DNA from: Clostridia bacterium | GTDB taxonomy: Bacteria; Bacillota; Peptococcia; DRI-13; UBA5745 | Length of the DNA: 64,000 nt | Assembly: GCA_018434325.1 (NCBI GenBank) | Contig: JAHDPO010000004.1 | Coordinates: forward strand, 124,001-188,000 | Direction: 5' to 3' | Made by a program: the position numbers and the translations under genes | Part shown: piece by piece, positions 1-64,000 of the stretch | How the letters are laid out: every line of letters starts with the position of its first letter | Numbering within the stretch: position 1 is the first letter of the stretch | Notes under the pieces: generated by a model | Told to the model about the DNA's origin: nothing | Databases searched by the model: none | What the model saw: only the letters and a program-made list of their open reading frames with translations

Positions 1-1
1 C

Positions 2-613
2 TATGGCTGGTGCGGCAAGGGCGTGGCTTTGCGGGCCAAAGGCTTAGGGGCTAAAGTGGTGGTGACGGAAATTGATCCGGTAAAGGCCATTGAAGCCTGG
101 ATGGACGGCTTCCAAATCATGACCATGGATCAGGCCGCTCCTCTGGGTGATTATTTCATTACCGTTACCGGCATCAGCGGCGTTATTACGGGCAGCCATA
201 TGAAGAAGATGAAGGATGGCGCCATTTTGGCTAATGCCGGCCATTTTGATGTGGAGATCAGCAAGCCGGATCTGGCTGCTTTAGGCAAGGGACCCCGGCG
301 GATCAAGCCCAATATCGATCAATATGAGGACCAAGAGGGCAAGCGATTATATTTGTTAGGCGAGGGCAGGCTGGTCAATTTAACCTGCGGCTTCGGCCAT
401 CCTGCTGAAGTTATGGATACTTCCTTTGCCGCCCAGGCCCTGTCTTTGCTGTATTTGAAAGAAAATCAAGGCAAGCTGCCGAAGGCTGTGCTGCCGGTGC
501 CGGAGGCTATCGACAGCCGAATTGCCGAGCATAAGCTGGCTGCCGCCGGTCTCAGCATTGACCGTTTGACAAAAGAACAAAAAGAGTATCAGGAAAGCTG
601 GGTAGTTGAATAA
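2..613 (+). CDS. ahcY: S-adenosylhomocysteine hydrolase, C-terminal part (cut by window start)
   Basis: Only the last ~203 residues lie in the window; the frame is open from base 2. The first residues, YGWCGKGVA, are the glycine-rich NAD-binding turn of adenosylhomocysteinase. MKDGAILANAGHFDVEI and GHPAEVMDTSFAAQALSLLY are further family motifs. The enzyme splits S-adenosylhomocysteine into adenosine and homocysteine in the cytosol, relieving product inhibition of methyltransferases. The protein ends in QESWVVE instead of the KPDHYRY tail of long homologues, as in the shorter prokaryotic form. Its stop lies 2 bases before dinG, so the two are probably cotranscribed. Identification is firm; the start is outside the window. 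Confidence 0.95.
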   Translation, partial: YGWCGKGVALRAKGLGAKVVVTEIDPVKAIEAWMDGFQIMTMDQAAPLGDYFITVTGISGVITGSHMKKMKDGAILANAGHFDVEISKPDLAALGKGPRRIKPNIDQYEDQEGKRLYLLGEGRLVNLTCGFGHPAEVMDTSFAAQALSLLYLKENQGKLPKAVLPVPEAIDSRIAEHKLAAAGLSIDRLTKEQKEYQESWVVE

Positions 614-615
614 AA

Positions 616-3594
616 ATGGGACAATCCACCGCTTGGGTTTTTTTAGATCTGGAAACCACCGGCCTTCGATCTGACCGGGACAAAATCATGGAAATCGGCT
701 TGGTACGCTATAGTGCTGAAGGGGAAAGAAGGACCTGGCAGCAGCTGGTTAATCCGGCCGTGACCCTTGATCCTTTCATCAGCCGGCTGACGGGGATTTC
801 CGGAGAGATGCTGGCAGAAGCCCCTGCTTTATCGACGATCAAGGATGAAGCAAGGGAGCTGCTGGATGATGCCATCATCATTGCGCACAGCGCCGCTTTT
901 GATGTGGGCTTTTTAGAGCAGCAGCTGGGCATCAAGCCGGAGCAAATCCATGTTATCGATACGATTGAGATGGCCAAGGTTCTTTATCCCGGCCTCCGCT
1001 CTTACAGCCTGAGAAGTCTGGCCAGAAATTTTCAACTGACGGCTCTTCCCGGCCACCGGGCTTTGGAAGACGCCCTGGCTTTAGAGCAGTTATTTCTCCT
1101 GTTGGCAGCCAAAGCCTTTAGTCTGCCTGCTTCAGTATTGGAGCAGGTTCTTGTGGCTTTCGGTGGCCAGGAACGGGGGCTGGTCAGCTTTTTTACAGAG
1201 TTTTTCATGGGCCGGCAACCGGCTTGGCTGACCAAGGCACTAAAGGACCGTCAAAGCCAAGATTTTATTCCGGCCGCTGCGGCGGCAGCGGATTTGGAGG
1301 ATTCGGCAGATTGGCAGGAGGCTAAAGGACAGACGTCGGTATTTGTTTCGGAGCCTGCCAATGAAGACAGCGCCGCTATAGCTAAACGCGAAAGAGAAGA
1401 GCAGGCCTTGGCCTGGGAATTCTGGTCAAAGGGCCATATGGCCGGGATATTGTCTCCCGGCGGCGCTCTGGCCGGCCAAAAAGAGAATTTTCAGCACCGG
1501 CCCGGACAAGTGGAAATGCTTGAGGCTGTGGCCAAAGCCTTTGCCAGCTCCCGTTATTTGATGGTGGAGGCTCCTACGGGCATCGGCAAATCCCTGGCTT
1601 ATCTGATCCCGGCCCTATGCTGGGCTAAGGCTACCGGGCAGCGGGTGATCGTGGCTACTCATACCATAGCTTTGCAAGAACAATTGTTCGCCAAGGACGT
1701 GAGGCTCTTAAAAGAGGTTCTGCCTTTCCCTTTTCGCAGTGCTTTGCTAAAAGGCAGAGGCAATTATCTTTGCTTAAACCGCTTTCGCCAGGTTCTCAAT
1801 CAGGGCAAGGAGCTGATCTGGGGTGAACGGATTTTGCTGGCCCGCCTGACTCTCTGGCTGGCGGAAGGCGCCAGGGGCGATCTGGATGACATCCACCTTT
1901 TAGGGCCGGAACGGGAGTGGTTTGCTCAAATGGCTTCTTCCCGGGAAACCTGCCAGGGCAATCAATGCCCCTACTATCGGCAGTGCTTTTACCAAAAGGC
2001 AAAGCAGGAAGGGGCCGCTGCCCAATTGGTTATCGTTAATCACGCTCTGCTGCTGGCCGGGGCCAGGCTGGGTGAAGGCGTAATACCGAAGGCCGGCTTT
2101 TTGATTATCGATGAAGCTCATCATTTGGAAGAAGAAGGGACAAAACAATTTACCGATGTTTTTTCTCTTTTAGAATATGAAAAAAAATTACAGCAGCTCC
2201 ACAAACGGCGGGATGTTTTTGGGCGGCCCGGCTTTTTGCAGTATCTTAAAGAGTACCGCCAGCAAGGCTTTGCGGCGCTGGAAGCTATTGAGCCTTATTT
2301 GGAGCAGATGGAAAAACAAATTAAGGCCGTCATGCGCCGGATCAACAGTCTCCAGGGAATACTGCAGAACAGCACCTTGCCGGAGGTGTTCCGAATCAAG
2401 CCGGGCAACCCCAGGGGCACAAATCTGCAAGGCATTCTGACGGATCTGGATAATTTGCTGGTCATGGCCGGAGAGCTTAAGGAGACGATTACCGGACTGG
2501 GCCGGCTCCTTGAAGGCGATGAGGGCAAAAAGTTTGAGGAAACCTGGCTGAAACAGCAACTGATGCTCTTTGAAGGCGTTTGTGCTGAAACACAGCTGCT
2601 GGAGCGTTTTCTGGCGGGTGTGGAGCAGAGAATGATCAGAAATAAGCCGGCAATTGATGAGAAAGTCATAAATCAGGAACCGGCGGATAACAATATAGAA
2701 GCGGAAGCTCAAGTTTACTGGATGCAGCGGGATCTGCGGCAAAATGATATCTCCCTGTGTCTGACGCCTTTAAATACGGCAGCCTGCTTTCAGCAATATC
2801 TTTTTAACGAAAAGGAATCGGTTATCCTGACGTCAGCCACCCTCAGCGTCAACGGCGGCTTTGATTATTGCCGCCGCCAGCTGGGCATTGATCCTGAGCT
2901 ATTGGATACGAAGCTGCTTTCCTCACCCTTCAATTATGCCCAGCAAGTGCTGCTATTGTCGGACAAGGATTTGCCGGATCCGGCTAAGACGGCGGACTCA
3001 GCCTATAATCTGGCCTTAGCCCGTTCCTTGGAGGTCTTGCTTGCAGCCTGCGGCGGCCGTTCCATGGTGCTTTTTACGTCTCACAAACAGCTGCGGGCTA
3101 TGTACGAGGCCTTGCAGCAGCCCTTGCTTTTAATAGGCCTGGAACTCTTTGCCGACGGTTTGAACGGCAGCCGCAGCACATTGCTGGAGGAGCTGCGCAC
3201 CAACGAAAAAGCCGTAGTTTTTGGGGCCAATACCTTTTGGGAAGGGGTGGATCTTCCCGGTTTGTATTTGACATCCCTGTTGATTGTCCGTTTGCCCTTT
3301 TCACCGCCAGGCCAGCCGCTGATTGAAGCCAGGACGGAGAATCTTGAGAAAGAGGGAAAGGACCCCTTTTATCATTACAGCTTACCCCAGGCTGTTTTGC
3401 GCTTCAAACAAGGCTACGGCCGGTTGATTCGCACAGCGGAGGATTGGGGCGTAGTGGTAATTTTAGATAATCGGGTTATTAATAAACGCTACGGGCAGAT
3501 TTTTTTGCAATCCTTGCCCGACGGACGTTGCTTTGGCGGATCGCCCAAGCTGCTGGCTGAAAAAATCAAGGAATGGAAAAATAGATTTCTTTAA
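616..3594 (+). CDS. dinG: DinG-family helicase with N-terminal DEDDh exonuclease
   Basis: A 992-residue fusion. Residues ~7-165 form a DnaQ-like 3'-5' exonuclease (FLDLETTGL near residue 9, AHSAAFDVGFL, then HRALEDALAL). The rest is an XPD/DinG superfamily 2 helicase: Walker A APTGIGKS at ~319-326, DEAH at ~499-502, and C-terminal motifs including GANTFWEGVDLPG. Cysteines 386, 446, 451 and 457 have the C-x59-C-x4-C-x5-C arrangement expected for the DinG 4Fe-4S cluster. Family role: unwinding DNA (R-loops, stalled forks) in the cytosol, with nuclease activity from the first domain. There is no close ribosome site; the start is 2 bases after ahcY, suggesting translational coupling. Intact in all visible motifs. 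Confidence 0.93.
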   Translation: MGQSTAWVFLDLETTGLRSDRDKIMEIGLVRYSAEGERRTWQQLVNPAVTLDPFISRLTGISGEMLAEAPALSTIKDEARELLDDAIIIAHSAAFDVGFLEQQLGIKPEQIHVIDTIEMAKVLYPGLRSYSLRSLARNFQLTALPGHRALEDALALEQLFLLLAAKAFSLPASVLEQVLVAFGGQERGLVSFFTEFFMGRQPAWLTKALKDRQSQDFIPAAAAAADLEDSADWQEAKGQTSVFVSEPANEDSAAIAKREREEQALAWEFWSKGHMAGILSPGGALAGQKENFQHRPGQVEMLEAVAKAFASSRYLMVEAPTGIGKSLAYLIPALCWAKATGQRVIVATHTIALQEQLFAKDVRLLKEVLPFPFRSALLKGRGNYLCLNRFRQVLNQGKELIWGERILLARLTLWLAEGARGDLDDIHLLGPEREWFAQMASSRETCQGNQCPYYRQCFYQKAKQEGAAAQLVIVNHALLLAGARLGEGVIPKAGFLIIDEAHHLEEEGTKQFTDVFSLLEYEKKLQQLHKRRDVFGRPGFLQYLKEYRQQGFAALEAIEPYLEQMEKQIKAVMRRINSLQGILQNSTLPEVFRIKPGNPRGTNLQGILTDLDNLLVMAGELKETITGLGRLLEGDEGKKFEETWLKQQLMLFEGVCAETQLLERFLAGVEQRMIRNKPAIDEKVINQEPADNNIEAEAQVYWMQRDLRQNDISLCLTPLNTAACFQQYLFNEKESVILTSATLSVNGGFDYCRRQLGIDPELLDTKLLSSPFNYAQQVLLLSDKDLPDPAKTADSAYNLALARSLEVLLAACGGRSMVLFTSHKQLRAMYEALQQPLLLIGLELFADGLNGSRSTLLEELRTNEKAVVFGANTFWEGVDLPGLYLTSLLIVRLPFSPPGQPLIEARTENLEKEGKDPFYHYSLPQAVLRFKQGYGRLIRTAEDWGVVVILDNRVINKRYGQIFLQSLPDGRCFGGSPKLLAEKIKEWKNRFL

Positions 3595-3696
3595 AACCGG
3601 GGAAAAAGATAAGACAGACAACGCATTATGTGTTAAACTTGAAAGTAGTTATTGGATAAAAACAGCTATATAGAATAGACTAAGGAGGACATAGAT

Positions 3697-4347
3697 TTGG
3701 ACCGCAAAAAATGGCCCATCGCTGCCGATGCTTTTGCTTTTGTTGTTCCTTTAGCGATTTTGGCCATCATACTTTATCGCTTTATTGGCTATTATCTTTG
3801 GGTGTTGCCCGCTGCCCTGGCTCTTTTCGTTTTATTCTTTTTCCGCAACCCGGAACGCCAGGGGGAGGCCGGTGAAAAAGAATTGCTGTCTCCGGCAGAC
3901 GGTACGGTGATGTCTGTAGGAGAAATCCCTGAGGAGAAAGAGTTTTTGGCAGGACCGGCCATCAAGATCAGTATTTTTCTCAGCGTATTTAATGTGCACA
4001 TCAACCGCAGTCCTATTGCAGGAGAAGTTGAGCATGTCAGGTACCGAAAAGGTCAATTTATCCCGGCATTCAAAAGCCATGCTTCAGAGATCAATGAGCG
4101 CAATTATCTTGGCTTGGCTGTCGGTGCAGAAAAGCAAAAAGTGCTGCTGGTTCAAATCGTGGGTTTTGTGGCCCGGCGGGTCGTTTGCTGGAGCCGGAAA
4201 GGTGACCGGTTGCAGCGGGGCGAGCGTTTTGGTTTGATGAAGTTCGGTTCCTGTGTAGAAGTATATGTGCCGGTAGGAACTTCCGTTTACGTTAAGCCCG
4301 GGGACAAGGTCAGAGGCGGTGTGACTAAGCTGGGGAGGTTGCCCTGA
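3697..4347 (+). CDS. psd: Phosphatidylserine decarboxylase, short form
   Basis: 216 residues with a TTG start chosen because AAGGAGG lies 8 bases upstream. Two hydrophobic segments (~12-28 and ~32-50) anchor the N-terminus. The family landmarks LLSPADGTV and VFNVHINRSPIAGEV follow, then the self-processing site KFGSCVEVYVP, in which Gly184-Ser185 is where the chain would cleave to make the pyruvoyl cofactor. The enzyme converts phosphatidylserine to phosphatidylethanolamine at the membrane. The length and FGS site match the short type without the long proenzyme beta part. Its stop overlaps the pssA start, giving the usual two-gene operon for this pathway. Confidence 0.95.
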   Translation: MDRKKWPIAADAFAFVVPLAILAIILYRFIGYYLWVLPAALALFVLFFFRNPERQGEAGEKELLSPADGTVMSVGEIPEEKEFLAGPAIKISIFLSVFNVHINRSPIAGEVEHVRYRKGQFIPAFKSHASEINERNYLGLAVGAEKQKVLLVQIVGFVARRVVCWSRKGDRLQRGERFGLMKFGSCVEVYVPVGTSVYVKPGDKVRGGVTKLGRLP

Positions 4348-4898
4348 TGGATGAGCATGAAAAAAAAGCCCCGCTAAATAAGCCAGGCAAGCCAAATAAA
4401 ATGATCTTTATTCCCAATGCGGTGACGATGATTAATTTGGCCTTGGGCTTCATTTCTTTGTTTTTGACGATGGAAGGAATGTATCATGAGGCGGCTTATG
4501 CTATTTTTGGCGCCATGATCATGGACGGTATGGATGGCCGGCTGGCCCGGCGTTTTCAGGTGGTATCCGAATTCGGCAAGGAGCTGGATTCCCTTTCCGA
4601 CTTAGTTTCCTTTGGTATAGCGCCGGCCCTTTTGGCCTATGCCATGAAGCTTTATCACTGGGGCCACCGGGGGCTTTTGGTGGCGGTGATTTTCGCCTTG
4701 TGCGGCGCTTTCCGGCTGGCCCGGTTCAATGTGATCAACGTGAAGAGCTATTTTGTAGGCGTGCCCATCACTTTTTGCGGTCCCATCCTGACTTTGTCCC
4801 TGCTGCTAAGCAAGTGGATCGATTACCGGGTCTATCCGGTGCTGGTGATTATACTGGGCTACCTGATGGTCTGCAATTTGAAAGTACCAAAGTTTTAA
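4347..4898 (+). CDS. pssA: CDP-diacylglycerol-serine O-phosphatidyltransferase
   Basis: 183 residues; ATG overlaps the psd TGA (ATGA type). It has the CDP-alcohol phosphatidyltransferase signature: DGMDGRLARR, then the second half GKELDSLSD (D-G-x2-A-R ... G-x3-D-x3-D), at about residues 55-82, and about five membrane spans. The enzyme transfers phosphatidyl from CDP-diacylglycerol to serine, supplying the substrate of Psd encoded just upstream. A hairpin terminator follows 28 bases after the stop. Related CDP-alcohol enzymes (PgsA) share the signature, but the partner gene and the end sequence MVCNLKVPKF favour PssA. Confidence 0.94.
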   Translation: MDEHEKKAPLNKPGKPNKMIFIPNAVTMINLALGFISLFLTMEGMYHEAAYAIFGAMIMDGMDGRLARRFQVVSEFGKELDSLSDLVSFGIAPALLAYAMKLYHWGHRGLLVAVIFALCGAFRLARFNVINVKSYFVGVPITFCGPILTLSLLLSKWIDYRVYPVLVIILGYLMVCNLKVPKF

Positions 4899-4926
4899 TC
4901 GGCAGCAGTTGCTGTCAATCGACTAG

Positions 4927-4972
4927 GCAAAACAGCCAACCCCTTTAATGGCGGTTGGCTGTTTTGCTTTTA
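4927..4972 (+). terminator. Rho-independent terminator between convergent pssA and the Feo unit
   Basis: A 15-bp perfect inverted repeat (GCAAAACAGCCAACC at 4927-4941 and its complement at 4953-4967) followed by TTTT. The T-run inside the stem on both sides means it could serve both converging transcripts. Confidence 0.85.
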
Positions 4973-4986
4973 GATTATATAGAGGG

Positions 4987-5157
4987 TTAATGAGGATGGC
5001 AGGAGCCGGAATTTGGGCAGTGGCTGCAACCGCAGCCGCAGCCGTTTTTATGGTTTTTGTGATCCCTGATCTGCTTGGCAACGACCAGGAGAACGATGGC
5101 AAATACGATAATTGCAGCGATAATGGTAGGTAAGTGTTGGGCGAGGAACGTTAACAC
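4987..5157 (-). CDS. FeoB-associated Cys-rich small membrane protein
   Basis: A 56-residue gene. GTG start at 5157; AGGAGG (complement of 5165-5170) sits 7 bases upstream and overlaps the feoB stop. The protein begins MLTFLAQHLPTIIAAIIVFA, giving one membrane helix (~8-30), then a basic stretch and a Cys-rich tail with CGCGCSHC and a final Cys. This is the architecture of the FeoB-associated Cys-rich membrane proteins encoded next to feoB in many anaerobes. Their role in ferrous iron uptake is not established; metal handling by the tail is an inference. Position directly after feoB on the same strand supports the call. Confidence 0.88.
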   Translation of the reverse strand: MLTFLAQHLPTIIAAIIVFAIVLLVVAKQIRDHKNHKNGCGCGCSHCPNSGSCHPH

Positions 5158-5169
5158 AGTAACACCTCC

Positions 5170-7335
5170 TTATTTTGCGACGGCGGAAGCGACGCGCTTC
5201 ACCGAATGCTCCTGTTCCTGATAGTTATTTTTGCGGAAGAGAAAGTAAACTAAAACGGCCAGACCGGCGATTCCCAAAACCGTACCGATACCGAAGCCGG
5301 CGCCGGTAAAGAGCAAGCCCAGCTGATAGACAATCAAAGAGATAAGATAAGCAAAGCCGCACATATAGCCAATGGCAAACCAGGTCCATTTAGCGCTGTT
5401 CATTTCCCGACGGATGGCTCCCATAGCCGCAAAGCAGGGGGCGCAGAGCAGGTTGAAGATCATAAAGCTGTAGGCGCTAAGTTGAGTGAAATCTGCCGCT
5501 AAGAGGCTCCAGATTTCGGCGCCGTCTTCGGAAACCTCGGCAAAGTTGTAAAGGACGCCGAAGGTGCCAACCACGTTTTCTTTGGCGATCAGACCGGTAA
5601 AGGTGGCTACGGCGCCTTGCCAGTTGCCGAAGCCCAGGGGGCTGAAGAGAGGGGCGACTACGCCGCCGATGGCTGCCAGCAGGCTGCCGTTGTTGTCTTC
5701 CACCATGCCGAAGGCGCCGTCTGTGAAGCCGAAGGCCTGGAGGAACCAGAGGACTACGGAAGCCGTCAGTATTACCGTACCGGCCCGCTTGATAAAGCTC
5801 CAGCCCCGCTCCCAGGTAGCCCGCAGCACATTAGAAGCGGCAGGTACGTGATAGGCGGGCAATTCCATGACGAAGGGGGCGGGATCGCCGGCAAAGAGCT
5901 TCGTCTTTTTGAGGATAATACCGGAGGTGATGACAGCACCCACGCCGATGAAGTAAGCGGAAACCGCTACCAGGCCGCTGCCGCCGAAAAGAGCGCCGGC
6001 AAATAAAGCAATGATCGGCATTTTAGCGCCGCAAGGAATAAAGCCGGTAGTAATAATGGTCATTTTGCGGTCTCTGTCGTTTTCGATGGTACGGGAGGCC
6101 ATGATACCGGGGACGCCGCAGCCGGAGGCAACCAGCATAGGGATGAAGCTTTTGCCGGAAAGACCAACCTTGCGGAAGATACGGTCCATAATGAAAGCTA
6201 CCCGGGCCATGTAGCCTACATCTTCAAGGATGGAAAGGAGCAGGAAGAGCACCAGCATCTGAGGCACGAAGCCGATGACAGCGCCGACGCCGCTGACAAT
6301 GCCGTCTACGACCAAGCCGGTAAGCCAGGCAGCTATGCCCAGGGATTCCATCCACTCTCCAAGATTGCCGACGATCATTTCGCCGAATAAAACATCATTA
6401 GTCCAGCCGGTAAGGAAATCGCCTACGGTACCGATGGCGATGGTGTAGACCGCCCACATGATGGCGGCAAAAATCGGCAGAGCCAAAATACGATTGGTGA
6501 CAATACGGTCAATTTTATCGGAGGCAGACAGGCTATGCTTAACCGCTTTTTTGCGGACGGCGCTGTCCATGATTTTGTTAATATAGGCATAACGCTGGTT
6601 GGTAATAATGCTTTCAGCGTCGTCATCCATCTCTTGCTCACATTCCCGGATGTGAGTTTCCAAAGAGGTCAGAAGATCCGGGCTCAGCTTCAGTTCCTGC
6701 TGGATCATACTGTCCCGCTCAAAAAGTTTTATGGCATACCAGCGCAAATTTCTTTCGTCCACCAGGTTTTTGACCGCTTCCTCAATGTGTGCCAGCGTAT
6801 GCTCCACGCTGCCGGTAAAAACATGAGGCAGGCTTCTGCTCTTGCTTTCCTCAGCCAGGACCATAGCTTTTTCTGCCACCGCCAGGCTGCCCTCGCCTTT
6901 AAGAGCGCTCATTTCCATGACCTCACAACCCAAGGCAGCGGCCAGCTTGGCTAAATCGATGCGGTCGCCGTTTTTACGAACCAGGTCGATCATATTGACG
7001 GCAACTACCACGGGGATACCCAGCTCGATGAGCTGAGTGGTCAGATAAAGGTTGCGTTCAATATTGGTGCCGTCCACAATATTGATAATAGCGTCGGGTT
7101 TTTCCTTGACCAGATAAGCCCGGGCTACCGTTTCCTCCAGCGTGTAGGGGGAGAGGGAGTAGATGCCGGGCAGGTCTTGGATCAGCACATGCTTATGCCC
7201 TTTGAGCTTGCCCTCTTTTTTTTCTACGGTGACGCCGGGCCAGTTGCCCACATATTGGTTGCTGCCGGTCAAATTATTAAACAATGTAGTTTTCCCGCTA
7301 TTGGGATTGCCGGCCAGTGCAATTTTCAGCTCCAT
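5170..7335 (-). CDS. feoB: Ferrous iron transport protein B (GTPase-gated permease)
   Basis: 721 residues. The N-terminal G domain shows GNPNSGKTTLFN (G1, 9-20), DLPGIYSL (G3) and NMID (G4), then a helical spacer and a long membrane part with two gate regions (GCGVPGIMASRTI; GFIPCGAKMPIIA; later FTGLIAKENVVGTFG). It imports Fe2+ across the cytoplasmic membrane under GTP control. The ATG has GGAG upstream. A terminator hairpin and an operator-like palindrome separate it from the two feoA genes upstream, so feoB may have its own control point. The Cys-rich small protein follows immediately. Confidence 0.97.
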   Translation of the reverse strand: MELKIALAGNPNSGKTTLFNNLTGSNQYVGNWPGVTVEKKEGKLKGHKHVLIQDLPGIYSLSPYTLEETVARAYLVKEKPDAIINIVDGTNIERNLYLTTQLIELGIPVVVAVNMIDLVRKNGDRIDLAKLAAALGCEVMEMSALKGEGSLAVAEKAMVLAEESKSRSLPHVFTGSVEHTLAHIEEAVKNLVDERNLRWYAIKLFERDSMIQQELKLSPDLLTSLETHIRECEQEMDDDAESIITNQRYAYINKIMDSAVRKKAVKHSLSASDKIDRIVTNRILALPIFAAIMWAVYTIAIGTVGDFLTGWTNDVLFGEMIVGNLGEWMESLGIAAWLTGLVVDGIVSGVGAVIGFVPQMLVLFLLLSILEDVGYMARVAFIMDRIFRKVGLSGKSFIPMLVASGCGVPGIMASRTIENDRDRKMTIITTGFIPCGAKMPIIALFAGALFGGSGLVAVSAYFIGVGAVITSGIILKKTKLFAGDPAPFVMELPAYHVPAASNVLRATWERGWSFIKRAGTVILTASVVLWFLQAFGFTDGAFGMVEDNNGSLLAAIGGVVAPLFSPLGFGNWQGAVATFTGLIAKENVVGTFGVLYNFAEVSEDGAEIWSLLAADFTQLSAYSFMIFNLLCAPCFAAMGAIRREMNSAKWTWFAIGYMCGFAYLISLIVYQLGLLFTGAGFGIGTVLGIAGLAVLVYFLFRKNNYQEQEHSVKRVASAVAK

Positions 7336-7354
7336 TTTTTTGCTCCTTTTCGGT

Positions 7355-7370
7355 GTTAGTAGTAGCTAAC
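7355..7370 (-). promoter_or_regulatory. Operator-like palindrome upstream of feoB
   Basis: GTTAG and CTAAC arms with a 6-base centre, 20 bases upstream of the feoB start. It shares the TTAG...CTAA arms of the two boxes in front of the first feoA. Such arms resemble sites of DtxR/MntR-family metal regulators; which protein binds is an inference. Confidence 0.5.
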
Positions 7371-7381
7371 TCGAGATTTGA

Positions 7382-7407
7382 AAAAATAGCGGAATTACCG
7401 CTTTTTT
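7382..7407 (-). terminator. Terminator after the second feoA
   Basis: AGCGG/CCGCT stem flanked by A-run and T-run on both sides; on the minus strand the T-run follows the stem. It overlaps the stop codon of feoA and lies before feoB, so it may attenuate read-through. Confidence 0.7.
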
Positions 7408-7627
7408 ATTGAATTTCTATGTTTTCGGCGTCAGCTTTGCGTATGCTCAGTTCATAGCCCCGCAGATTCAGTTCCATCGGGTCGCCTAAGGGGGCGACTT
7501 TGCGAATGTGGATTTCCACGCCCTTCGTAATGCCCATGTCCATGATCCGCCGTTTGACCGGCCCTTCGCCATGGAGCTTTGCTACAGTGACATTTTCGCC
7601 GACCTTTGCATCTTTTAGTGTTTTCAT
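7406..7627 (-). CDS. feoA: FeoA-domain protein (second copy)
   Basis: 73 residues starting MKTLKDAKVGENVTV; this ATG is chosen because AGGAGG lies 7 bases upstream, making the longer open frame unlikely. It is an SH3-like FeoA domain: KRRIMDMGITKGVEIHIRKV followed by the MELNLRGYELSIRK strand pair. FeoA proteins are small cytosolic partners that modulate FeoB. It lies 14 bases after the other feoA. Two different FeoA proteins next to one FeoB is a common arrangement in Clostridia. Confidence 0.93.
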   Translation of the reverse strand: MKTLKDAKVGENVTVAKLHGEGPVKRRIMDMGITKGVEIHIRKVAPLGDPMELNLRGYELSIRKADAENIEIQ

Positions 7628-7641
7628 TTTATATCCTCCTG

Positions 7642-7857
7642 TCAAGATATCATGATTCGATTGGCCATAGTTTTATCCAGAGCAATGCGGCTGTCCTTCA
7701 CCTGCATAATGAGGCTGCCGCCCATTTCATTAACCACCGTCACTATACTGTCCACTACGAAGCCCAGCTCCGCTAAATGGCGGCGTGTTTCATCTTTGCC
7801 GGTAATTTTACGGATCGTCACGCTTTCACCGGCTTTGGCCATCGTCAAAGGCATCAT
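7642..7857 (-). CDS. feoA: FeoA-domain protein (first copy)
   Basis: 71 residues, AAGGAGG 5 bases before the first of two consecutive ATG codons. FeoA/SH3-like fold: MPLTMAKAGESVTIRKITG, RRHLAELGFVVDSIVTVV, then DSRIALDKTMANRIMI. It probably works with FeoB in ferrous iron uptake. It is the first gene of the Feo unit, and the upstream region carries a promoter overlapped by an operator-like palindrome. Confidence 0.93.
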   Translation of the reverse strand: MMPLTMAKAGESVTIRKITGKDETRRHLAELGFVVDSIVTVVNEMGGSLIMQVKDSRIALDKTMANRIMIS

Positions 7858-7907
7858 GGCTTCCTCCTTGCTTAAAAACTATAGAATAAAAATTTTTGCT
7901 CAACATG

Positions 7908-7965
7908 GTTAGTCTAAACTAACTCCATTCACCTGTAGTTTACCATGACTAACTACCCTTGTAAA
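7908..7965 (-). promoter_or_regulatory. Candidate feo promoter with two operator-like palindromes
   Basis: On the minus strand TTTACA (7960-7965), 17 bases, TAAACT (7937-7942). The first palindrome (7935-7956, arms GTAGTT and AACTAC, centre CATG) covers the -10 element. The second (7908-7923, arms GTTAGT and ACTAAC) lies just downstream. This placement fits repression by a metal-dependent regulator; DtxR-like is an inference from the TTAG/CTAA arms. Confidence 0.55.
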
Positions 7966-8011
7966 CAATATTTTTTCTATTTTATTAAATTTATAAGATC
8001 AATATAAAATT

Positions 8012-8070
8012 AAAAAACCGGGAGGCGATAAGGGCGGTTAACTACCCTCACAAGAAGCCTGATCCCGGTT
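8012..8070 (-). terminator. Terminator downstream of the small membrane protein gene
   Basis: On the minus strand an AACCGGGA...TCCCGGTT stem with an inner GGC/GCC pairing and a long loop, followed by a run of T (the A-run at 8012-8017). It sits ~40 bases beyond the stop at 8110. Confidence 0.7.
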
Positions 8071-8109
8071 ATTTTTTTGCAGCTGTTTAATTTACTTTGC
8101 CGGCAGCTT

Positions 8110-8481
8110 TTAAATCCTGCCAGGAGCTAAAACGGTGCCGATGATGCTGCCCAGAATGCCGGCCAGCAGGGCGATACCGGCTTTAATGAGCAAATGGCCG
8201 CCGATGACGCCGGGCAGCCGCAGCAGCAGCCCCAGGAGTGTCAAGATAGCTAATACAATGAAGCAGATGGCCAGGCCATGAAAAAGGCCTCGACTTTCGG
8301 CGATCCGGGAGGCGGTCACGGAGCCCAGCAGGAAGGAGACGAAGAGCAGCCAATAGCTGAATCTGGCCAGGCTTGAGGTGGCCACCGGCGCCAGCAGATA
8401 AAAAATACTGCCTAAAAACGTAAGGAGAAGTATACTGAGAAAGGTCACCGTAAGACCTTTGATCAAAGGACGAATCTGCAT
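8110..8481 (-). CDS. Small integral membrane protein, TIGR04086/YrzE-like
   Basis: 123 residues starting MQIRPLIKG; chosen over a longer frame because AAGGGG lies 8 bases upstream. Four hydrophobic spans cover nearly the whole chain (about 11-30, 37-57, 66-85, 92-118). The pattern of a small four-helix protein with a short charged loop (SRIAESRG) matches the TIGR04086 membrane family of spore-forming Firmicutes, whose function is unknown. Divergent from folE, with its own terminator, so it is a single-gene unit. Family assignment is from overall pattern, not from a catalytic motif. Confidence 0.72.
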   Translation of the reverse strand: MQIRPLIKGLTVTFLSILLLTFLGSIFYLLAPVATSSLARFSYWLLFVSFLLGSVTASRIAESRGLFHGLAICFIVLAILTLLGLLLRLPGVIGGHLLIKAGIALLAGILGSIIGTVLAPGRI

Positions 8482-8592
8482 AAAATCAACCCCTTTATAA
8501 TATCGCTGTTGCAATTTATGCTGTATGAGGGTAAATTAGACGAAGAATACTAAAACAAAGCAATCAATGACTGGGGCAGAAGGAGAAAAATA

Positions 8593-9165
8593 ATGGACGA
8601 ACAAAAAATCAAAGAGGCTGTTACGATGTTTTTGACAGCTATCGGCGAAGACCCGAAAAGGCCCGGCTTGGAGGAGACTCCCGACCGGGTGGCCAGAATG
8701 GTGCAGGAGGTGTTCTCCGGTATCGGCAGCGATCCCAAGGAGCATCTGGCCAGGATATTTGAAGAGGATCACGAGGAGCTGGTGCTCGTCAGCAATATAC
8801 CCATGTATTCATTTTGTGAGCATCATTTGCTGCCCTTTTTTGGCAAGGCTCATGTGGCATATATTCCTCATAAAGGCAAGGTTACCGGTATATCGAAACT
8901 GGCCAGAGTGGTGGAAGGGTATAGCCGCCGGCCTCAGATTCAGGAGCGCCTGACGGGCCAGGTGGCCGATGCGATTATGGAAATGCTTAATCCTTACGGC
9001 GTCATGGTCGTTATCGAAGCAGAACATATGTGCATGACCATCCGGGGCGTCAACAAGCCCGGCGCCAAAACCACCACCTCCGCCACCAGAGGTATATTCC
9101 GCAAGGATGCCGCCAGCCGGGCCGAGGCTTTAGCATTGATTAAAAAGGAGTCATCGCAGACATGA
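8593..9165 (+). CDS. folE: GTP cyclohydrolase I
   Basis: 190 residues, AAGGAG 6 bases before the ATG. Zinc-site motif [10 protein letters not shown] (Cys75, His78) and the later [12 protein letters not shown]; substrate-binding TTTSATRG near the end. It opens GTP to 7,8-dihydroneopterin triphosphate, the first step to tetrahydrofolate. The length is typical of the homodecameric zinc enzyme. The stop overlaps the surE start by 4 bases, so they form an operon. Confidence 0.97.
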
Positions 9166-9926
9166 ATATTTTGTTGACTAACGACGACGGTATCGATTCG
9201 GCCGGCGTGAGAACGCTGGCTAAGTTTTTGGCTCCCTGGGCCAACCTTTGGGCTTGTGTGCCGAAAGTCCAGCAAAGTGGCACCGGCCACGGCATCACGG
9301 TCCGGGATAATCTGCGAGTCAGGGAAGAAGAGATGGCAGGGGTAAAAAGAGCTTGGAGTGTGGATGGCAAGCCGGCGGATTGCGTCAAAATGGCTTTGCT
9401 GACCTTGCTGCCGGAGCCGGTGGATCTGGTGATTTCCGGCATCAATGAAGGAGCCAACTTAGGCACCGATACCCTTTATTCCGGCACGGTGGCCGCCGCT
9501 ATGGAGGGAGCCTTCAACGGCATTCCCGCTATGGCTGTTTCTTTGGCCGTGGCCCAAAAGCCCTGGGATTTTGAGCCGGCGGCCCAAATAGCCACTACGC
9601 TCTACAGACGTTGGGAAGCAGGGGTACTGCCCATAGCTCCCATGTCTATCCTTAATGTCAATGTGCCTAACCTGCCGGCAGATCAGATTAAAGGGTATAA
9701 GCCGGCCCGTTTGGGCATTCAGCATTACAGCGATTCCTATGATTTGCTGGAGGAAGCCGAGGATTACCGGAAGTTTTGCCTGCTGGGCGATAGAATCCCC
9801 TGCCAGGAGATTGATTTGACTCTGGATACGGCAGCCCTGCGCCATGGTTATGTGGCCTTGACTCCTATTTCCGTAGACCGGACGGATTATGTTTTATTAA
9901 AAGAAATCGAAAAATATTTCAGTTAA
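9162..9926 (+). CDS. surE: 5'/3'-nucleotidase SurE
   Basis: 254 residues; ATG overlaps the folE stop (ATGA). N-terminal metal site [15 protein letters not shown], the conserved core [19 protein letters not shown] and the later LNVNVPNLP motif define SurE. This is a metal-dependent phosphatase that removes phosphate from nucleoside monophosphates and short polyphosphates in the cytosol. Coupling to folE suggests a shared transcript, not necessarily a shared pathway. Confidence 0.96.
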
Positions 9927-9953
9927 ACTAAAGAAAAATTTCTTATCATTGAT

Positions 9954-11321
9954 TCAACCCTGGGCTTTGCGAAGACCGGTGCGGCAGCTGGCCAGCCCGG
10001 CCTTGAACCAGCCGGCGCTGTGGCGGCGGATCAAAATCAGATTCAGCAAAGCATTGGTGACAAAGGATAAAATATAGGCTGCGCAAACGCCGGCGGAATA
10101 ATCGGAAAAGGCCGTCGTAAAATACCAGAGGCAAAACAGGCGCAGGCTGCAGCTGATCAGGGTATTGATGCTGCCCTGGACTACCAGGCCCATGCCCTGG
10201 AGGATACCGGAGGAAAGCTGGGAAAGCCAGAGAAACAGCCCGGCAGGAGCCAGCCATTGAACGAGAGGGCCGGCTTCTTTCACGTGGAAAAGTACCGAGG
10301 CTAAAACAGGACCAAAGTAATAAAGAAAAACCGAAATTGGAATACCAATCAGCAAAGTCAGGCCCAGAGCCTGGATGATCCGGCGGGTCATCAGGTTATA
10401 GTCTTTCCGGGATTGGGCCTCAGCGATGGCAGGGATAATGGCGGTGGAAACGGAGCCGGTGAGGATGGAAGGGATGTTCAGCAGCGGAAAAACTACGCCG
10501 GTGACCTGGCCATAGAAAGCAGCGGACTGGGAAGCGGTGAGGCCTAAAGTCAGCAGCCGGGCCGGCAGCACCATGGCCTCTGCGGCATTGGAGGCGGAAA
10601 GCAGCAGCCGGGTTACGGTCAGAGGCAGACCGAAACGATAAATAGCCTTTGACACATCTTTGGAAGGCCGCTGCAGCAGATTGCGTTCCCGGGTTTGGCG
10701 GCTGAAGCGCCACCAGAGATAAAAGAAACCGGCAAACTCGCTGCACAATACCCCTGCGGCCATGGCAATCAACGTCCAGTGCATTCCGTAAGGCGCCATG
10801 ATCCAGGCCAGGCCTAAGCCGGTGATTACCCGGGTGATTTGCTCCAGCAACTGGGCGCCGGCTGTAGGACGCATATCCCTGTTGCCTTGAAAATAAGCCC
10901 GGATGGCTGAGGAAACCGCCGCCAGCAGGAGACTGGGCAACAGCAGCAAAAAAGGAGGAATAACCCGAGGGTCCTGATAAAGATATCGCATAAGCGTAGG
11001 GCTGATCAGGATCAGCAGTCCCGTTATGGTGGCGGTGGAAAGGGTCAGCAGGGTTTCAGCCATCCTCAGGAGGCTGCGGCCGTCGCCGGCTGAGTCAAGC
11101 CGGCGGTATTCCGGCGACAGGCGGACAATAGCGGCAGGGATGCCGGCGCAGGTCAGCACCATGGCCATGGTATAGAGAGGGTAGACCATGTTGAAGATGC
11201 CGATGCCCTCTGTACCGACGATCCGCACAATGACGATCTGATAAAAGAACCCCAAAGCTTTTACAATAACTCCTGCGGTCATTAACGTAAAAGCGCCGTT
11301 AATAAAATTTTGCTCCGTCAT
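9954..11321 (-). CDS. SpoVB/MurJ-like polysaccharide flippase (MOP superfamily)
   Basis: 455 residues from MTEQNFINGAF; this start is preferred because GGAGGG precedes it. About 12-14 membrane spans. The N-terminus, FTLMTAGVIVKALGFFYQI followed by VRIVGTEGIGIFNMVYPLY, is typical of the SpoVB group of oligosaccharide flippases, related to MurJ, which move undecaprenyl-linked wall precursors outward. SpoVB in Bacillus acts in spore cortex synthesis; here the role could equally be vegetative. It is a single gene convergent with surE and divergent from the EF-G gene. Confidence 0.85.
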   Translation of the reverse strand: MTEQNFINGAFTLMTAGVIVKALGFFYQIVIVRIVGTEGIGIFNMVYPLYTMAMVLTCAGIPAAIVRLSPEYRRLDSAGDGRSLLRMAETLLTLSTATITGLLILISPTLMRYLYQDPRVIPPFLLLLPSLLLAAVSSAIRAYFQGNRDMRPTAGAQLLEQITRVITGLGLAWIMAPYGMHWTLIAMAAGVLCSEFAGFFYLWWRFSRQTRERNLLQRPSKDVSKAIYRFGLPLTVTRLLLSASNAAEAMVLPARLLTLGLTASQSAAFYGQVTGVVFPLLNIPSILTGSVSTAIIPAIAEAQSRKDYNLMTRRIIQALGLTLLIGIPISVFLYYFGPVLASVLFHVKEAGPLVQWLAPAGLFLWLSQLSSGILQGMGLVVQGSINTLISCSLRLFCLWYFTTAFSDYSAGVCAAYILSFVTNALLNLILIRRHSAGWFKAGLASCRTGLRKAQG

Positions 11322-11535
11322 AATCACGCTCCCTCCCTTCCCCATTAGCCCTTAATAAACAATATGAAGAGAATTTAGCGGCCATGACGCTGTGAAAATA
11401 AAAAAATCTAGTCTTTTTGAGCGGTACAAGAAGGATTTTCTGCTTTCGTGGTTAATTTACAATCTTATGAGCTTTTATCTGTATTCCCACAGATTTTGCT
11501 GATTGCTATTTCATTCAATTGAGGAGGGTTTGGTT

Positions 11536-13572
11536 TTGAGAGTCTACACGAGTAAACAACTGCGGAATGTTGCTATTTTATCCCACGGTGGCGCCGGAAA
11601 GACCTCTTTGGTAGAGGCTATGCTATTTGATGCAGGCCATACCAACCGTTTGGGCAAGACGGATGACGGTACTACGGTCACCGATTATTTGCCGGAAGAA
11701 ATCAAGCGCAAAGTTACAGTTAGTACGACCCTTGCCCCTGTAGAATGGAAAGACTGCAAAATAAATGTCTTGGATTCTCCCGGTTATGCCGACTTTATCG
11801 GTGAAGTAAAAAGCGCTATGCGGGCTTGCGACAGCATGGTCATGGTAGTGGATGCCGTAGGCGGCATCGAAGTGATGACGGAGGTCCATTGGGAAGCTGC
11901 CGATGAGATCAATCTGCCCCGCTTCGTTTTTATGAATAAACTGGACCGTGAGAACGCCAATTTCCACAAAGTGGTGGACAGCCTGCGGGAGCGTTTCGGC
12001 AACAGAGTAGTGCCGCTGACCCTGCCTATCGGCGCCGAAGATAACTTAAGCGGCGTAGTGCATATTTTGCAGAATAAGGCTTACAAATACGAAAACAATA
12101 AGGCTGTGGAGATCCCTGTGCCTGCCGAGCTCAGCGCCGATGTGGAAAAATATCGGGAAGCGATGATGGAAGCCGCTGCCGAGGGTGAAGACGAGCTGAT
12201 GATGAAATATCTGGACGGCGAGCTGCTGACTGATGACGAAATTATTATCGGCTTGAAATCCGGCGTCAAAAACGCCAAGGTTATACCCGTGTATTGCGGT
12301 TCCGCCACCAAAAATATCGGCGTACAGCAGCTGATGGATGCCATCAACTGCCTGATGCCTTCACCGATTGACGTCTATGGCGAAGAGATTACCAAAGGGC
12401 CCCTGACGGCCGTCGTCTTCAAAACCCTGGCCGACCCCTTTGTGGGCAAGCTCAGCTATCTGCGGGTGATTAAAGGGACGTTGAAAGCCGATAGCAGCAT
12501 CCACAATATAACGAAAGAAAAAGACGAGCGTTACGGCGCCTTGCTGGTGCCCCGGGGCAAGACCCAGGACAACGTGGCGGAAGCTCAGGCCGGCGATATT
12601 GTGGCTATTGCCAAATTCCTGGATGTTTCCATCGGCGATACTTTGGGCGAAAAGGGCAAAACAGAAATTCAGCCCGGCGTGGAATTCCCCGAACCCACTT
12701 TCTCCGTAGCCGTCAGCGCCAAATCCAGAAACGACGAGGATAAGATGGCCGGCGCCATCAATAAAATGGTGGACGAGGATCCCACACTGAAATTCGTCAA
12801 AAATCCCGAGACGAAAGAAAGCGTGCTCACCGGCATGGGCGAGACCCATCTGGATATCGTCATCGACCGCTTAAAGACGAAATACAGCGTGGAAGTCACC
12901 ACCAAAACACCGAGAGTGCCTTACCGTGAGACGATCCGGGGCACCGGCGAAAATGAATACAAACATAAGAAGCAATCCGGCGGCCACGGTCAATACGGCC
13001 ATGTCAAACTGCGTTTTTACCCTCTGTCCGAAGGCGAGTTTGAGTTTACGGAAACGATCTTTGGCGGTTCCGTGCCGAAAAACTACCATCCCGCCGTCGA
13101 AAAAGGCGTCCGGGAAGTGATGGCTGAAGGCGTTTTGGCCGGTTATCCTATGGCCCAGATCAAGGTAGAGCTTTTTGACGGTTCTTACCATGATGTAGAC
13201 TCCTCGGAAATGTCCTTCAAGATTGCAGCTTCCCAGTGCTTTAAAAAGGGTATAGAAAAGTGCAAGCCCGTACTGATGGAGCCTGTCCAATACGTGGAAG
13301 TTCACGTGCCGGATCAATACATGGGCGATATTATCAGCGACTTAAACGGCAAGCGGGGCCGTATCCTGGGCATGGAGCCCCATGGCAAATGGCAGGTAGT
13401 CAAGGCCATGGCTCCCCTCAGTGAAATGTACCGCTATGCCATCGATTTGAAATCCATCACTCAGGGCCGGGGCTATTTCTCCATGAAATTCGATCATTAT
13501 GAGGATGTTCCCGGTATGGTGGCCCAGGGCATTATCGCCGAGTACCAGAAGATGAAGGAAGACAAAGAGTAA
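11536..13572 (+). CDS. Elongation factor G paralogue (EF-G2 type)
   Basis: 678 residues with a TTG start, GAGGAGGG 7 bases upstream; an upstream in-frame ATG lacks a ribosome site. G1 loop is SHGGAGKTSL rather than the AHIDAGKTT of canonical EF-G, G3 is DSPGYADF and G4 NKLD. Domains II-V follow, including GETHLDIVIDRLK. This G1 signature marks the second EF-G clade of Firmicutes and others, thought to support translocation or ribosome recycling under special conditions. It is not beside rpsL-rpsG-tuf, unlike the main fusA. Followed by a strong terminator. Confidence 0.9.
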   Translation: MRVYTSKQLRNVAILSHGGAGKTSLVEAMLFDAGHTNRLGKTDDGTTVTDYLPEEIKRKVTVSTTLAPVEWKDCKINVLDSPGYADFIGEVKSAMRACDSMVMVVDAVGGIEVMTEVHWEAADEINLPRFVFMNKLDRENANFHKVVDSLRERFGNRVVPLTLPIGAEDNLSGVVHILQNKAYKYENNKAVEIPVPAELSADVEKYREAMMEAAAEGEDELMMKYLDGELLTDDEIIIGLKSGVKNAKVIPVYCGSATKNIGVQQLMDAINCLMPSPIDVYGEEITKGPLTAVVFKTLADPFVGKLSYLRVIKGTLKADSSIHNITKEKDERYGALLVPRGKTQDNVAEAQAGDIVAIAKFLDVSIGDTLGEKGKTEIQPGVEFPEPTFSVAVSAKSRNDEDKMAGAINKMVDEDPTLKFVKNPETKESVLTGMGETHLDIVIDRLKTKYSVEVTTKTPRVPYRETIRGTGENEYKHKKQSGGHGQYGHVKLRFYPLSEGEFEFTETIFGGSVPKNYHPAVEKGVREVMAEGVLAGYPMAQIKVELFDGSYHDVDSSEMSFKIAASQCFKKGIEKCKPVLMEPVQYVEVHVPDQYMGDIISDLNGKRGRILGMEPHGKWQVVKAMAPLSEMYRYAIDLKSITQGRGYFSMKFDHYEDVPGMVAQGIIAEYQKMKEDKE

Positions 13573-13608
13573 GTCCGGGCCAGATTAATACAATAAAACT
13601 ATACGATC

Positions 13609-13663
13609 AAACCGCCGTCAGGCTTATCCGTAAATCGTGTTTACGGAACCGGCGGCGGTTTTC
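13609..13663 (+). terminator. Two-part terminator of the EF-G2 gene
   Basis: Outer stem AAACCGCCG / CGGCGGTTT (13609-13617, 13653-13661) enclosing an inner perfect TCCGTAAA / TTTACGGA hairpin (13627-13647), ending in TTTT. Confidence 0.85.
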
Positions 13664-13715
13664 TGCAATTTCGGTGATATAGTGATATACTAATACTATT
13701 GGTGCAACGTAAGCA

Positions 13716-14912
13716 ATGGAGATGGCGGTGGAGACGATGGAAAATAACGAAAAGAATGCGATGAACGAAAAGAACGTGATGAACGAAAAGAACGTAGACA
13801 GTGCTGCCGGTGAAAACGTCGTTGCCGGCATAAACACCGTTGCCGGCGGCAAGGGAGAACGCCTGATCTACTTGGATATGATGCGGATATTTGCCACATT
13901 TACGGTAATTATATTGCACGCTTCCGCCGAGCATTGGCTGGAGGTGCCGGTAAGCAGCTACCAATGGCAGGTTTTTAATATTTATAACAGTTTCGTCAGG
14001 TTTAACGTTCAGCTTTTCGTTTTGATCAGCGGCGCCTTGTTTTTAGATAAAGCCGTGAGCATCACGAAGCTATATACGAAAAATATTTTGCGGCTGTTAA
14101 CGGCCTATATAGCCTGGTCTTTTATTTATGCTGTGGTCTATACCTATTTTAGCGGCAGCTTTCAGGGCAACGCCCTCCGGCCTATTGTTGTGCATATAAT
14201 AAAGACTGCGGTCAACAGCCATTACCACCTGTGGTATGTCCCGATGATCATCGGCGTTTATATGATGATCCCCATACTGAGGCCGATTATCGAGCATAAG
14301 GACTGCCGTAATATCTGCCGTTACTTTTTAGTTTTGTTTTTGCTGTTTGGTATTCTAAAGCCCAGCATATTCGCCTTTCCACTGCCCCATAAGGAGCTGC
14401 TGTCCACCGTTGCCAATATCATCAATGTTTCGGCGGCAGCAGGCTGGCTTGGCTATTTGATCCTGGGCTATTATCTGAGAAAATACCCGATGAGCCCTCT
14501 GCATCGTAATTTGGTTTATTCGGCGGCGGTGGCAGGATATATTTTTACGGCGGCTGCCAGCAGCTATTTATCGCTGAAAACCGGTGAAGCCACATCGTTT
14601 TTTACGTTCTCCTTTTCCTTGAGCAGTTTCCTCAGCACTGCCGCCTGCTTTATCTTTTTTAAATATGAAGTGTCAAAGATTCAGCTTAGCGAAAAGCTTA
14701 TCGGCATCATCGGCAGGATGTCGAAAAATATGTTTGGTCTGTATCTTATCCATGCCATGGTTTTAAGAATCCTTCTTGCAGCAGGACTGAGCGGCCTTTC
14801 CTTTAATGCCGCCGCTGCCGTACCCTTTGTTTCCCTGCTGACCTTTATGATCAGCTATGTCCTGGTGGAATTGATCGCCAAGATCCCTCTGCTGAATAAA
14901 TATATTATTTAA
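13716..14912 (+). CDS. Integral membrane acyltransferase, acyltransferase-3 family
   Basis: Up to 398 residues. After a ~50-residue polar leader the sequence ERLIYLDMMRIFATFTVIILHA opens an acyltransferase-3 domain, with the family's early Asp/Arg and the His of ILHA, and about ten membrane spans to the end. Proteins of this family O-acetylate or acylate surface polysaccharides and lipids. The leader contains three in-frame 18-bp tandem repeats (NEKNxM). The start is uncertain: 13716 and 13737 are both ATG, with only a weak GGTGGAG before the second. A TraX-like gene follows, possibly cotranscribed. Substrate unknown. Confidence 0.85.
   Translation: MEMAVETMENNEKNAMNEKNVMNEKNVDSAAGENVVAGINTVAGGKGERLIYLDMMRIFATFTVIILHASAEHWLEVPVSSYQWQVFNIYNSFVRFNVQLFVLISGALFLDKAVSITKLYTKNILRLLTAYIAWSFIYAVVYTYFSGSFQGNALRPIVVHIIKTAVNSHYHLWYVPMIIGVYMMIPILRPIIEHKDCRNICRYFLVLFLLFGILKPSIFAFPLPHKELLSTVANIINVSAAAGWLGYLILGYYLRKYPMSPLHRNLVYSAAVAGYIFTAAASSYLSLKTGEATSFFTFSFSLSSFLSTAACFIFFKYEVSKIQLSEKLIGIIGRMSKNMFGLYLIHAMVLRILLAAGLSGLSFNAAAAVPFVSLLTFMISYVLVELIAKIPLLNKYII
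13746..13799 (+). repeat. Three 18-bp tandem repeats in the acyltransferase leader
   Basis: Units at 13746, 13764 and 13782, each beginning AACGAAAAGAA and differing at a few bases. They stay in frame and code for NEKNAM/NEKNVM/NEKNVD. Confidence 0.9.
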
Positions 14913-14977
14913 GTATATTATTTGAGCCGGAGGAGAGGAGCGTTCAGCGAAGCGGAGAGGGAGGGATCAAGGATTTG

Positions 14978-15835
14978 ATGAGCTATGATGAGAGAACGGA
15001 ACAAGGCTGTCCGGCGGCCGGCGATGAGAAAGCAGAGGCCGAAGGGCAAGAAATGCTCAACGGCATCAAGGCGGCTAAAGGCTTTACTGCCAATGGCCTC
15101 ACTGGCAATGGCTTAAAAATCATTGCCATGATTACCATGCTCATTGATCATACGGCAGTTGCCTTGCCTATGCCTGATTTTTTTGTCTACGGGCTTATGC
15201 GCTTCATCGGCAGAATTGCTGCACCGATCCTGTTTTTTTTCGTCGCGGAGGGATATCACCATACCGGCAATAAAAACAAATACCTGCTGCGCCTGGCTGC
15301 TTTTGCCGTCATCAGCTATCTGCCTTTCATCTGGTTTATGACAGGCGGTTTACCAAATAGCAATAACTATTTGATTCTTAACGTGATTTATACCCTATTC
15401 ATAGGTTTTTTGGCGTTGCGGGCCAAGAGGGAGATAAGCCGTCAATGGCTGAAAACCCTGACTGTTTTTTTGCTTTTTCTGCTTTCGCTGCCTGGCGATT
15501 GGTCTTATTTGGCGGTCATCTATATTTTAGCCTTCGACTATTACCGGGGAGACTTTAAAAAACAAGCCTACGCCTATACCATTATTACCTTCATCAGTGT
15601 GGCGCAGGATTTTTTACATCCGATTGCCGGTCTGCTTGACGGCCAGCCGCTGATTGCCGAAAGTCTGGCTGTCGGCATAATCAACTTAGGCCGCTTTTTG
15701 CCTATAGGCTTACTTTATTTATATAATGGGCAAAAAGGCAGCGGCGGCAAGTGGGCCCAATGGGGATTCTACATCTTTTATCCCTTGCATTTGATCTTGT
15801 TATGCCTGGCTAGAATTTTGCTGAATGGCAATTGA
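14978..15835 (+). CDS. TraX-family membrane protein
   Basis: About 285 residues. A ~45-residue acidic leader precedes the TraX domain: NGLKIIAMITMLIDHTAVAL, then YGLMRFIGRIAAPILFFFVAEGYHHT and some eight membrane spans, ending YIFYPLHLILLCLARILL. TraX of F plasmid acetylates pilin; chromosomal homologues in Firmicutes are presumed membrane acyltransferases of unknown substrate. ATG at 14978 is preferred over the TTG before it because AAGGA lies just upstream. It directly follows another membrane acyltransferase, so the pair may modify one surface component (inference). Confidence 0.88.
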   Translation: MSYDERTEQGCPAAGDEKAEAEGQEMLNGIKAAKGFTANGLTGNGLKIIAMITMLIDHTAVALPMPDFFVYGLMRFIGRIAAPILFFFVAEGYHHTGNKNKYLLRLAAFAVISYLPFIWFMTGGLPNSNNYLILNVIYTLFIGFLALRAKREISRQWLKTLTVFLLFLLSLPGDWSYLAVIYILAFDYYRGDFKKQAYAYTIITFISVAQDFLHPIAGLLDGQPLIAESLAVGIINLGRFLPIGLLYLYNGQKGSGGKWAQWGFYIFYPLHLILLCLARILLNGN

Positions 15836-15998
15836 ATGAGGAACGGCTCTGGCTTTTTGATAGCAAATCCCATTTGCGTTTATTACCTGGCGAATCAGCG
15901 AAGGTTTTGTAAATATTCTATAAGGGAGGAATACTTAGATATCAATAATTATTTTTTAACTCTGATATGGTATACTTAGCGTAAGGAAGGTGAACTTT

Positions 15999-16310
15999 AT
16001 GGAGAACGTATTGCAAATAGACGAGATCAAGGAAAAGTTGCATCCTATCTTTGCCAGTTCTCCGGTTTATCGAGCCGTTTTGTTTGGCTCATACGCAAAA
16101 GGTGTGGCCACTGACAGAAGTGATTTAGATATTGTTCTTGATAGTCGCGGTGAACTTCGCGGAATTCATTTTTATGGCATATTGGAAGATGTGGTAACGG
16201 CGTTAGATAAGAGAGTAGATCTATTTGAGATTTCAGAAATCCGTCCCGATTCGCCGATCATGAATGAGATTACAAAAGGTGGGGTGGTTCTCTATGAACG
16301 GCAAAGATAG
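15999..16310 (+). CDS. MntA-like nucleotidyltransferase antitoxin
   Basis: 103 residues; ATG with AGGAAGG upstream. The Pol-beta-fold signature VLFGSYAKGVATDRSDLDIV (GS-x10-D-x-D) is complete, with a third acidic position in KRVDLFE. Small proteins of this type are MNT antitoxins that AMPylate a tyrosine of a partner HEPN RNase. The partner gene overlaps by 17 bases but is broken (see next entry), so this antitoxin appears orphaned. It looks intact. Confidence 0.88.
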   Translation: MENVLQIDEIKEKLHPIFASSPVYRAVLFGSYAKGVATDRSDLDIVLDSRGELRGIHFYGILEDVVTALDKRVDLFEISEIRPDSPIMNEITKGGVVLYERQR

Positions 16311-16634
16311 AATTATTTTAGAAAAAATCACGAAATACAGTCATGAAGCTATTACCTATACACAAGAAATAGATTTTGGTGAGTTTGCACAAGATTCTAA
16401 AACTATGTCAGCCACAGCTTTCGTGCCGGGACAGATTGGTGGTTGACAAAAGAGATCAGCCCGGAACTTGAAAAATCTTACCCTCACATCCCTTGGAGAG
16501 GTATGCACGGTATGTGCAACAGGATCGTACATGATTATGAAAATGTTGATTTAGTGATGCTTTGGGATGTAATAATAAACGATTTACCTGAGCTTCTCAC
16601 TCAAATTAGCTCTTTGTTGGAAGAAGATAAGTAA
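16294..16634 (+). pseudogene. HEPN (HepT/DUF86-type) toxin, frameshifted
   Basis: Starts MNGKDRIILEKITKY inside the end of the antitoxin gene, as in intact pairs. It reads to a premature TGA at 16444-16446. Around 16440 the expected QIGELTKEI appears as QIGG-stop in one frame and LTKEISPELEKSYPHIPW in the next, exactly what loss of one A would cause. Downstream the RNase motif R-x4-H-x-Y appears as C-N-R-I-V-H-D-Y: TGC at 16515-16517 stands where Arg (CGC) is expected, while the His and the Tyr target of AMPylation remain. Two independent defects argue for a decayed toxin and not only a sequencing error. Confidence 0.85.
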
Positions 16635-16720
16635 AAAATCATGTTAGCTTCTTCCCTGGCGATGCTTAGTTCTTTGAGATTCTTTTGGTGTAGAATAGGT
16701 GACTATTTTGAATCCAGTCA

Positions 16721-16749
16721 TTGACAGGAAGATTATAAACCTGTATAAT
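16721..16749 (+). promoter_or_regulatory. Consensus promoter of tRNA-Trp
   Basis: TTGACA, 17 bases, TATAAT: a perfect sigma-A match ending 12 bases before the tRNA. Confidence 0.93.
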
Positions 16750-16761
16750 ATGGCGTTGTAC

Positions 16762-16834
16762 AGGGGTATAGCTCAACTGGTAGAGTAGCGGTCTCCAAAA
16801 CCGTTGGTTGTGGGTTCGATTCCTACTGCCCCTG
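16762..16834 (+). tRNA. trnW: tRNA-Trp (anticodon CCA)
   Basis: 73-base cloverleaf: acceptor AGGGGTA pairs with TGCCCCT (one G-T pair), anticodon loop CTCCAAA gives CCA, the T-loop TTCGATT is present, discriminator G. The 3' CCA is not encoded. It has its own promoter and terminator. Confidence 0.97.
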
Positions 16835-16836
16835 CT

Positions 16837-16880
16837 AAAAAGAAAGAAACTAGTCAGAGATGACTAGTTTCTTTCTTTTT
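16837..16880 (+). terminator. Terminator after tRNA-Trp
   Basis: A long perfect stem (AAAAAGAAAGAAACTAGTCA with its complement, GAGA loop) ending in a T-run. Confidence 0.9.
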
Positions 16881-16899
16881 AGCTTTGGATAGAGCCTGT

Positions 16900-16935
16900 C
16901 ATTTGGGGGCATCCGCTTACGTATGCCCCCAAATG
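16900..16935. repeat. Perfect 13-bp inverted repeat beside the MITE-like element
   Basis: CATTTGGGGGCAT (16900-16912) and its exact complement (16923-16935) with a 10-base loop and no T-run. It abuts the left end of the 16935-17075 element. Role unknown. Confidence 0.75.
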
Positions 16936-17075
16936 AGCAAAATTGCAAGTTTAAAGTGTCCAGACACCTGCTTATTGATTGTATTTGGCTATGTTTTGCT
17001 GTATTTAGTGTCGAAGTCAGCAGATGGCCGCTATTCTTGATGGGAAAGCACACTTTAAACTTGCAATTTTGCGCA
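16935..17075. mobile_element. MITE-like repeat, copy 1
   Basis: Bounded by a perfect 23-bp inverted repeat beginning GCAAAATTGCAAG at 16937 and ending TTGCAATTTTGC at 17072. The ~90-bp interior shares a conserved core (TTTAGTGTCG..GTCAG then CCGCTATTCT) with the copy at 57304-57431. No full transposase is present. A decayed third end may lie at 17229-17258. The rest of the gene-free stretch 17076-17339 shows only a TATAAT at 17293-17298 before dprA. Confidence 0.75.
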
Positions 17076-17339
17076 AAAATGGATCAGCGAGAGAGATATA
17101 GACTGGATAAATGAAAAGCCAAGCCGTTGCCGAGCGCCCGATGCTCAAAACCTGCTAATGAAAGTCAAGGTGTGTACCTTAAAAAACCTAAAACGAGCGT
17201 GAAGCATAGGCTAATCAGGGTAAAATCAGGTGTAAAACTTAAAATTTTGCACATTTTTCCAAGAGATTCTTATTCTACCTTGCGTTCAATGGTATAATAT
17301 GGTATATTTGATCCATGTTGCACTAATAATGGAGGATAT

Positions 17340-18617
17340 ATGGAGCCGGCAGAGAAAATGTACTGGATGGCACTGCAAAAGGAGATCAAAAGCGATATTT
17401 TTCCTATAGCCCGGAAATTAATCGATTATTATGGCTCCCTGGCGGAATTCTGGCATAAAAACGATAGTATAGCTTTGCCGGAGCTATCTGAGATTATAAG
17501 GCAAAAGCTTATTTTAGCCCGGCAGCATTGCAGGCCGCACCAGCTTTGGGAGGAGTGCAGCCGCAAGAAGATAGGTGTGGTCTGCTGCCTGGAAGAAAGC
17601 TACCCGAAAGAGCTGTTGCATTTTTCCGGTTATCCGGTTATTCTTTATTATTATGGTAAGAAAGCGTTGTGGCATCAACCGGCGGCTGCCATCGTAGGCA
17701 GCAGGCGTTCTACTGCTTATGGCCGGCAGCTGGCCGAGGTTTTTGCTTCTGCTTTGGCACGGGCCGGGTTTTGTATCGTCAGCGGTATGGCGAAAGGCAT
17801 TGATGCCGTCGCTCATGAAAGCGCTTTAGCTGCCGGGGGAGATTCCATTGCGGTATTAGGCTGCGGAGTGGATGTGCCATACCCGCCGGAAAACCGCCGG
17901 CTTTATTGGCGGCTGCGGGAGGAAGGTTTGATCATCAGCGAATACTTTCCGGGAGAAAAGCCTCTAGCCTGGCATTTTCCCCAGCGTAACCGGCTGATCA
18001 GCGCCTTAGGCCGTTTTTTGCTGCTGGTTGAGGGAGAGGCCAGAAGCGGCGCTTTGATTACCTGCCAATGGGCTGCCGAGCAGGGCAAGGATGTTTGGGC
18101 TCTGCCGGGGCCGGTGACCAATCCTTCCAGTATCGGGCCTCTGCAATTGATTCAGGATGGCGCACAGCTGGCTATTACGCCGGAAGATATTCTCAGGGCG
18201 TATCTGCCTGCGGTTTATGGAGTGGCGGCAGCCGGCCATGAAGAGGATAATTCGGAATCGGGAGAAATAAATTACCAAACGGCAAAATTGAGGGAAAATC
18301 CAAAATCGGATCCAAAGTTAAATCCGAAATCAAACCCGAAGTCGAATCCAAAGGCAAACCGGGCTTCAAATCTCCAATTAAACCCACCTTCCCGCCCAAG
18401 CCAGCAGCAGCTTTTCTTATCTCAGAAGGAAGCTTTGACGTTGGTATCGCCGGCAGAAAAAAAGATTTTTCAGGATATCAGCTACTCTCCGGTTCATATC
18501 GATACCTTATTGACGGACCATCCTGCTTTAGCAGGGGATGTTTATTTAGGCTTGACAAATCTCCTCGCATTGCGTTTAATTGAGAAGTTACCAGGGGACT
18601 ACTATCAGAGAATTTAA
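17340..18617 (+). CDS. dprA: DNA processing protein DprA
   Basis: 425 residues; ATG with GGAGG 4 bases upstream. After an N-terminal SAM-like part, the Rossmann domain shows AAAIVGSRRSTAYG, FCIVSGMAKGIDAVAHESAL and LISALGRFLLLVEGEARSGA. DprA binds incoming single-stranded DNA and loads RecA during natural transformation. A C-terminal winged-helix remnant (VHIDTLLTDHP...) follows a linker of about 35 residues rich in Asn-Pro-Lys-Ser repeats (nt ~18297-18390), which is unusual. Begins the dprA-topA-trmFO-xerC block typical of Firmicutes. Confidence 0.94.
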   Translation: MEPAEKMYWMALQKEIKSDIFPIARKLIDYYGSLAEFWHKNDSIALPELSEIIRQKLILARQHCRPHQLWEECSRKKIGVVCCLEESYPKELLHFSGYPVILYYYGKKALWHQPAAAIVGSRRSTAYGRQLAEVFASALARAGFCIVSGMAKGIDAVAHESALAAGGDSIAVLGCGVDVPYPPENRRLYWRLREEGLIISEYFPGEKPLAWHFPQRNRLISALGRFLLLVEGEARSGALITCQWAAEQGKDVWALPGPVTNPSSIGPLQLIQDGAQLAITPEDILRAYLPAVYGVAAAGHEEDNSESGEINYQTAKLRENPKSDPKLNPKSNPKSNPKANRASNLQLNPPSRPSQQQLFLSQKEALTLVSPAEKKIFQDISYSPVHIDTLLTDHPALAGDVYLGLTNLLALRLIEKLPGDYYQRI

Positions 18618-18733
18618 ACGATGCAGGCGCAGGCCGTCTAAATAGCAGGAGTGCAGCGAAGCGGGCAACAATAAATGAGCAACGATAAGCAGAAACAGAG
18701 AAAGAAATTTATTAAGACTGAGTAGGTGAGGGT

Positions 18734-20860
18734 ATGTCGAAAACCTTGGTTGTGGTGGAATCACCGGCAAAGGCAAAAACCATAGGAAAATTTCTGGGGA
18801 AAAAATATACCGTGAAGGCCTGTATGGGCCACGTCCGGGATTTGCCCAAGAGCCAGTTCGGTATCGATATGGATAATGACCTGGCTTTAAAGTACATTAC
18901 CATCAGGGGCAAGGGCGAGCTGGTTCAGGAATTGAAATCTATGGCGCAAAAAAGTGATCACGTCTTGCTGGCCACAGACCCTGACCGGGAGGGAGAAGCC
19001 ATCGCCTGGCATTTGGGAGAGCTTCTGCAGCTGGATACCCAAAAAAAATGCCGTATCGAATTCAATGAGATCACCAAGAAAACTGTTGAAGATGCGGTAA
19101 AGCATCCCAGACCCATCGATGTTCACCGGGTGGAGGCCCAGCAGGCCAGAAGAGTGCTGGACAGAATCGTGGGTTATAAATTAAGCCCATTATTATGGAA
19201 AAAAGTCAGAAAAGGCTTATCGGCAGGCCGGGTGCAGTCCGTGGCCTTACGTCTGATTTGCGATAGAGAAAAAGAAGTTCAGGATTTTGTGCCTGAGGAA
19301 TACTGGGATCTTAAGGCTAAGCTGGCCAAAGAAAAAGAACAGTTCTTCTCCCGGCTTCATCAGATAGACGGCAAAAAAGCCCGTTTGGGGACGGCGGCAG
19401 AGGTAGAGAAGATAAAAAGCGACGTGGGTGAAGAGCTATTTACGGTCAAATCCGTAAAGATGAAGGCCCAGACCCGTAACCCTTCACCGCCTTTTACTAC
19501 CAGCAGTTTGCAGCAGGAGGCTTTCCGCAAGTTTAACTATACGGCCAAGCGTACGATGATGATTGCTCAGCAGCTCTACGAAGGCTTAGACCTGAGCAAA
19601 GAAGAAGGTACGGTAGGCTTAATTACTTATATCCGTACGGATTCCACGAGAATCAGTGAGGAAGCCCAACAGGAAGCCTTGGAATATATCGAAAAGATCT
19701 ACGGCAGCAACTATTGTCCCAAGACGCCCCGGGTATACAGCAAAAAAGGCAAAATCCAGGATGCCCATGAAGGTATCCGTCCCAGCTCCGTCCACCGCAG
19801 CCCGGAGTCGGTGAAGCCTTTTCTGACGGCAGAGCAATATAAGCTGTATAAGCTGGTCTGGGAGCGTTTTCTGGCTTCTCAGATGGCTTCTTTGGAGCAG
19901 GACGTTACTACGGCGGATTTCCAGGTTAAAAACTATACTTTTCGCAGCACCGGCATCATCATAACCTTCCCCGGCTTTACCCGTTTGTATGAGGAAGGCA
20001 AAGACGCCAAGGCCACAGGGGTGGAAGGAGAAGGCGAGGAAGAAAGCGCCGTAATTTTGCCTGCCTTGACGGAGGGAGAAAAACTGCCGTTGAAAAAATG
20101 GCAGGAAAAGCAAAACTTCACTCAGCCGCCGCCCCGCTTTACAGAAGCTTCTCTGATCAAAGCCCTGGAAGAAATCGGTGTGGGCAGACCCAGTACCTAT
20201 GCCCCCACAATCGATACCATCGTGACGAGAGGCTATGTATTAAAAGAGAAAAAAATGTTCCTCCCCACAGAGTTGGGAGGCTTGGTTGTGGATCTGCTGA
20301 AGCAGCATTTCCCCAATATCATCGACAAAGAATTTACGGCCAACATGGAAAAACAGCTGGATGATATTGAAGAAGGGGATAGCCGCTGGAAAAAAATCAT
20401 TTATGATTTTTATCATCCTTTTGCTAAGGAACTGGAAGAAGCCGAAGCCAAAATTGGCCATGTGGAGCTTACCGACGAGGTGACGGATGTTATCTGCGAG
20501 AAATGCGGCCGCAATATGGTCATCAAGCATGGACGCTACGGCAAATTCCTCGCTTGTCCCGGTTTTCCCGAATGCCGCAATACCAAGCCGATATTGAATA
20601 CGCTGAAGGAAATCAAATGTCCTAAATGCGGCAAAGGCGACGTGGTTGTGCGGCAGACGAAACGCAAGAAAAAGTTTTACGGCTGCAGTTTATTTCCGGA
20701 ATGCGATTATACCTCCTGGTATGAACCTACAGGCCGGCTTTGCCCAGTCTGCGGCAAGCCGTTGGTAAAAAAACCGGCAAAAACAGAAACGAAAATCGTT
20801 TGCAGCGATGAAAAATGCACGTATCGTCATATAGGCGATGAAAAGACTGAAGAAGAATAA
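18734..20860 (+). CDS. topA: DNA topoisomerase I (type IA)
   Basis: 708 residues. The TOPRIM domain opens [19 protein letters not shown] and continues [14 protein letters not shown]. The active-site Tyr is near residue 299 in [13 protein letters not shown]. Three C-terminal four-Cys zinc ribbons follow (CEKCG...CPGFPEC; CPKCG...CSLFPEC; CPVCG...CSDEKC). The enzyme relaxes negative supercoils. The ribosome site AGGTGAGG precedes the ATG. Gene order matches Bacillus. Confidence 0.98.
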
Positions 20861-20873
20861 AAAGGGTGAGAAC

Positions 20874-22190
20874 ATGAAGGAAATCTCTGGCGTAACCGTT
20901 ATCGGCGCCGGCCTGGCAGGCTGTGAAGGAGCCTGGCAATTAGCCCGGCGGGGTATACCGGTGACTTTATATGAAATGCGGCCGGTAAAAAATACCCCTG
21001 CCCACCATACGGATCATTTCGCAGAGCTGGTTTGCAGCAATTCCTTGCGGGCCGCCGGCATAACCAATGCCGTAGGCTTGCTGAAGGAAGAAATGCGGCG
21101 GCTGGGTTCTCTGATTATGGAATGCGCCGATGCTTGCCGTTTGCCGGCGGGCGAGGCTTTGGCTGTGGACAGGCAGGGCTTTTCCCAAATGGTAACTGAG
21201 CGGATTCTGGCCCATCCTTTGATTGAAGTGCGGCGGGAAGAAGTTTGCCGGCTGCCGGAAGAAGGCATTACTTTGCTGGCCAGCGGTCCTTTGACCAGCC
21301 CTGCCCTGGCCGGCTTTTTACAGGAGTTGAATGGTTCCGAAGATCTTTATTTTTACGACGCTGCCGCTCCTTTGATTGCGGTGGAATCCCTGGATCAGAC
21401 CAAGGGCTTTTGGGCTTCCCGTTATGATAAGGGAGAAAAGGATTATTTTAATTGTCCTTTGAGCAAAGAGGAATACCAGCAGTTTTATGAAGCTTTGATC
21501 GAGGCCCAGGTCACACCGGCCAGGGAGTTTGAGAAAGAAAAGTTTTTTGAAGGCTGCATGCCGGTGGAGGTGCTGGCCCGCCGGGGGCCGAAGACTTTAT
21601 TGTTCGGCACCATGAAGCCGGTAGGCTTGACTGATCCCCGGGACGGCCGGCGGCCTTATGCCGTAATCCAGCTGCGGCAGGATGACCGGGCTCTGACGCT
21701 GATGAATATGGTAGGTTTCCAAACCCGTTTGACCCGTCCGGAGCAAAAACGGGTTTTCCGATTGATTCCGGCTTTAGCCAATGCGGAATTTGTCCGTTAT
21801 GGCATGGTGCATCGCAATACGTTTTTAAATTCACCCTGTCTCCTGGAAGCTGACGGCCGGCTGAAAGCCAAAAGAAACGTTTTTGCAGCCGGGCAGATGA
21901 CGGGAGTAGAGGGCTATGTGGAGTCTGCCGCCTCCGGTCTTGTCATGGGCATCAATACCGCTTTGGCCTACGAGGGCAAAGAGACGGCAATATTTCCCCC
22001 GGATACGGCTATAGGCTCCTTGCTCAACTACATTGTCACCGCCGAGCCGAAGCATTTCCAGCCGATGAACGTTAATTTCGGTTTGATGCCGCCTTTGGAG
22101 TCGGCTCCGAAAGATAAAAAGTTAAAAAATCAAATGATGGCCGATAGGGCTCTTAAGTCTCTGGCTGATTATTTATCGCAAGTGGAGTAA
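20874..22190 (+). CDS. trmFO: tRNA (uracil-54-C5) methyltransferase, folate/FAD-dependent
   Basis: 438 residues from [20 protein letters not shown], an FAD-binding dinucleotide fold; the longer frame is rejected because AAAGGGTGAG precedes this ATG. It also has [23 protein letters not shown] and the C-terminal [17 protein letters not shown]. It uses methylene-tetrahydrofolate and FADH2 to make ribothymidine 54 in the tRNA T-loop. Located 13 bases after topA. Confidence 0.97.
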
Positions 22191-22203
22191 GGGAGTACAA
22201 GAA

Positions 22204-23109
22204 ATGAAGCTGGCGCAGGCTTTAGACCAGTTCTATTTTTATCTTCAAGATGAAAAAAACCTCTCCCCGCTGACCCTTTTATCTTACAGCAAGGATTGGA
22301 ACAGTTTTACGGGTTGGCTGGAACAGCAGGGAGGCGATATTTCTCTGCTGGAGGTTGAAGATATTACGGAGAATACCGTCCGTAAATATTTATATTATCT
22401 GAATCAAAAAGGACGGTCCAGGTCTACCATCAACCGTCATTTGGCAGCCATGAAGAGCTTTTATAAATTTATGCTGCGCAAAAGATATTTACAGGACAAC
22501 CCTTTACAAAACCTGGCTATGGGCAAGCTGCCCAAAAAACTGCCTCATTATTTGGATTTGAATGAAATCATTCGGGTGATTGAATCTCCCGATGAAAGTA
22601 CGGAAGGAGGAATGAGGGACCGGGCTATTATGGAGGTCCTTTATGGCAGCGGTTTACGAGTATCAGAGCTGGTGGGACTGACTTTGGAGGATGTGGATTT
22701 TGCGGCGAATTGGGCCAGGGTATCCGGCAAAGGCGGCCGGCAAAGAATGGCGCCCTTAAGCAGTTTTGCTGTAAAATACCTTAAGAAGTATATAGATCTT
22801 ACCCAGGACAAACGGCAGCAAACCGGAGTCAAAAGTATATTTTTAAATTTGCGGGGAGGCTCTTTGACTGATCGGGCTGTGCGGGATATCGTACATAAAT
22901 ACTGCCTGCAGACAGGAGCGAAAGAAATTCTGTCGCCTCATGGCTTTCGCCATAGTTTTGCCACCCATCTGCTGGACAACGGAGCTGATTTAAGGGTGGT
23001 TCAGGAGCTCCTGGGGCACAGGCGTATTTCCTCTACGCAGATTTATACCCATGTTTCCCGAACAAAGCTGAAAAAAATCTATTATTTTGCTCACCCCAGG
23101 GCAAAATAG
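22204..23109 (+). CDS. xerC: Tyrosine recombinase XerC
   Basis: 301 residues. N-terminal SAM-like core-binding domain (~1-85), then the catalytic domain with Arg152 (GSGLRVSEL), Lys176, His246-x2-Arg249 (HGFRHSFATHLLD), His272 and nucleophile Tyr281 (QIYTHVS), all present. With XerD it resolves chromosome dimers at dif near division. It follows trmFO by 13 bases as in Bacillus; the hslVU genes that often follow are absent here, codY being next. Confidence 0.95.
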   Translation: MKLAQALDQFYFYLQDEKNLSPLTLLSYSKDWNSFTGWLEQQGGDISLLEVEDITENTVRKYLYYLNQKGRSRSTINRHLAAMKSFYKFMLRKRYLQDNPLQNLAMGKLPKKLPHYLDLNEIIRVIESPDESTEGGMRDRAIMEVLYGSGLRVSELVGLTLEDVDFAANWARVSGKGGRQRMAPLSSFAVKYLKKYIDLTQDKRQQTGVKSIFLNLRGGSLTDRAVRDIVHKYCLQTGAKEILSPHGFRHSFATHLLDNGADLRVVQELLGHRRISSTQIYTHVSRTKLKKIYYFAHPRAK

Positions 23110-23150
23110 CAGAAAGAATAAGAAAATAGTTATAATTCTAAAATCTTTTC

Positions 23151-23179
23151 TTGCACTTAAGAGAAATATTACATATACT
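23151..23179 (+). promoter_or_regulatory. Promoter upstream of codY
   Basis: TTGCAC, 17 bases, TATACT in an AT-rich intergenic stretch; leaves a ~110-base leader before codY. Confidence 0.6.
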
Positions 23180-23295
23180 GTAGTTTAGATAAAAAAATAT
23201 TTCAAGTATACTGTAATCAAAGGTTAAAGCAAAAAAGGGATAGCCAATAGGTTAATGATCATAATAAATAAGGCTGAAAGCAGGAGGAATATAAG

Positions 23296-24090
23296 ATGAA
23301 AAATTTACTAGAAAAATCCAGGACATTAAACAAATTGTTGCAAAAGGCGTCAGGTCATCCTGTGGAATTTACGGAAATGGCAAAGGTATTGGGAGATTTA
23401 ATCAATGCCAATATTTATATAGCCGGCAGAAGCGGTCACCTTTTAGGCTACTCCTTTATGGATGAGTTCGGCTGTCCGGCTCTGGAAAGCTTTTTTGCCA
23501 GCAACGCCGCCATTACGGAAAGCCATAATGACGCTTTGCTGCGGGTGCCGCAGACTGCTTTGAACATGCACAGTGAGCGTAAAGATTGCGTGCTGGACGA
23601 TATCGGCGACGGCTGCGATTATGATGGAAAAGTGACTACGATCGTGCCCATCATCGTCAGCGGCCAGCGCCAGGGCACCTTGGTTTTAACGAAGTTCAAC
23701 AAACAGGAATTTGATTACGAGGATACGATTCTGGCAGAGTACGGCGCCATGGTTATCGGTATGGAGATTTTACGGGCCCGTTCCGAGAGAATTGAAGAAG
23801 AGGCCCGGCAAAAAGCTGCCGTTCAAATTGCCATCGGCACCTTATCCTATTCCGAACAAGAGGCTATCGAGCATATTTTCGAAGAGCTCAACGGCAAGGA
23901 AGCTTTATTGGTAGCCAGCAAAATTGCCGACCGGGTGGGCATCACCAGATCCGTGATTGTTAATGCTTTGCGGAAATTTGAGAGTGCCGGCGTGATTGAG
24001 ACGAAATCTCTGGGCATGAAAGGCACGTACATCCGGATACTCAATGACAATCTCCTTGAGGAGTTAGAAAAAAGACGCAAAAACAGATAA
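23296..24090 (+). CDS. codY: Global nutritional regulator CodY
   Basis: 264 residues; AGGAGGAATATAAG before ATG. N-terminal GAF-type domain that senses branched-chain amino acids ([13 protein letters not shown] start), a linker helix, and a C-terminal winged helix with [20 protein letters not shown] as recognition helix. CodY with GTP and isoleucine represses nutrient-limitation genes. Own promoter; rpsB follows with a separate promoter. Confidence 0.97.
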
Positions 24091-24103
24091 ATATATCTGC
24101 CCC

Positions 24104-24132
24104 TTGTATTTTTTCTGCTGATGCGTTATAAT
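24104..24132 (+). promoter_or_regulatory. Promoter of rpsB
   Basis: TTGTAT, 17 bases, TATAAT. Confidence 0.75.
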
Positions 24133-24138
24133 AACCAG

Positions 24139-24270
24139 CGGTGTAAATCCACACGCCTTTGGACCGGAAGCCAGGTGCCTGCAAGGGTGGCGGGCCGGGA
24201 TGAAGAGGGCGGAGGCTGCGGCGGCGGAGTAATCTCTTGTTGCCGGAGAAAAACAAAAATTGAAGGAGGT
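24139..24270 (+). promoter_or_regulatory. GC-rich rpsB leader, possible structured regulatory RNA
   Basis: About 130 bases between the promoter and the ribosome site, far richer in G than its surroundings, with short complementary pairs (GGTGT/ACACG; CCAGGTG/CCTGC). Ribosomal protein S2 operons in other bacteria are autoregulated through their leaders; whether this one is cannot be told from sequence alone. Confidence 0.35.
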
Positions 24271-24276
24271 GTTCGT

Positions 24277-25020
24277 ATGGGCGTTATTTCCATGAAGCAA
24301 TTATTGGAAGCAGGTGTGCACTTTGGTCATCAGACCCGCAGATGGTGCCCCAAAATGGCCCCATACATCTTTACGGAGAGAAACGGGATCTATATTATTG
24401 ATCTGCAGAAAACCGTAAAGAAAGTTGATGAAGCTTACGAATTTATCCGTGCCACAGTTACTGAAGGCAAGCATATCATGTTCGTAGGCACCAAGAAGCA
24501 GGCTCAGGAGACCGTTAAAGAAGAAGCTGACCGTTGCGGTATGTTTTACGTAAACGAGAGATGGCTGGGCGGTACCTTGACCAATTATCCTACCATCCAA
24601 AAACGGATCCAGCGTCTCAAAGAGCTGGAGAAGATGGAGGCAAACGGTACTTTTGATGTATTGCCCAAGAAAGAAGTGGCAAAACTTAAAGGTGAGATGG
24701 AAAAACTGGAACGCTTTCTGGGCGGCATCAAGGATATGCCCGGTTTACCCGGCGCCATTTTCGTCATTGACCCCCGGAAAGAGCACATTGCCATTGCAGA
24801 GTGCCATCGTTTAGGTATTCCTATCGTAGCTATTGTGGATACTAACTGCGATCCCGATGAGATCGATTATGTTATCCCCGGCAACGACGACGCTATCCGT
24901 GCAGTAAAGCTGCTGGCTGCCAAAATGGCCGATGCGGTTTTAGAGGCCAATCAGGGCCAGGCTGCCGAAGAGGCTCAGATGCTTGAAGAAGCAGCCATGG
25001 CTGCCGGAGAAGCAATGTAA
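24277..25020 (+). CDS. rpsB: Small ribosomal subunit protein uS2
   Basis: 247 residues from [20 protein letters not shown]; the longer open frame is rejected because AAGGAGGTG sits before this ATG. It carries the S2 signatures [12 protein letters not shown] and [20 protein letters not shown]. It helps assemble the 30S head/platform with bS1. A four-way-junction repeat and a terminator lie between it and tsf. Confidence 0.98.
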
Positions 25021-25039
25021 CCAGTCCAAGCCGGACATA

Positions 25040-25124
25040 ATACTATTCTGCGATTAAAATAGGGAATATTTTAATCTGGCAATTCATGATTGCCACTGCG
25101 CCAGAGGCGCAGGCAGATTAGTAT
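25040..25124 (+). repeat. Four-way-junction repeat, copy 1
   Basis: Outer stem ATACTATTCTGC (25040-25051) with GCAGATTAGTAT (25113-25124), 11 of 12 pairs. Inside are three hairpins with no base between them: 25052-25076 (10-bp AT stem), 25077-25095 (TGGCAAT/ATTGCCA) and 25096-25112 (CTGCGCC/GGCGCAG). Near-identical in reverse orientation to 44286 and 57047. Confidence 0.9.
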
Positions 25125-25137
25125 AAACTGCCAAACC

Positions 25138-25168
25138 GGGCGGGGGATGAGCCCCTGCCCTTTTTTTG
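25138..25168 (+). terminator. Terminator between rpsB and tsf
   Basis: GGGCGGGG/CCCCTGCCC hairpin followed by seven T. Confidence 0.85.
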
Positions 25169-25206
25169 AAAAGCGATGATGACAAGCAAGGAGGATATCT
25201 ATAGTC

Positions 25207-25851
25207 ATGATTACATCTGCAATGGTTAAAGAATTAAGAGAACGTACCGGGGCAGGCATGCTGGACTGCAAAAATGCCTTAACCGAAAAAAATGGCGATG
25301 TAGAAAAAGCCATTGAATACTTGAGAGAAAAAGGCCTGGCTGCCGCAGCCAAAAAATCCGGCCGTATTGCTGCCGAGGGCGTTTGCGAGTCCTACATTCA
25401 CGGCGGCGGCCGTATCGGCGTTTTGCTGGAGCTCAACTGTGAGACCGACTTTGTGGCCAAAACTGACGAGTTCAAGGGTTTGGCCAAAGATATCTGCATG
25501 CAGATTGCCGCTTCCAAGCCGGAATTTGTGCGCCGGGAAGATGTGCCTGCCGACGTGGTGGAAAAAGAAAAAGAAATTTTCACTTCCCAGGCCCTTAATG
25601 AAGGAAAACCTGCCAACGTTGTAGAAAAAATGATCGTGGGCAGAATCGAAAAATATTATAAAGAAATCTGCCTTTTGGAGCAGCCCTTCATTAAAGATCC
25701 CGACAAGACCATCAATCAGCTTCTGGTGGAAAGGATTGCCACCATCGGTGAGAATATCAACGTCCGCCGTTTTGTACGCTACGAGCTGGGCGAGGGTCTG
25801 GAGAAAAAGAAAGACAACTTCGCTGAAGAGGTTATGGCCCAACTCAAATAA
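25207..25851 (+). CDS. tsf: Elongation factor Ts
   Basis: 214 residues; [25 protein letters not shown] is the EF-Ts N-terminal module, followed by the core subdomain ([22 protein letters not shown]). It exchanges GDP for GTP on EF-Tu. AAGGAGG lies 12 bases before the ATG, longer than usual, but no better start exists. A terminator precedes the gene and another follows, so tsf may be a separate transcript from rpsB. Confidence 0.98.
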
Positions 25852-26685
<834 letters not shown>

Positions 26686-26690
26686 TCGAA

Positions 26691-27248
26691 ATGTTAACAG
26701 CTATTTTAGCGGATGCGGAAGACAGGATGCAAAAATCAGTAGAATTTTTCCGTAAAGATCTGGCTACTGTCCGGGCGGGACGGGCTAATCCTGCCTTATT
26801 AGACAAGATCACCGTGGAATATTACGGTGCTGCCACCCCCCTTAACCAATTGGGAAATATCTCAGCGCCGGAGCCTCGGCTTTTGACGATCCAACCCTGG
26901 GATAAATCTGCCCTGGCTGCTATTGAAAAAGCCATTTTAAAATCGGATCTGGGCTTAAATCCTAATAACGACGGTTCGATTATCCGCCTGGCTATTCCGC
27001 AGCTGACGGAAGAGCGCCGCGCTCAGCTGGTCAAAACCACCAAGAAAAAGGGTGAGGATTGCAAGGTCAGCATCCGCAATATCCGCCGGGATGTGGTAGA
27101 CAAGATCAAAGCCGACGAAAAAGCCAAAACCTGTTCGGAAGATGATGCCAAAAAAGCCAATGATGATTTGCAGAAAGCTACGGACAAATATATTAAAGAA
27201 ATCGATAAAATCCTGGAAGCTAAAGAGAAGGAGATTATGGAAGTCTGA
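26691..27248 (+). CDS. frr: Ribosome recycling factor
   Basis: 185 residues; AGGGAGG before the ATG. Typical RRF: DRMQKSVEFFRKDLATVRAGRA, LDKITVEYYGAATPLNQLGN, and the C-terminal long helix ending EAKEKEIMEV. With EF-G it splits post-termination ribosomes. Its stop overlaps the start of a small following gene (TGATG). Confidence 0.98.
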   Translation: MLTAILADAEDRMQKSVEFFRKDLATVRAGRANPALLDKITVEYYGAATPLNQLGNISAPEPRLLTIQPWDKSALAAIEKAILKSDLGLNPNNDGSIIRLAIPQLTEERRAQLVKTTKKKGEDCKVSIRNIRRDVVDKIKADEKAKTCSEDDAKKANDDLQKATDKYIKEIDKILEAKEKEIMEV

Positions 27249-27451
27249 TGTGGTATGGACTGACCAGGGAGGAAGCGGCCTTGCGCTGCCGGGACTCAGG
27301 CATACCTTGCCGGTTTCTTGAAACCCGCGATCCCAAAGCCCTAGAGATCTCCGGCATTGCCAGGGTCATCCGGGCCCGGGAAGAAAAGGACGGTATTACT
27401 TTCCTGATCGGTTATTTCGCGGAAGAAAAAAAGCCGGTCTTTAGTTTATAG
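27248..27451 (+). CDS. Small protein of unknown function after frr
   Basis: 67 residues, MWYGLTREEAALRCRDSG onward; no membrane segment and no motif I recognise. Reality is supported by the one-base overlap with the frr stop (translational coupling), uniform codon use and a terminator right after. It contains two Cys (RCRDSGIPC) and a beta-rich C-terminal half (ARVIRAREEKDGITFLIGYF). Possibly a small nucleic-acid-binding or regulatory protein; that is only a guess. Confidence 0.65.
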   Translation: MWYGLTREEAALRCRDSGIPCRFLETRDPKALEISGIARVIRAREEKDGITFLIGYFAEEKKPVFSL

Positions 27452-27479
27452 GGATAGGGTACTGCGGTAGAATAGAACT

Positions 27480-27520
27480 GAGCGTCCGGGATTTGTCCGC
27501 AAATCCAGCGGCGCTCTTTT
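27480..27520 (+). terminator. Terminator before uppS
   Basis: GAGCG...CGCTC outer stem with an inner GGATTTG/CAAATCC stem, followed by TTTT and a second T-rich stretch. Confidence 0.75.
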
Positions 27521-27576
27521 CTGCTCTTTTTCCGACCTGTTTTTTGTTTTGGGTAGTATTTTGTCAAGCCATTTAG

Positions 27577-27582
27577 TATAAT
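27577..27582 (+). promoter_or_regulatory. -10 element before uppS
   Basis: TATAAT with no good -35; if used, the transcript starts near 27590 and excludes the most upstream ATG of the uppS frame. Confidence 0.4.
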
Positions 27583-27619
27583 GAAACATGATCTAAAAAT
27601 GCAGGAACAAGGTATAGCG

Positions 27620-28333
27620 ATGATGAAAAAAACTGCAAGCAAAAAGTTGACTCATTTGGCTATTATTATGGATGGTAATGGCCGCTGGGCTCAAAAAAGA
27701 GGTTTGCCCCGGGCTATGGGCCACCGGGCAGGCGTAGAAGCCCTGCGCAGGATCGTGGAGCTCTGTCCCGGCAATCAGATTGAGTATTTAACGGTATACG
27801 CTTTTTCCACGGAAAATTGGAAAAGGCCTCAGACGGAAGTACAAGCTTTAATGGCTTTGCTTAATGAATTTATCGATAAGGAACTGACGCTGTTGCATCA
27901 AAACGGTGTTTGTATCCGGGTTTTGGGCGATATTGAGCCCCTGGCGCCAAGCCTGCGCAAAAAAATCGATCACGCTATGGCGATTACCGCGCAAAATAAA
28001 AAATTGGTACTTTCCTTAGCCCTTAACTATGGCGGCCGGCGGGAGCTGCTTCAGGCGGCTAAGGCTTTAGCCTACCGGGCCTTGAAAGGTGAAAACCCGG
28101 AAAACTGGCAGGAAGATGACCTGGCGGCAGAGTTGTTTACCAAGGGTATGCCGGAGCCGGATCTGCTGATTCGTACCGGCGGTGATTTGCGGGTCAGCAA
28201 TTTTCTGCTTTGGCAGATTGCGTATACAGAATTATGGTGTACCGATATTTTTTGGCCCGATTTCGGAGAAGAAGAATTAATGGCAGCACTGGCCGCTTTC
28301 AAAGGCAGGCAAAGACGTTTTGGAGGTGTCTGA
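27620..28333 (+). CDS. uppS: Undecaprenyl diphosphate synthase (isoprenyl transferase)
   Basis: About 237 residues; two consecutive ATG at 27620 and 27623, chosen over 27581 because the likely -10 element lies at 27577. THLAIIMDGNGRWAQKRG carries the catalytic Asp, then GHRAGVEALR, VYAFSTENWKRP and LIRTGGDLRVSNFLLWQ. This cis-prenyltransferase makes the C55 carrier for wall precursors in the cytosol at the membrane. Followed 3 bases later by cdsA. Confidence 0.97.
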   Translation: MMKKTASKKLTHLAIIMDGNGRWAQKRGLPRAMGHRAGVEALRRIVELCPGNQIEYLTVYAFSTENWKRPQTEVQALMALLNEFIDKELTLLHQNGVCIRVLGDIEPLAPSLRKKIDHAMAITAQNKKLVLSLALNYGGRRELLQAAKALAYRALKGENPENWQEDDLAAELFTKGMPEPDLLIRTGGDLRVSNFLLWQIAYTELWCTDIFWPDFGEEELMAALAAFKGRQRRFGGV

Positions 28334-28336
28334 TTC

Positions 28337-29140
28337 ATGATGACGAGAATCATTAGCGCAGTTGTAGGCATACCGGTTATTCTCCTGCTGGTTTATTTGG
28401 GGCAGGCTTATTTTTTGGCGACGGTTATGGTTTTATCTCTTTTAGCTGCTACTGAATTGGGCAGGATGCTCAAGCGCATGGGCATAAAGGATATGCAGAC
28501 CTTTCTGTATGCCGGCGCTCTGCTTTTTCCTTTATTGCTTTATTATGAAGCCTCCTGGCTGCCGAATTTTCTGGCCTTATTCGTTTTTTCCGGCGCTTTA
28601 ATATCTTTAAATCAATATCCCGAGTCAAAATTAGGTGATTTGGGAGCTAACTTTTTCAGCATACTATATATAGCTTTTGGCTTTTCTCATTTCGTACTGC
28701 TTCGGCAAATGGATCAAGGGCTTCTCTTGGTTATCTATGCCTTTGTCGTTATTTGGCTGACCGATACGGGCGCTTATTTTACCGGCACCTATTTAGGAAA
28801 ACGGCCTTTTTTCCAGGAGATCAGCCCTAACAAAACTTTGGAAGGGGCTATCGGCGGCCTGGTTGCCGGCGTAATCGGTGCAGTTTTGTTCTGCGTATTG
28901 GTAAACCGCAAGATGGATTTAAATCATACAGGCTTTTTAATTTTGCTGTCGCCTTTTTTGTCGGCGGCAGGCCAGTTCGGCGATCTTTTTGAAAGCTCCT
29001 TAAAGCGCCAGGCCAGGGTCAAGGACTCCAGCCGGCTGATTCCCGGCCACGGCGGCATTCTCGACCGTTTTGACAGCGCTTTATGGGTTATTCCTTTGCT
29101 CTACCATTTATTGCAGCTGCGGATAAACATTTTTATGTGA
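28337..29140 (+). CDS. cdsA: Phosphatidate cytidylyltransferase
   Basis: 267 residues, about eight membrane spans, with the C-terminal CdsA signature SRLIPGHGGILDRFDSALW and SPNKTLEGAIGG before it. Makes CDP-diacylglycerol from phosphatidic acid and CTP, feeding PssA. Begins 3 bases after uppS. In most Firmicutes dxr comes next; here rseP follows directly. Confidence 0.97.
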   Translation: MMTRIISAVVGIPVILLLVYLGQAYFLATVMVLSLLAATELGRMLKRMGIKDMQTFLYAGALLFPLLLYYEASWLPNFLALFVFSGALISLNQYPESKLGDLGANFFSILYIAFGFSHFVLLRQMDQGLLLVIYAFVVIWLTDTGAYFTGTYLGKRPFFQEISPNKTLEGAIGGLVAGVIGAVLFCVLVNRKMDLNHTGFLILLSPFLSAAGQFGDLFESSLKRQARVKDSSRLIPGHGGILDRFDSALWVIPLLYHLLQLRINIFM

Positions 29141-29201
29141 TCAGGGCATAAACTAATGATAAACCAAAATAACCAAATTTAGTTTAGTGAGGAAATCACC
29201 C

Positions 29202-30257
29202 ATGTTAACACAGGTCATCGCTATTGTATTTGTATTAGGTGTTATTGTTATGATCCATGAGTGGGGTCATTTCATGGCTGCCAGAAGCATCGGCATTGCT
29301 GTGCAGGAGTTTGCCATCGGTGTAGGCCCCGCTCTTTGGAAAAAGCAAGGCAAAAATACTCTTTTTTCCGTGCGTTGCTTACCCGTAGGGGGCTATTGCC
29401 TTTTTGACTCCGACTTGGAAGGCCTGGATCACCGGGGCCGGCCTCTGTCCATTTTGGGCAGAAAAGCTCCCGCTAAAATCTATGTCTCTCTGGCGGGGCC
29501 GGTAATGAATTTTGTCTTGGCCTCACTGCTTTTTATGCTGCTCTTTTCTTTTATCGGCCTGACCGTAGGCTATGAGGCGGTAATCGGTGAGGTGCAGCCC
29601 GGATCTCCGGCTGAGTCTGCCGGTATTCTGGCGGGAGACAGGATTTTATCCATCGATGAGGAATCCCTTGCTTCCTGGCAGGATCTTAGCAGAATCTTAA
29701 GCGCCAAGGCCGGTCAGGAAAATCTGGAATTCGTCATGCAGCGGGGAGATCAGGAAGTTATCGTTCAGGTGACGCCTCGTTACAATGCAGAAGAAGGCCG
29801 GGCCCTTATCGGCGTGGTGGTGGATGGCAGCAAAACCATAACGGAAAAGGTCAATCCTTTCCAAGCCGTCTTTTTGGGACTGAAGCAAACCTTCATCATG
29901 ATAGCCGCTATGGTGGGCGCTATTATTCAGATGATTACGGGCCAGATCAGCGTCAGTGAAAATCTTTCCGGTCCGGTGGCTCTCGTTCAAATTATCGGCG
30001 AAACGGCCTCCAGCGGTTTTGTCAACACTTTGTTCCTCACCGCTTTTTTGTCAGTTAATCTGGGTATTATGAATCTGCTGCCGGTGCCGGCTTTAGACGG
30101 CGGTAAAATTGTTGTTTACATCATTGAGCTTTTGCGGCGCAAGCCCATGAAGCTGGAGGTGGAAGGCTGGCTTAATATGGTCGGCTTTGCCTTATTGATA
30201 TCCTTGATGCTTCTTCTGACCTTTAAAGATATCTTTAGAGTCTTTGGCGGTTCCTGA
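29202..30257 (+). CDS. rseP: Site-2 intramembrane zinc protease RseP/RasP
   Basis: 351 residues from MLTQVIAIVFVLG. HEWGH (His19-Glu20...His23) in the first membrane helix is the zinc site. A PDZ domain (~110-195, with GEVQPGSPAESAGILAGDRI) and NLLPVPALDGGKI (second metal motif) follow. It cleaves membrane-anchored anti-sigma factors and signal peptide remnants. The stop overlaps the ispG start. Confidence 0.96.
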   Translation: MLTQVIAIVFVLGVIVMIHEWGHFMAARSIGIAVQEFAIGVGPALWKKQGKNTLFSVRCLPVGGYCLFDSDLEGLDHRGRPLSILGRKAPAKIYVSLAGPVMNFVLASLLFMLLFSFIGLTVGYEAVIGEVQPGSPAESAGILAGDRILSIDEESLASWQDLSRILSAKAGQENLEFVMQRGDQEVIVQVTPRYNAEEGRALIGVVVDGSKTITEKVNPFQAVFLGLKQTFIMIAAMVGAIIQMITGQISVSENLSGPVALVQIIGETASSGFVNTLFLTAFLSVNLGIMNLLPVPALDGGKIVVYIIELLRRKPMKLEVEGWLNMVGFALLISLMLLLTFKDIFRVFGGS

Positions 30258-31378
30258 TGATAAATTATGCACCCGAAGAACAAGACAGCTTTATGATCAA
30301 GCGGCGCTTCAGCCGCCGGCTGCTGGTAGGCAGTGTGCCCGTAGGGGGCGACGCTCCCGTTTCTATTCAGTCCATGACCAATACCCTGACGGCCGACGCC
30401 GCCGCTACCCTGGAGCAAATCCGGGGCTTAGCCGCCGCCGGCTGCCAGATTATCAGAGTAGCCGTACCGACCCAGACGGACGCCCAGGCATTGGCGGAGA
30501 TAACGGCCGCCTCTCCCATACCGGTAATTGCCGACATACATTACGATTACCGTCTGGCCTTGTCTGCTTTAAAAGCGGGTATAGCCGGTTTGCGGATCAA
30601 TCCCGGCAATATCGGGGCAGCTTGGAAAATCAAAGAGCTGGTGACTGCCGCAAAAGAACGCAAAGTACCGATCAGGATAGGGGTTAACGGCGGTTCCCTG
30701 GAACCGGCCTTGTTGGATAAATACGGCGGCCCCACGGCGCCTGCTATGGTGGAAAGCGCCATGAAGCATATCGGTATTTTGGAGGATCTGGATTACCGGG
30801 AGATCAAGGTTTCCTTGAAAGCCAGCCACCTGCCGGTGATGCTGGCAGCCTACAGGGAAATCGCCGGCAAAATCGATTATCCCCTCCATTTGGGGGTTAC
30901 GGAAGCGGGCCTTAAATCCCAAGGCTTAGTCAAATCGGCGGTAGGCGTAGGCGCTCTCTTGGCCGAGGGTATCGGCGATACCATCAGGCTGTCTTTTACC
31001 GGCGATCCTATTGATGAAATCTACGGCGCCCGGCAAATTTTGGCCGCTCTTGAACTGATCCCCGGCGGACTGCAAATCATTGCCTGCCCTACCTGCGGCA
31101 GGACCAAGGTAGATCTGACTGCCTTAGTGGAGGAAGCTCAGGAAAAATTCGCTGATTTGCCGGTTCCCCCGGACAAAACCATAACCGTGGCCATTATGGG
31201 CTGCCCGGTCAATGGGCCCGGGGAGGCCAAGGGAGCTGATTTCGGCATTGCCTGCGGTAAGGACGCCGGCATATTGTTTGCAGCCGGCAAGCAGATAGCC
31301 AGACTGCCGGCAGATCAATTGGTGGATTCGTTGGTGACCCTTGTTTCTCAAGAGTTAAACCGTCTACCTAGGGGGTAA
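30257..31378 (+). CDS. ispG: 4-hydroxy-3-methylbut-2-enyl diphosphate synthase IspG
   Basis: 373 residues, ATG overlapping the rseP stop; an internal MIKRRFSRRLLVG at 30293 aligns better with usual IspG starts and may be the true start. A TIM-barrel part holds APVSIQSMTNT, and the 4Fe-4S ligands are Cys277, Cys280 and Cys316 (CPTCGR ... GCPVNGPGEA). This is the penultimate step of the MEP isoprenoid pathway. The gene order cdsA-(dxr)-rseP-ispG is conserved except that dxr is missing here. Confidence 0.97.
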   Translation: MINYAPEEQDSFMIKRRFSRRLLVGSVPVGGDAPVSIQSMTNTLTADAAATLEQIRGLAAAGCQIIRVAVPTQTDAQALAEITAASPIPVIADIHYDYRLALSALKAGIAGLRINPGNIGAAWKIKELVTAAKERKVPIRIGVNGGSLEPALLDKYGGPTAPAMVESAMKHIGILEDLDYREIKVSLKASHLPVMLAAYREIAGKIDYPLHLGVTEAGLKSQGLVKSAVGVGALLAEGIGDTIRLSFTGDPIDEIYGARQILAALELIPGGLQIIACPTCGRTKVDLTALVEEAQEKFADLPVPPDKTITVAIMGCPVNGPGEAKGADFGIACGKDAGILFAAGKQIARLPADQLVDSLVTLVSQELNRLPRG

Positions 31379-31380
31379 CC

Positions 31381-32094
31381 ATGGAAGATCAGCTAATCAT
31401 GGTATTTCGTATACTGCTTGCCACCGTCTTAGGCGGTGTGGTGGGCTATGAGCGGGAGCTGCATAATCGTTGGGCCGGTTTCCGAACCCATATTCTTGTT
31501 TGTGTAGGCTCCTGCCTGGTTATGATTACCTCAATTTATTTATCGACATCTTTTAGCGGCCAGGCCAATGCCGACCCCGGCCGCCTGGCTGCCCAGGTTG
31601 TCAGCGGCATCGGTTTTTTGGGCGCCGGCACGATTTTGCATTCCAGCTCCCATATTCGGGGCCTTACCACTGCCGCCAATCTGTGGATGATTGCCGGCGT
31701 GGGTCTGGCCGTGGGCTGCGGTCTTTATATCCCTGCCATCGTTACCACTTTCCTTGCTTATGTGATCTTGGAATACTTCGGTCCTTTAGAAAGCATGTTT
31801 CGCACTAAGCGGCTCAAAACCCCCTGGCTGCTGAACATTACGGCTATGGGCGATTCCTCAAGCCATAGCAACATTTTTGAGTTGTTGGATGTTTATGAGC
31901 TGGTCGTGCAAAATTTAAAAATGGATAATATACCTGGCGGCGTTGAGATGACTCTTGAAATCCAAGCTACTTCCTCATTTGACGAAGCACTTTTTATAGC
32001 AAAATTGCGTCAAATCAATAGTGTCAAGGAAGTAAGCCTTGCCTGCCTGAAAGAAGAGAACGGAGCCGAAAATAAAAGAGGCAAAAAATCCTAA
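31381..32094 (+). CDS. MgtC/SapB-family membrane protein
   Basis: 237 residues. MgtC domain: RILLATVLGGVVGYERELHN, RAGFRTHILVCVGS-like segment (here WAGFRTHILVCVGSCLVM), QVVSGIGFLGAGTILHSS and RGLTTAANLW, with about five spans, then a soluble ACT-like C-terminal domain. In pathogens MgtC aids growth at low Mg2+ and affects the F-type ATPase; in free-living Firmicutes the role is unclear. Two bases after ispG, so probably part of that operon. Confidence 0.9.
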   Translation: MEDQLIMVFRILLATVLGGVVGYERELHNRWAGFRTHILVCVGSCLVMITSIYLSTSFSGQANADPGRLAAQVVSGIGFLGAGTILHSSSHIRGLTTAANLWMIAGVGLAVGCGLYIPAIVTTFLAYVILEYFGPLESMFRTKRLKTPWLLNITAMGDSSSHSNIFELLDVYELVVQNLKMDNIPGGVEMTLEIQATSSFDEALFIAKLRQINSVKEVSLACLKEENGAENKRGKKS

Positions 32095-32132
32095 ACAGAG
32101 CACCACTGTATAAAAGGAGAATAAACATTACT

Positions 32133-35100
32133 ATGGTAAACCATCCTTGGCATAGTTTGCTTTTGGCAGCAAAGACCCCCCTGCCTTACGAGAAAAGGCT
32201 GGAGGGTCTGCAAATAAAGGAAGTGGTGATTTCCCAAGATAAGCAAACTTGGGAAATCGCTTTTCTCAGCAGTTTTTCCGTTACAGAAGAAGAGCGGAGC
32301 CAGATTTTAGAGATATTGCGGCATAGCTTCGGCCGGCATTTCCAGTACCATCTGAATATTGAGGAAAGAGACGTGGCCCCCGATGTGGGAGAAATGCTGA
32401 AAACAGCTTTATCTTCACCGGAGATTGTACCCAGCACCCTGGCCGATCCGGAAGAGGAGGAGGAGCTGCTTAATCAAAGGCTGAAAGAGAAGCTTATCGG
32501 GCCAAAAGGCAAAAAACAAGGTCCCAGCCTGATTTTAGGCCGGAAGATCAGCGGCAGCCCCCGGCCTTTGAAAGAGATCCGGGAAGAAAGCATGAACACA
32601 ATTATTGAAGGCAAGGCCTTCCGGATCAATGATCAGCGTTTATTAAAGGCCGGTACCCAGCTTTACGATTTCGACGTCACCGATTATACGAATTCTCTCA
32701 AGGTCAAAGTTTTTCTTGATCCCAAAAGGCAAAAAAGCCTCAAGGCCGACTGGTTGAAAAAAAATGCCTGGTACAGGATGAAGGGCAGCGTCAAATACGA
32801 TCAATTTACGAAAGAGCTGGCTTTTTTTCCCGACGACATCATGGAAGGCGATTTTAACCTCAGGCAGGATAATGCGCCTGAAAAGCGGGTGGAGCTTCAC
32901 CTCCATACGAAGCTCAGCGCCATGGACGCCATGGCCACGCCGGAAGAGCTGATCAGTCAGGCCGTTGCCTGGGGCCATGAGGCTATAGCCATTACGGATC
33001 ATGGCGTGGTTCAGGCTTTTCCCGAAGCTATGAAGCTGGCCAAGGTTTCTAAAGACAAAACCCCGCCAATAAAAGTCATCTATGGTCTGGAAGGCTATCT
33101 CATTGACGGCGACGGCAAAGCTTATATGGAAGAGGCCCGCCGCCCCAAAAAAGGCGTGCGGGGCCAAAAAGAGGAGCTTAGCGAAGGCGAGCTTTTGGAT
33201 CAGGCAGAACGCCAGGGCAGCTGGCATATTATCATCCTGGCTAAAAACTCTGTTGGCATTAAAAATCTATATAAACTGGTATCCTTGTCTCACCTGGACT
33301 TCTTCTATAAAAAACCCAGAATTCCCCGCAGCGAGCTGATTCGCTTGCGAGAGGGCCTGATTATCGGTTCGGCCTGCGAGGCCGGCGAATTATTTCAGCA
33401 AGTACTGGCCGGAGCCAGTGAACAGACCTTGGAAAGCACCGCCGCTTTCTATGATTACCTGGAAATTCAGCCCATTAAAAATAATGAGTATCTTTTGCGC
33501 AATGGCCGGGTAGCCGATGAGGAGGCTTTAAGAGACTTCAACCGGCGGATTTTGGCCTTGGGCAGAAGGCTGGACAAGCCGGTAGTAGCCACAGGAGACG
33601 TCCATTTTTTGCAGCCGGAGGATGAAGTGTTTCGGCGGATATTGCAGGCCGGTCAGGGCTACAAAGATGCGGATATCCAGCCTCCCTTATATTTGCGGAC
33701 GACGGAAGAGATGCTGCAGGAGTTTGAATATCTGGGAGAAGAAGAAGCTTACCGGGTGGTGGTGGAAGCCACCCAAGCGGTGGCCCGCCAGGTGGAGTAT
33801 TTAAATCCCATTCCCGGAGAATTGCAGACGCCGAAGCTGCCCGGAGCCAAAGAAGAGGTAGAGCGAATGGTTCGGGAAAAGGCGGCGGCTCTCTACGGCG
33901 ACGCATTGCCGGAGTGGATACGGAGTCGACTGGAAAAAGAGATTAAATCAATTACGGAGTACGGCTATGCCGATTTATATTATATTGCTCACAAGCTGGT
34001 GAAATACTCCAATGAAAACGGCTATGTGGTAGGCTCCCGAGGCTCCGTAGGTTCTTCCCTGGTGGCTTTTCTGACGGATATTACGGAGGTCAATCCTTTA
34101 GCTCCTCATTACCGTTGCCCTAATGCCGGCTGCAAGCATGTGGCATTGGGAGACGTCTCCGTCTATGGCTGCGGCGCCGATATGCCGTCCATCAACTGTC
34201 CCCATTGCGGCACTTTGCTGGTCAAAGACGGCTTCAATATTCCTTTTGAAGTTTTTCTGGGCTTTGAGGGCGATAAGGTTCCGGATATCGATTTAAATTT
34301 CTCCGGCGAGTACCAGACCCAGGCCCAAAAATACACGGAAGAGCTTTTTGGCCGGGAAAATGTGTTTAAAGCCGGCACCATATCCACGGTGGCTGACAAA
34401 ACGGCCTATGGCTTCGTCAAAAATTACTTTAAAGACAGGACGCTGGTAGTCAGAGAGGCGGAGGTTGAGCGCCTGGTTCAAGGCTGCGCCGGCGTCAGGA
34501 GAACCACCGGCCAGCATCCCGGGGGCATCGTGGTATTGCCCAAAGGCGACGAAATTACCAATTATACGCCGGTCCAGCGGCCGGCGGATGATCCTAATTC
34601 TGAATTCGTTACCACTCATTTTGATTATCATGCCATCGATAATTGTCTCGTGAAGCTGGATATCCTGGGCCACGACGATCCCACAGTCATCCGTTTGCTG
34701 GTGCAAATGACCGGCAAGGATATCAGAGAAATCTATATGGATGACCAGGCAGTTATCTCTTTGTTTCAAAGCCCCGATGCTTTAGGCATTGATAAAAAGG
34801 AAAGCGGCATAGAAACCGGCTCCCTTGGCGTGCCGGAATTCGGCACCAGCTTCGTCCGGGGCATGCTGCTGGATACGAAGCCCGCCACCTTTTCCGATTT
34901 GGTGCGTATCAGCGGCTTCTCCCACGGTACCGACGTCTGGCTGGGCAACGCCAGGGATATTCTGAAAGACAATCTGGGTACCATGAAAGAGGTTATCGGC
35001 TGCCGGGATGATATTATGATCACCTTGATTCAGGCCGGCCTTAAGCCGAAGCATGCGTTTAAAATCATGGAGCAGGTTCGCAAAGGCAAAGGCCTTTCCC

Positions 35101-35705
35101 GGGAGGATGTGGAGGCTATGGAGGCAGCCAATGTGCCGGAATGGTATATCGGTTCCTGCCAAAAAATCAAGTATCTTTTCCCCAAAGCTCATGCCGTAGC
35201 CTATGTGACCATGGCCTTTCGCATTGCCTGGTTCAAGGTTTTTGAGCCCTTGTCCTTTTATGCCGCCACCTTTTCGGTGCGAGGCGGCTTAGACGGCACC
35301 ATCGCCGCCGGCGGCAGAGCCAGGGTAGAAGAAGCCATGGCCGATATCCGGGCCAAGCGGGAACGCAAGGAGGCCAGCGCCCGGGATGAAGACCTTTATA
35401 CGTCCCTGGAACTGGCCCGGGAAATGCTGCTGCGGGGGTTTGCCTTTGCGCCGGTAAGCCTGGAGAAATCCAGCGCCAATCGTTTTTTGGTGGAAGAAAA
35501 GCAATTGCGCCTGCCTTTTAACGCCTTGCCGGGCCTGGGCCTGAATGCGGCGCAAAGCATAGTGGAGGGCCGGGAGGAGAAGCCCTATCGCTCAATGGAA
35601 GATCTGCGACGTCGGGGCAAGGTAGGCAAATCCCTGCTGGAGGTATTGCAGCAGCACGGCGCTTTGGCGGGCCTGCCGGAAAGCGATCAGCAAACCATCT
35701 TTTAA
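32133..35705 (+). CDS. polC: DNA polymerase III alpha subunit PolC-type, lacking the exonuclease domain
   Basis: 1190 residues versus about 1440 in B. subtilis. Order: N-terminal domain; OB fold (~150-245, IIEGKAFRINDQRLLKAG); PHP domain (VELHLHTKLSAMDAM near 255, AITDHG); zinc knuckle (CPNAGCKHVA ... CPHCG); catalytic palm with PDIDLNFSGEY near 717 and KLDILGHDDP; C-terminal helix-hairpin-helix (LRLPFNALPGLGLNAAQS). In PolC a DEDDh exonuclease is inserted inside the PHP domain; here only ~39 residues (~326-364) join YLIDGDG to HIIILAKNS. AAGGAG lies 13 bases before the ATG, a long spacer. The reading frame is intact, so this is not a frameshift artefact. Confidence 0.95.
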   Translation: MVNHPWHSLLLAAKTPLPYEKRLEGLQIKEVVISQDKQTWEIAFLSSFSVTEEERSQILEILRHSFGRHFQYHLNIEERDVAPDVGEMLKTALSSPEIVPSTLADPEEEEELLNQRLKEKLIGPKGKKQGPSLILGRKISGSPRPLKEIREESMNTIIEGKAFRINDQRLLKAGTQLYDFDVTDYTNSLKVKVFLDPKRQKSLKADWLKKNAWYRMKGSVKYDQFTKELAFFPDDIMEGDFNLRQDNAPEKRVELHLHTKLSAMDAMATPEELISQAVAWGHEAIAITDHGVVQAFPEAMKLAKVSKDKTPPIKVIYGLEGYLIDGDGKAYMEEARRPKKGVRGQKEELSEGELLDQAERQGSWHIIILAKNSVGIKNLYKLVSLSHLDFFYKKPRIPRSELIRLREGLIIGSACEAGELFQQVLAGASEQTLESTAAFYDYLEIQPIKNNEYLLRNGRVADEEALRDFNRRILALGRRLDKPVVATGDVHFLQPEDEVFRRILQAGQGYKDADIQPPLYLRTTEEMLQEFEYLGEEEAYRVVVEATQAVARQVEYLNPIPGELQTPKLPGAKEEVERMVREKAAALYGDALPEWIRSRLEKEIKSITEYGYADLYYIAHKLVKYSNENGYVVGSRGSVGSSLVAFLTDITEVNPLAPHYRCPNAGCKHVALGDVSVYGCGADMPSINCPHCGTLLVKDGFNIPFEVFLGFEGDKVPDIDLNFSGEYQTQAQKYTEELFGRENVFKAGTISTVADKTAYGFVKNYFKDRTLVVREAEVERLVQGCAGVRRTTGQHPGGIVVLPKGDEITNYTPVQRPADDPNSEFVTTHFDYHAIDNCLVKLDILGHDDPTVIRLLVQMTGKDIREIYMDDQAVISLFQSPDALGIDKKESGIETGSLGVPEFGTSFVRGMLLDTKPATFSDLVRISGFSHGTDVWLGNARDILKDNLGTMKEVIGCRDDIMITLIQAGLKPKHAFKIMEQVRKGKGLSREDVEAMEAANVPEWYIGSCQKIKYLFPKAHAVAYVTMAFRIAWFKVFEPLSFYAATFSVRGGLDGTIAAGGRARVEEAMADIRAKRERKEASARDEDLYTSLELAREMLLRGFAFAPVSLEKSSANRFLVEEKQLRLPFNALPGLGLNAAQSIVEGREEKPYRSMEDLRRRGKVGKSLLEVLQQHGALAGLPESDQQTIF

Positions 35706-35730
35706 ACTTTAACTAAATGTTAACAAATTG

Positions 35731-35759
35731 TTGCAAATTTTCATCGTATGGGCTAAAAT
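35731..35759 (+). promoter_or_regulatory. Promoter of the MBL-fold gene
   Basis: TTGCAA, 17 bases, TAAAAT, just after polC. Confidence 0.7.
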
Positions 35760-35824
35760 AACGAGTGAACTGGATATGTCCTCCGCCACTGAAGGCGGTT
35801 GGGCTCTTCATAGGAGATGATAAA

Positions 35825-36655
35825 ATGACTTTAAAGATCACCTCTTTGGTGGAAAATACAAAATCCCAGGATTGTTATTTAAGCGAACACGGTTTAGCTT
35901 TGCTCATTGAATGGCAGGGCAAAACCTTTTTAATGGATACCGGCGCTTCCGAAGCTTTCCTGGATAATGCCGATACCATGGAGAAGGATCTGTCCAAACT
36001 GGATTACGTAATTCTCAGCCATGGTCACAGCGACCACAGCGGCGGCTTGCGCACGCTGTGCCGCAGCACCAGAAGAAAGTTCAGCTTGGTTCTGAGCCCT
36101 CATTTCTTTGACAAGAAGTTTATCCGGGATCAGGAGTACTTGCGTTATATCGGCAATGACTTTGCCGAAGAATTTCTTCAGATCGAAAATGTGGCTACGA
36201 TTTTCCCCATGATCGATACCTTCTCTCTGATTGAGGGCGTTTATATCATTTCCGATATCGAGCGTACTGTCGATGTTGAAAATGAGCCAACGGATTTCAT
36301 TGTGCTGCGGGGCGGCGAGTATGCCGAGGATCAATTTGCCGACGAGCAGGTGCTGGTTTTTGATTTGCCTCAAGGTTTGGTGGTCGTTACCGGTTGCAGT
36401 CACAGCGGTATCATCAATATTTGCGAAACGGTAAAGAAAAGACTGCAAAAGCCGATTTATGCCATTGTAGGCGGTTTGCACCTGAAAGACAGCGGTAATG
36501 AACGTATTGATCAGACGACGGCTTACATTCGGGAAAATGGCATCGTCAAGCTGGCTCTGGGCCACTGCACCGGCGAAAAAAGCACGGCCTGTCTGGAAGC
36601 GGCGGCTGCGGAGATACATTCCCTGGCCTCCGGTACGGTTTTAGAATTCGATTGA
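35825..36655 (+). CDS. Metallo-beta-lactamase-fold hydrolase
   Basis: 276 residues from MTLKITSLVEN (AGGAGA upstream). Zinc site SHGHSDHSGGL, later GCSHSGIINI and a His in GGLHLKDS and LGHCTGEK. This arrangement resembles the MBL group annotated as dihydropterin-type synthase or phosphodiesterase-like, found singly in many anaerobes; the substrate is unknown. It has its own promoter and a terminator after, so it is a single-gene unit. Confidence 0.85.
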   Translation: MTLKITSLVENTKSQDCYLSEHGLALLIEWQGKTFLMDTGASEAFLDNADTMEKDLSKLDYVILSHGHSDHSGGLRTLCRSTRRKFSLVLSPHFFDKKFIRDQEYLRYIGNDFAEEFLQIENVATIFPMIDTFSLIEGVYIISDIERTVDVENEPTDFIVLRGGEYAEDQFADEQVLVFDLPQGLVVVTGCSHSGIINICETVKKRLQKPIYAIVGGLHLKDSGNERIDQTTAYIRENGIVKLALGHCTGEKSTACLEAAAAEIHSLASGTVLEFD

Positions 36656-36720
36656 ATTATAGTGGGAATAAAAAAGTAAAAGGACAGGCTGTTATAAGGC
36701 AGTATCTGTTTGCAGCAATG

Positions 36721-36749
36721 GCGTAGCGTAAAAGCTACGCTATTTCTTT
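36721..36749 (+). terminator. Terminator after the MBL gene
   Basis: Perfect GCGTAGC/GCTACGC stem followed by a T-rich tail. The rest of 36656-36919 is AT-rich with two TATAAT-like elements before the next operon. Confidence 0.7.
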
Positions 36750-36919
36750 GGAGATGAACACAAAATTTACACATTAAATTCAGGATATTTTATGATATAA
36801 TGAGACGGATATGATACTGCCACCTTTCCTGTGCTGATATTTTAATTAAGCTGCTCCGGCATATAATATAATGGTCAGGATTACAATAAAGCAAAACGAA
36901 GAAAACAGGAGCTTTTCAA

Positions 36920-37708
36920 ATGGAGTATGTTCTTTCTGCCGCAGGTATGACGATACATTATTTTGATACGGACCCCGCCAATGCGGTAGAGCGCCAGATT
37001 TTGATTTTTCTCCACGGTTGGGGGGCCTGTAAGGAAACATTTAGCCCGGTTATTGCGTCATTAAAAGAAAAGTACCGCATCATCGCTCCCGACTTGCCGG
37101 GCTTTGGCAAGACCGGAGAGCCTTCGCGGCCCTGGACGGTAGCTGATTACGCCGATTTCTTTCAGGACTTTCTCAAAGCCCTGGGTCTTGAGAACCGGGC
37201 TTTTTCCGCTTGCGGCCACAGCCACGGCGGCAGGCTGCTGATTAAATGGGCGGCCCGCCGGCCCAAAGGCCTGAAACGCCTTATCCTGATTGACAGCGCC
37301 GGCATTAAGCCAAAGCGCAGCCTTGGCTGGTATATCAAGGTCTACCGCTATAAAATCGGCAAGAGGATTATCCGGCTGCCGGGACTGAACAAGCTTCTGG
37401 CGCCTTTATTGGCGGATAAGATAGCGAAAGCCGGTTCCACCGATTATCAGCAGGCCTCGCCGCTGATGAAGAGGACCATGGTTTTGCAGTTGGATGAGGA
37501 TTTGAAGCCTTGTTTGCCAAGGATCAAGGTTCCTACGCTGCTTTTTTGGGGAGAAGGGGATCAGGATACGCCTTTAGCTCAGGGTCAATTGATGGAAAAA
37601 GAAATTCCCAATGCCGGTTTGGTGGTACTGTCGCCGGCGGGCCATTACTCTTATCTGGATCAGCTTCCTCAATTTTTAGGGGCCTTAGCCTACTTTATGG
37701 AACATTAG
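36920..37708 (+). CDS. Alpha/beta-fold hydrolase (envelope operon)
   Basis: 262 residues; CAGGAG 8 bases upstream. Alpha/beta hydrolase fold: FLHGWGACKETFSP oxyanion region, nucleophile elbow ACGHSHGGRLLI, an Asp in FWGEGDQDTP and the catalytic His in SPAGHYSYLD. No signal peptide, so cytosolic. It is first of five tightly spaced genes (Mur ligase, Ddl, LtaS-like, VanY). Substrate unknown; an esterase or amidase acting on an envelope precursor is an inference from context. Confidence 0.9.
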   Translation: MEYVLSAAGMTIHYFDTDPANAVERQILIFLHGWGACKETFSPVIASLKEKYRIIAPDLPGFGKTGEPSRPWTVADYADFFQDFLKALGLENRAFSACGHSHGGRLLIKWAARRPKGLKRLILIDSAGIKPKRSLGWYIKVYRYKIGKRIIRLPGLNKLLAPLLADKIAKAGSTDYQQASPLMKRTMVLQLDEDLKPCLPRIKVPTLLFWGEGDQDTPLAQGQLMEKEIPNAGLVVLSPAGHYSYLDQLPQFLGALAYFMEH

Positions 37709-37720
37709 GGAGGAATCGCC

Positions 37721-39361
37721 TTGTTTTCTGTTGTTTTATTTGTATTGCTGGGTTCCTTTATCTATTTCTTCTGGGGCGGCTTTCGCCAGAGCGTCCATAT
37801 GCTGCAATTAAACAGCTATTATACCGAGCGCTTCCTCCAATGGTTAAAAGGCCAGCAGCGAAAAGAAGCTGTTTATCTCATGGCAGCCATGATCGTTATC
37901 AGTTTTAGCATAAGATACGTTATGTCCATATATCTTTATCTTATCTTCAACGCATTGATCTTTTTTGTGGTGGCGCTGATCAGAAAGAAGCAGCCGGACA
38001 AAAAACCTTTGGTCTATACCTGGCGTCTGAAGCGTTTAATGATCACGGCTTCCTTGATCTGCATCGCTTTCATTCTGAGCCTGGGCGTGTTGTTCCGAGG
38101 TACTTTTTGGTGGGAGCTGCCTTTTTTACTGGCCTTTTTGAATCTGATGGTGCATACCATAGTTATTGTAGCCAATTTCCTCAATGGCCCTATAGAGAGA
38201 AGGATTGCCAAGGGTTTTACCGACGACGCCAAAAGAATCCTGACCGGCCACCCCGGATTGAAAATCATCGGCGTTACCGGCAGTTACGGCAAAACCAGCA
38301 CCAAACACCTGATCAGCCAGCTTTTATCTTTGGATTATCAGGTTTTAGCCACGCCGGAAAGCTATAATACCCCTATGGGGGTGGTACGGACCATCCGGGA
38401 GAAGCTTTCTGCTACCCATCAGGTGTTCATTGTGGAAATGGGGGCCAAAAAACCGGGGGATATCAAGGAAATCTGTGATATTGTCCAGCCGCATATGGGA
38501 ATCATATCCTCCATCGGCGAAATGCACCTGGACACCTTTCACAATCTGGATAATATTATCCGCACAAAATTTGAGCTGGCCGACGCAGTGGCCAAAGAAG
38601 GCCTGCTCTTTCTGAACTACGACAACGAACATATCCGCAAACAAAAGCTGTCCCAACCCGTTGTGCGCTACGGCTTGGGCAAGGCCGGCGAGGACAATCA
38701 GCAATTGGATCTTTGGGCGGAGAATGTGGTATCCGGACCCAAGGGCTCGCAATTTGATCTCTGCTTCGCCGACGGCAGAAGGATCGCTTGCCAGACAAAG
38801 CTTCTAGGCAAGCTCAACGTCCTTAATATAGCCGCGGCGGCGGCAGTAGCCACTAAACTGGGCGTGGAGCCGTCCAGACTCAGCCAGGCTATCAGCCGGC
38901 TGGAGCCGGTACCTCACCGCCTGCAGCTTTTACCCCCGGGTCCCCGCTATCAAATCATTGACGACGCCTACAATTCCAATCCGGAAGGCTCCAGGCAGGC
39001 TTTGGAAACCCTGGCCGGTTTTCCGGGATATAAAGTGATCATCACTCCCGGCATGGTGGAACTGGGCGATCAGGAAGAAGAATTGAATCGCCGTCTGGGC
39101 CGTCATGCAGCCCGTTTCTGTGATTTTATCATCATTGTCGGCCAAAACCGCAGTCCCGCCATAATGGATGGGGCCCGGCGGGCCGGCTACAACGAAAGCA
39201 ATATTTATGTGGCTGCCGATATCCATGATGCTTTGGAGAAGGCCGATCAGCTGGCCGGTGATCTGGCTGAAGGAGAAGGCCCTATGACGGTGCTGTTGGA
39301 AAACGATTTGCCCGACAACTATTTAGATGCCGGCAAGGGTAAGCAAGCGAGGAGGAAGTAG
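37721..39361 (+). CDS. Membrane-anchored MurF-like Mur ligase
   Basis: 546 residues; TTG start with GGGAGG 7 bases before. Residues ~1-160 contain about five membrane spans in place of the UDP-sugar-binding domain of MurF. Then comes a Mur ligase central domain with the P-loop GVTGSYGKTSTKHLI (~182-196), the EMGAKKPGDIKEICDIVQP helix, and the C-terminal domain signature IIDDAYNSNPEGSRQAL of MurF. These parts imply ATP-dependent ligation of an amino acid or D-Ala-D-Ala-like dipeptide to an acyl acceptor at the membrane. The gene for a D-Ala-D-Ala ligase follows 1 base later. The acceptor is not known; this is not the ordinary soluble MurF. Confidence 0.88.
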   Translation: MFSVVLFVLLGSFIYFFWGGFRQSVHMLQLNSYYTERFLQWLKGQQRKEAVYLMAAMIVISFSIRYVMSIYLYLIFNALIFFVVALIRKKQPDKKPLVYTWRLKRLMITASLICIAFILSLGVLFRGTFWWELPFLLAFLNLMVHTIVIVANFLNGPIERRIAKGFTDDAKRILTGHPGLKIIGVTGSYGKTSTKHLISQLLSLDYQVLATPESYNTPMGVVRTIREKLSATHQVFIVEMGAKKPGDIKEICDIVQPHMGIISSIGEMHLDTFHNLDNIIRTKFELADAVAKEGLLFLNYDNEHIRKQKLSQPVVRYGLGKAGEDNQQLDLWAENVVSGPKGSQFDLCFADGRRIACQTKLLGKLNVLNIAAAAAVATKLGVEPSRLSQAISRLEPVPHRLQLLPPGPRYQIIDDAYNSNPEGSRQALETLAGFPGYKVIITPGMVELGDQEEELNRRLGRHAARFCDFIIIVGQNRSPAIMDGARRAGYNESNIYVAADIHDALEKADQLAGDLAEGEGPMTVLLENDLPDNYLDAGKGKQARRK

Positions 39362-39362
39362 C

Positions 39363-40568
39363 ATGAAGATCCAAATAGGTATTTTTTTTGGCGGCAAGAC
39401 TGTGGAGCATGAAGTTTCGGTTATTACCGCAGCCCAAACGGCTGCCGCAATGGATACGGCAAAATATGAGCTGATTCCTGTTTATATAACGAAGGATAAT
39501 GAAATGTATACAGGCAGCGAGCTTTTTGATGTGGCAAAATACAAGGACCTGCCGGGACTGCTTTCCCGCAGCCAGCGCATCGTGCTGCTGCGGGAGAAAG
39601 GCAAGATTCAGCTGCTGCGTTACCCGGCAAAGCTGTTTACCCAGCCTTTCATCGCCCAGCTGGATTTGGCTTTTCCCATTGTTCACGGCACGAATGTGGA
39701 AGACGGCAGTCTTCAGGGCTACTTCCAGCTCCATGGTTTGCCTTACATTGGTTCCGACGTAGGAGCTTCCGCTTGCGGTATGGATAAATGGGTGACCAAG
39801 TGCCTGCTTCAGGGGGCCGGACTGCCGGTGCTGCCGGGCTATTGTTTCCAGAGCTCTTACTATTTTGGTGATTCTCAGCGGATAATCTCTAAGCTGGAAG
39901 AGCTGTACGGTTATCCCTTAATGGTAAAGCCGGTAAATCTGGGCTCCAGTGTAGGAATCAGCGCCGCTCATGATTCGGAAGAGCTTAAAGAGAGTATTGA
40001 GCTGGCAGCCGCTTTTTCCGATCGGATACTGGCGGAGCCGATGCTGACCAATATGCGGGAAATCAATTGTGCCGTCATGGGCGACAGCGATTATACGGAG
40101 GCCTCGGCTTGCGAGGAGCCTCTTTCCACAGGAGAAATCCTCAGCTATCAGGACAAATATCAAGGCGGCGGCAAGAACCAGGCCGCAGCCTCGAAAAGCA
40201 GCGGCGGCAGTAAAGGCATGGGAAGCTCCCTGCGCAAGCTGCCGGCAGAGCTGACGGCTGAGCAGGAGGAAGAGGTCAAGATATTGGCTCAGAAGGCGTT
40301 TTTGGCTTTGAATTGTCATGGCGTTATTCGAGTGGATTTTCTGCTGGATCAAGGCGAAAATCAAATTTACATTAATGAAGTCAATACAATCCCCGGCTCC
40401 TTAGCCTTTTATCTTTGGGAAGCGGCAGGCAAATCTTTCCGGCAGATGACGGAAGAGCTTGTTCAGCTGGCCCTTAAACGCCAACGGGCTCAGGACAGAC
40501 TGATCTGGTCAAACGAGGTCAATATTTTATCGGGTATGCATTGGGGAACTAAAGGGGCTAAGAACTAA
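39363..40568 (+). CDS. ddl: D-alanine-D-alanine ligase family (ATP-grasp)
   Basis: 401 residues; GAGGAGG before the ATG. N-terminal FFGGKTVEHEVSVITAAQ, serine-loop YIGSDVGASACGMDK, ATP-grasp LMVKPVNLGSSVGIS and metal site RVDFLL...INEVNTIPGS. A Ser/Gly/Ala-rich insert (~275-300, around KNQAAASKSSGGSK) lies in the omega-loop region, and the C-terminal SLAFYLWEA differs from the usual housekeeping Ddl. It makes D-Ala-D-Ala or a related dipeptide. Placed between a MurF-like ligase and an LtaS-like gene, so it probably serves the same pathway. Stop overlaps the next start. Confidence 0.9.
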   Translation: MKIQIGIFFGGKTVEHEVSVITAAQTAAAMDTAKYELIPVYITKDNEMYTGSELFDVAKYKDLPGLLSRSQRIVLLREKGKIQLLRYPAKLFTQPFIAQLDLAFPIVHGTNVEDGSLQGYFQLHGLPYIGSDVGASACGMDKWVTKCLLQGAGLPVLPGYCFQSSYYFGDSQRIISKLEELYGYPLMVKPVNLGSSVGISAAHDSEELKESIELAAAFSDRILAEPMLTNMREINCAVMGDSDYTEASACEEPLSTGEILSYQDKYQGGGKNQAAASKSSGGSKGMGSSLRKLPAELTAEQEEEVKILAQKAFLALNCHGVIRVDFLLDQGENQIYINEVNTIPGSLAFYLWEAAGKSFRQMTEELVQLALKRQRAQDRLIWSNEVNILSGMHWGTKGAKN

Positions 40569-42361
40569 TGGTAAAAAACACATGGTTTCAAGTGGGATTA
40601 AGAGCACTGGAATGTTTAATTGCCGGTATTTTTGGTTTGATCATATTAGAACGCTGCAACCAGGGAGGTACGGCGGCTGCTTACCAATGGCTGGTGCAAT
40701 CGCCTCGGTTGGCTGTGCTGGAGGTTATCATCTTAATCCTTCTTTACGGCTTATTTCGTATTTTCTTTCGCCGGCCCTTGCTGCCTTTTGCTATTTATGG
40801 CGCCGCGATCTACTTCTTGGGTACGGCTAACTACTATAAGATCTTTTATCGCAGTGAGCCTCTGATTCCTTATGACGCCTTCAATTTGCCGGCGGCAGCC
40901 TCCATAGCCGATAATATGCATTTTTCTTTTGATGCCGGCTTAGTTTTTAATCTGTTGTTTTTTCTCTTTTGTTTATTGCTGGTTTGGTTTATACAAAAAA
41001 AGCTTTATCAGCTTTTGCCGGTAAAGCTTGTCTGGCGTGTGGCCGTAATATTCTGTATTGTTACGCCTTTTTTCGGTTATTTTAACAAAATACCTCACCT
41101 CCAGGCTTTAGGGGCTGAGGATATCCGCTACAATCAATTCCGCAATTACCGGGTCAACGGCTTTACTGTTTCCATGCTGATGAATCTCTCCGACAGCGGA
41201 GTGGACATACCCGCAGAATATGGAGCTGCCGCATTGCAGGCCGCCCGCCGGGAGTTGCAGGATGCTGAAGCGCCGGCTCCTTTGGGCCATCCGGACAAGA
41301 AGCCCCATATTATTGTTTTCCAAATGGAGGCTTACGGCGATCCCCGCATAATCGATCCCCGCATCGAATACCCCAAAGATCCTTTTACTCCTTTGGCGCC
41401 TCATAGCAGCGAGATTCAATTTTTTGATACCGTGACCTCCACCATCGGCGGCGGTACCGCCAATACGGAGTACGAGGTGCTTACCGGTTATAATATGTAT
41501 TTTTGTCCGCCGGGGGTTACGCCCTTTATTCGCTATGTCAATAAACCCAAACCCAGCTTGGCCCGGGATTTAGCGGATCTTGGCTATAGAACCGTAGGCA
41601 TGCATCCCCATGTGGGCAGCTTTTATAATCGCAGCATCGTTTATCCAAATCTGGGCTTTCAGCGGTTTGTCACTCAGGAAGAATTTGAAGATCCCCGCTA
41701 CGTAGGCTATTACATCTCCGATGAGGATTACAGCAAAAAAATTATTGAGCTGTACGAAGAAGAAAAAGAGAAAGGGCCCTTGTTCCTTTTCACCGTATCT
41801 ATCCAAAACCACGGTCCCTATAGCTATCCGGAAAGCCACCGGCCTTATCCCGTCAGGCTGAAGGATGGGCTGGCTTTGGATGAAGTCCAGGTGCAGGAGC
41901 TGGAAACCTATGGGGCCAATATCTGGGATAGCAGCGTTGCCCTGGCTTCGCTGATGGACTATTTTTCCCAGGTGGACGAGCCGGTGCTGTTCCTGGTATA
42001 TGGCGATCATCAGGCTTCCTGGTCTTGGGCCAAGGACGCATCCGGCAATGCGGAGCAGGATTTAAAAAAATATATCACAAAAAGCTTTTTTTGGGCAAAC
42101 TATCCATTGGAAGACAGTGGACGCAGCATGATCAGCGCTTCCGGCCTGTCTCCGGAAATCCTGCGGCGGGCAGGGCTGGAATTACCTTTATATGACAAAG
42201 GCATTGCCTTGCAATTTCAGGATATTCTGGCCTATAATGTTGCTGTGAAAGTCGAAAATGACGGCGCCGTGGATTACGTCAGCAGTGAGCGGCTGGACAA
42301 GTACCATATGATTCAGTATGATCGTATGTTTGGGAAAAACTATCTGGGCAGAGTCCGGTAA
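40568..42361 (+). CDS. LtaS-like sulfatase-fold phosphoglycerol transferase
   Basis: 597 residues; ATG overlaps the ddl stop. Five N-terminal membrane spans (to ~175), a linker, then an extracellular sulfatase domain. PHIIVFQMEAYGD, nucleophile Thr297 in GGGTANTEYEVLTG, and Asp480-His481 in YGDHQ match the LtaS metal site. Such enzymes transfer glycerol-phosphate from phosphatidylglycerol to a growing lipoteichoic acid or related polymer. It may add a phosphoglycerol group to whatever the operon builds; polymerase or mere transferase cannot be told. Confidence 0.9.
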   Translation: MVKNTWFQVGLRALECLIAGIFGLIILERCNQGGTAAAYQWLVQSPRLAVLEVIILILLYGLFRIFFRRPLLPFAIYGAAIYFLGTANYYKIFYRSEPLIPYDAFNLPAAASIADNMHFSFDAGLVFNLLFFLFCLLLVWFIQKKLYQLLPVKLVWRVAVIFCIVTPFFGYFNKIPHLQALGAEDIRYNQFRNYRVNGFTVSMLMNLSDSGVDIPAEYGAAALQAARRELQDAEAPAPLGHPDKKPHIIVFQMEAYGDPRIIDPRIEYPKDPFTPLAPHSSEIQFFDTVTSTIGGGTANTEYEVLTGYNMYFCPPGVTPFIRYVNKPKPSLARDLADLGYRTVGMHPHVGSFYNRSIVYPNLGFQRFVTQEEFEDPRYVGYYISDEDYSKKIIELYEEEKEKGPLFLFTVSIQNHGPYSYPESHRPYPVRLKDGLALDEVQVQELETYGANIWDSSVALASLMDYFSQVDEPVLFLVYGDHQASWSWAKDASGNAEQDLKKYITKSFFWANYPLEDSGRSMISASGLSPEILRRAGLELPLYDKGIALQFQDILAYNVAVKVENDGAVDYVSSERLDKYHMIQYDRMFGKNYLGRVR

Positions 42362-42384
42362 AGCCGGCAAGAGGAGATATGACA

Positions 42385-43440
42385 ATGATAGGGCAAGAAT
42401 GGAAAATGGTTATACGGCTGTTTACTCTGCCGGCGGTGATGGTGATAGCCTTGGGAGGTCTGATCTTTTGGTACGACGGGGCGGCCCTGGCGGCAGACCA
42501 GATAGTTGAGCAGGAGCAGGCGGCGGCGCCTGTGGCCATTGCTAAAGCTCATCCCATCGAGCCTTTGCTGCTACCCGGCGAAGACAGCCGTTTTCCCACG
42601 GCTTACCGGGGAGAGACGAAGGATTTGGCCGTAACTGCCCGGCAGGTTGATCAGGGTTTTTTGATTCTGGTGAATTATGACCATCTTTTGCCGGAGGATT
42701 ATTTGCCCGAGGAGCTAACGGTAGTCAATGACCTGGCGGAGGCGGCAAAGGAGTCGAAATTCAGCGTAGGCAAAGCCCGGCTTCAAGTCAACAAGACGGC
42801 GGCAGAGCAGCTGCTGGCCATGGCAACCTATGCTTATGAAAAAGACGGGATAACCGGCTATCTGCTGCAAAGCGGCCACCGGGATTTTTCTTATCAAAAA
42901 GCTTTATACCGCAACAAGGTCCAATATTATAAAAGCCTCGGCTATGGCGACGGCGACGCCGTAACCGCAGCTGCCGTATGGGTAGCCAGGCCCTTTGAAA
43001 GCGAGCATCATACCGGTTTGGCCATGGATGTTTCCAGCCGCAGCCACCCCGGTTTGCAAACATCCTATTACGGGACGGATAATGGCCTTTGGCTGGACGA
43101 AAATTGCTGGCGCTTCGGTTTTGTGGTCCGTTACCCGGAAGATAAGACTGACATCACGAAAATCGGCTATGAGCCCTGGCATCTCCGTTATCTGGGCCGG
43201 CCCCACAGCGATTATATCTATCAGCAGGGCTGGTGCCTGGAGGAGTATTATGATTTTTTGTATCGAGAAGGAGGCTATACCTTCCGGGATGCAGAGGGCG
43301 CAATCTGGCAGGTGGATTACCAACCCCTGGGCTCAGGCGCTATCAAAGTTCCGGCCCACAGCCCGTATACGATTTCCGGTGATGGCAGTAAAGGTTTCGT
43401 TATCACCACTTTATTGGAGCCTATCTCCGTAGCTCATTAA
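42385..43440 (+). CDS. VanY-type D-alanyl-D-alanine carboxypeptidase
   Basis: 351 residues from MIGQEWKMV; this ATG lies 8 bases after GAGGAG, whereas the earlier ATG at 42379 is too close. One N-terminal anchor (~8-28), then a peptidase M15 domain: SGHRDFSYQ, zinc motif SEHHTGLAMD (His208, Asp215) and EPWH (Glu263, His266). It trims the terminal D-Ala from wall peptides outside the membrane. Last gene of the five-gene operon; a repeat and a terminator follow. Confidence 0.93.
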   Translation: MIGQEWKMVIRLFTLPAVMVIALGGLIFWYDGAALAADQIVEQEQAAAPVAIAKAHPIEPLLLPGEDSRFPTAYRGETKDLAVTARQVDQGFLILVNYDHLLPEDYLPEELTVVNDLAEAAKESKFSVGKARLQVNKTAAEQLLAMATYAYEKDGITGYLLQSGHRDFSYQKALYRNKVQYYKSLGYGDGDAVTAAAVWVARPFESEHHTGLAMDVSSRSHPGLQTSYYGTDNGLWLDENCWRFGFVVRYPEDKTDITKIGYEPWHLRYLGRPHSDYIYQQGWCLEEYYDFLYREGGYTFRDAEGAIWQVDYQPLGSGAIKVPAHSPYTISGDGSKGFVITTLLEPISVAH

Positions 43441-43445
43441 ACACT

Positions 43446-43526
43446 ATACTCATCTGCAATTAAAAACTTCGTTTTTAATTTGCCGCATAAAGTGCGGCAG
43501 TGGGCTTTGCCCACGCAGAATAGTAT
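43446..43526 (+). repeat. Four-way-junction repeat, variant copy 2
   Basis: Outer stem ATACTCATCTGC / GCAGAATAGTAT (10 of 12 pairs), enclosing three abutting hairpins: 43458-43480 (AATTAAAAAC/GTTTTTAATT), 43481-43499 (TGCCGCA/TGCGGCA) and 43500-43514 (GTGGGC/GCCCAC). Same geometry as 25040 but unrelated arm sequences. Confidence 0.88.
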
Positions 43527-43528
43527 TG

Positions 43529-43555
43529 TACGCCGGTTATGCCGGCGTATTTTTT
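43529..43555 (+). terminator. Terminator of the envelope operon
   Basis: TACGCCGG/CCGGCGTA stem with a 5-base loop and a T-run. Confidence 0.88.
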
Positions 43556-43566
43556 ATATTTGACTA

Positions 43567-43604
43567 TTGACAAGTATGGATATATTTTATATACTTTAAG
43601 TATA
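43567..43604 (+). promoter_or_regulatory. tetR promoter with overlapping palindromic operator
   Basis: TTGACA, 17 bases, TATACT. The -10 is the left half of a perfect palindrome TATACTTTAAGTATA (43590-43604), well placed for autorepression by the TetR protein encoded next. Confidence 0.75.
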
Positions 43605-43629
43605 CATATTATATTGAGGAGCTTGCCTT

Positions 43630-44286
43630 ATGAATGGATATCGCAGAGAACGGGTAGCCACGCTGCATAAAGAAAATATCATGCGGGCGGCAGAACATCT
43701 ATTTTTGGAAAAAAGCTTCATTCAGACCACCATCCAGGAAATATCCAAGCTGTCCGGCTACAGCCGCCGGACGATCTATGCCTATTTTGTAAGTAAGGAG
43801 GATATTTTATATCACATTTCCCTGCAAAAACTGCTGATTTTGCAGAAAGAAGTCATTGATTTGATTGAGTCGACAGACAGCTTTCAGAAAAAGTACGAGA
43901 ATTTTTGCGAGGCAATGATCAGGTTTCATCAAGCCTCAATACAATCCTTCAATGAATTGGGAGCTTATGGGCCAAAGGATGCCGAAGGGCAGGAGCCGGC
44001 GGTGATCGCCGATATCGTTGATTCTGTCACTGTGATCTGTACTCTGCTGGCGGAACTGATCGAAAACGGCAAAGAGCAGGGATTGGTGGCCGAGGATGTG
44101 GAGCCGGCGGCGGCAGGCCAAATCCTCTGGGCAGCCATTTCATCCCTGCTGGATTTAATCAAAATTAAAAAGAATTATATTACTGCCGGTCTGCAAATGG
44201 ACGATAAAGAGTTTTTAAATTATGGTTTTCGTCAGCTGCTCAATTCCCTGCTGGCCCGGCGGCTGCCGGCTCCCGGCGGCAATTAA
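43630..44286 (+). CDS. TetR/AcrR-family transcriptional regulator
   Basis: 218 residues; GAGGAG before the ATG. N-terminal helix-turn-helix (residues ~20-65): IMRAAEHLFLEKSF and SGYSRRTIYAYFVSKEDILY. The C-terminal helical ligand domain is unassigned. A palindrome at its own -10 suggests autoregulation. Targets may include the neighbouring decarboxylase or the upstream operon, but no second copy of the operator was seen at those promoters. Its stop codon is fused to the start of a repeat (copy 3). Confidence 0.93.
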   Translation: MNGYRRERVATLHKENIMRAAEHLFLEKSFIQTTIQEISKLSGYSRRTIYAYFVSKEDILYHISLQKLLILQKEVIDLIESTDSFQKKYENFCEAMIRFHQASIQSFNELGAYGPKDAEGQEPAVIADIVDSVTVICTLLAELIENGKEQGLVAEDVEPAAAGQILWAAISSLLDLIKIKKNYITAGLQMDDKEFLNYGFRQLLNSLLARRLPAPGGN

Positions 44287-44378
44287 TACTAATCTGCAAT
44301 TCTGCCTGCGCCTTTGGCGCAGTGGCAATCAAGAATTGCCAGATTAAAATAGGGAATATTTTAATCGCAGAATAGTAT
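44286..44378 (-). repeat. Four-way-junction repeat, copy 3
   Basis: Reverse orientation of copy 1. Outer stem 44286-44297 with 44367-44378; hairpins 44306-44322, 44323-44341 and 44342-44366, plus an 8-base AATTCTGC duplication at the left junction. It fills the gap between convergent genes: the tetR TAA is at its left end, and the last codons and stop of the decarboxylase lie in its right end. Confidence 0.9.
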
Positions 44379-45791
44379 AAGCCGCCGTTCTATTACCTGG
44401 CGGGCAGATTCCTCCATGGAACGATAGGCAGCTATCACATCGGCTTCTTCCGTCATCCAATTGGTCATACAAACCCTGAGGGCCGGTTTATTTAAATAAG
44501 GCACATAATTGGAATAGGTAATACCCGCTTTTTGCACTTCACCGAGGATCTCTTTGATCAGATCCTCGGTGATTTTTTCCGGGTCCAGCTTCAAAGTAAA
44601 AGCAACGACATTGCTTCTGACTTCATTCAGCAGGCAAAAACAGTCGCTGCTTTTTATCATTTCCCCGTAAAGGCGGCACATAGCCACATTACGCCGGCAG
44701 ATATCGGCATAGCCGTCTTTACCGTAAGCCAGCATAGTGAACCAGGCGGGTAAGGCCCGCAGGCGGCGGGAACCCTCCGGCGTCAAATGGTGGTGTGGGG
44801 TGTTTTCGGAGGCGGCAGCGCCGGCAATCAGCTCATTCGTGAAGCTTTGATACTGCTCATGGCGATGACGGGTCAAAACCACAGCTCCGTCATAAGGCAC
44901 ATTCAGCCATTTATGGGTGTCCATGGTCAGAGAATCAGCATGAGCAAGCAGCCGGAAGCTTTCTTGCCATTCCGGCACGCAGGCCATTAAGCCGCCGAAG
45001 GCGCCGTCGATATGGAGCCAGAAGCCATATTGTTCCTTAAGCTCGGCAATCGCATTTAAATCATCAATATCGCCGCTATTGGCTGTGCCGATGTTGGCAA
45101 TGTAAATCAAAGGCCGGCTTTGATCTCTGGCGGCCAAATAATCCTTCAAGGCCTGGGTATCTACAGCTTCCCGGCCCGGCAGCAGGGGCAGGGCATGGAT
45201 ATGGCGGCCGAAGCCGGCCATCGAGGCGGCCTTATAGTTGGCGCCGTGAGTCAGGCCGGAAGCGATATCCGGACGGGGCAAGCCGTAAAGGCCTTCTTCG
45301 CTGGCGGAATGACCGCTTTGAGCGGCGGCCCATTGGCGGGCGCAGGTAAGAGCCACAAAGGCGCTGGTGGTGGCGCCGGAAACGAAAACACCCTGAAAGC
45401 TGGCCGGTAGTCCTAAAAGCTCCCGGATAAACTGCATGGCTTCCTGCTCAATTTGCCGGTCCAGGCTTCCCGGCTGGCCGAAAGCGTTTTGGTCAATCAA
45501 AGAGGTGTACCAATCACCGGCTAAGGCAGCAGGGGTGACGCCGCCGATCACGTAGCCGAAATAACGGGAGCCGGAACTGGCCGGTACCCAGGGCAGGTAA
45601 TGCTTGCGAAAAAAATTCTGAACTTTTTCGGCGCCCAGTCCTTCGGCAGGTAAAGCCGAGGCGGGAGCACCGGGAAAGCCGGGCTCGACCTTTTGTTTTG
45701 AACGTTTTGCCAAAAAAGCCAAAGCATCTTCATAGGTTTGGCGCAGGATCGATTCCTGCCGCTCTAAATCTTCTTTTAAAATGGGGTACAT
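44361..45791 (-). CDS. PLP-dependent group II decarboxylase
   Basis: 476 residues; GGGAGG 7 bases before the ATG. Fold-type I PLP enzyme of the aromatic/acidic amino acid decarboxylase group: VFVSGATTSAFVAL, WLHIDGAFGGL (PLP ring Asp) and Schiff-base Lys294 in TMDTHKWLNVPYDG. Cytosolic. The substrate (aromatic amino acid, glutamate or cysteine-like) cannot be decided. The last six codons (LILFCD) and the stop come from the adjoining repeat, so the C-terminus may have been altered by its insertion. Confidence 0.88.
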   Translation of the reverse strand: MYPILKEDLERQESILRQTYEDALAFLAKRSKQKVEPGFPGAPASALPAEGLGAEKVQNFFRKHYLPWVPASSGSRYFGYVIGGVTPAALAGDWYTSLIDQNAFGQPGSLDRQIEQEAMQFIRELLGLPASFQGVFVSGATTSAFVALTCARQWAAAQSGHSASEEGLYGLPRPDIASGLTHGANYKAASMAGFGRHIHALPLLPGREAVDTQALKDYLAARDQSRPLIYIANIGTANSGDIDDLNAIAELKEQYGFWLHIDGAFGGLMACVPEWQESFRLLAHADSLTMDTHKWLNVPYDGAVVLTRHRHEQYQSFTNELIAGAAASENTPHHHLTPEGSRRLRALPAWFTMLAYGKDGYADICRRNVAMCRLYGEMIKSSDCFCLLNEVRSNVVAFTLKLDPEKITEDLIKEILGEVQKAGITYSNYVPYLNKPALRVCMTNWMTEEADVIAAYRSMEESARQVIERRLILFCD

Positions 45792-45835
45792 GAAAAAACC
45801 TCCCGCCTTAGTAATGTAGCTATTTTATCACAAAA

Positions 45836-46558
45836 TCAGCTATATGGCGTATGCTTATATCTATCTTGATTTTTAGGATAGACTACTAACTGATTGTTGC
45901 TATCTAAAGTAGCATAAAATACTTGCTTGGGATTGGTAATACCCTGGGACAGCAGCTCACTGGACAGCCAATTTGCATCCAGACCGGCGTCCTTAAGATT
46001 TTCCTGCATTACTACACCATCCATGATTAAGGAAGGGCTGGGCGTATCCTGTTTGATTTGCAGGGCCATGTCCTCAGGGGTGAGCGGCCGGTTTTTGCTC
46101 TTTGGCAAAAAGCTGATTAAGCCGTTGGGTTCCATAATGGCATATTCCAGATCGCTGAGATTGAAATAACCGGCGCTTCTGCATTGGGAGAGGAAATCAT
46201 GGATGTCCACTTTGACTACTTTCATGTTTTTAGGCAGAAGCTGACCTTTAGCCATCAAAACAAGAGGGCTGCCGTTTAAATATCTTCTTACTTTTAAGTT
46301 TCTTAAAGTAACCAAAGAAATGCCTAAAGCAATCATTGAATAAACCACCATGGCAATGACAAAATAATGATAGGGTATTTCCCGCTCTACGGACATCTCC
46401 GCCGCTATAGAGCCAATGGAAATACCGATACAGTAGTCGAAATAGGTTAATTGAGAGATTTGCTTGTAACCCATGATTTTTGTTAAAAGAAACAGGATCA
46501 TTGCGGATACTACCGAGCGAATGAAAATATCCAGGATGCCAATAAAATATTCTTCCAC
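45836..46558 (-). CDS. YetF/DUF421-family membrane protein
   Basis: 240 residues from a GTG reading EEYFIGILDIFIRSVVSA, with GAGGGG 6 bases upstream; a longer ATG start at 46612 lacks a ribosome site. Three N-terminal membrane spans (KIMGYKQISQLTYFDYCIG between the first two), then two cytosolic/extracellular YetF domains with VLMAKGQLLPKNMK and DLEYAIMEPNGLISF. YetF proteins are linked to spore and envelope stability in Bacillus; biochemical function unknown. Separate from neighbours. Confidence 0.85.
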   Translation of the reverse strand: MEEYFIGILDIFIRSVVSAMILFLLTKIMGYKQISQLTYFDYCIGISIGSIAAEMSVEREIPYHYFVIAMVVYSMIALGISLVTLRNLKVRRYLNGSPLVLMAKGQLLPKNMKVVKVDIHDFLSQCRSAGYFNLSDLEYAIMEPNGLISFLPKSKNRPLTPEDMALQIKQDTPSPSLIMDGVVMQENLKDAGLDANWLSSELLSQGITNPKQVFYATLDSNNQLVVYPKNQDRYKHTPYS

Positions 46559-46638
46559 CGTTGGCCCCTCTTTCCCAAAGAATCCGCCAGCTTTATGCGT
46601 TATAGCGGTCATTCTATTATGGGTAAGGCAATAGATAG

Positions 46639-47589
46639 TTATTCATTGATTACAGGCAGTTTTTTTTCCATCCGGGCAAAGAAATCCACGGTATTTATAC
46701 CGGCAGCCCGGTTAAAGCGGCCCAAGGGCCGCAGGCAGTCCTGATTTCTGATCAGGATATTATAAATTTGGTGGGAACAGAGGGTCGCTTGAAAACCCAG
46801 CTCATCCAGAATAGGTAAAGCGTGTTCTTCCTGAATACCAAAGGGATAGGCGAAGCATAAAGCCGGTGTACCGCAAGCCGCCATCAGTTTTTTTTGGTTC
46901 AGTTCCAGATCTTCCGCTAAGCGCTGCTGATATTCTTTGACGCTTTCATTTTTTCTTTTTCCGATGCCTTGAAAATTACGGTTTTTCTGGTGTAAATCGT
47001 AGGTGTGATTGCCAAATTCGATAATGCCGCTTTCGCTCATTTCAATGATCTGATCCCAGGTCAAATAAGAGTAGCTTACGTTGTGATCGGAAGAGGCGCT
47101 CTCCTGGTCCGACAAAATGCCGATGATATTGATAACGGCTTTCATGTTATATTTTTTTAAAAGCGGCCAGGCATAAACGTAATTGCTCTCATAGCCGTCG
47201 TCAAAGGTGATCAATACCGGTTTTGGCGGCAGCTTTCCCTGATGATAAACAAAGTTAACGATTTCTTCCAGCGTTACCGCTTCATAGTTGTTTTTGACGA
47301 GATACTGCAAATCGTATTCAAACTGCCGGGGAGGAATGGCGTAAGGTCCCCAGTGATCTTCATTTTCATCGAGATGGTGGTAGAGCAGAACCGGTAAAGC
47401 TACTTGCTGCCGCAGATCTTCCGGACCCGCCGCCGCTCTTTTCGCACCGAAAAAGACGCTCTGATCCCAGCCGAGGCCGCCGATAATGTGAGTAAAACAG
47501 CAAAAAACAAGGAGCAGCAGAAGAAGAGAAAGTATGATTGCTCCGATTTTGGTAAATCTGTGTTTGCCGAATATAATAGCTAAGAACAC
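46639..47589 (-). CDS. Polysaccharide deacetylase family protein
   Basis: 316 residues from a GTG (VFLAIIFGKHRF) with AGGGGG before it; longer frames lack ribosome sites. One N-terminal membrane anchor (~12-34), then a NodB domain: PVLLYHHLDEN, PVLITFDDGYESNY (catalytic/metal Asp pair) and FGNHTYDLH (metal His pair). Predicted to act outside the membrane, removing N-acetyl groups from wall glycans or an exopolysaccharide. The operon neighbours give no substrate clue. Confidence 0.9.
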   Translation of the reverse strand: MFLAIIFGKHRFTKIGAIILSLLLLLLVFCCFTHIIGGLGWDQSVFFGAKRAAAGPEDLRQQVALPVLLYHHLDENEDHWGPYAIPPRQFEYDLQYLVKNNYEAVTLEEIVNFVYHQGKLPPKPVLITFDDGYESNYVYAWPLLKKYNMKAVINIIGILSDQESASSDHNVSYSYLTWDQIIEMSESGIIEFGNHTYDLHQKNRNFQGIGKRKNESVKEYQQRLAEDLELNQKKLMAACGTPALCFAYPFGIQEEHALPILDELGFQATLCSHQIYNILIRNQDCLRPLGRFNRAAGINTVDFFARMEKKLPVINE

Positions 47590-47637
47590 GTCGCCGCCCC
47601 CTCCCCAGTAAGATATGTGGCCGGAAGAAGAATAATG

Positions 47638-47666
47638 TTGCAACACATAGAAATAAGTGTTATACT
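47638..47666 (+). promoter_or_regulatory. Promoter of the rimP-nusA-infB operon
   Basis: TTGCAA, 17 bases, TATACT; gives a leader of ~190 bases. Confidence 0.72.
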
Positions 47667-47695
47667 TCTTATGTAGAATTTGGTATGTTTGCAAA

Positions 47696-47744
47696 GAGAG
47701 TGGGCCTCCCCACTCTTTCGTTTGTAAATGGGCATTCCACTCTC
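47696..47744 (+). promoter_or_regulatory. Alternative hairpins in the rimP-nusA leader
   Basis: GAGAGTGG (47696-47703) can pair with CCACTCTT (47710-47717) or, perfectly, with CCACTCTC (47737-47744). The two pairings exclude each other, as in attenuators. Confidence 0.4.
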
Positions 47745-47811
47745 ATAAAAGCGGGACGTTCCTCCTGATGAGGGGGCGTTGCGTGCCGTTTTATTATAAG
47801 AAGAAAAAATA

Positions 47812-47845
47812 ATACTATTGCCGGATTAAAATCCGGCAACAGTAT
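47812..47845 (+). repeat. Single-arm relative of the four-way-junction repeat
   Basis: ATACTATTGCCGG...CCGGCAACAGTAT: the same ATACT/AGTAT ends as the larger copies, but closing one hairpin only. Confidence 0.6.
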
Positions 47846-47862
47846 AAGGCGGAGGGTTCGGG

Positions 47863-48342
47863 TTGAAGGATAAGCTAGCAGAAAAAATCCAGGAGAAAGC
47901 GTTGCCGATTATCCGGGAGCTGGGTTATGATCTGGCGGATATGGAGCTGGTTAAAGAAGGAGCTAATTGGTATCTCCGTTTTTTTATCGAGCATCTCGAT
48001 GCTGAGCAAATAGTGGATATCGATGATTGCCAGAAGGTCAGCGAAAGGCTTTCCGATTGGCTGGACGAAACGGACCCTATACCCCAGGCTTATTTTTTAG
48101 AGGTATCTTCACCGGGCATTGAGCGGCCTTTAAAGAAAGAGCAGGATTTTATTCGATTTAAGGGCAGTTTGGTGGAAGTGAGTTTGTTTGCTCCTTTCCA
48201 GGGCAAAAAAACCTATGTGGGCTCTTTAGGAGACGTATCAGACAAAGAATTGATCCTGGGACAGGATGACCGGGATTTAACCATACCAAGGGAAATGATC
48301 GCAAATATCCATTTATATTGGGATGAAAATGAGGAGGGATGA
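47863..48342 (+). CDS. rimP: Ribosome maturation factor RimP
   Basis: 159 residues; TTG start with GGCGGAGGG upstream. Two-domain RimP: MELVKEGANWYLRFFIE, DIDDCQKVSERLSDWLDE and EVSSPGIERPLKKEQDF. Needed for 30S maturation. First gene of the conserved rimP-nusA-ylxR-ylxQ-infB operon, preceded by a long leader containing hairpins. Confidence 0.96.
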   Translation: MKDKLAEKIQEKALPIIRELGYDLADMELVKEGANWYLRFFIEHLDAEQIVDIDDCQKVSERLSDWLDETDPIPQAYFLEVSSPGIERPLKKEQDFIRFKGSLVEVSLFAPFQGKKTYVGSLGDVSDKELILGQDDRDLTIPREMIANIHLYWDENEEG

Positions 48343-48349
48343 GAGGGCA

Positions 48350-49492
48350 ATGAATAGTGAGCTGTTGTCTGCGCTGAAGGACCTGGAAAAAGAGAGAGGT
48401 ATTGATTTTAATGTTTTGGTGGATGCCATAGAGGCAGCCTTGATTTCTGCTTATAAGAAGAATTTTGGAGCTTCCCAGAACGTAAGGGTTCATATTGACC
48501 GGGAGACCGGCGAGTTTAAGGTCTTTACCCGCAAGACCGTTGTGGAAGCAGTGATGGATTCCAAAGCGGAAATCAGCCTGGAGGATGCCAGGAAGGAGCG
48601 GCCGGATTACGAGCTGGAGGACGTCATCGAATATGAAGTGACGCCGAAGGATTTCGGCCGTATTGCCGCTCAGACCGCCAAACAGGTAGTAGTGCAGCGT
48701 ATTCGGGAAGCCGAGAGGGATATGATTTTTGACAAGTACTACAGTCAGAAAGGCGATATCATCACCGGCATCATCCACCGCTGTGAAAACCGCAACGTTT
48801 ATATCGATATGGGCAATACGGAAGTATGTCTTGGGCCTAATGAACAGATGCCGGGAGAAAACTATGTCCCCGGTATGCGGATTAAGGCCTATATTATTGA
48901 TGTGAAGAAAACGACGAAGGGGCCTCAGATTCAGGTTTCCCGCACCCATCCCGGATTTTTGGAGCGCCTTTTTGAGCTGGAGGTACCGGAAATCCAGGAC
49001 GGTACCATCGAGGTTAAATCCGTTGCCAGGGAAGCCGGTTTTCGTTCCAAGATCGCCGTCTGGTCGGAAAACGACAATGTCGATGCTTTGGGCGCTTGCG
49101 TAGGGCCGAAAGGCATGCGGGTTCAGGCTATTGTCAATGAGCTGCGGGGCGAGAAAATCGACATCATCAAATGGAATGAAGAGCCGGCCGAGTTCATTGC
49201 CAGCGCCTTGAGCCCGGCGAAAGTCGTATCCGTAGAGGTTTGGGACGGCGAAAAAGGAGCTCAGGTAGTGGTGCCGGATTATCAGCTGTCTCTGGCTATC
49301 GGCAAGGAAGGCCAAAATGCCAGGCTGGCTGCCAAGCTTACCGGCTGGAAGATCGATATTAAAAGCGAAAGTCAAATGAATCAGGCGCTTAATATTTTGC
49401 AGGAATCCGGTGAAGGCGCCGAGGAAGACGAAGGGCTTTGGGAAGAAGAGGCTTGGCAGGAAGAGACGGAGAGCCCTGAAGTAGAGCAGTAA
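48350..49492 (+). CDS. nusA: Transcription termination/antitermination factor NusA
   Basis: 380 residues from MNSELLSALKDLEKERGI (ribosome site GAGAGGG). NusA N-terminal RNA-polymerase-binding domain, S1 domain (~135-200, GDIITGIIHRCENRNVYIDM), KH1/KH2 (VDALGACVGPKGMRVQAIV; LAIGKEGQNARLAAKLTGWK) and a short acidic tail. No AR repeats, as usual for Firmicutes. Modulates pausing and termination. Confidence 0.98.
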   Translation: MNSELLSALKDLEKERGIDFNVLVDAIEAALISAYKKNFGASQNVRVHIDRETGEFKVFTRKTVVEAVMDSKAEISLEDARKERPDYELEDVIEYEVTPKDFGRIAAQTAKQVVVQRIREAERDMIFDKYYSQKGDIITGIIHRCENRNVYIDMGNTEVCLGPNEQMPGENYVPGMRIKAYIIDVKKTTKGPQIQVSRTHPGFLERLFELEVPEIQDGTIEVKSVAREAGFRSKIAVWSENDNVDALGACVGPKGMRVQAIVNELRGEKIDIIKWNEEPAEFIASALSPAKVVSVEVWDGEKGAQVVVPDYQLSLAIGKEGQNARLAAKLTGWKIDIKSESQMNQALNILQESGEGAEEDEGLWEEEAWQEETESPEVEQ

Positions 49493-49509
49493 AAGGAGGC
49501 GAAGGTTTG

Positions 49510-49785
49510 ATGGCTCAAAAACGAATACCTCTCAGGATGTGCGCCATCTGCCGGCAGCAGTTTCCTAAACGAGAACTGATTCGCTTGGTAAAGAATGCCG
49601 AAGGCCAGGTTTCTTTGGATGAGACAGGCAAAAAACCGGGCCGGGGACTATATGTCTGCCAGAGCAAGGACTGCCTGGCCCAGGCCCTCAAGGGCGGCCG
49701 GCTGGATAAGGCGGCAGGAACCAGGATCGACGCCGATATATTATCAAAGCTGAAGGAAAAGGTGGATCATGAGCCTGAATCCTAA
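49510..49785 (+). CDS. ylxR: YlxR/RnpM family RNA-binding protein
   Basis: 91 residues; ATG with AAAAGGAGG upstream (TTG one codon earlier possible). RIPLRMCAICRQQFPKRELI and GKKPGRGLYVC are the DUF448 motifs. In B. subtilis this protein modulates RNase P. Overlaps the next gene by 17 bases. Confidence 0.95.
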   Translation: MAQKRIPLRMCAICRQQFPKRELIRLVKNAEGQVSLDETGKKPGRGLYVCQSKDCLAQALKGGRLDKAAGTRIDADILSKLKEKVDHEPES

Positions 49786-50089
49786 AATCGCCGCCTTGAT
49801 CGGTTTCGCTGCCAAAAGCGGCAAACTGCTTCTCGGCACCTACTCGGTGGAAGAAGGCATACGGCGCCAGCGGGCCAAACTGGTCCTGGCGGCCACGGAT
49901 ACAAATCCTAAGCGGATGGAGATACTTAAGCTATGGTGCAGGGATATGGAGATCCCATTCTTATCCGTAGGGACGAAAGAAGATTACGGTGTTTTACTGC
50001 GAAAAAAACCTTTAGGATTATTAGCTTTAACGGAGGAGCAGATGGCCTTGGGGGTCATGAAAGCAGCAAAAGCCAACGGAGGTGATTGA
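49769..50089 (+). CDS. ylxQ: L7Ae-family ribosomal protein YlxQ
   Basis: 106 residues of the L7Ae/L30e fold: KIAALIGFAAKSGKLLLGTY, then AKLVLAATDTNPKR. Such proteins bind kink-turn RNA. Overlaps ylxR by 17 bases and ends exactly where infB begins. Confidence 0.93.
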   Translation: MSLNPKIAALIGFAAKSGKLLLGTYSVEEGIRRQRAKLVLAATDTNPKRMEILKLWCRDMEIPFLSVGTKEDYGVLLRKKPLGLLALTEEQMALGVMKAAKANGGD

Positions 50090-53000
50090 ATGGCTACTAT
50101 TCGGGTATACGAATTAGCAAAAGAAATGGACATGAACAGCAAGGTCTTGTTGGAAACCATGATTGAGTTGGGCCTGCCCATGAAAAATCATATGAGTACG
50201 ATACCAGGTAACGAGGTGAATCGGATTAAAGCTATGGTACTGAAACATTTGGGAGATCCCAATGCCGAGCCTATACCAAGGCCCGTAGAAAAGAAAGAAA
50301 AGCCCCCGCTGGCGGGCTTAAAGAATCGCCCCGCTCTGAGAGAACAGGGGTTTAATCAAGGGCAGCCTCAGACCGGCACTGCCGGCAGCGCCGCCAACGT
50401 CAATACCAATACTAATACTAATATTAATGTCGGCCACGGCGGGCCGGCGGCAGCCGGCGGCGGTCAGCGTCCCGCCGGCAGCTTTAACGGCGCCAGGCCC
50501 GTAGCAACCGGGACCCAGCCGGTTCCCGCCGCCAGAAGCCGGCAGCCCGGCGACAGCATCAGCCCCCAGGAAGCACAAGCCACGGCCAGGAGCTTTGCCG
50601 CCGACAAGCAGAGAAGCGCCGGCCCAGGCAACCGTGGCTTCACCCCTGCCGGACAGCCTGGCGGCCAGTCCGCACCACAAGGACAAAGGCCGCCTGCATC
50701 CGCCCAGGGACAAAGGCCGCCGCAGCAGCAACAGCGCAGCACCATGGGTCAGGGCGGTCAGGGTGGCCAGGGCAATCAAGGAGGTCAGGGCGGTCAGGGC
50801 CAGCGTCAGGGTTTTGACCAGGGCAGAGGCCGCAATCAGGGGCCCAGGCCTGCCGATCAAGGCAATAGGCCCGCCGGCAAACCCATGGGTCAAGGCCAGA
50901 ACAGGCAGCCCGGCGGCGTTCAGTCTGCGGAGCAAGGCCAGCATCAAGGACAGCACCAGGTTCAGAGTCAAAACCAGGGACAAAACCAGGTTCAGGGCCA
51001 GAGTCATGGACATCAGGGACCTGGGCAGAATCAAGGCCAGAATCAAGGCCGCAAACCGGGCCAGGGCGGGCGTTTTGCCGGTCAGGGTCAAGGTCAGGGC
51101 CAGGGCCGCAACAATACCGATAAATATACGCAAGTCCCGGCTGGAACGCAGCAGCAGAAGCCCCGCCGTCCGGGGACGCCTGTAGACAATCGCGCCAAAG
51201 GCTTTAATAAAGGGCCGAAAGCCCCGACTATCGGCCGGGATACCGCCGATCAGCTGACTCATTTGGGCTCGGCTACGGAAGAAGACAGCCGTTTTCTCAA
51301 CAAGGTTGAAAATGCCGTGGGTGAAAAAGCTTACGATAGAGGAGGTATTTCTCGGACTCCCACCCGTAAGCAGACACGTCCTGAGGATATAAGAAACAAC
51401 CGCGGCAAGGGCAGAGGCGGCCGTGATCGGGGCAAGCCCCAGCGGCCGGAGCCGGTTCCTGTGGTCATTAAAAACATCACGCTGGAAGGCCCCACTACCG
51501 TTATGGAGTTTGCCCACCTTTTGGGCCGCAAAACGGGAGATATCATCAAGAAGCTGATCTCTTTGGGGGTCATGGCCAATATCAATCAAGAGCTGGATAT
51601 GGATACCTTGATCCTTTTGGGTCAGGAGTTTGGCACCCAGGTGGAGGCCAAGATTACGAAAGAGGATATCCTGATTGCCGCAGAAGAGGCTGATGATCCG
51701 GCAAGTCTTAAGGAGAGGCCGCCGGTAGTGACCATCATGGGCCACGTCGATCATGGTAAAACCTCTCTGCTGGATGCTATCCGCCAAGCCAATGTGCAGG
51801 CTTCCGAGGCCGGCGGTATTACTCAGCATATCGGCGCTTATCAGGTAGAGATCAATAATCGTAAAATCACCTTTTTGGATACGCCGGGCCATGAAGCTTT
51901 CACCGCTATGCGGGCCAGAGGCGCTCAATGCACCGATATCGCCATATTGGTGGTGGCTGCCGACGACGGCGTTATGCCTCAGACCGTAGAAGCAATCAAC
52001 CATGCCAAAGGGGCTAATGTACCGATCATCGTAGCCGTCAACAAGATTGACAAGGAAGGGGCCAATCCCGAGCGGATCAAGCAGGAGCTGACGGAGCACG
52101 GCTTGGTTACCGAAGACTGGGGCGGCGAAACAATATTTGCGGAGGTATCCGCCAAAACCAGGCAGGGTATCGATCAATTGCTGGAGATGATTCTGCTGGT
52201 AGCGGATATGGGCGATTTAAAAGCCAATCCCGACCGCAAAGCCAAAGGCGTAGTCGTCGAGGCTAAATTGGATAAAGGCAGAGGCCCTGTGGCTACGGTG
52301 CTGGTGCAAAACGGTACTTTGGAAACAGGAGATTTCCTGATTGCCGGTACGGCCCAAGGCCGGGTCCGGGCCATGAATGACGAGCGGGGCAGGCAGCTGA
52401 AGAAGGCCGGTCCTTCCACGCCGGTGGAAATTGTCGGTTTATCGGAAGTGCCTCAGGCCGGCGACATTTTCCAGGCTGTGTCCGATGAGCGTCTGGCTAA
52501 ACAGATTGCCAGCGAAAGAATGGCGGTCAAACGGGAGGAAGTTATCCATTCCCGGAGCCGTATATCGCTGGATGATTTGTTTGCTCAGATCCAAACCGGT
52601 GAAGTCAAGGATCTCAATATTATTATCAAGGCTGACGTTCAGGGTTCTATCGAAGCCCTAAAGTCCTCGTTGGAAAAACTGTCCAACGACGAGGTCAGGG
52701 TGCAGACCATCCACCAGGCCGTAGGCGGCATTACCGAGGCTGACGTAGACTTTGCTTCCGCTTCCAATGCCATTATTTTGGGCTTTAATGTGCGGCCGGA
52801 TGTTAATGCCAGAAAAGCCGCCGAAGCAAACCAAGTGGATATCCGTCTGTACCGGGTGATTTACAATGCCATTGAGGATGTCAAATCTGCTCTTTCCGGC
52901 CTTTTGAAACCGGAGATTAGAGAATCAGTGATCGGCCGGGCGGAGGTTCGCCAAATCATCAAAGTGCCCAAGGTGGGAGCTATCGCCGGCTGTTATATTT

Positions 53001-53221
53001 TGGAAGGCAAGATTACCCGGGGCTGTCAAGTCAGGGTGATCCGGGACAATATCGTTATTTTTGAAGGTCATTTAGGCTCTTTGCGCCGCTTTAAAGACGA
53101 CGTTAAGGAAGTAGCCACAAACTTTGAATGCGGTATTGGTATTGACCGGTTTAACGACTTCCAAATGGGGGATAATATCGAAGGCTTTATCATGGAGGAG
53201 ATCAAGCGGGAATTGACTTGA
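50090..53221 (+). CDS. infB: Translation initiation factor IF-2 with long low-complexity region
   Basis: 1043 residues, ~330 longer than B. subtilis IF-2. N-terminal IF2N motif ([21 protein letters not shown]), then a disordered stretch (~88-375) made largely of Gly-Gln-Asn repeats such as [16 protein letters not shown], a second IF2N domain (~455-510), G domain with [14 protein letters not shown] (551-564), DTPGHEA and NKID, and C-terminal domains II-IV. Positions fMet-tRNA on the 30S subunit. CGGAGGTG precedes the ATG. Confidence 0.98.
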
Positions 53222-53247
53222 TGCTTCCAGAAAGGAAGGTTGGCGCT

Positions 53248-53610
53248 ATGACTTCTCATCGCAAAGACAGAGTGGCCGAGGAGATCAAAAGAGAGCTGTC
53301 GGAAATTATCCGGGAGGATATGAAAGATCCCAGAGTCAGAGGCGGGCTGGTCAGTGTTACCCATGTGGAGGTTAGCCGGGATATCAGCGCTGCTACTATA
53401 TATTTGAGCTGTCTGGGCAATACCGAAGAGCAAGCCCATGTTGTTAAGGCTTTCAAGCAAGCCGGCGGCTTTATCCGGGGAGAGCTGGCCAATCGCCTGA
53501 ATTTGCGGTTTACACCGGAATTGACTTTCCGCTCGGATCAATCCATTCAAATGGGGGCCAGGATCAACGAGTTATTGAACCAGCAGGCCCGCGAAGGGAA
53601 AGAATCATGA
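53248..53610 (+). CDS. rbfA: Ribosome-binding factor A
   Basis: 120 residues from MTSHRKDRVAEEIKRELSEI (AAAGGAAGG 8 bases upstream; the longer frame is rejected). KH-like fold with SVTHVEVSRDISAATIYLS and LRFTPELTFRSDQS. Cold-shock 30S assembly factor. Overlaps nrnA by 4 bases. Confidence 0.97.
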   Translation: MTSHRKDRVAEEIKRELSEIIREDMKDPRVRGGLVSVTHVEVSRDISAATIYLSCLGNTEEQAHVVKAFKQAGGFIRGELANRLNLRFTPELTFRSDQSIQMGARINELLNQQAREGKES

Positions 53611-54572
53611 ACTGGCAGCAATTAGAACCTTTTCTTTATCGGGAACAGGATATCCTGATTATGGTTCATGAAAGGCCTGACGGCGACGCCTGGGGCTCCG
53701 GCTTAGGCCTGGGTTTGGTTCTGGAGTCCCTGGGCTATAAGCCCAGGCTCCCCCGTCCCTACCCTATAGCGGAGTCTTATTCCTGGATGCCGGGCCAGCA
53801 TCTGATTCAGCAGGTTCCTAAAGGCGAATTGCGCATACCCAGGGATGCGGCAGTGATATTAGTGGACTGCGGCGACCAGGAACGCTGCGAATATTTTCTC
53901 GGCACCAAAAAAGCGCTGCTTAATGCCGATCATCATATCAGCAATCCCAACTTCGGCATATTAAACTGGGTGGATGCCCAGGCCGGGGCCACGGCCCAGG
54001 TGTTGTGCCGTTTGCTTTTTGAGGAAGGGGTGCCTGTTTCAGCCGCGGCGGCCACTTGTTTTTATACCGCTTTGGTCACGGACACCGGCGGCTTTCGTTT
54101 CAGCAGCACCAGCGCCGAAACTCTGGATATAGCCTCCAGGCTGCTGGCTGCCGGCGCTGATTTGACGCTGATCCGCCAAAAGCTTTGGGAAAACCGTCCC
54201 AGAGCCGAGTTGACTTTTCTGCAAGAGGTTATGGAGCGCATAGAATATCTGGCGGCAGGCCGAGGTGTTTTTTGCGCTTTACCCTATGATTTGCTGCTGT
54301 CTGCCGGCATCCGGGATGCCGAAACGGACAACACCATCGAAGTATTGCGCAGCATCGAAGGCATTGAAGCCGTTTTGCTGCTGAAGGAAACCTCACCTGG
54401 CCTGCTTAAAGCCAGCTTGCGCAGCAAAAACTTTTTAGATAGCTCCGCTTTTATGGCGGCCTTAGGCGGCGGCGGCCACGTCCGGGCAGCCGGCTGTACC
54501 CTCGAGGAGCCTTTTGAAAAAGCCAAAGAACGCCTTTCCCGTTTACTGACGGAATCTTTGACCAATAGCTAA
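53607..54572 (+). CDS. nrnA: DHH-family oligoribonuclease/pAp phosphatase NrnA
   Basis: 321 residues; ATG overlaps the rbfA stop. Metal motifs MVHERPDGDAWGSGL (usually DGDAxGS), LVDCGDQER, ADHHISN and TALVTDTGGFRFSS; C-terminal DHHA1 motif GGGGHVRAAGC. Degrades 2-5-mer RNA and pAp in the cytosol. The operon position between rbfA and truB is conserved. Confidence 0.95.
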   Translation: MNWQQLEPFLYREQDILIMVHERPDGDAWGSGLGLGLVLESLGYKPRLPRPYPIAESYSWMPGQHLIQQVPKGELRIPRDAAVILVDCGDQERCEYFLGTKKALLNADHHISNPNFGILNWVDAQAGATAQVLCRLLFEEGVPVSAAAATCFYTALVTDTGGFRFSSTSAETLDIASRLLAAGADLTLIRQKLWENRPRAELTFLQEVMERIEYLAAGRGVFCALPYDLLLSAGIRDAETDNTIEVLRSIEGIEAVLLLKETSPGLLKASLRSKNFLDSSAFMAALGGGGHVRAAGCTLEEPFEKAKERLSRLLTESLTNS

Positions 54573-54589
54573 TCCGGGAGGTTTTGCAA

Positions 54590-55552
54590 GTGGAAGGTAT
54601 CATCAACGTATTAAAACCCCCCGGCATGACCTCCCATGACGTGGTGTCTTTTTTAAGGCGAACCCTGGGGCAAAAGAAAATAGGCCATTGCGGCACCCTG
54701 GATCCTCAGGCTGCCGGCGTACTGCCGGTTTGTCTGGGACAAGCCACCAAGCTGGCGGATTATTTATCCGGCGGCGAGAAAAGCTATTACGGCGAACTGG
54801 AATTAGGCTACGAAACAGACACCCAGGATATCTGGGGCGAGAGGATAGGAGCTTTTCCCGTTCCTGATCTGGATTCCGCCGCCGGTCTGGAGAGGATACA
54901 ACTGGCCGCCGCATCTTTGGAAGGCCGGATCCTCCAGGAAGTGCCGGCTTTTTCGGCCGTCAAAAAACAGGGTCAAAGCCTGCATCGTTTAGCCCGCAAG
55001 GGCCAGACAGTCAGCGGCTTGGCCAGAGAGGTGCTGATCCGGTCTTTTCAGATTCTGGAGTACCGGGGTACTAAAATCAGGTTTATTGTGGAATGCGGCA
55101 GTGGAACATATGTTCGCATGCTTTGCCGGGATTTGGCCCGCCTGCTGGGCAGCGGCGGCGCCATGAGTTTTTTGCTGCGTTTGTCCGTAGGGCCTTGCCT
55201 TTTGGCAAACAGCCTTACCTTGGAAGAGATTCAGCAATATAAAGAAGACAGCGAGACCTTTCCCGAAGGAATATTGGCGCCTAAAGAATTGGCTTTATTC
55301 AGCCTGCCGCAAGTGACCGTGGCGGAAGGGGAGGCCTTAAGGCTGCGCCAGGGCCAAACCCTATGGCTTTCAGGTGAGGAGCAATCTGCCGGGAGTCAAG
55401 ATAAGAGTATGGACAAGGATGCAGACAAGAGCACAGAAAAGGGCTGCGCCTTAGACCTCCAGGGCCGTTTAGTGGCCTTGGGCTCCTGGCAAGCCGGTTA
55501 CGGCGACAAAGAAGGCCGGGTTCTCTTTAAGCCGGATAAAACTTTCAATTAG
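54590..55552 (+). CDS. truB: tRNA pseudouridine(55) synthase
   Basis: 320 residues from a GTG (MEGIINVLKPPGMTSHDVV), 8 bases after GGGAGG; the TTG two codons earlier is too close. Catalytic Asp in HCGTLDPQAAGVLPVCLG; later GTYVRMLCRDLARLLG. The PUA-like C-terminus carries a Lys/Asp-rich insert (~272-290). Makes pseudouridine 55 in tRNA. Confidence 0.97.
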   Translation: MEGIINVLKPPGMTSHDVVSFLRRTLGQKKIGHCGTLDPQAAGVLPVCLGQATKLADYLSGGEKSYYGELELGYETDTQDIWGERIGAFPVPDLDSAAGLERIQLAAASLEGRILQEVPAFSAVKKQGQSLHRLARKGQTVSGLAREVLIRSFQILEYRGTKIRFIVECGSGTYVRMLCRDLARLLGSGGAMSFLLRLSVGPCLLANSLTLEEIQQYKEDSETFPEGILAPKELALFSLPQVTVAEGEALRLRQGQTLWLSGEEQSAGSQDKSMDKDADKSTEKGCALDLQGRLVALGSWQAGYGDKEGRVLFKPDKTFN

Positions 55553-55569
55553 CATACTTAGGAGAATGT

Positions 55570-56583
55570 ATGGTTGTACTGGATGAAAAAGATAAAATTG
55601 CCGCTTTTGCCGCCGGCCATGATCTTCATGTAGCCTTAGGCTATTTTGACGGTCTTCACTTGGGCCATCAGACCCTTCTTGATTACGTGCTGAGGGCAGC
55701 CGAAGAAAAGGGCGGTCAGGCAGGAGTGCTGCTCATAGAGCCCCATCCTTTAAAAATACTTAAGGGCAATGGAGGTATCCGCAATCTCAATACCTTGGCA
55801 GACAAGATTCACTTGATCCAGGCATATGGCGATATCCAGGTTTTTATCCTGCCTTTTGACCGCAGCTTTGCCGGCTTAAGCCCGGAAGCTTTTGTCCGGG
55901 ATTATCTGGCGGGACTGCTGCACATTAAAACAGCGGCCTGCGGCTTTAACTACAGCTTTGGCAAGGGCGGCGCCGGCAATAGTGAGACTTTATGCCGACT
56001 GGGGGAAGTTTATGGTTTTTCCTGCGGTATTTTGCCGCAGATTACCTACAAAGGCAAAACCGTCAGCTCCACAGCGATTCGCCGGTTTATTGAAAAGGGG
56101 CAGATGAAGGAAGCCTGTTCCCTGCTGGGTCATAGCCATATTTATACGGGCAAGGTTATCGGCGGCAATAAGCTGGGCACTCAGCTGGGCTTTCCTACGG
56201 CTAATCTGGAGTTGGATCAGGAGCTGACCTGGCCGGCCTACGGGGTTTACGGCGGTTTTGTCCAGGAGGAGAACGGCCTTATTCACCGGGCTGTCCTTAA
56301 TGTCGGCATCCGGCCTACGGTAAAGCAGGAGGACAAGCGGGCAAGCTTTGAAGCCAACTTGATCGATTTTTCCGGCGATCTGTATGACAAAACCTTACGG
56401 GTGGCCTTGACGGATCGTTTGCGGCCGGAAAAAGCTTTTGCCGATCTGGAGGCCCTTCGACAGCAAATCGCCAAAGACGAAAAAAATGCTGGGGAGGCGT
56501 TAGATAGCTGGGAAGCCGCATTAGAAAAAAAGCATAAAACCATCGAAACAATTTTTTCGCATAATAAAGATTTCTACTCTTGA
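55570..56583 (+). CDS. ribF: Bifunctional riboflavin kinase/FAD synthetase
   Basis: 337 residues; TAGGAG before the ATG. Adenylyltransferase domain GYFDGLHLGHQTLL, TAACGFNYSFGKGGAG and SSTAIRR; flavokinase domain KLGTQLGFPTANLEL and GVYGGFV. A ~25-residue C-terminal extension follows the usual end. Converts riboflavin to FMN and FAD. Last gene of the infB operon; rpsO has its own promoter. Confidence 0.97.
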   Translation: MVVLDEKDKIAAFAAGHDLHVALGYFDGLHLGHQTLLDYVLRAAEEKGGQAGVLLIEPHPLKILKGNGGIRNLNTLADKIHLIQAYGDIQVFILPFDRSFAGLSPEAFVRDYLAGLLHIKTAACGFNYSFGKGGAGNSETLCRLGEVYGFSCGILPQITYKGKTVSSTAIRRFIEKGQMKEACSLLGHSHIYTGKVIGGNKLGTQLGFPTANLELDQELTWPAYGVYGGFVQEENGLIHRAVLNVGIRPTVKQEDKRASFEANLIDFSGDLYDKTLRVALTDRLRPEKAFADLEALRQQIAKDEKNAGEALDSWEAALEKKHKTIETIFSHNKDFYS

Positions 56584-56616
56584 ATTTTTAGCGCAGAAGA
56601 AAGAAAAATTTCACCC

Positions 56617-56645
56617 TTGAAATTTTTCAACTAAGGCGTTATAAT
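56617..56645 (+). promoter_or_regulatory. Promoter of rpsO
   Basis: TTGAAA, 17 bases, TATAAT. Confidence 0.85.
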
Positions 56646-56651
56646 TCAATA

Positions 56652-56765
56652 TTGTCAATTGCTCTTAAGGCGAAAGCCTTGCAGAAGCGCTAGCATTACC
56701 CGGTTTGACGAGTTACCGCCGTTTTACCTGGTATTGCCGGACGAAAAAGGATAGGAAAAGAAAGA
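56652..56765 (+). promoter_or_regulatory. Structured rpsO leader, candidate S15-responsive RNA
   Basis: ~115 bases with a GNRA-type hairpin (AAGGCGAAAGCCTT) and pairable segments around CCCGGT/GCCGG near the ribosome site. S15 represses its own mRNA in several bacteria through such leaders; binding here is an inference. Confidence 0.45.
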
Positions 56766-56777
56766 GGGGTATTAACC

Positions 56778-57047
56778 ATGGTAATGACCAAAGAATCAAA
56801 AACAGGCGTAATCGAAAAAAACAGGATTCATGAATCGGATACCGGTTCTCCCGAGGTGCAGATCGCCATTCTCACCGAGCGTATCAATTACCTGACGGAG
56901 CATCTGAAGATCCACAAGAAGGATCATCATAGCCGCCGGGGTTTGCTGAAAATGGTCGGCGCGCGTCGCGGCTTGCTGAATTATGTTAAGAGCAAGGATT
57001 ATGACCGCTATAAGAAGATTTTAGAAACTAACGGCATTCGCCGCTAA
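56778..57047 (+). CDS. rpsO: Small ribosomal subunit protein uS15
   Basis: 89 residues: [40 protein letters not shown]. Binds 16S rRNA central domain. The TAA stop is fused to the left end of a four-way-junction repeat, followed by a terminator. Confidence 0.98.
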
Positions 57048-57131
57048 TACTAATATGCGTGGGCCTCTGGCGCAGTGGCAATCAAGAATTGCCAGATTAA
57101 AATATTCCATATTTTAATCGCAGAATAGTAT
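57047..57131 (-). repeat. Four-way-junction repeat, copy 4
   Basis: Reverse orientation of copy 1. Outer ends ATACTAATATGC / GCAGAATAGTAT; AT arm and TGGCAAT arm conserved, GC arm partly decayed (GTGGGCC opposite GGCGCAG). Starts inside the rpsO stop codon. Confidence 0.88.
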
Positions 57132-57147
57132 AAGACGGAAAACCTGA

Positions 57148-57197
57148 GAGCTGTCGCAAGTTGGTTTAATCAAACCAAGGGGCGGCAGTTCTTTTTT
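57148..57197 (+). terminator. Terminator of rpsO
   Basis: CTGTCGC/GCGGCAG outer stem and TTGGTTT/AAACCAA inner stem, then six T. Confidence 0.88.
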
Positions 57198-57303
57198 GTG
57201 CGAAAAGCATAGACTTAATAGGTTTATGGGAAAGCTTACAATTATAATGTGTAGACTGTGCTGTTAAAGCGGCAGCGCTGATTCCCGTAACCGCACTCCA
57301 GGT

Positions 57304-57431
57304 GCGCAAAATTTCAAGTTTAAAGTGTCCAAACACCACATGTCGGCTGTATTTATCTATATTTAGTGTCGCAGTCAGGAGATGTCCGCTATTCTGAAGG
57401 AACAGCACACTTGAAACTTGAAATTTTGCGC
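57304..57431. mobile_element. MITE-like repeat, copy 2
   Basis: 25-bp terminal inverted repeat with one mismatch, beginning GCGCAAAATTTCAAG and ending TTGAAATTTTGCGC. The interior core matches the copy at 16935-17075. It lies in the gene-free stretch 57048-57589, which otherwise holds repeat copy 4, a terminator and the pnp promoter. Confidence 0.8.
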
Positions 57432-57512
57432 AAAAAGGAGCGAGCCTACCGCAGCAAAAGGCGATCACCCGCAAGCCGCGCTCCCTCGCCGCTTATTTAT
57501 TTTAAATTACAA

Positions 57513-57541
57513 TTGCGGAAATCATAATCAACGTGTACAAT
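57513..57541 (+). promoter_or_regulatory. Promoter of pnp
   Basis: TTGCGG, 17 bases, TACAAT. Confidence 0.6.
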
Positions 57542-57589
57542 ACGATTTAGAACAAAAAGAGAGATAAAAGAAAATGGAGGAAACTTAAT

Positions 57590-59710
57590 ATGCCTTATAG
57601 TGATGCAACGGTGTTGCGAAAGGAGATGGAGCTGGGGGGACGGACTTTAAGCCTGGAGACAGGCCGTCTGGCTAAACAGGCCGGCGGCGCCGTGATGGCC
57701 CGCTACGGCGATACCTGTGTGCTGGTCAGCGCCACCGCCTCTAAATCCATCAGGGAGGGTATCGACTTTTTCCCTCTGGCCGTGGAATACGAAGAGAAAA
57801 TGTATTCCGTGGGCAAGATCCCCGGCGGCTTTATTAAAAGAGAAGGGCGGCCCAGCGAAAAGGCTATCTTGTCGGCCCGGCTCATCGACCGGCCCATCAG
57901 GCCTTTATTCCCTGAGGGCTTCCGCAATGAAGTGCAAGTAGTAGCTACCGTGTTTAGCGTGGAGCAGGACAACCCGCCGGAGATTTTAGCGGGTATCGGC
58001 GCCGCCGCCGCTTTGCATATTTCCAATATACCCTTTGACGGGCCTACGGCTACTGTGGCAGTAGGTCTTATCGGCGATCAGTTTATTCTGAATCCCAATC
58101 TGGCGCAAAATGACGAAAGCCTCTTAAACCTGACGGTAGCCGGCACTGCCGACGCCATTATGATGGTGGAAGCAGGTGCCAAGGAAGTATCCGAGGAAGC
58201 TTGTCTGGACGCCATGATGTTTGGCCATGACGCCATCAAAAAAATCACGGCCTTTATCGAGGAGTTCCGTCAGGAAGCCTTGGCTATGGGCCTGGCTAAA
58301 GAAAAAATGGTGCCCGTGCTGGCGGCTTTCGATCCGGAGCTGGTGGCGGCAGTCCGGGGCTTTGCCGAGGCCGATATGCTGTCCGCCTTGCGGACGCCGG
58401 AAAAACTGGCCCGGGAGGCAGCCGTAGACCAGGTGAAATCTTCTACTATGGAAAAATTCCTCGAAGAATTCCCTGAGCGGGGCAAAGAGATTGCCGCTAT
58501 TTTGGAGGATATTGAGAAGGATCATGTCCGCAGACTGATCAGTATCGATAAAATCCGGCCTGACGGCAGAGGCACCGACGAGATTCGGCCCATTAAGGTC
58601 GAAGCCGGCGTCCTGCCCCGGACCCATGGCAGCGGCTTATTTACCCGGGGCCAAACTCAGGTTCTTAATGTTACAACCTTAGGCTCTTCCAGTGAGGATC
58701 AGCTTCTTGACGGTCTTGGGGTGGAGACCTCCAAGCGTTATATGCACCACTATAATTTCCCGCCTTACAGCGTAGGGGAAACCAGGCCCATGAGAGGGCC
58801 CGGCCGCCGGGAAATCGGTCACGGCGCTTTGGCTGAACGGGCATTAGAGCCCATGATCCCCTCTTTGGAGGAATTCCCTTACACCATCCGCCTGGTTTCC
58901 GAGGTTTTGGAATCCAATGGCTCCTCTTCTATGGCTTCCGTTTGCGGCAGCACCATCTCCCTGATGGATGCTGGTGTTCCCATTAAGCGTCCGGTGGCCG
59001 GCATTGCTATGGGCTTGATCAAGGAAGGCCAATATTACACGATTCTCAGCGATATCCAGGGTCTGGAAGACCACCATGGCGATATGGACTTTAAAGTAGC
59101 CGGTACAGCCCAGGGCGTTACGGCATTGCAGATGGATATTAAGGTTGACGGCTTGTCCAGAGAAATTCTGGCTGACGCCTTGGCTCAGGCCAAGAAAGGC
59201 CGTATGCATATCATGGAGAAGATCCTGGCAGTCATCGACAAGCCCCGTGCCGAGATGTCGCCTTTTGCTCCCAGAATTCTCACCATGACCATCGATCCCG
59301 ACAAGATCCGGGAAGTCATCGGGCCAGGCGGCAAAGTGATCAAGAAGATCATTGAAGAGACCGGCGTCAAAATCGACATCGAGGACAGCGGTCTGGTGAT
59401 GATTGCCACCAGCGATGCGGCAGCAGGTGAACGGGCTATGCAAATCGTCCGTGATCTGACCAGGGAAGTGGAAGTCGGCGAGGTTTATACGGGTAAGGTT
59501 ACGAGAATCATGAATTTCGGCGCCTTTGTGGAAGTGCTCCCCGGCAAAGAAGGTCTGGTTCATATTTCCCACCTGGCGGAAGAACGGGTCAATAAGGTTG
59601 AAGATGTGGTCAATGTGGGCGATATCATCACCGTTAAGGTGACGGAAATCGACCGCCAGGGCAGAGTCAATCTTTCCCGCAAGGAAGTTTTACGCCAGGA
59701 AAAGAAATAA
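57590..59710 (+). CDS. pnp: Polynucleotide phosphorylase
   Basis: 706 residues; TGGAGG upstream. Two RNase PH domains (first: [19 protein letters not shown]; second: [18 protein letters not shown], with [20 protein letters not shown] active site), KH domain ([15 protein letters not shown]) and S1 domain ([18 protein letters not shown]). A phosphorolytic 3'-5' exoribonuclease. Separate promoter from rpsO. Confidence 0.98.
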
Positions 59711-59724
59711 TCGCCGCCGGCAGG

Positions 59725-59758
59725 AAAAACCGACGTACAACAAAAACCGACGTACAAC
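59725..59758 (+). repeat. 17-bp tandem duplication after pnp
   Basis: Two perfect copies of AAAAACCGACGTACAAC directly before the pnp terminator-like hairpin. Confidence 0.85.
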
Positions 59759-59764
59759 AAAAAC

Positions 59765-59792
59765 GGAAAGGGGGCAGTGCTGCTCCCTTTCC
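59765..59792 (+). terminator. Hairpin after pnp
   Basis: GGAAAGGG/CCCTTTCC outer stem and GCAG/CTGC inner stem. The T-tail is poor, so termination may be weak or the stem may only protect the 3' end. Confidence 0.5.
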
Positions 59793-59881
59793 TATCGCGT
59801 CTTGTCTGCCTTTGAGCTTGAGCCGGGTCGCTCTCCACAGGGGAGCATGGATTGAAATAAATAGACGTAAGCTTATCCCTG

Positions 59882-59934
59882 CATAATGACGCCTTCTCGC
59901 CCATAAAATGGGGAAAGAAGGGGGCGTTATTATG
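59882..59934 (+). promoter_or_regulatory. Inverted repeat covering ribosome site and start of the ylxY-like gene
   Basis: CATAATGACGCCTTCT (59882-59897) can pair with AGAAGGGGGCGTTATTATG (59916-59934), which contains both the ribosome site and the ATG. This could lower translation. Confidence 0.5.
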
Positions 59935-60645
59935 CGCATTTGCTTATGGGAAAAAAGAAAAGTCAGGCTGATGGCGGCTGGATTATTGGCGATATTAATT
60001 TTATGCATAGCCGCCAGTATCATGTGGTCCACGGCGGCCGCCGACAATCCTGTTGTTGCGCCGGTTTATCAGGCGCCGGCGGGGAAAAACCTTGTGGCTT
60101 TGATGATCAATGTGGATTGGGGCGAAGAGATTTTACCGGCTATGCTGGAGGCCTTGGCCAAAGAAAAAATCACGGCCACGTTTTTTATCAGCGGCCGCTT
60201 TGCGGAACGCCAAAGCGAAATGGTGAGGAGTATTGCGGCCGGCGGCCATGAAATTGCCAATCACGGCTATTCCCATCCTCATGTGGATCGTTTGAGTATT
60301 GAAGATAATCAAAAAGAGATAATCAAAACCAAGGAAGCTTTAAAAGCGGCAGGCGTTACGGAGAGCTCTTATTTTGCCACGCCTTACGGCGAAAAAAAAG
60401 AACATGTGATCCAGGCGGCGGAAGCCCTGGATTATAAAGTTATTTTCTGGACCTTGGATACCGTGGATTGGAAGGAACCCTCCGTAGATACCATATTGCA
60501 GCGGATTGTGCCTAAGGCGGCAGACGGCGCCTTGATTCTGGCCCATCCCAAAGCCTGCACCGTGGATGCTATTCCCGGTCTGGCTGCCGGCATCCGGCAA
60601 AAGGGACTGGAATTTGCTTCTCTCAGTGATATATTGGCAGAATGA
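59932..60645 (+). CDS. ylxY: YlxY/PdaB-like polysaccharide deacetylase-fold protein
   Basis: 237 residues from MRICLWEKRKVRL, chosen for the AGAAGGGGG ribosome site. One N-terminal membrane helix (~10-33), then a NodB-type domain: LMINVDWGEEILPAML, FFISGRFAERQ and HGYSHPHVDRL. The usual Asp pair (FDDG) appears as VDWGEE, so the second metal-site Asp is replaced by Trp, as the YlxY branch often shows. Catalysis is doubtful. Position right after pnp matches Bacillus ylxY. Confidence 0.88.
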   Translation: MRICLWEKRKVRLMAAGLLAILILCIAASIMWSTAAADNPVVAPVYQAPAGKNLVALMINVDWGEEILPAMLEALAKEKITATFFISGRFAERQSEMVRSIAAGGHEIANHGYSHPHVDRLSIEDNQKEIIKTKEALKAAGVTESSYFATPYGEKKEHVIQAAEALDYKVIFWTLDTVDWKEPSVDTILQRIVPKAADGALILAHPKACTVDAIPGLAAGIRQKGLEFASLSDILAE

Positions 60646-60655
60646 GGTAGTAAAA

Positions 60656-61633
60656 ATGGTGAAAAGCGTTCATACTACCTTCAAGGTTTTTTGTGGCCTG
60701 CTGTTTTTAGCCTTTCTGTTATTTGCGGCTTTTCCGCTGTTTAACAATTTCCTGCATTTAGCGGAGGATCATTCCCGGCCTTTAACCGAGGCCTCCATGG
60801 CGGCAGCCCAGGAACCCGGGGCGGCGGCGGAAACGGCCAATATTCCCGTCCGTTCCAGAGCTTATGCCGTTATTGACGGCGCCAGCGGCCAGCTGCTTTA
60901 TGAGCAGGAAGGTTATACGCCCTTGCCGCCGGCCAGCACCACGAAAGTGCTGACCGCCATCACTGCCTTGGATTCGGGAGACATAGAGCAATTGATCACC
61001 GTCAGCGCCCGGGCGGCCAAAACCGGGGAAGCTACGGTCCATTTGAGGGAAAACGACGTGCTGACGCTGAAGGAATTGCTTTACGGCGCCATGCTGGAGT
61101 CCGGCAACGACGCTTGTGTGGCCATTGCCGAGGGTTTAGCGCCCAGCGCCGAGGAGTTTGTGGCTCGCATGAACTTGAAGGCTTTTACTTTAGGGGCGTA
61201 CCGGACTGAGTTTTACAACACCAACGGCCTGCCGGATCCCCTGCACGTGACCTGCGCCGCCGATTTGGCTCTGATTGCCCGCTATGCTTTGGCCAATCCT
61301 GTTTTTGCAGAGATCGTAAAAACCCAGAACTATACGATGACTTGGGTAGAGCCCCAAAGGAAATTGCGGTTGAAAAACCTCAATCTGCTGCTCTGGCTGG
61401 ATTCCAGAGTTACCGGCGTTAAAACCGGCAGTACTAAGGCTGCTGGCCGCTGTCTTGTCGGGTCCATCACTGTGGACGGCCGCCAATTGATCGGGGTGGT
61501 ATTGAATTCCCAGGACAGATACCGGGATATGCAGGCTTTGTTTACCCACGGCAATCAAAAGCTGACGGGAGATACGCCGGTATGGACAGTGCCGGTTTGG
61601 CAGGAGCAGGAATTGACGCTGATCCCGGATTAA
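60656..61633 (+). CDS. dacF: D-alanyl-D-alanine carboxypeptidase, DacF-like (PBP5 family)
   Basis: 325 residues from MVKSVHTTFKVFCG (GAGGTAG upstream). N-terminal membrane/signal segment (~8-26). Penicillin-binding motifs S94-T-T-K97 (PASTTKVLTA), S149-G-N151 and K256-T-G (KTGSTKAAG) are intact. The chain ends ~67 residues after KTG, shorter than DacF (~390), so the C-terminal beta domain and amphipathic anchor are missing. It probably trims pentapeptides outside the membrane, held by its N-terminus. Confidence 0.92.
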   Translation: MVKSVHTTFKVFCGLLFLAFLLFAAFPLFNNFLHLAEDHSRPLTEASMAAAQEPGAAAETANIPVRSRAYAVIDGASGQLLYEQEGYTPLPPASTTKVLTAITALDSGDIEQLITVSARAAKTGEATVHLRENDVLTLKELLYGAMLESGNDACVAIAEGLAPSAEEFVARMNLKAFTLGAYRTEFYNTNGLPDPLHVTCAADLALIARYALANPVFAEIVKTQNYTMTWVEPQRKLRLKNLNLLLWLDSRVTGVKTGSTKAAGRCLVGSITVDGRQLIGVVLNSQDRYRDMQALFTHGNQKLTGDTPVWTVPVWQEQELTLIPD

Positions 61634-61687
61634 AATCCGGGATTAGTCTGAAGGTTTATCAAAAAAGGGGAAGGACTGATCACTATT

Positions 61688-62926
61688 ATGGTACAAGCAG
61701 CAGATATTCGTCTGCATAGGATGACAAACGGCGTTAGAATCATTTCGGAAAAAATCGAAGGAGTCCAATCCTGTTCTCTGGGTATTTGGGTTGGCAGCGG
61801 CTCCCGCATGGAACAACTTGGGGAGGAGGGCATTACCCATTTTATTGAGCATCTGCTGTTTAAAGGCACGGAAAAGCGCTCGGCCAGGGCCATTGCCGAG
61901 TCCCTGGATTCCGTAGGCGGCCAGCTCAACGCTTTTACCGCCAAAGAAATGACCTGCTATTATGCCAGAGTCATGGCCGAACATCTGCCCCTGGCGGTGG
62001 ACGTGCTTACGGATATGCTCTTTCATTCCACATTTAAAAAAGAAGCCATGGACAAAGAAAGAGGCGTGATCAAAGAAGAAATCAGCATGTATGAGGATTC
62101 TCCCGACGAATTGATCCATGATGTTTTCCTGTCGTCGGCCTGGCCGGACAATCCTTTAGGCAAGCCGATTCTCGGCACGGCCGCTTCTTTGGACAATATC
62201 GACAGAGACATGGTTCTGCATTATATCAAAAGGCAATATGTGCCGGAACGGATCGTGATTTCCTGCGCCGGTTGCCTGGAGCATGACCAGGTGCTGGAGC
62301 TTTTGACGCCCATATTCAGCCAGATGCAGCCGGCAAAGCAGCCGCCGCTGATTCCGGCTCCTGCCGCTTTATCCGGTAAAACAACCCATTTGAAAAAAGA
62401 TACGGGCCAGATGCAGATCTGCCTTGGCACAAGAGGCATCTCTATCGAAGACGAGAGGAACTATCCCCTGTATATCTTAAACAACGTCCTGGGGGGCGGT
62501 TTATCCTCCCGCCTGGTTCAGTCGATCCGTGAAGAAAGAGGTATGGCTTATTCCACCTACTCCTTCAACAGCGCTTTTTCTGATGCCGGTATATTTGCCT
62601 TATACGCCGGTACATCGCCGCAGACGGCGGAAACGGTCATCAGCCTGCTGCGCCAGGAAATGGAACAGATCATGAAGGATGGGATCACGGCGGAGGAGCT
62701 GAACAGAGCCAAAGAACAGGTGCGGGGCAGCTTATTCATGGGTTTGGAAAGCGTCAGCAACCGCATGAACCGCTTAGGCAGAAACCTGCTTTTGCTGGAT
62801 AAAATCATTGCGCCGGAAACTACTATGGAAAAAGTGGCGGCGGTAACCTTGGAGGATATCCCTCAACTGGCTCAATATTTGTTTGTGGAGCCCCATGTAT
62901 TGGCTACCATAGGACCCGCCGAATAA
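61688..62926 (+). CDS. mlpA: M16-family zinc protease, MlpA/YmxG-like
   Basis: 412 residues. Inverted zinc motif His51-x2-Glu54-His55 in ITHFIEHLLFKGTEKRS with a downstream Glu in TAKEMTCYYARV. C-terminal half with GGGLSSRLVQSIREERG. Processing-peptidase-type enzyme in the cytosol; substrates unclear. The nearest ribosome site (AAGGA) is 12 bases before the ATG. Conserved position after pnp-ylxY. Confidence 0.94.
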   Translation: MVQAADIRLHRMTNGVRIISEKIEGVQSCSLGIWVGSGSRMEQLGEEGITHFIEHLLFKGTEKRSARAIAESLDSVGGQLNAFTAKEMTCYYARVMAEHLPLAVDVLTDMLFHSTFKKEAMDKERGVIKEEISMYEDSPDELIHDVFLSSAWPDNPLGKPILGTAASLDNIDRDMVLHYIKRQYVPERIVISCAGCLEHDQVLELLTPIFSQMQPAKQPPLIPAPAALSGKTTHLKKDTGQMQICLGTRGISIEDERNYPLYILNNVLGGGLSSRLVQSIREERGMAYSTYSFNSAFSDAGIFALYAGTSPQTAETVISLLRQEMEQIMKDGITAEELNRAKEQVRGSLFMGLESVSNRMNRLGRNLLLLDKIIAPETTMEKVAAVTLEDIPQLAQYLFVEPHVLATIGPAE

Positions 62927-63029
62927 AAGGCGGGAAGCGGGAAAGCCGGCCGACGAATATGTGTATTTGCCGTCATGAAGGGGCCGGCCGGCGCATATAG
63001 TTTCTTAACTGACAGAGGGAGGGAACTAT

Positions 63030-63371
63030 ATGCTGCCTACACTGCTTTTTTGGCTGTTTATGCTGGCCTGCATTTTCTTATCTTTATGGATTCGCAGCCG
63101 GAAACTAAGGCGTTATTGGCGCTATACCGCAGGGGAAGCGGGGGAACAAATGTTTTCTCCCATTGCCCAAGCCTTGGGCAACTTGCTTTCGGCAGCCGGC
63201 GGCATTTATTTGTCGGGCCAGCTGCTGGTTGAATTCCTCAAGCTGCCGGAAATACCTCAGGTTGTCTGGCAGGGTACTTCCGTGGATATGCTGGCTCTGC
63301 TCTCCCTTTGGGCCGCTATTTTGCAGCCTTTCTTTATGTGGCTGGCCGGCTTGTTCCGGCGCAAGCCCTGA
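63030..63371 (+). CDS. Small membrane protein of unknown function
   Basis: 113 residues; GGGAGGG before the ATG supports it. N-terminal helix LLFWLFMLACIFLSLWI, a basic loop (RSRKLRRYWRY), then two further hydrophobic segments (~48-70, ~85-106). No family recognised. Lies between mlpA and the PRC-barrel gene on the same strand; a role at the membrane with those proteins is only suggested by position. Confidence 0.75.
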   Translation: MLPTLLFWLFMLACIFLSLWIRSRKLRRYWRYTAGEAGEQMFSPIAQALGNLLSAAGGIYLSGQLLVEFLKLPEIPQVVWQGTSVDMLALLSLWAAILQPFFMWLAGLFRRKP

Positions 63372-63410
63372 CGACGCCTGATGCAAAGCCTTGAGAGAGG
63401 GAGGATACAG

Positions 63411-63662
63411 ATGAGATTAAGCGAGTTGATCGGCAAAGATATCATTAATTTGCAAAATGGCGGCCGTTTAGGCATGGCGGCGGATTCCGACCTGCTGATC
63501 CAGGAGGAAACGGGAATCATTGAATCGATCATTTTGCCGGGGCGGGGCAGTTTTCTCGGCCTCTGGGAAAAGGACGCCCTGACGGTGCCATGGGGCGCAG
63601 TAAAGAAGATCGGTTCGGAAGTCATCATCATGGATTTGGATGAAACCATCCCGAGACGCTGA
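63411..63662 (+). CDS. ylmC: PRC-barrel protein YlmC/YmxH family
   Basis: 83 residues from MRLSELIGKDIINLQNGGRL (GGAGG upstream). PRC-barrel beta domain with the family end VPWGAVKKIGSEVIIMDLDE. Members are sporulation-associated small proteins of unclear function; ymxH sits in the same place in Bacillus. Confidence 0.92.
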   Translation: MRLSELIGKDIINLQNGGRLGMAADSDLLIQEETGIIESIILPGRGSFLGLWEKDALTVPWGAVKKIGSEVIIMDLDETIPRR

Positions 63663-63691
63663 TATGGCCTATAAGCTGGGGAAGCCTCTTC

Positions 63692-63720
63692 TTGCTATTT
63701 GCTGGCAAATCGAATATAAT
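63692..63720 (+). promoter_or_regulatory. Promoter of the RNase J gene
   Basis: TTGCTA, 17 bases, TATAAT; leader of ~155 bases. Confidence 0.75.
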
Positions 63721-63769
63721 AGCAAATGATGAGCGTTGATCGGTTTATTGAATGGTGCAGGACTGTATT

Positions 63770-63825
63770 GGCACTTCGCGAAAAGTGCCTTAATTTTGTT
63801 GTTGGCCCTTACCGGGCAAACAACA
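63770..63825 (+). promoter_or_regulatory. Two hairpins in the RNase J leader
   Basis: GGCACTT/AAGTGCC (63770-63789) followed by TTAATTTT, then TGTTGTTGGCCC/GGGCAAACAACA (63797-63825). The first has a weak terminator look. Confidence 0.5.
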
Positions 63826-63883
63826 GTATATATCTGTACAAAAAAGCAAAAATTATAACCGGATAGGTTAAGGAGGTTATTTA

Positions 63884-64000
63884 ATGGCAAAAGCACAAAT
63901 CCCCCTACAGATCATCCCTTTGGGAGGTCTGGGGGAAATCGGGAAGAACATGACGGTATTCCGTTACGATGACGAGATGATCGTGGTGGATGCCGGCTTG
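63884..64000 (+). CDS. rnj: Ribonuclease J, N-terminal part (cut by window end)
   Basis: First 39 residues. [20 protein letters not shown] followed by [19 protein letters not shown] is the start of the beta-CASP/metallo-beta-lactamase RNase J family (5' exonuclease and endonuclease in mRNA decay). AAGGAGG 8 bases upstream. In Bacillus the dipicolinate and lysine genes lie between ymxH and rnjB; here they are absent. J1 or J2 cannot be decided. Confidence 0.93.

Follow-up and report, generated by a model that had tools for sequence, protein, structure and literature searches.

Insertion with a 3-bp target duplication is a mark of DDE transposases; the duplicated triplet is TNA in the IS1031 group of the IS5 family and TWA in the eukaryotic Tourist/PIF-Harbinger MITEs. 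Bacterial MITEs such as Correia/NEMIS, RUP, ERIC and RPE (PMC2229807, PMC10969869) are non-coding, intergenic elements of less than 200 bp with TA-containing termini, terminal inverted repeats, a target duplication and transcripts that would fold strongly, and their body is one long stem-loop. In REPINs, an inverted doublet of hairpin units replicates and singlets are remnants (PMC3116915), and most REPs are sorted by GTAG/CGTC tags (PMC3733652). The CIR of Caulobacter/Brucella (PMC2229807) have two structured arms with a linker between them; each arm is a long simple hairpin, and terminal inverted repeats are lacking.

The repeat family analyzed here belongs to a known kind, the MITE-like mobile elements, but its double-cloverleaf body is unusual. 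It shares the listed traits with the bacterial MITEs, being short (49-197 bp), repeated, non-coding and mostly intergenic, with terminal inverted repeats and a target duplication, but it is built from two four-way junctions of abutting hairpins, duplicates 3 bp (TWA) and can lose one junction as a module. The duplication has the same length and kind as in the IS5/IS1031 group and in Tourist/PIF-Harbinger, whereas searches of the source genome, from which the DNA studied here comes, gave no match to such a transposase. As in CIR, a linker joins two structured arms; here, however, the arms are four-way junctions and their outer ends are the terminal repeats.

Within the window (the whole 64,000-nucleotide stretch analyzed), positions 25040-25124 form an outer stem of 12 bp (25040-25051/25113-25124), interrupted by one T.T mismatch, which encloses three directly adjoining hairpins (25, 19 and 17 nt) with zero unpaired bases between them. 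The DNA fold reaches -27.8 kcal/mol, whereas shuffled sequences average -7.8 (z = -9.2; 0/200 shuffles as good), and the reverse strand adopts an identical fold shape. Coordinates and fold z-score confirm the gap-free four-way junction described in an earlier note on this DNA, and blast and covariance-model searches bear out the repeat family it proposed, with multiple copies in the source genome. The element proper spans 25041-25123, because the A and the T at the extreme ends of the interval as first given are part of the target duplication, and this flagged copy is a half-element with the following parts:

25038..25040, no strand: target duplication TAA, left copy (from the family-wide TWA rule)
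25041..25123, + strand: MITE derivative, an A-leaf monomer between rpsB and tsf (TACTATTCTGC ... GCAGATTAGTA) (from the fold; the orthologous sister site is a B leaf)
25052..25076, + strand: hairpin h1, AT-rich, 10 bp, 25 nt, centre AGGGAAT (inverted ATTCCCT elsewhere)
25077..25095, + strand: hairpin h2, 7 bp, 19 nt
25096..25112, + strand: hairpin h3, GC-rich, 7 bp, 17 nt
25113..25124, + strand: right arm GCAGATTAGTAT, the outer arm of the lost B leaf (from intact dimers and dimer/monomer orthologues)
25124..25126, no strand: target duplication TAA, right copy (read from the sequence)

The source genome, a draft of 3.83 Mb in 70 contigs, yielded 53 blast matches and, in the copy-number search that the earlier note had proposed, 91 covariance-model matches (A-leaf model; both strands counted). 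It holds about 60 leaves at about 45 intergenic places, and the sister species roughly 10. There are two leaf types. Type A reads ATACTATTCTGC + GATTAAAATA..TATTTTAATC + TGGCAAT..ATTGCCA + CTGCGCC..GGCGCAG + GCAGAATAGCAT, and type B reads ATACTAATCTGC + AATTAAAAAC..GTTTTTAATT + TGCCGCA..TGCGGCA + GTGGGC..GCCCAC + GCAGATTGGCAT. The full form is the inverted pair A-AT-B' (B' being B reversed), 170 bp long, or 197 bp with an additional hairpin in B, and its fold is a pair of cloverleaves (-54.7 kcal/mol, z = -11). Dimers, whose inner ends are GCAGAATAGCAT/ATGCCAATCTGC, make up most of the genome copies, contrary to the suggestion that the ends always read ATACTAwTCTGC / GCAGAwTAGTAT. Besides dimers there are single A leaves, single B leaves, 49-bp forms with one hairpin, and end remnants. 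Since several contigs break off within a dimer (C3, C8, C25, C30, C32, C34, C48, C50, C64 and C65), the true copy number is probably higher. A chance origin was rejected on fold z-scores and copy number. Two 49-bp minimal forms (L082 1525-1573, L083 1523-1571), which occupy different places of one contig, C32, comprise the ends plus one B hairpin and are nearly perfect palindromes.

Two window copies had been reported as near-identical and reversed, at 44286-44378 and 57047-57131. Both are real and reversed, but the latter, which begins ATACTAATATGC, is not an intact cloverleaf, its third hairpin being broken (fold -15.9 kcal/mol), and the former has 8 additional bases, a remnant of a second leaf, retaining the final bases of B'. 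It also supplies the last codons and the stop codon of a decarboxylase gene (44361-45791, - strand). A fourth leaf, at 43446-43526, is of type B, related yet distinct, with different hairpins. The features at these places are:

43446..43526, + strand: B-leaf monomer, whose hairpins of 23, 19 and 15 nt make a four-way junction (target duplication eroded, CTA/TTG)
44284..44286, + strand: TAA stop codon of a TetR-type regulator, which is the left target duplication (from the empty site in the sister genome)
44287..44377, - strand: A leaf plus terminal remnant of a deleted B leaf (from comparison with dimers, fold and sister site)
44361..44363, - strand: stop codon that the element supplies to the convergent decarboxylase gene, whose product ends in RRLILFCD* here and in RRF* in the sister genome
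57045..57047, + strand: TAA stop codon of rpsO, which is the left target duplication (from the empty site in the sister genome)
57048..57130, - strand: A-leaf copy with h3 broken, a mosaic of A h3 and B-leaf end (from fold and sister comparison)

The flanks of the family carry the mark of insertion. Among 32 copies for which both flanks are available, the same base precedes ATACTA and follows TAGTAT in 27 (permutation mean 13.9; 0/200,000 as high), position -2 is T in 28 and position +2 is A in 27. This pattern defines the element as TACTAwTCTGC...GCAGAwTAGTA, bounded by its terminal inverted repeats, and the duplication as TWA. Exact TWA/TWA flanks are found in 19/32 copies (p about 4e-4); the other 13 may be old or rearranged copies, in which loss of the exact pair would be expected. 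Four empty sites in the sister genome have a single TWA, compared with two at the filled sites. At rpsO, the sister's empty site CGCCGCTAAGA corresponds to CGCCGC-TAA-[element]-TAA-GA in the source genome; the tetR-type gene has a similar empty site with TAA, and those at L007 and L038 have TTA, the right duplication copy at L038 being degenerate. Flanking duplications and empty sites, both of which the earlier note had proposed to look for, are thus present. Integron attC sites and IS200/IS605-type insertion were dropped as candidates because of the target duplication. One junction lies outside the TWA rule: the dimer at L028 1405-1590 has a right end without TAGTAT and CAGCCTC on both sides. 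The view of CAGCCTC as a longer duplication was rejected, as this repeat is present at the L028 locus only.

From the 3-bp duplication we infer that the mobilizer belongs to the DDE transposase class. DDE_Tnp_4, DDE_Tnp_1 and DDE_Tnp_1_2 gave no match in the source genome, the sister genome has one DDE_Tnp_1 match, and rve gave a weak partial match. In the part of the source genome and the approximately 63% of the sister genome that were read, both drafts, we found neither a transposase gene with matching ends nor an end-pair enclosing a gene; a search through 2.3 Mb of the sister for two ends lying 0.6-3.5 kb from each other and sharing the same 3-bp flank gave four chance pairs, none with TWA. 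Movement as single-stranded REP/REPIN-type elements by a RAYT (Y1 HUH) transposase would be in keeping with an inverted doublet as the full unit and singlets as remnants, as in REPINs (PMC3116915), and with the one Y1_Tnp gene of the source genome (a 167-aa frame). The sister genome, however, carries elements and has no Y1_Tnp gene, so the association with a RAYT/Y1 is lacking, and the family inserts with a 3-bp target duplication, where REP/REPIN insertion would make none, has matched terminal inverted repeats and empty sites, ends in ATACTA/TAGTAT in place of the GTAG/CGTC tags, and is made of cloverleaves, not single palindromes. Identity is higher among doublets than among singlets (92.7% vs 87.1%), which is the direction seen in REPINs but not significant (p = 0.15). 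We consider an origin of this type exceedingly improbable.

Single leaves, the flagged copy among them, derive from dimers by deletion. Most single A copies have GCAGATTAGTAT, the outer arm of B, as their right arm, as expected from a deletion between GCAGAATAGCAT and GCAGATTAGTAT. A's left arm then faces B's outer arm, which makes the T.T stem mismatch a deletion scar; in dimers, this position reads T-A. Orthologous sites capture the loss directly: L092 in the source genome is A only, the orthologous L129 in the sister is a whole dimer, and B' has dropped out of L092 precisely as one unit, at an AT repeat that is short. Between rpsB and tsf, where flanks are near-identical, the source genome has an A leaf and the sister a B leaf. 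The two leaves would come from dimers of opposite orientation, and this site therefore calls for either an inversion or two separate insertions.

Such exact loss of one leaf at L092/L129, the linker-free interior of both leaves, all of whose internal segments are hairpins, and the retention of the architecture while the stem sequence changed would also suit a folded junction that serves as substrate of a structure-selective enzyme, each leaf being independently mobile or excisable and not a passive passenger. Short direct repeats at the leaf feet (AT, GCAGA) nevertheless suffice for slippage deletion and no enzyme was identified; we hold this explanation to be highly improbable. Somewhat less doubtful, but still unlikely in our view, is that the extruded four-way junction itself is recognized during the mobility cycle, with a structure-selective transposase or resolvase acting on each cloverleaf. 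Such recognition would account for the all-hairpin interior, the A/B architecture kept despite stem divergence and the loss of leaves as exact units.

Pairing is strongly preserved between the leaf types. Comparing the A and B consensus over 34 pairs (leaving out one stem position that is A.C, and hence unpaired, in both leaves), 23 are unchanged, 1 is changed on one side, 10 are changed on both sides and 0 are broken. In 32 aligned leaves, 95.5% of cells pair, and the covariation score is 0.302 compared to 0.114 for shuffled and <=0.116 for slid alignments, the alignment being fitted to the A model, which favors structure; the signal stems mostly from the single A/B split and is small within A alone. 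The h1 loop alleles come in exact reverse-complement pairs: ATTCCAT(6)/ATGGAAT(6), ATTCCCT(6)/AGGGAAT(2) and ACTCCAT(1)/ATGGAGT(1). When replication switches template at a hairpin, the signatures described are an inverted loop and compensatory change of several bases (PMC8794818), and the two loop orientations together with the two-sided A/B changes point to such template switching. In our reading, therefore, mutation at extruded hairpins does at least part of the work of keeping the pairing; selection for the fold may also act. Within L084 (G000:C34:1-1700), at 80-164, an inverted h2 copy replaces the 5' arm of h1 (CAATCAAGAATTGCCA), a patch of the kind expected from template switching.

Judged by ORF analysis, 0/45 tabulated copies lie inside an ORF and 11/45, about a quarter, start exactly at a stop codon. 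TAA stops make up 8.5% of the intergenic TWA sites in the window, and the excess has a P of about 0.001. Because TAA + TACTA rebuilds the stop codon, the MITE tolerates insertion there, and the family exemplifies an element whose own duplication restores the stop it enters. The same placement could suggest a cloverleaf RNA acting at mRNA 3' ends as terminator, stabilizer or processing site and dispersed by happenstance, the more so as both strands fold stably and pairing survives the two-sided A/B changes. However, some copies precede genes or lie in divergent intergenic regions, the insertions are polymorphic between sister species and bear a target duplication, Rfam returned no covariance-model match even at E up to 1, and template switching can give two-sided changes without RNA selection (PMC8794818). 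A structured RNA is therefore very unlikely to be the explanation, and the preserved pairing can be explained at the DNA level without an RNA role. Strong two-sided covariation, the usual proof of functional RNA, can thus arise within a transposon family, template switching being a sufficient cause.

The earlier note had known of no described family of this form and had named a match to a known REP/ERIC/MITE or Rfam family as a refutation. The first part stands insofar as Rfam gave no match and literature searches turned up no description of a bacterial repeat as a cloverleaf or double cloverleaf, which is not proof that none exists; yet by that same rule the kind is known, as terminal inverted repeats, 3-bp duplication and empty sites make it a MITE. 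Conservation in relatives, the lack of which the note had likewise counted against its idea, does not extend beyond one sister species, as seen by blast among 60 relatives, by covariance model among 25 genomes of the order and among 46 genomes of the class (0/44 others). Scanned with the end pattern, 84,980 genomes of bacteria and archaea gave 7 matches, one of which is the sister's rpsB copy (JAHDMJ010000009.1, Clostridia bacterium R1-B15.2); the remaining matches were rejected, their interiors and flanks being unrelated. Plasmids and phages yielded no relative, and viral contigs one chance match to the end pattern and none to the hairpin pattern.

Taken as a whole, a MITE with a double-cloverleaf unit, leaf loss, template switching and intergenic survival is very probably the best explanation. 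Leaves A and B would be ancient duplicates forming the 170-197 bp inverted pair A-AT-B'. Once inserted, the foldable leaves would be unstable: slippage between direct repeats at the leaf feet may remove one leaf and give single leaves such as 25040-25124, and template switching in replication would flip hairpin loops and homogenize stem arms. Surviving insertions are almost only intergenic, often in TAA stop codons kept intact by the TAA duplication. The fold may also have a role in transposition itself. With approximately 60 leaves in two species and with orthologous sites to compare, the family offers a natural, countable record of the behavior of tightly packed hairpins in a bacterial chromosome: loops flip, arms co-change and entire leaves drop out.

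Other small elements were seen alongside the family. A second repeat family, at 16929-17079 and 57298-57436 of the window, is another MITE-like element of approximately 140-150 bp. Its terminal inverted repeats measure 26 bp (TGAGCAAAATTGCAAGTTTAAAGTGT / ACACTTTAAACTTGCAATTTTGCGCA), and it has about 10 further places in the sister genome. Finally, at about 17830-17993 of L188, the sister orthologue of L003, a different insertion of approximately 110-160 bp lies near the same TTATCCTA position and is possibly a third small mobile element.

Follow-up and report, generated by a model that had tools for sequence, protein, structure and literature searches.

The polC gene of the window (the whole 64,000-nt stretch of DNA analysed) was found to encode a PolC-type DNA polymerase III alpha subunit that lacks the DEDDh exonuclease (Exo) inserted into the PHP domain of canonical PolC; a loop of 44 amino acids is present at the site instead, and the PHP metal site is complete. 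Proofreading is usually seen as the job of a DEDDh exonuclease, and the mycobacterial PHP exonuclease is the best-studied exception. In the explanation that we prefer, to which we assign a probability of roughly 60%, the gene would be the replicative polC on the chromosome of a Bacillota bacterium, the DEDDh exonuclease would have been inserted once into the PHP loop early in PolC evolution and later lost, and mismatched 3′ ends would most likely be removed by a zinc-dependent PHP exonuclease, in PolC and/or the co-resident DnaE1, with MutS and MutL backing up this proofreading.

Identity and architecture of the gene

The ORF at 32133–35705 was shown to belong to the PolC type, as the whole protein exceeded the cut-offs of both PolC equivalog models (NF001688: 1422 bits, cut-off 873; TIGR01405: 1324 bits, cut-off 1043). 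Pfam matches were obtained for PHP, DNA_pol3_alpha, finger and HHH (HHH_6), and residues 144–1190 aligned co-linearly with G. kaustophilus PolC (3f2b), a crystal construct from which Exo was artificially removed (PMC3656037). Together, the 3f2b alignment and HHH_6 gave the domain order of PolC, with OB N-terminal to PHP, a zinc finger and a C-terminal HhH. A preliminary description had considered the OB, PHP, zinc and palm motifs intact; the zinc-finger cysteines 662, 667, 689, and 692 and the palm residues D718, D720, and D843 were invariant in the PolC alignment. The gene and its surroundings are organized as follows:

24121–32094, + strand: rpsB-tsf-pyrH-frr-uppS-cdsA-rseP-ispG-mgtC string, directly upstream of polC, a housekeeping chromosomal setting
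32133–35705, + strand: polC, Exo-less PolC-type DNA polymerase III alpha subunit (1190-aa ORF)
32133–32552, + strand: shortened N-terminal region, residues 1–140, from the alignment
32553–32882, + strand: OB domain region, residues ~141–250, aligned to 3f2b
32883–33092, + strand: first half of PHP, residues 251–320, with ligands H256, H258, D265, H290, and E320
33093–33224, + strand: 44-aa loop, residues 321–364, at the Exo site of other PolCs
33225–33632, + strand: second half of PHP, residues 365–500, with ligands H365, C415, D489, and H491
33633–35702, + strand: palm, zinc finger, fingers, tandem HhH and C-terminal clamp-motif region, residues 501–1190

The absence of the exonuclease noted in the preliminary description was borne out: the window PolC gave no Pfam match to RNase_T, and neither a [DN]xE[TSN] nor an H[AN]xxFD motif was found anywhere in the protein. 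The two PHP halves, described earlier as joined by a short linker of ~39 residues, are indeed connected by a loop that measures 44 aa when bounded by the flanking ligands E320 and H365. The corresponding interval spans 198–219 aa in complete Exo+ PolCs and 12–44 aa in the other Exo-less ones, except for a MAG of the same family (G003; L120), in which a loop of ~133 aa made of low-complexity AQT-type repeat is present at the Exo site.

A PolC from the same genus (G002) was found to contain a 44-aa loop at the identical place. The two proteins showed 94.6% identity (dS 0.84, dN 0.028, dN/dS 0.033; PHP halves 0.04 and 0.08), and the window PolC is under strong purifying selection within the genus. 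The loop itself differs by 21 synonymous and 2 non-synonymous changes and is thus constrained. It shows few amino-acid changes although synonymous sites are saturated, and contains the basic stretches RRPKK and RGQK, which are partly common to the family. Exo was missing in every family member with a PolC spanning the site (G001, G002, G003, G004, and G006). An assembly or binning artefact that deleted part of the gene might be suspected in a draft of 70 contigs, but its probability is negligible given these relatives, and the loop of G002 at the matching place excludes a local assembly deletion.

Compared with canonical PolC (3f2b, 9qpc), the catalytic part is co-linear and the PHP fold is similar (Z 38.7–42.9), whereas the DEDDh exonuclease carried by canonical PolC in the PHP loop is absent. 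With OB, PHP, Pol3, and HhH, no Exo, and a co-resident DnaE1, the protein corresponds to the Exo-less PolC variants of Timinskas et al. (2013; PMC3919608) and does not differ from them in kind, except that its loop is longer than most and its N-terminal region is shortened. The latter comprises ~160 aa ahead of the OB reference point, compared to 230–270 in typical PolCs. Of 72 Exo-less PolCs, 16 had fewer than 200 aa at this position, as against none of 43 Exo+ PolCs; these counts include one contig-end truncation among the 16 (L039) and are drawn from related sequences; besides the window gene, the shortening was seen in L022, L041, L045, L050, L061, L066, L097, and L098.

Distribution and history of the Exo-less state

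Among 31 genomes of the class that were at least 90% complete, counted with split or truncated genes taken into account, 26 had an Exo-less PolC, two had an Exo+ PolC, one PolC was cut by a contig end (G005) and two genomes had no PolC. In an evenly drawn sample of 149 genomes from the phylum, PolC was present in 113; Exo states, counted by model coverage and frame length, were Exo+ in 46 (one split over two contigs), Exo-less in 64, decayed Exo in one (G151) and contig-end truncation in two. The Exo-less share is thus ~57% of the PolC genomes, with examples in Desulfosporosinus fructosivorans, Moorella thermoacetica, Syntrophomonadaceae, Negativicutes, and Lachnospiraceae such as Cuneatibacter. 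For comparison, Timinskas et al. (2013) found Exo missing from 6% of PolCs, nearly all from Clostridia and Negativicutes (PMC3919608); the higher share found here is attributed to different, more even sampling. The Exo-less architecture is therefore not exceptional: most members of the class have it, and it has been published since 2013 (PMC3919608). Three genomes of the same order (G019, G020, and G021) are small (1.3–1.4 Mb) and contain DnaE1 but no PolC match, PolC having apparently been lost.

On trees of the PolC core, from which the Exo columns had been removed, the Exo state required 11–12 changes, at least five of them forced by well-supported branches, although such counts alone do not separate gain from loss. 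The Exo domains of PolC clustered together (SH-aLRT 92), to the exclusion of those from DinG, stand-alone and prophage proteins. One insertion followed by repeated losses would be the simplest reading of these trees. A move of Exo to a separate gene was rejected, since neither the DinG nor the stand-alone exonucleases fall within the PolC Exo group. No claim is made that the window PolC was acquired horizontally; it came out among other Clostridia in a first tree and, once family members were added, in a family-specific, long-branched clade. The placement of G003 in the latter tree should not be relied on, as one of its fragments was read in the wrong frame.

The PHP site and candidate proofreaders

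All nine ligands of the window PolC (HHDHEHCDH) agree with the HHDHEH[C/H]DH metal site of PHP proofreading exonucleases of the Mtb DnaE1 type, so that the metal residues proved to be retained as previously suggested. The nine ligands were intact in 72/72 complete Exo-less PolCs compared to 38/43 Exo+ PolCs, a comparison that is descriptive, with no formal test, as the sequences are related. A full-length AlphaFold model of PolC was weak (pLDDT 65) and was set aside for a PHP-only model built from 48 Exo-less sequences (pLDDT 90.9). This model matched PolC 9qpc (Z 42.9, rmsd 1.4) and Mtb DnaE1 5lew (Z 31.3, rmsd 2.4 over 271 residues), and the domain is accordingly predicted to have the complete fold of solved PHP structures. 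No PolC is known to us to have a demonstrated PHP exonuclease, and a literature search for experiments on a natural Exo-less PolC returned none.

Mtb DnaE1 proofreads through its own PHP site, and its loop at the Exo-insertion position, the same loop into which the DEDD exonuclease of canonical PolC is inserted, lines the PHP exonuclease groove (PMC5636811). The window loop aligns with this Mtb loop (residues 77–105), and the two proteins share the nine-ligand site and the adjoining long loop; they differ in that the Mtb protein has a DnaE-type domain order and its exonuclease activity has been shown. The PolC of G. kaustophilus, in which one ligand is missing, was reported to be without PHP exonuclease activity (PMC5636811). 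Conservation of the ligands could also reflect a structural role, such as has been suggested for the PHP domain of E. coli (PMC3666897).

DnaE1 of the same genome contains 9/9 PHP ligands (HHDHEHCDH), as was the case in other genomes wherever the sequence was complete, and PolC and DnaE1 were found paired nearly throughout. MutS and MutL are present. Extra DnaE copies in two genomes (G122 and G055) showed a D-to-N change in the PHP site. One genome with an Exo-less PolC, rated 100% complete (G016), gave no DnaE1 match at E ≤ 1e-100, which may be due to an assembly gap.

Two RNase_T genes were detected in the genome:

616–3594, + strand: DinG-type helicase with N-terminal DEDDh exonuclease (RNase_T match at window 637–1092)
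C48:33978–34442: stand-alone DEDDh Exo-BRCT protein (RNase_T match)

The neighbours of the latter (L124; G000:C48:26000–42000) include a tape-measure-like and a serine-recombinase-like protein, and the region is probably a prophage; the DinG fusion is the sole RNase_T gene outside it. The search for a stand-alone DnaQ that had been proposed earlier thus yielded only one, in a probable prophage, and no dedicated replacement. A conserved stand-alone epsilon was not found in this genome or its relatives in RNase_T searches, which cover one Pfam family and which an unrelated or very divergent nuclease would escape. DinG-sized fusions were near universal in the class whatever the Exo state of PolC, and stand-alone RNase_T genes were sporadic (10/31 genomes). 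Several Exo-less genomes, including single-contig ones, were found to lack an RNase_T gene altogether; two of these (G122 and G147) combine an Exo-less-length PolC with a DnaE1 containing 9/9 ligands.

The preliminary description argued that proofreading would need either a stand-alone DnaQ-like protein or the PHP domain. This logic is supported, and the data favour PHP: a conserved epsilon was not found in the RNase_T searches, and all 72 complete Exo-less PolCs retain an intact PHP site. Proofreading in trans by a DEDDh exonuclease, e.g., that of DinG or a stand-alone DnaQ-like protein, is very unlikely: both kinds occur in this genome, and B. subtilis DnaE3 is stated to be proofread in trans by the DnaQ domain of PolC (PMC12926913), but the stand-alone gene is located in the probable prophage and such genes are sporadic, DinG is also present beside Exo+ PolC (G023 and G025) and thus is not tied to the loss of Exo, RNase_T genes are entirely missing from some Exo-less genomes, and both kinds fall outside the PolC-Exo group. 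It is likewise doubtful, though not far-fetched, that PolC no longer proofreads and that DnaE1 performs accurate bulk synthesis with its own PHP site, loss of Exo being a step toward loss of PolC. This idea was raised by Timinskas et al. (PMC3919608) and agrees with the nearly constant pairing of the two polymerases, with two genomes of the same order, G019 and G020, that retain DnaE1 but have no PolC, and with the restriction of N-terminal shortening to Exo-less PolCs (16/72 vs. 0/43). Against it stand the strong purifying selection on PolC in the genus (dN/dS 0.033) and the PHP ligands kept in 72/72 Exo-less PolCs, for which a non-proofreading enzyme would have no obvious need. A point against the preferred explanation is the complete loss of PolC from some relatives (G019 and G020), so that the main replicase of this organism may be a different polymerase.

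Within the preferred explanation, PHP-based proofreading after loss of Exo, we infer that the PHP site cuts DNA and proofreads, with labour divided between PolC and DnaE1. We lean slightly toward a broader claim, namely that in much of Bacillota the DEDDh exonuclease of PolC was repeatedly lost and not replaced, so that two polymerases would be proofread only by zinc PHP sites, in some organisms without any RNase_T-family exonuclease. If Exo-less PolCs do proofread with PHP, PHP-only replication would be common in Bacillota, with a bearing on replication fidelity and on PolC-directed inhibitors.

Intact, dead and deleted exonucleases in family f29

The Exo-less kind of PolC is already known, and a series within family f29 of the phylum sample is a useful natural experiment, as PolC PHP function could be approached through close relatives that differ in whether Exo is intact, dead or deleted. 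The Exo catalytic set DEDHD is intact in G093 (L195) and G174 (L196). In G151 (L193) and L094, a 198-residue insert is present in which every one of the five catalytic residues has been replaced (AAGGE and AGGGE, respectively). G125 (L194), from the same genus as G151 and 92% identical to it in the PolC core, contains only a 39-residue loop, the ends of which are recognisably those of the insert. The PHP site was 9/9 in all five. In G093, G174, and G054, the PolC Exo was the sole RNase_T protein found, and no RNase_T gene was found in G151 and G125. According to a 2026 survey, it is PHP and not DnaQ that is inactivated in Pol III alpha subunits (PMC12926913); G151 and L094, both draft assemblies (L094 being a MAG), are counterexamples to this statement. 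Between these two, the dead insert gave a dN/dS of 0.37, higher than those of the PHP parts (0.14–0.15) and the polymerase (0.09).

Follow-up and report, generated by a model that had tools for sequence, protein, structure and literature searches.

The window analysed here, a stretch of 64,000 nucleotides from a Clostridia bacterium, contains five closely packed genes, which encode an alpha/beta hydrolase (abH), a membrane-anchored MurF-like ligase (mbMurF), a D-Ala-D-Ala ligase (Ddl), an LtaS-like membrane protein and a VanY-like protein (Table 1). The gaps between them are 12, 1, -1 and 17 nt. Open reading frames, Pfam matches and small gaps bear out the five packed genes described in the first-pass annotation, as does the hairpin behind the last gene for the single terminator it had assigned to the set. 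The number of such hairpins is not significant, because the region holds 8 terminator-like sites compared with 8.9 in shuffled sequences. A sigma-70 scan yielded 16 sites versus 8.5 in shuffles, none of them tied to the operon start. For Ddl we use the ATG at 39363, which has a ribosome-binding site; the mechanical open reading frame opens at 39327. Gene order is kept in relatives, which rules out that the five genes are packed together by chance.

Table 1. Features of the operon (positions within the window)
Feature	Position	Strand	Remarks
Alpha/beta hydrolase gene (abH)	36920-37708	+	First gene of conserved three-gene module
Membrane-anchored MurF-like ligase gene (mbMurF)	37721-39361	+	TTG start, good ribosome-binding site
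mbMurF N-terminal membrane domain, residues 1-179	37721-38257	+	Occupies place of UDP-binding domain
mbMurF central and C-terminal Mur ligase domains, MurF type	38258-39361	+	Pfam, NCBIfam and fold matches
Ddl, D-Ala-D-Ala ligase subfamily	39363-40568	+	TIGR01205 and NF002528 over cut-offs; subfamily signature
LtaS/GacH-like phosphoglycerol transferase-type membrane protein, sulfatase fold	40568-42361	+	Pfam Sulfatase; local addition
VanY-like D,D-carboxypeptidase, one N-terminal hydrophobic segment	42379-43440	+	Pfam VanY; local addition
Intrinsic-terminator-like hairpin 3' of last gene	43528-43550	+	10-pair stem, T tract

The hydrolase matches Abhydrolase_1 (1.5e-27), and all three positions of its triad (Ser101-Asp214-His242) are invariant in 28 aligned module members. 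Ddl has both Pfam domains of its family (Dala_Dala_lig_N and Dala_Dala_lig_C) and passes TIGR01205 with 247.3 bits (cut-off 245.65) and NF002528 with 283.9 (cut-off 262). It retains the DKY loop and carries the signature NTIPGSL[AS]FYLWE, in which the loop after PG is shortened. On the D-Ala-D-Lac model it reaches 164.5 bits, far under the cut-off of 550, and it likewise stays far under the D-Ala-D-Ser cut-off. The LtaS-like protein matches Pfam Sulfatase (9e-26) and its nearest solved chain is GacH (4.4e-19); on the LtaS profile NF053595 it scores 30.7 bits and does not reach the cut-off of 970. The VanY-like protein has a hydrophobic segment at residues 11-29 and matches Pfam VanY (6.5e-34), with 144 and 115.8 bits on NCBIfam vanY models whose cut-offs of 400-425 it does not reach.

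The core of mbMurF is that of a Mur ligase of the MurF type. Mur_ligase_M (PF08245, 3.3e-40) and Mur_ligase_C (PF02875, 9e-11) both match over their cut-offs. The best NCBIfam model is TIGR01143 (murF) with 219.3 bits, which is under the curated cut-off of 288.6, and the best E value on this model among 81 mbMurF members (2.3e-76, about 256 bits) is under it as well. We aligned seven mbMurF rows with four canonical MurFs and followed conservation in 81 rows: K191, N216, E239, H269, K283, R400 and D415 are retained together with the MurF-type motif DxYNxNP, the catalytic roles of these positions being in part presumed. In a tree, mbMurF forms a clade (100/100) that is sister to MurF. The AF2 model has a pLDDT of 92.3, and the best PDB folds for the core are MurF structures (VIA Z 40.4 and 38.5). 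The MurT profile NF045635 gives 29.2 bits, short of its cut-off of 800.

Five hydrophobic segments (1-19, 50-68, 69-87, 106-124 and 133-151) lie ahead of the P-loop. The match to TIGR01143 begins only at profile position 74 of 418, which leaves the region of the UDP-holding domain unmatched; the Pfam scan finds no Mur ligase N-terminal domain, and residues 1-179 match no Pfam family over its cut-off. This agrees with the earlier proposal that about five membrane helices stand in for the UDP-binding domain. Membrane segments occupy this place in all 77 members scanned. AF2 models the membrane domain with a pLDDT of 94.6 and a pTM of 0.86, and a Foldseek search with this domain alone gave no PDB match at E<=0.001, which means that it has no relative in that library and is not proof of a new fold. 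Six residues of the domain are invariant (Q29, Y33, T100, R102, R105 and P157), and three of them, T100, R102 and R105, are predicted to lie on its cytoplasmic side, the inner membrane face.

Our neighbourhood count covers 77 of 80 GTDB loci; L099, L103 and L118 were dropped because no intact ligase reading frame was recovered. At least 569 loci exist, of which these 80 rank highest, and the set is therefore biased toward close relatives. Across the 77 loci, found in Clostridia, Bacilli and others, the conserved unit is abH-mbMurF-Ddl: abH is a few genes or less from the ligase in 69, and Ddl is the module partner in 70. The LtaS-like gene adjoins the module in none of these distant loci and VanY in two, which rules out both as core parts. 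They are local or lineage additions: within the genome's own family (f1) LtaS-like is present in all five relatives whose contig reaches far enough, and VanY-like in four of four. Hence the five-gene set envisaged in the first-pass annotation stands as a unit for abH, the ligase and Ddl, whose association is strongly conserved, but not for the last two genes. Pfam scans of flanking co-directional genes (75 of 107 proteins scanned) turned up no recurrent partner except six cation-efflux proteins and no clue to the role of abH. We saw no adjacency or fusion of mbMurF with mraY or murG.

The genome's own dcw cluster reads murE-mraY-murD-ftsW-murG-murC and is without murF. A van cluster elsewhere on the same contig (L042; vanRS-vanY-murF-vanH-vanA-vanX) encodes the genome's sole canonical MurF and, apart from the module Ddl, its one clear Ddl-type ligase, which is of the D-Ala-D-Lac type. 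It had been reasoned that the operon would simply be the housekeeping pathway if the genome had no other murF or ddl. Another of each exists, but both sit inside the van cluster, so that the genome comes very close to having none. Because of this, and because dcw has no murF, we regard the operon as the housekeeping route, contrary to the earlier idea that it modifies a polymer other than ordinary peptidoglycan. Within f1, mbMurF occurs in seven of nine genomes and canonical MurF over the cut-off in two of nine, and murE is directly followed by mraY in all five dcw loci read from carriers (own included). Shortened MurF reading frames remain between murE and mraY in two relatives from the order (G020 and G021). 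Among 19 genomes of the order, four have mbMurF only, 12 canonical MurF only, two both (G000, with canonical MurF in a van cluster, and G020, with an alanine-racemase fusion) and one neither (G013, a fragment only). We place no weight on a Fisher test for the order, which counted dcw-type MurF alone and omitted G013.

It is well supported that mbMurF replaces canonical MurF in many Clostridia genomes. In the class that holds Butyrivibrio (294 genomes), canonical MurF is missing from 50 of the 52 carriers, and in other lineages from 47 of 49; these counts are raw and ignore kinship. The same class has 234-236 genomes with canonical MurF (234 by best E value, 236 by cut-off tally), among them 232-234 of the 242 non-carriers, and on the best-E-value reading 10 of the 242 have neither type. 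The module Ddl is the sole Ddl in 21 of 37 carriers, and 11 carriers of <=1.2 Mb retain mbMurF as their only MurF. The two types are not strictly exclusive, since both occur together in G079, G088, G243 and G322 outside the window's order, as they do in G000 and G020.

We think it probable that this operon provides the D-Ala-D-Ala branch of housekeeping peptidoglycan synthesis and that mbMurF adds D-Ala-D-Ala at the membrane, most likely to a lipid-linked tripeptide. The dcw murF would have been lost in this lineage, with the operon supplying the branch instead. Ddl would make D-Ala-D-Ala, and mbMurF would use ATP to activate the stem tripeptide at the inner membrane face and join the dipeptide on. 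The acceptor would be lipid-linked MurNAc-tripeptide (lipid I or lipid II), which MraY, perhaps also MurG, would produce by using the tripeptide; MraY in carriers would need to take UDP-MurNAc-tripeptide. A lipid-linked acceptor, already suspected in the first-pass annotation, seems the likeliest reading of the sequence, and soluble UDP-MurNAc-tripeptide most likely is not the acceptor, since mbMurF has, in place of the UDP-holding domain, a membrane domain whose inner face is invariant and in part cationic. Besides the MurF activity and the lipid acceptor of mbMurF, the roles of abH, a conserved partner, and of the two lineage additions are inferred; the latter, the LtaS-like and VanY-like proteins, would work outside the cell. 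It also seems rather likely that across much of the Clostridia, and in certain Bacilli, MraY (perhaps MurG) acts on the tripeptide and mbMurF then completes lipid I/II, in which case UDP-MurNAc-pentapeptide would not be the normal precursor.

One could also argue that mbMurF replaces MurF yet uses soluble UDP-MurNAc-tripeptide, and that the membrane domain merely docks the ligase by MraY for channelling. The replacement pattern would be identical, the catalytic core is MurF-like, and the nucleotide might be held by another protein or by none. We consider this possible but unlikely, since membrane segments take the place of the UDP-holding profile region in every member scanned, and the six invariant residues, with T100, R102 and R105 at the predicted inner face, exceed the needs of a plain anchor. 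By analogy, MurT would favour a lipid acceptor too: according to passages of PMC6085368, it amidates lipid I and II and no UDP-linked precursor.

It is improbable that mbMurF and Ddl serve to make or mend a lipid-linked polymer other than peptidoglycan while an unseen enzyme provides MurF activity. The LtaS-like and VanY genes adjoin the module in f1 and the genome does contain a canonical MurF; however, that MurF sits in the van cluster, conservation of the module does not extend to the LtaS-like gene, and genomes close to 1 Mb in size retain mbMurF. A second MurF is missing from most carriers, for which reason we reject an accessory polymer pathway, and a second Ddl is missing from many. Even more doubtful is the glycopeptide-tolerance-like module once proposed for this operon, in which Ddl would make a modified dipeptide and the ligase would load precursors. 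The distinct Ddl signature with its shortened loop and the VanY within the operon speak for it, but Ddl keeps the DKY loop and its scores are of the D-Ala-D-Ala type, for which reason we reject a van-type module. Profile searches find no VanH, D-Ala-D-Lac ligase or VanX in the operon and all three at the true van cluster. Finally, many carriers are metagenome bins and our two counts differ slightly (236 vs 234), so incomplete assemblies or the threshold of the search might only make canonical MurF seem absent. This we find scarcely credible: the same search detects MurF in nearly all non-carriers, the dcw stretch was read without murF in five f1 genomes, and cultured strains are among the carriers (Sinobaca DSM 17008, Pseudalkalibacillus DSM 14890 and Butyrivibrio XPD2002).

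MurF is generally considered a drug target and a cytosolic enzyme of universal occurrence, with UDP-MurNAc-pentapeptide the universal precursor. If the housekeeping role at the membrane is true, roughly a sixth of the genomes in one clostridial class (52/294) would complete the stem peptide while it is attached to the lipid carrier. For many gut bacteria, this would call for revised models of wall synthesis, MraY specificity and MurF inhibitors. The membrane role would further account for the soluble MurF that this genome's van cluster brings along. A literature search over titles, abstract starts and passages, with most subscription journals outside its coverage, found no report of a membrane or alternative MurF. 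The parts covered of a MurF phylogeny (PMC12786226) do not mention a membrane-type MurF, and passages of PMC4229326, PMC4153887, PMC6085368 and PMC5039524 do not report one.

Compared with known systems, mbMurF is closest to MurF (TIGR01143), its sister clade, with which it shares the central and C-terminal domains, catalytic residues, DxYNxNP, the best fold match and a Ddl partner. Unlike MurF, it has five membrane helices and no UDP-binding domain, carries ENDLPDNY for KGSR at the C-terminus, scores under the family cut-off and lies outside dcw. MurT, which forms the lipid II isoglutaminyl synthase with GatD, is related to the Mur ligases and has a lipid-linked, not a UDP-linked, precursor as its substrate, a likeness that domain loss suggests for mbMurF; MurT, however, is soluble, requires GatD and amidates D-Glu. 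The vanI-type cluster of Desulfitobacterium hafniense places MurF beside a D-Ala-D-X ligase, as the operon does, and the genome's own van cluster has a MurF too, but the vanI-type cluster confers D-Ala-D-Lac resistance, whereas the operon is without vanH, vanX and vanRS. The MurF-alanine racemase fusion (PRK11930 type) found in order relatives is likewise a MurF outside dcw, yet it differs from mbMurF in having the UDP-binding domain and in lacking membrane helices.

Our results show that a MurF-like ligase carrying a membrane domain widely replaces MurF. Among 294 genomes of the class containing Butyrivibrio XPD2002 (completeness filter 97), 52 encode the membrane ligase and 234–236 a canonical MurF scoring over the family cut-off (the automatic tally gives 236, best E-values 234). 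Only two of the 52 carriers, G243 and G322, have both; by reading of E-values, neither type was found in 10 of the 242 non-carriers. The inverse association is significant with either tally (Fisher p <1e-40, ignoring relatedness). In 11 carriers of at most 1.2 Mb no canonical MurF was found. A profile built from eight relatives retrieved at least 569 loci from GTDB genome contigs, mainly from Clostridia and to a lesser extent from Bacilli; a few lie on contigs assigned to other phyla, and these contigs may be misbinned. We examined the best 80. Canonical MurF is absent from 47 of the 49 genomes reached through them; in the exceptions (G079 and G088) it is paired with a different Ddl. The open-licence literature searched gave no account of a MurF anchored in the membrane, nor of carriers without MurF.

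Seven of the nine genomes in the window's family have the membrane ligase (one broken by a contig end), and two have a canonical MurF: the window's own genome, in a van cluster, and G006, which carries it in the dcw cluster and is without a membrane ligase. Neither was found in G003, which is 80% complete. In the wider order, shortened MurF ORFs persist in G020 and G021; they are either remnants or repurposed proteins. The membrane ligases of these two genomes are placed apart from those of the window's family in the tree, which suggests that the gene was gained twice independently. G020 also encodes a MurF–alanine racemase fusion; ORFs of 829–843 aa resembling it occur in G015, G019 and G022, as does an additional full-length MurF.

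Coordinates of features in the window (single ranges) and in named genomes or loci
Feature	Position	Remarks
Five-gene operon	36920-43440, + strand	
Ddl of the operon	39363-40568	
Terminator-like hairpin	43528-43550	3' of the operon
Upstream genes	27581-35705	uppS, cdsA, rseP, ispG, MgtC-like gene, polC-type DNA polymerase gene
VanR-VanS-VanY-MurF-VanH-VanA-VanX	G000:C44:353-360 kb (L042:5126-12249)	own genome, outside window; complete, D-Ala-D-Lac type
Shortened MurF ORF, 330 aa	L191:8744-9736 (G020)	intact frame, murE-mraY interval; without C-terminal domain
Shortened MurF ORF, 266 aa	L192:5908-6708 (G021)	intact frame, murE-mraY interval; without C-terminal domain and P-loop
MurF-alanine racemase fusion	L195:2634-5153 (G020)	outside dcw; domains checked in G020 only

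The five-gene set described in the first-pass annotation was recovered as such, with gaps of 12, 1, -1 and 17 nt. The core unit is smaller, consisting of the alpha/beta hydrolase (abH), ligase and Ddl genes. An intact ligase ORF was obtained at 77 of the best 80 of the at least 569 loci; within a few genes of it lie abH at 69 and Ddl at 70 of these 77, a VanY-type gene at two and an LtaS-like gene at none. The abH–ligase gap has a median of 12 nt (<150 nt in 64/68) and the ligase–Ddl gap one of 19 nt (<150 nt in 64/69). In the window's family, where contigs are long enough, the module is followed by the LtaS-like gene in 5/5 relatives and by VanY in 4/4; G005 lacks abH at the module position. 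The polC-type gene has the same upstream position in several relatives. One genome, G070, has two ligase copies, and each shares its contig with a nearby Ddl.

The window ligase (546 aa, TTG start) has five hydrophobic segments ahead of the P-loop, followed by the central and C-terminal domains of a Mur ligase; 3–5 such segments precede the P-loop in 77/77 members from the best 80 loci. A tree of 66 Mur rows, in which long branches are flagged, unites the membrane ligases in a single clade (support 100/100). The sister group of this clade is MurF (98/93), and MurE and MurD branch outside both. Alignment shows that both MurF types share the P-loop Lys, Asn216, Glu239, His269, Lys283, Arg400, Asp415 and the DxYNxNP motif, whereas the C-terminal KGSR of canonical MurF is ENDLPDNY in the membrane ligase. 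The closest solved folds to the AlphaFold2 model (pLDDT 92.3, pTM 0.87) are MurF: 3zl8 (VIA Z 40.4, 385 residues, 4.7 A) and 4qf5 (VIA Z 38.5, 385 residues, 3.9 A).

In soluble Mur ligases the N-terminal domain holds UDP, and lipid II contains no uridine. MurT is reported to amidate lipid I and lipid II and not UDP-linked precursors (PMC6085368); by analogy with it, membrane MurF would most likely act on a lipid-linked tripeptide. The main rival is a docked membrane enzyme whose substrate is still UDP-MurNAc-tripeptide. The membrane domain (residues 1–179), modelled alone (pLDDT 94.6), has no PDB fold match at E<=0.001. Across 81 rows Q29, Y33, T100, R102, R105 and P157 are invariant, and H26, W41, K94 and K95 are conserved at >=90%. 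If the ligase part is cytosolic, all of these would lie at the inner membrane face, and this partly cationic patch could hold the pyrophosphate of a lipid-linked substrate.

Judged by their motifs, the module Ddls are a distinct subfamily: their signature is NTIPGSL[AS]FYLWE, that of the second Ddl of two carriers NTMPGFTxLSMTPVLWE. In the window Ddl the loop that follows NTIPG is shortened (SLAFYLWE) and lies near the binding site for the second D-Ala in other Ddls; a long insert follows DKY. The module Ddl is the sole Ddl in 21 of 37 carriers tested (E<=1e-20), including Sinobaca (G080), Pseudalkalibacillus (G045) and Butyrivibrio (G081).

In the window's genome the operon is the housekeeping D-Ala-D-Ala route. 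The dcw order is murE-mraY-murD-ftsW-murG-murC, and beyond the operon Ddl and the ligase of the van cluster the PF07478 matches are weak (E 9.7e-11 to 8.2e-8). The dcw cluster encodes a transpeptidase, a PBP with PASTA domains, and pentapeptide stems would therefore still be required. The sole canonical MurF (395 bits, over cut-off) is encoded 194 kb from the operon, between vanY and vanH. This soluble MurF would allow D-Ala-D-Lac to bypass the membrane route. The vanI cluster of Desulfitobacterium is likewise reported to contain a murF (PMC4229326).

Follow-up and report, generated by a model that had tools for sequence, protein, structure and literature searches.

A three-hairpin repeat in a Clostridia genome as the probable solo half of a heterodimeric, non-autonomous DNA transposon

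The repeat at 43446-43526 of a 64,000-nucleotide stretch of a Clostridia bacterium genome (hereafter the window; C44:124001-188000 of host genome G000, 3.83 Mb in 70 contigs) has the architecture of neighboring repeats but other arm sequences, raising the question of how a structure can be kept while its sequence is exchanged. The preliminary description of this locus answered with selection on the fold itself. Here, the repeat is examined along with its relatives in G000 and in a sister genome (G008), and it is argued that it is very probably the solo half of a member of a family of non-autonomous DNA transposons (MITEs) whose parent form is a heterodimer of two cloverleafs, termed B and A.

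Architecture of the repeat and its neighbors

The window contains four copies, at 25040-25124, 43446-43526, 44286-44378, and 57047-57131. The copy at 43446-43526, matched by a type-B query on the minus strand, comprises a B unit that retains the two outer ends of its parent heterodimer and parses as ATACTCATCTGC / AATTAAAAACTTCGTTTTTAATT (23) / TGCCGCATAAAGTGCGGCA (19) / GTGGGCTTTGCCCAC (15) / GCAGAATAGTAT, with a 12-nt end at either side of its three arms. These arms, delimited by sequence and fold, are an AT-rich hairpin of 23 nt (43458-43480), a middle hairpin of 19 nt (43481-43499), and a GC-rich hairpin of 15 nt (43500-43514). The left terminal repeat, TACTCATCTGC (43447-43457, plus strand), is an end of the B-outer type, and the right terminal repeat, TACTATTCTGC (43515-43525, read on the minus strand), is an end of the A-outer type, both recognized from sequence. 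The outer stem extends beyond ATACT/AGTAT by CTGC/GCAG. When folded as DNA, the copy forms a three-hairpin junction of -26.5 kcal/mol, with a z of -8.85 and an energy that none of 200 shuffles equaled, and the RNA fold likewise recovers this junction (z -7.97). Moreover, the pattern ATACT-N50-75-AGTAT occurs three times in the window against 0.41 expected, a count reached by 0 of 100 shuffles. The early recognition of the copy as a genuine structural variant, closed by ATACT/AGTAT and of the same architecture as the other copies, is borne out by the sequence and by both folds. The companion claim that all three arms are unrelated in sequence needs correction. Read on the minus strand, the arms follow in the order GC, middle, AT, which is also the order of the other copies, each taken on its own strand, and the size classes match; when A and B are compared on opposite strands, they agree at 14 of 23 one-sided stem letters, against a shuffle mean of 8.4 (P 0.006), and at 7 of 13 in the two non-AT arms alone (P 0.035). 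A search of the window at Rfam gathering scores returned a tRNA at 16762-16834 as its sole match, with none at the element, and a tRNA search likewise found nothing there. Directly behind the element, between VanY-like and TetR genes, lies an intrinsic-terminator-like hairpin with a T tail (43528-43550).

The other three copies are of type A. The first, a solo on the minus strand between rpsB and tsf (25040-25124), is flanked by TAA on both sides, and a type-B copy occupies the same site in G008. The second, a solo on the plus strand (44286-44378) with a TAA target duplication, carries 8 extra nt (AATTCTGC) and has a longer interior than the other window copies. It starts with TACTAATCTGCAATTCTGCCTGCGCC, in which the left end of B runs into the inner end of A at a common ATT; this start reads as a deletion junction. 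Its TAA is also the stop codon of the TetR gene (43630-44286). On the other side, the same element provides the final codons and the stop of a convergent PLP-decarboxylase gene (44361-45791, minus strand; region 44284-44380). The third copy, on the plus strand with a TAA duplication (57047-57131), has a hybrid GC arm, one half B and one half A. Short tandem repeats, apparently inside open reading frames (ORFs), were also seen in the window at 13746-13847, 18296-18360, and 50747-51050.

A head-to-head heterodimer, its solos, and their insertion sites

Dimers were first seen in the flanks of four copies from genome searches for both types. The parent form is a head-to-head heterodimer of 162-195 bp, composed of a B unit, a linker, and an A unit, with the TIR TACTAWTCTGCRATTAAAA at both ends. 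Each unit is a three-hairpin cloverleaf, A and B share 18-19 bp ends, and two dimers fold as two cloverleafs each (z -10.1 and -12.0). Adjacent A/B pairs number 28 (from 25 dimer loci in G000 and 3 in G008), every one of them in the same head-to-head arrangement, and no AA or BB pairs were found among the adjacent unit pairs of the fetched G000 and G008 loci, the four adjacent B/B rows representing a single B interrupted by an inserted stretch. By unit BLAST of the fetched loci, elements occupy 47 loci in G000, of which 25 have both units, 14 only A, and 8 only B, and 5 loci in G008 (3, 1, and 1, respectively); since 11 of the 47 abut a contig end or lie no more than about 25 bases from one (counted by reading), the real number in G000 may be higher. 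With up to 3 mismatches, the TIR has 89 matches in G000 and 17 in G008, compared with 0 and 3 for a backwards control. The longest open stretches in three dimers (45-54 aa) are too short for a transposase.

The 37 two-ended copies, compiled by hand, span 44-195 bp; this count omits copies truncated at contig ends and those that lack one end, among them L001, L087, L088, L090, L100, L102-L106, L108-L112, L123, and L128. Very short forms of 44-47 bp (L119:2425-2472, L120:3323-3370, and L082:577-621) have terminal repeats around barely more than one arm, as if a fold-back had deleted the rest. A B sub-lineage (L077, L078, L079, L080, L081, and L094) has an insert in its GC arm that contains CTATAGCTATTTATGTGGGCTTG, an extra hairpin. 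Further, seven loci (L116, L117, L118, L121, L129, L130, and L131) present partnerless TWATACTN-TCTGC-like ends, often followed by AAT, which may be remnants or may persist as a promoter-like -10 (TATACT).

The relation between solos and dimers can be read from their ends. In the dimer, the end adjoining the AT arm of B is TACTAATCTGC and that adjoining the AT arm of A is TACTATTCTGC. In solo B copies, the AT arm lies by the A-type end and the GC arm by the T-type end, and in solo A copies the reverse holds; among the solos with both ends, this swap was read in 5 of the 6 B copies (all but L079) and in 8 of the 10 A copies (all but L007 and L095). The swap pointed out in the preliminary description is therefore real, and general among the solos. 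The accompanying suggestion, that the interior is inverted relative to the ends, also fits these data, but an inversion is not required: a solo that loses one unit of the A/B dimer and keeps both outer ends will have its AT arm beside the other end type. Judged by their sequences, the solo copies are best taken as half-deletions of the dimer, mostly with both outer ends retained. Besides the site at 25040, there are two orthologous sites at which a dimer in G008 corresponds to a remnant in G000, indicating that remnants are decay products of dimers at no fewer than two sites. At the 25040 site (25020-25207), identical TAA flanks enclose a solo A in G000 and a solo B in G008. The end types at this site point to a dimer oriented one way in G000 and the other way in G008, so that simple reciprocal deletion would also need a flip, a conversion, or two insertions.

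Insertion of the elements is accompanied by a 3-bp TWA duplication. Flanking 3-mers are identical in 22 of the 37 two-ended copies, and all 22 are TTA or TAA; when right flanks were shuffled among copies, a mean of 11.9 were identical and 1 in 10,000 permutations reached 22 (P 0.0001). The remaining 15 lack an identical duplication. Two of the window sites are empty in G008. At 57047, G008 has an exact empty site with a single TAA (CGCCGCTAA/GAAGG) where G000 has CGCCGCTAA-element-TAAGACGG, with one TAA duplicated; the 44286 site is likewise empty. As the copies concerned are solos, they may have landed as dimers and lost one half afterward, or solos may transpose too. It should be noted that two observations at the focal repeat itself speak against the transposon reading: its flanks (CTA/TTG) show no duplication, whether this was lost or was never present, and its intergenic region has no alignment in G008. 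In 8 of the 37 copies, the one at the TetR gene included, the TAA terminates an ORF of at least 89 aa (P 0.016), as it does in 7 of the 22 copies with identical duplications (P 0.0024); the background in the window is 32 among the 355 TAA that are either non-coding or stops. The ORF cut-off was set by one of the copies, so this enrichment should be read as suggestive. The family also suggests a nearly neutral mode of landing, in which insertion hits a TAA stop codon and the duplication restores it.

A scheme consistent with these observations can be outlined. A DDE-type transposase acting in trans, since lost or not recognized here, would have moved the elements. Some landings would have hit TAA stop codons, which the 3-bp duplication restores. 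Solos would then arise by deletion between short repeats at the cloverleaf base, TCTGC where B is lost and GCAGA where A is lost, presumably through slippage helped by extruded hairpins. The same hairpins may provoke local switches of template, with loops and linker flipped and the arms kept palindromic. A bolder extension, to which we give only a small chance, is that the heterodimer of diverged cloverleafs is itself required for transposition. The unlike A and B ends would be told apart by the transposase, TAA stops at which the element lands would be restored by the 3-bp duplication, and the flipping of nested palindromes (loop, linker, and perhaps the whole element) would constitute a readable record, in a natural genome, of template switches during replication.

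Selection on the fold or template switching at hairpins

The strongest alternative, although an improbable one, is that the repeat is a structured functional element, acting as RNA or as a cruciform, whose fold is under selection while the sequence of its arms is free to change. The aligned units, restricted to near full-length rows (35 of the 43 for A and 21 of the 41 for B), do have well-kept stems. The share of stem cells that pair is 97.4% in 29 distinct A units and 97.5% in 18 distinct B units, and it falls to 27.5-45.3% if the partners are slid. Variation in stems is roughly one-tenth of that in loops, with minor fractions of 0.018 versus 0.177 in A and 0.024 versus 0.187 in B. Further, 9 of 23 stem pairs compared between A and B are changed on both sides with pairing kept. 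Percentage paired and covariation score beat all shuffles in both sets, an excess that relatedness alone can cause. The covariation test that the preliminary description called for is less favorable to selection. Each subfamily has a single compensated pair, and 294 (A) and 450 (B) of 500 shuffles do as well. The two sites empty in the sister genome likewise argue against a functional fold.

A mutational process offers another source for such stems. Template switching at hairpins also repairs them, yielding perfect stems and multi-base compensatory changes without selection, as set out for RNA genes (PMC8794818). Exchanged arms are therefore no proof of selection, and the divergence of arms between A and B could stem from either selection or template switching. 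Several features of the family resemble the products of such a process. The AT-arm core TATGGAATAT occurs 8 times and its inverse 6 times, the core TAGGGAATAT 7 times and its inverse twice, and the GC loop of B reads AAA in 15 units and TTT in 3. The central linker lies in one orientation in 22 and in the other in 5 of the 27 readable among 28 dimers, the reverse class including a one-base variant. In one A unit (L108), an inverted copy of its own middle arm replaces half of the AT arm, and the hybrid GC arm of the copy at 57047 fits template switching as well. Loops and linker in both orientations are, we infer, what template switching at hairpins would leave, and they point to a mutational process that compensates stems without selection (PMC8794818).

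The match of the repeat to the fold is hardly accidental, since further structural variants, the lack of which would have made it so, exist as more B-type copies in G000 and G008. What does not follow is that exchanged sequence implies selection on the fold itself: A and B are the standard halves of one element, covariation is confined to one pair in each and does not exceed that of shuffles, and the flipped loops and linker are marks of palindrome-maintaining template switching.

Distribution, known systems, and significance

A pattern search free of arm sequence matched 2 of 25 genomes of the order, both from this genus. In a wider contig collection, 10 stretches matched, of which 3 are from MAG R1-B15.2; the other 7 showed no fold into three abutting hairpins. 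A TIR search of 46 genomes of the class returned G000, G008, and a lone match with 1 mismatch in G022, partnerless in the stretch examined. The family was thus not found beyond this genus in the order, class, and contig-collection searches, the patterns of which demanded near-exact ends and could miss diverged relatives. As for a parent transposase, DDE_Tnp_1 (PF01609) is absent from G000, DDE_Tnp_4 (PF13359) and DDE_Tnp_1_2 (PF13586) are absent from both G000 and G008, and no convergent TIR pair around a transposase was present among the loci examined. The region between two dimers of contig C65 was considered as an autonomous element and rejected, as its ORFs read as pyruvate kinase-like and signal peptidase-like.

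The repeats also resemble REP/REPIN elements moved as single-stranded DNA by an HUH transposase (RAYT, IS200/IS605). REP, BIME, and REPIN sequences associated with RAYTs are intergenic palindromes that form head-to-head dimers and heterodimers (PMC2817692 and PMC3733652), and in all of these respects the present family is similar. It differs in having a TIR at both ends (TACT...AGTA) and no terminal GTAG or CGTC tag, a 3-bp target duplication with an exact empty site, and a unit that is a triple hairpin of about 80 nt rather than a hairpin of 20-40 bp, which leaves this origin very doubtful. Finally, that two unrelated repeat families have ends alike by convergence and match in architecture by accident is hardly credible, since A and B, for all the strong difference of their middle and GC arms, stand together at 25 dimer loci of G000 with common 18-19 bp ends.

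A closer likeness is to prokaryotic MITEs such as Chunjie, Correia, QMITE2, and Nezha, which are described in the review PMC10969869 as multi-copy, non-coding elements of less than 500 bp with TIRs and stable stem-loops, with direct repeats that fade with age and many truncated or size-variant copies. The family described here is like them in length, TIRs, duplication, dispersed multiple copies, folds, and variant copies; all the features by which that review defines MITEs are found in it other than a known parent, and the duplication is missing at the copy at 43446-43526. Unlike Chunjie, Correia, QMITE2, and Nezha, it consists of a heterodimer of two diverged three-hairpin units, forms solos mostly with both outer ends, carries loops and linker in both flip orientations, and has no parent IS found for it.

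IS5/IS1031-type and PIF/Harbinger-type elements produce 3-bp TNA/TWA duplications. The present family shares with these a 3-bp TWA-type duplication but differs from them in the absence of a PF01609 transposase (G000) and of PF13359 or PF13586 transposases (G000 and G008). The open-licence literature that was searched held no description of this element, which is no proof that it is unpublished.

The unusual part of the family is its combination of a heterodimer of unlike cloverleafs with flips at several levels. Maintenance of hairpins by template switching has been described for RNA genes (PMC8794818), and the present proposal extends it to a mobile element. Structure that is conserved while its sequence is exchanged can arise as such an element runs through its life cycle and does not require selection on the fold. 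With dozens of copies in two sister genomes, among them dimers and solos, sites both shared and empty, and loops in flipped orientation, the family forms a natural data set that could be used to gauge how much of the apparent covariation of bacterial hairpins is made by template switching.
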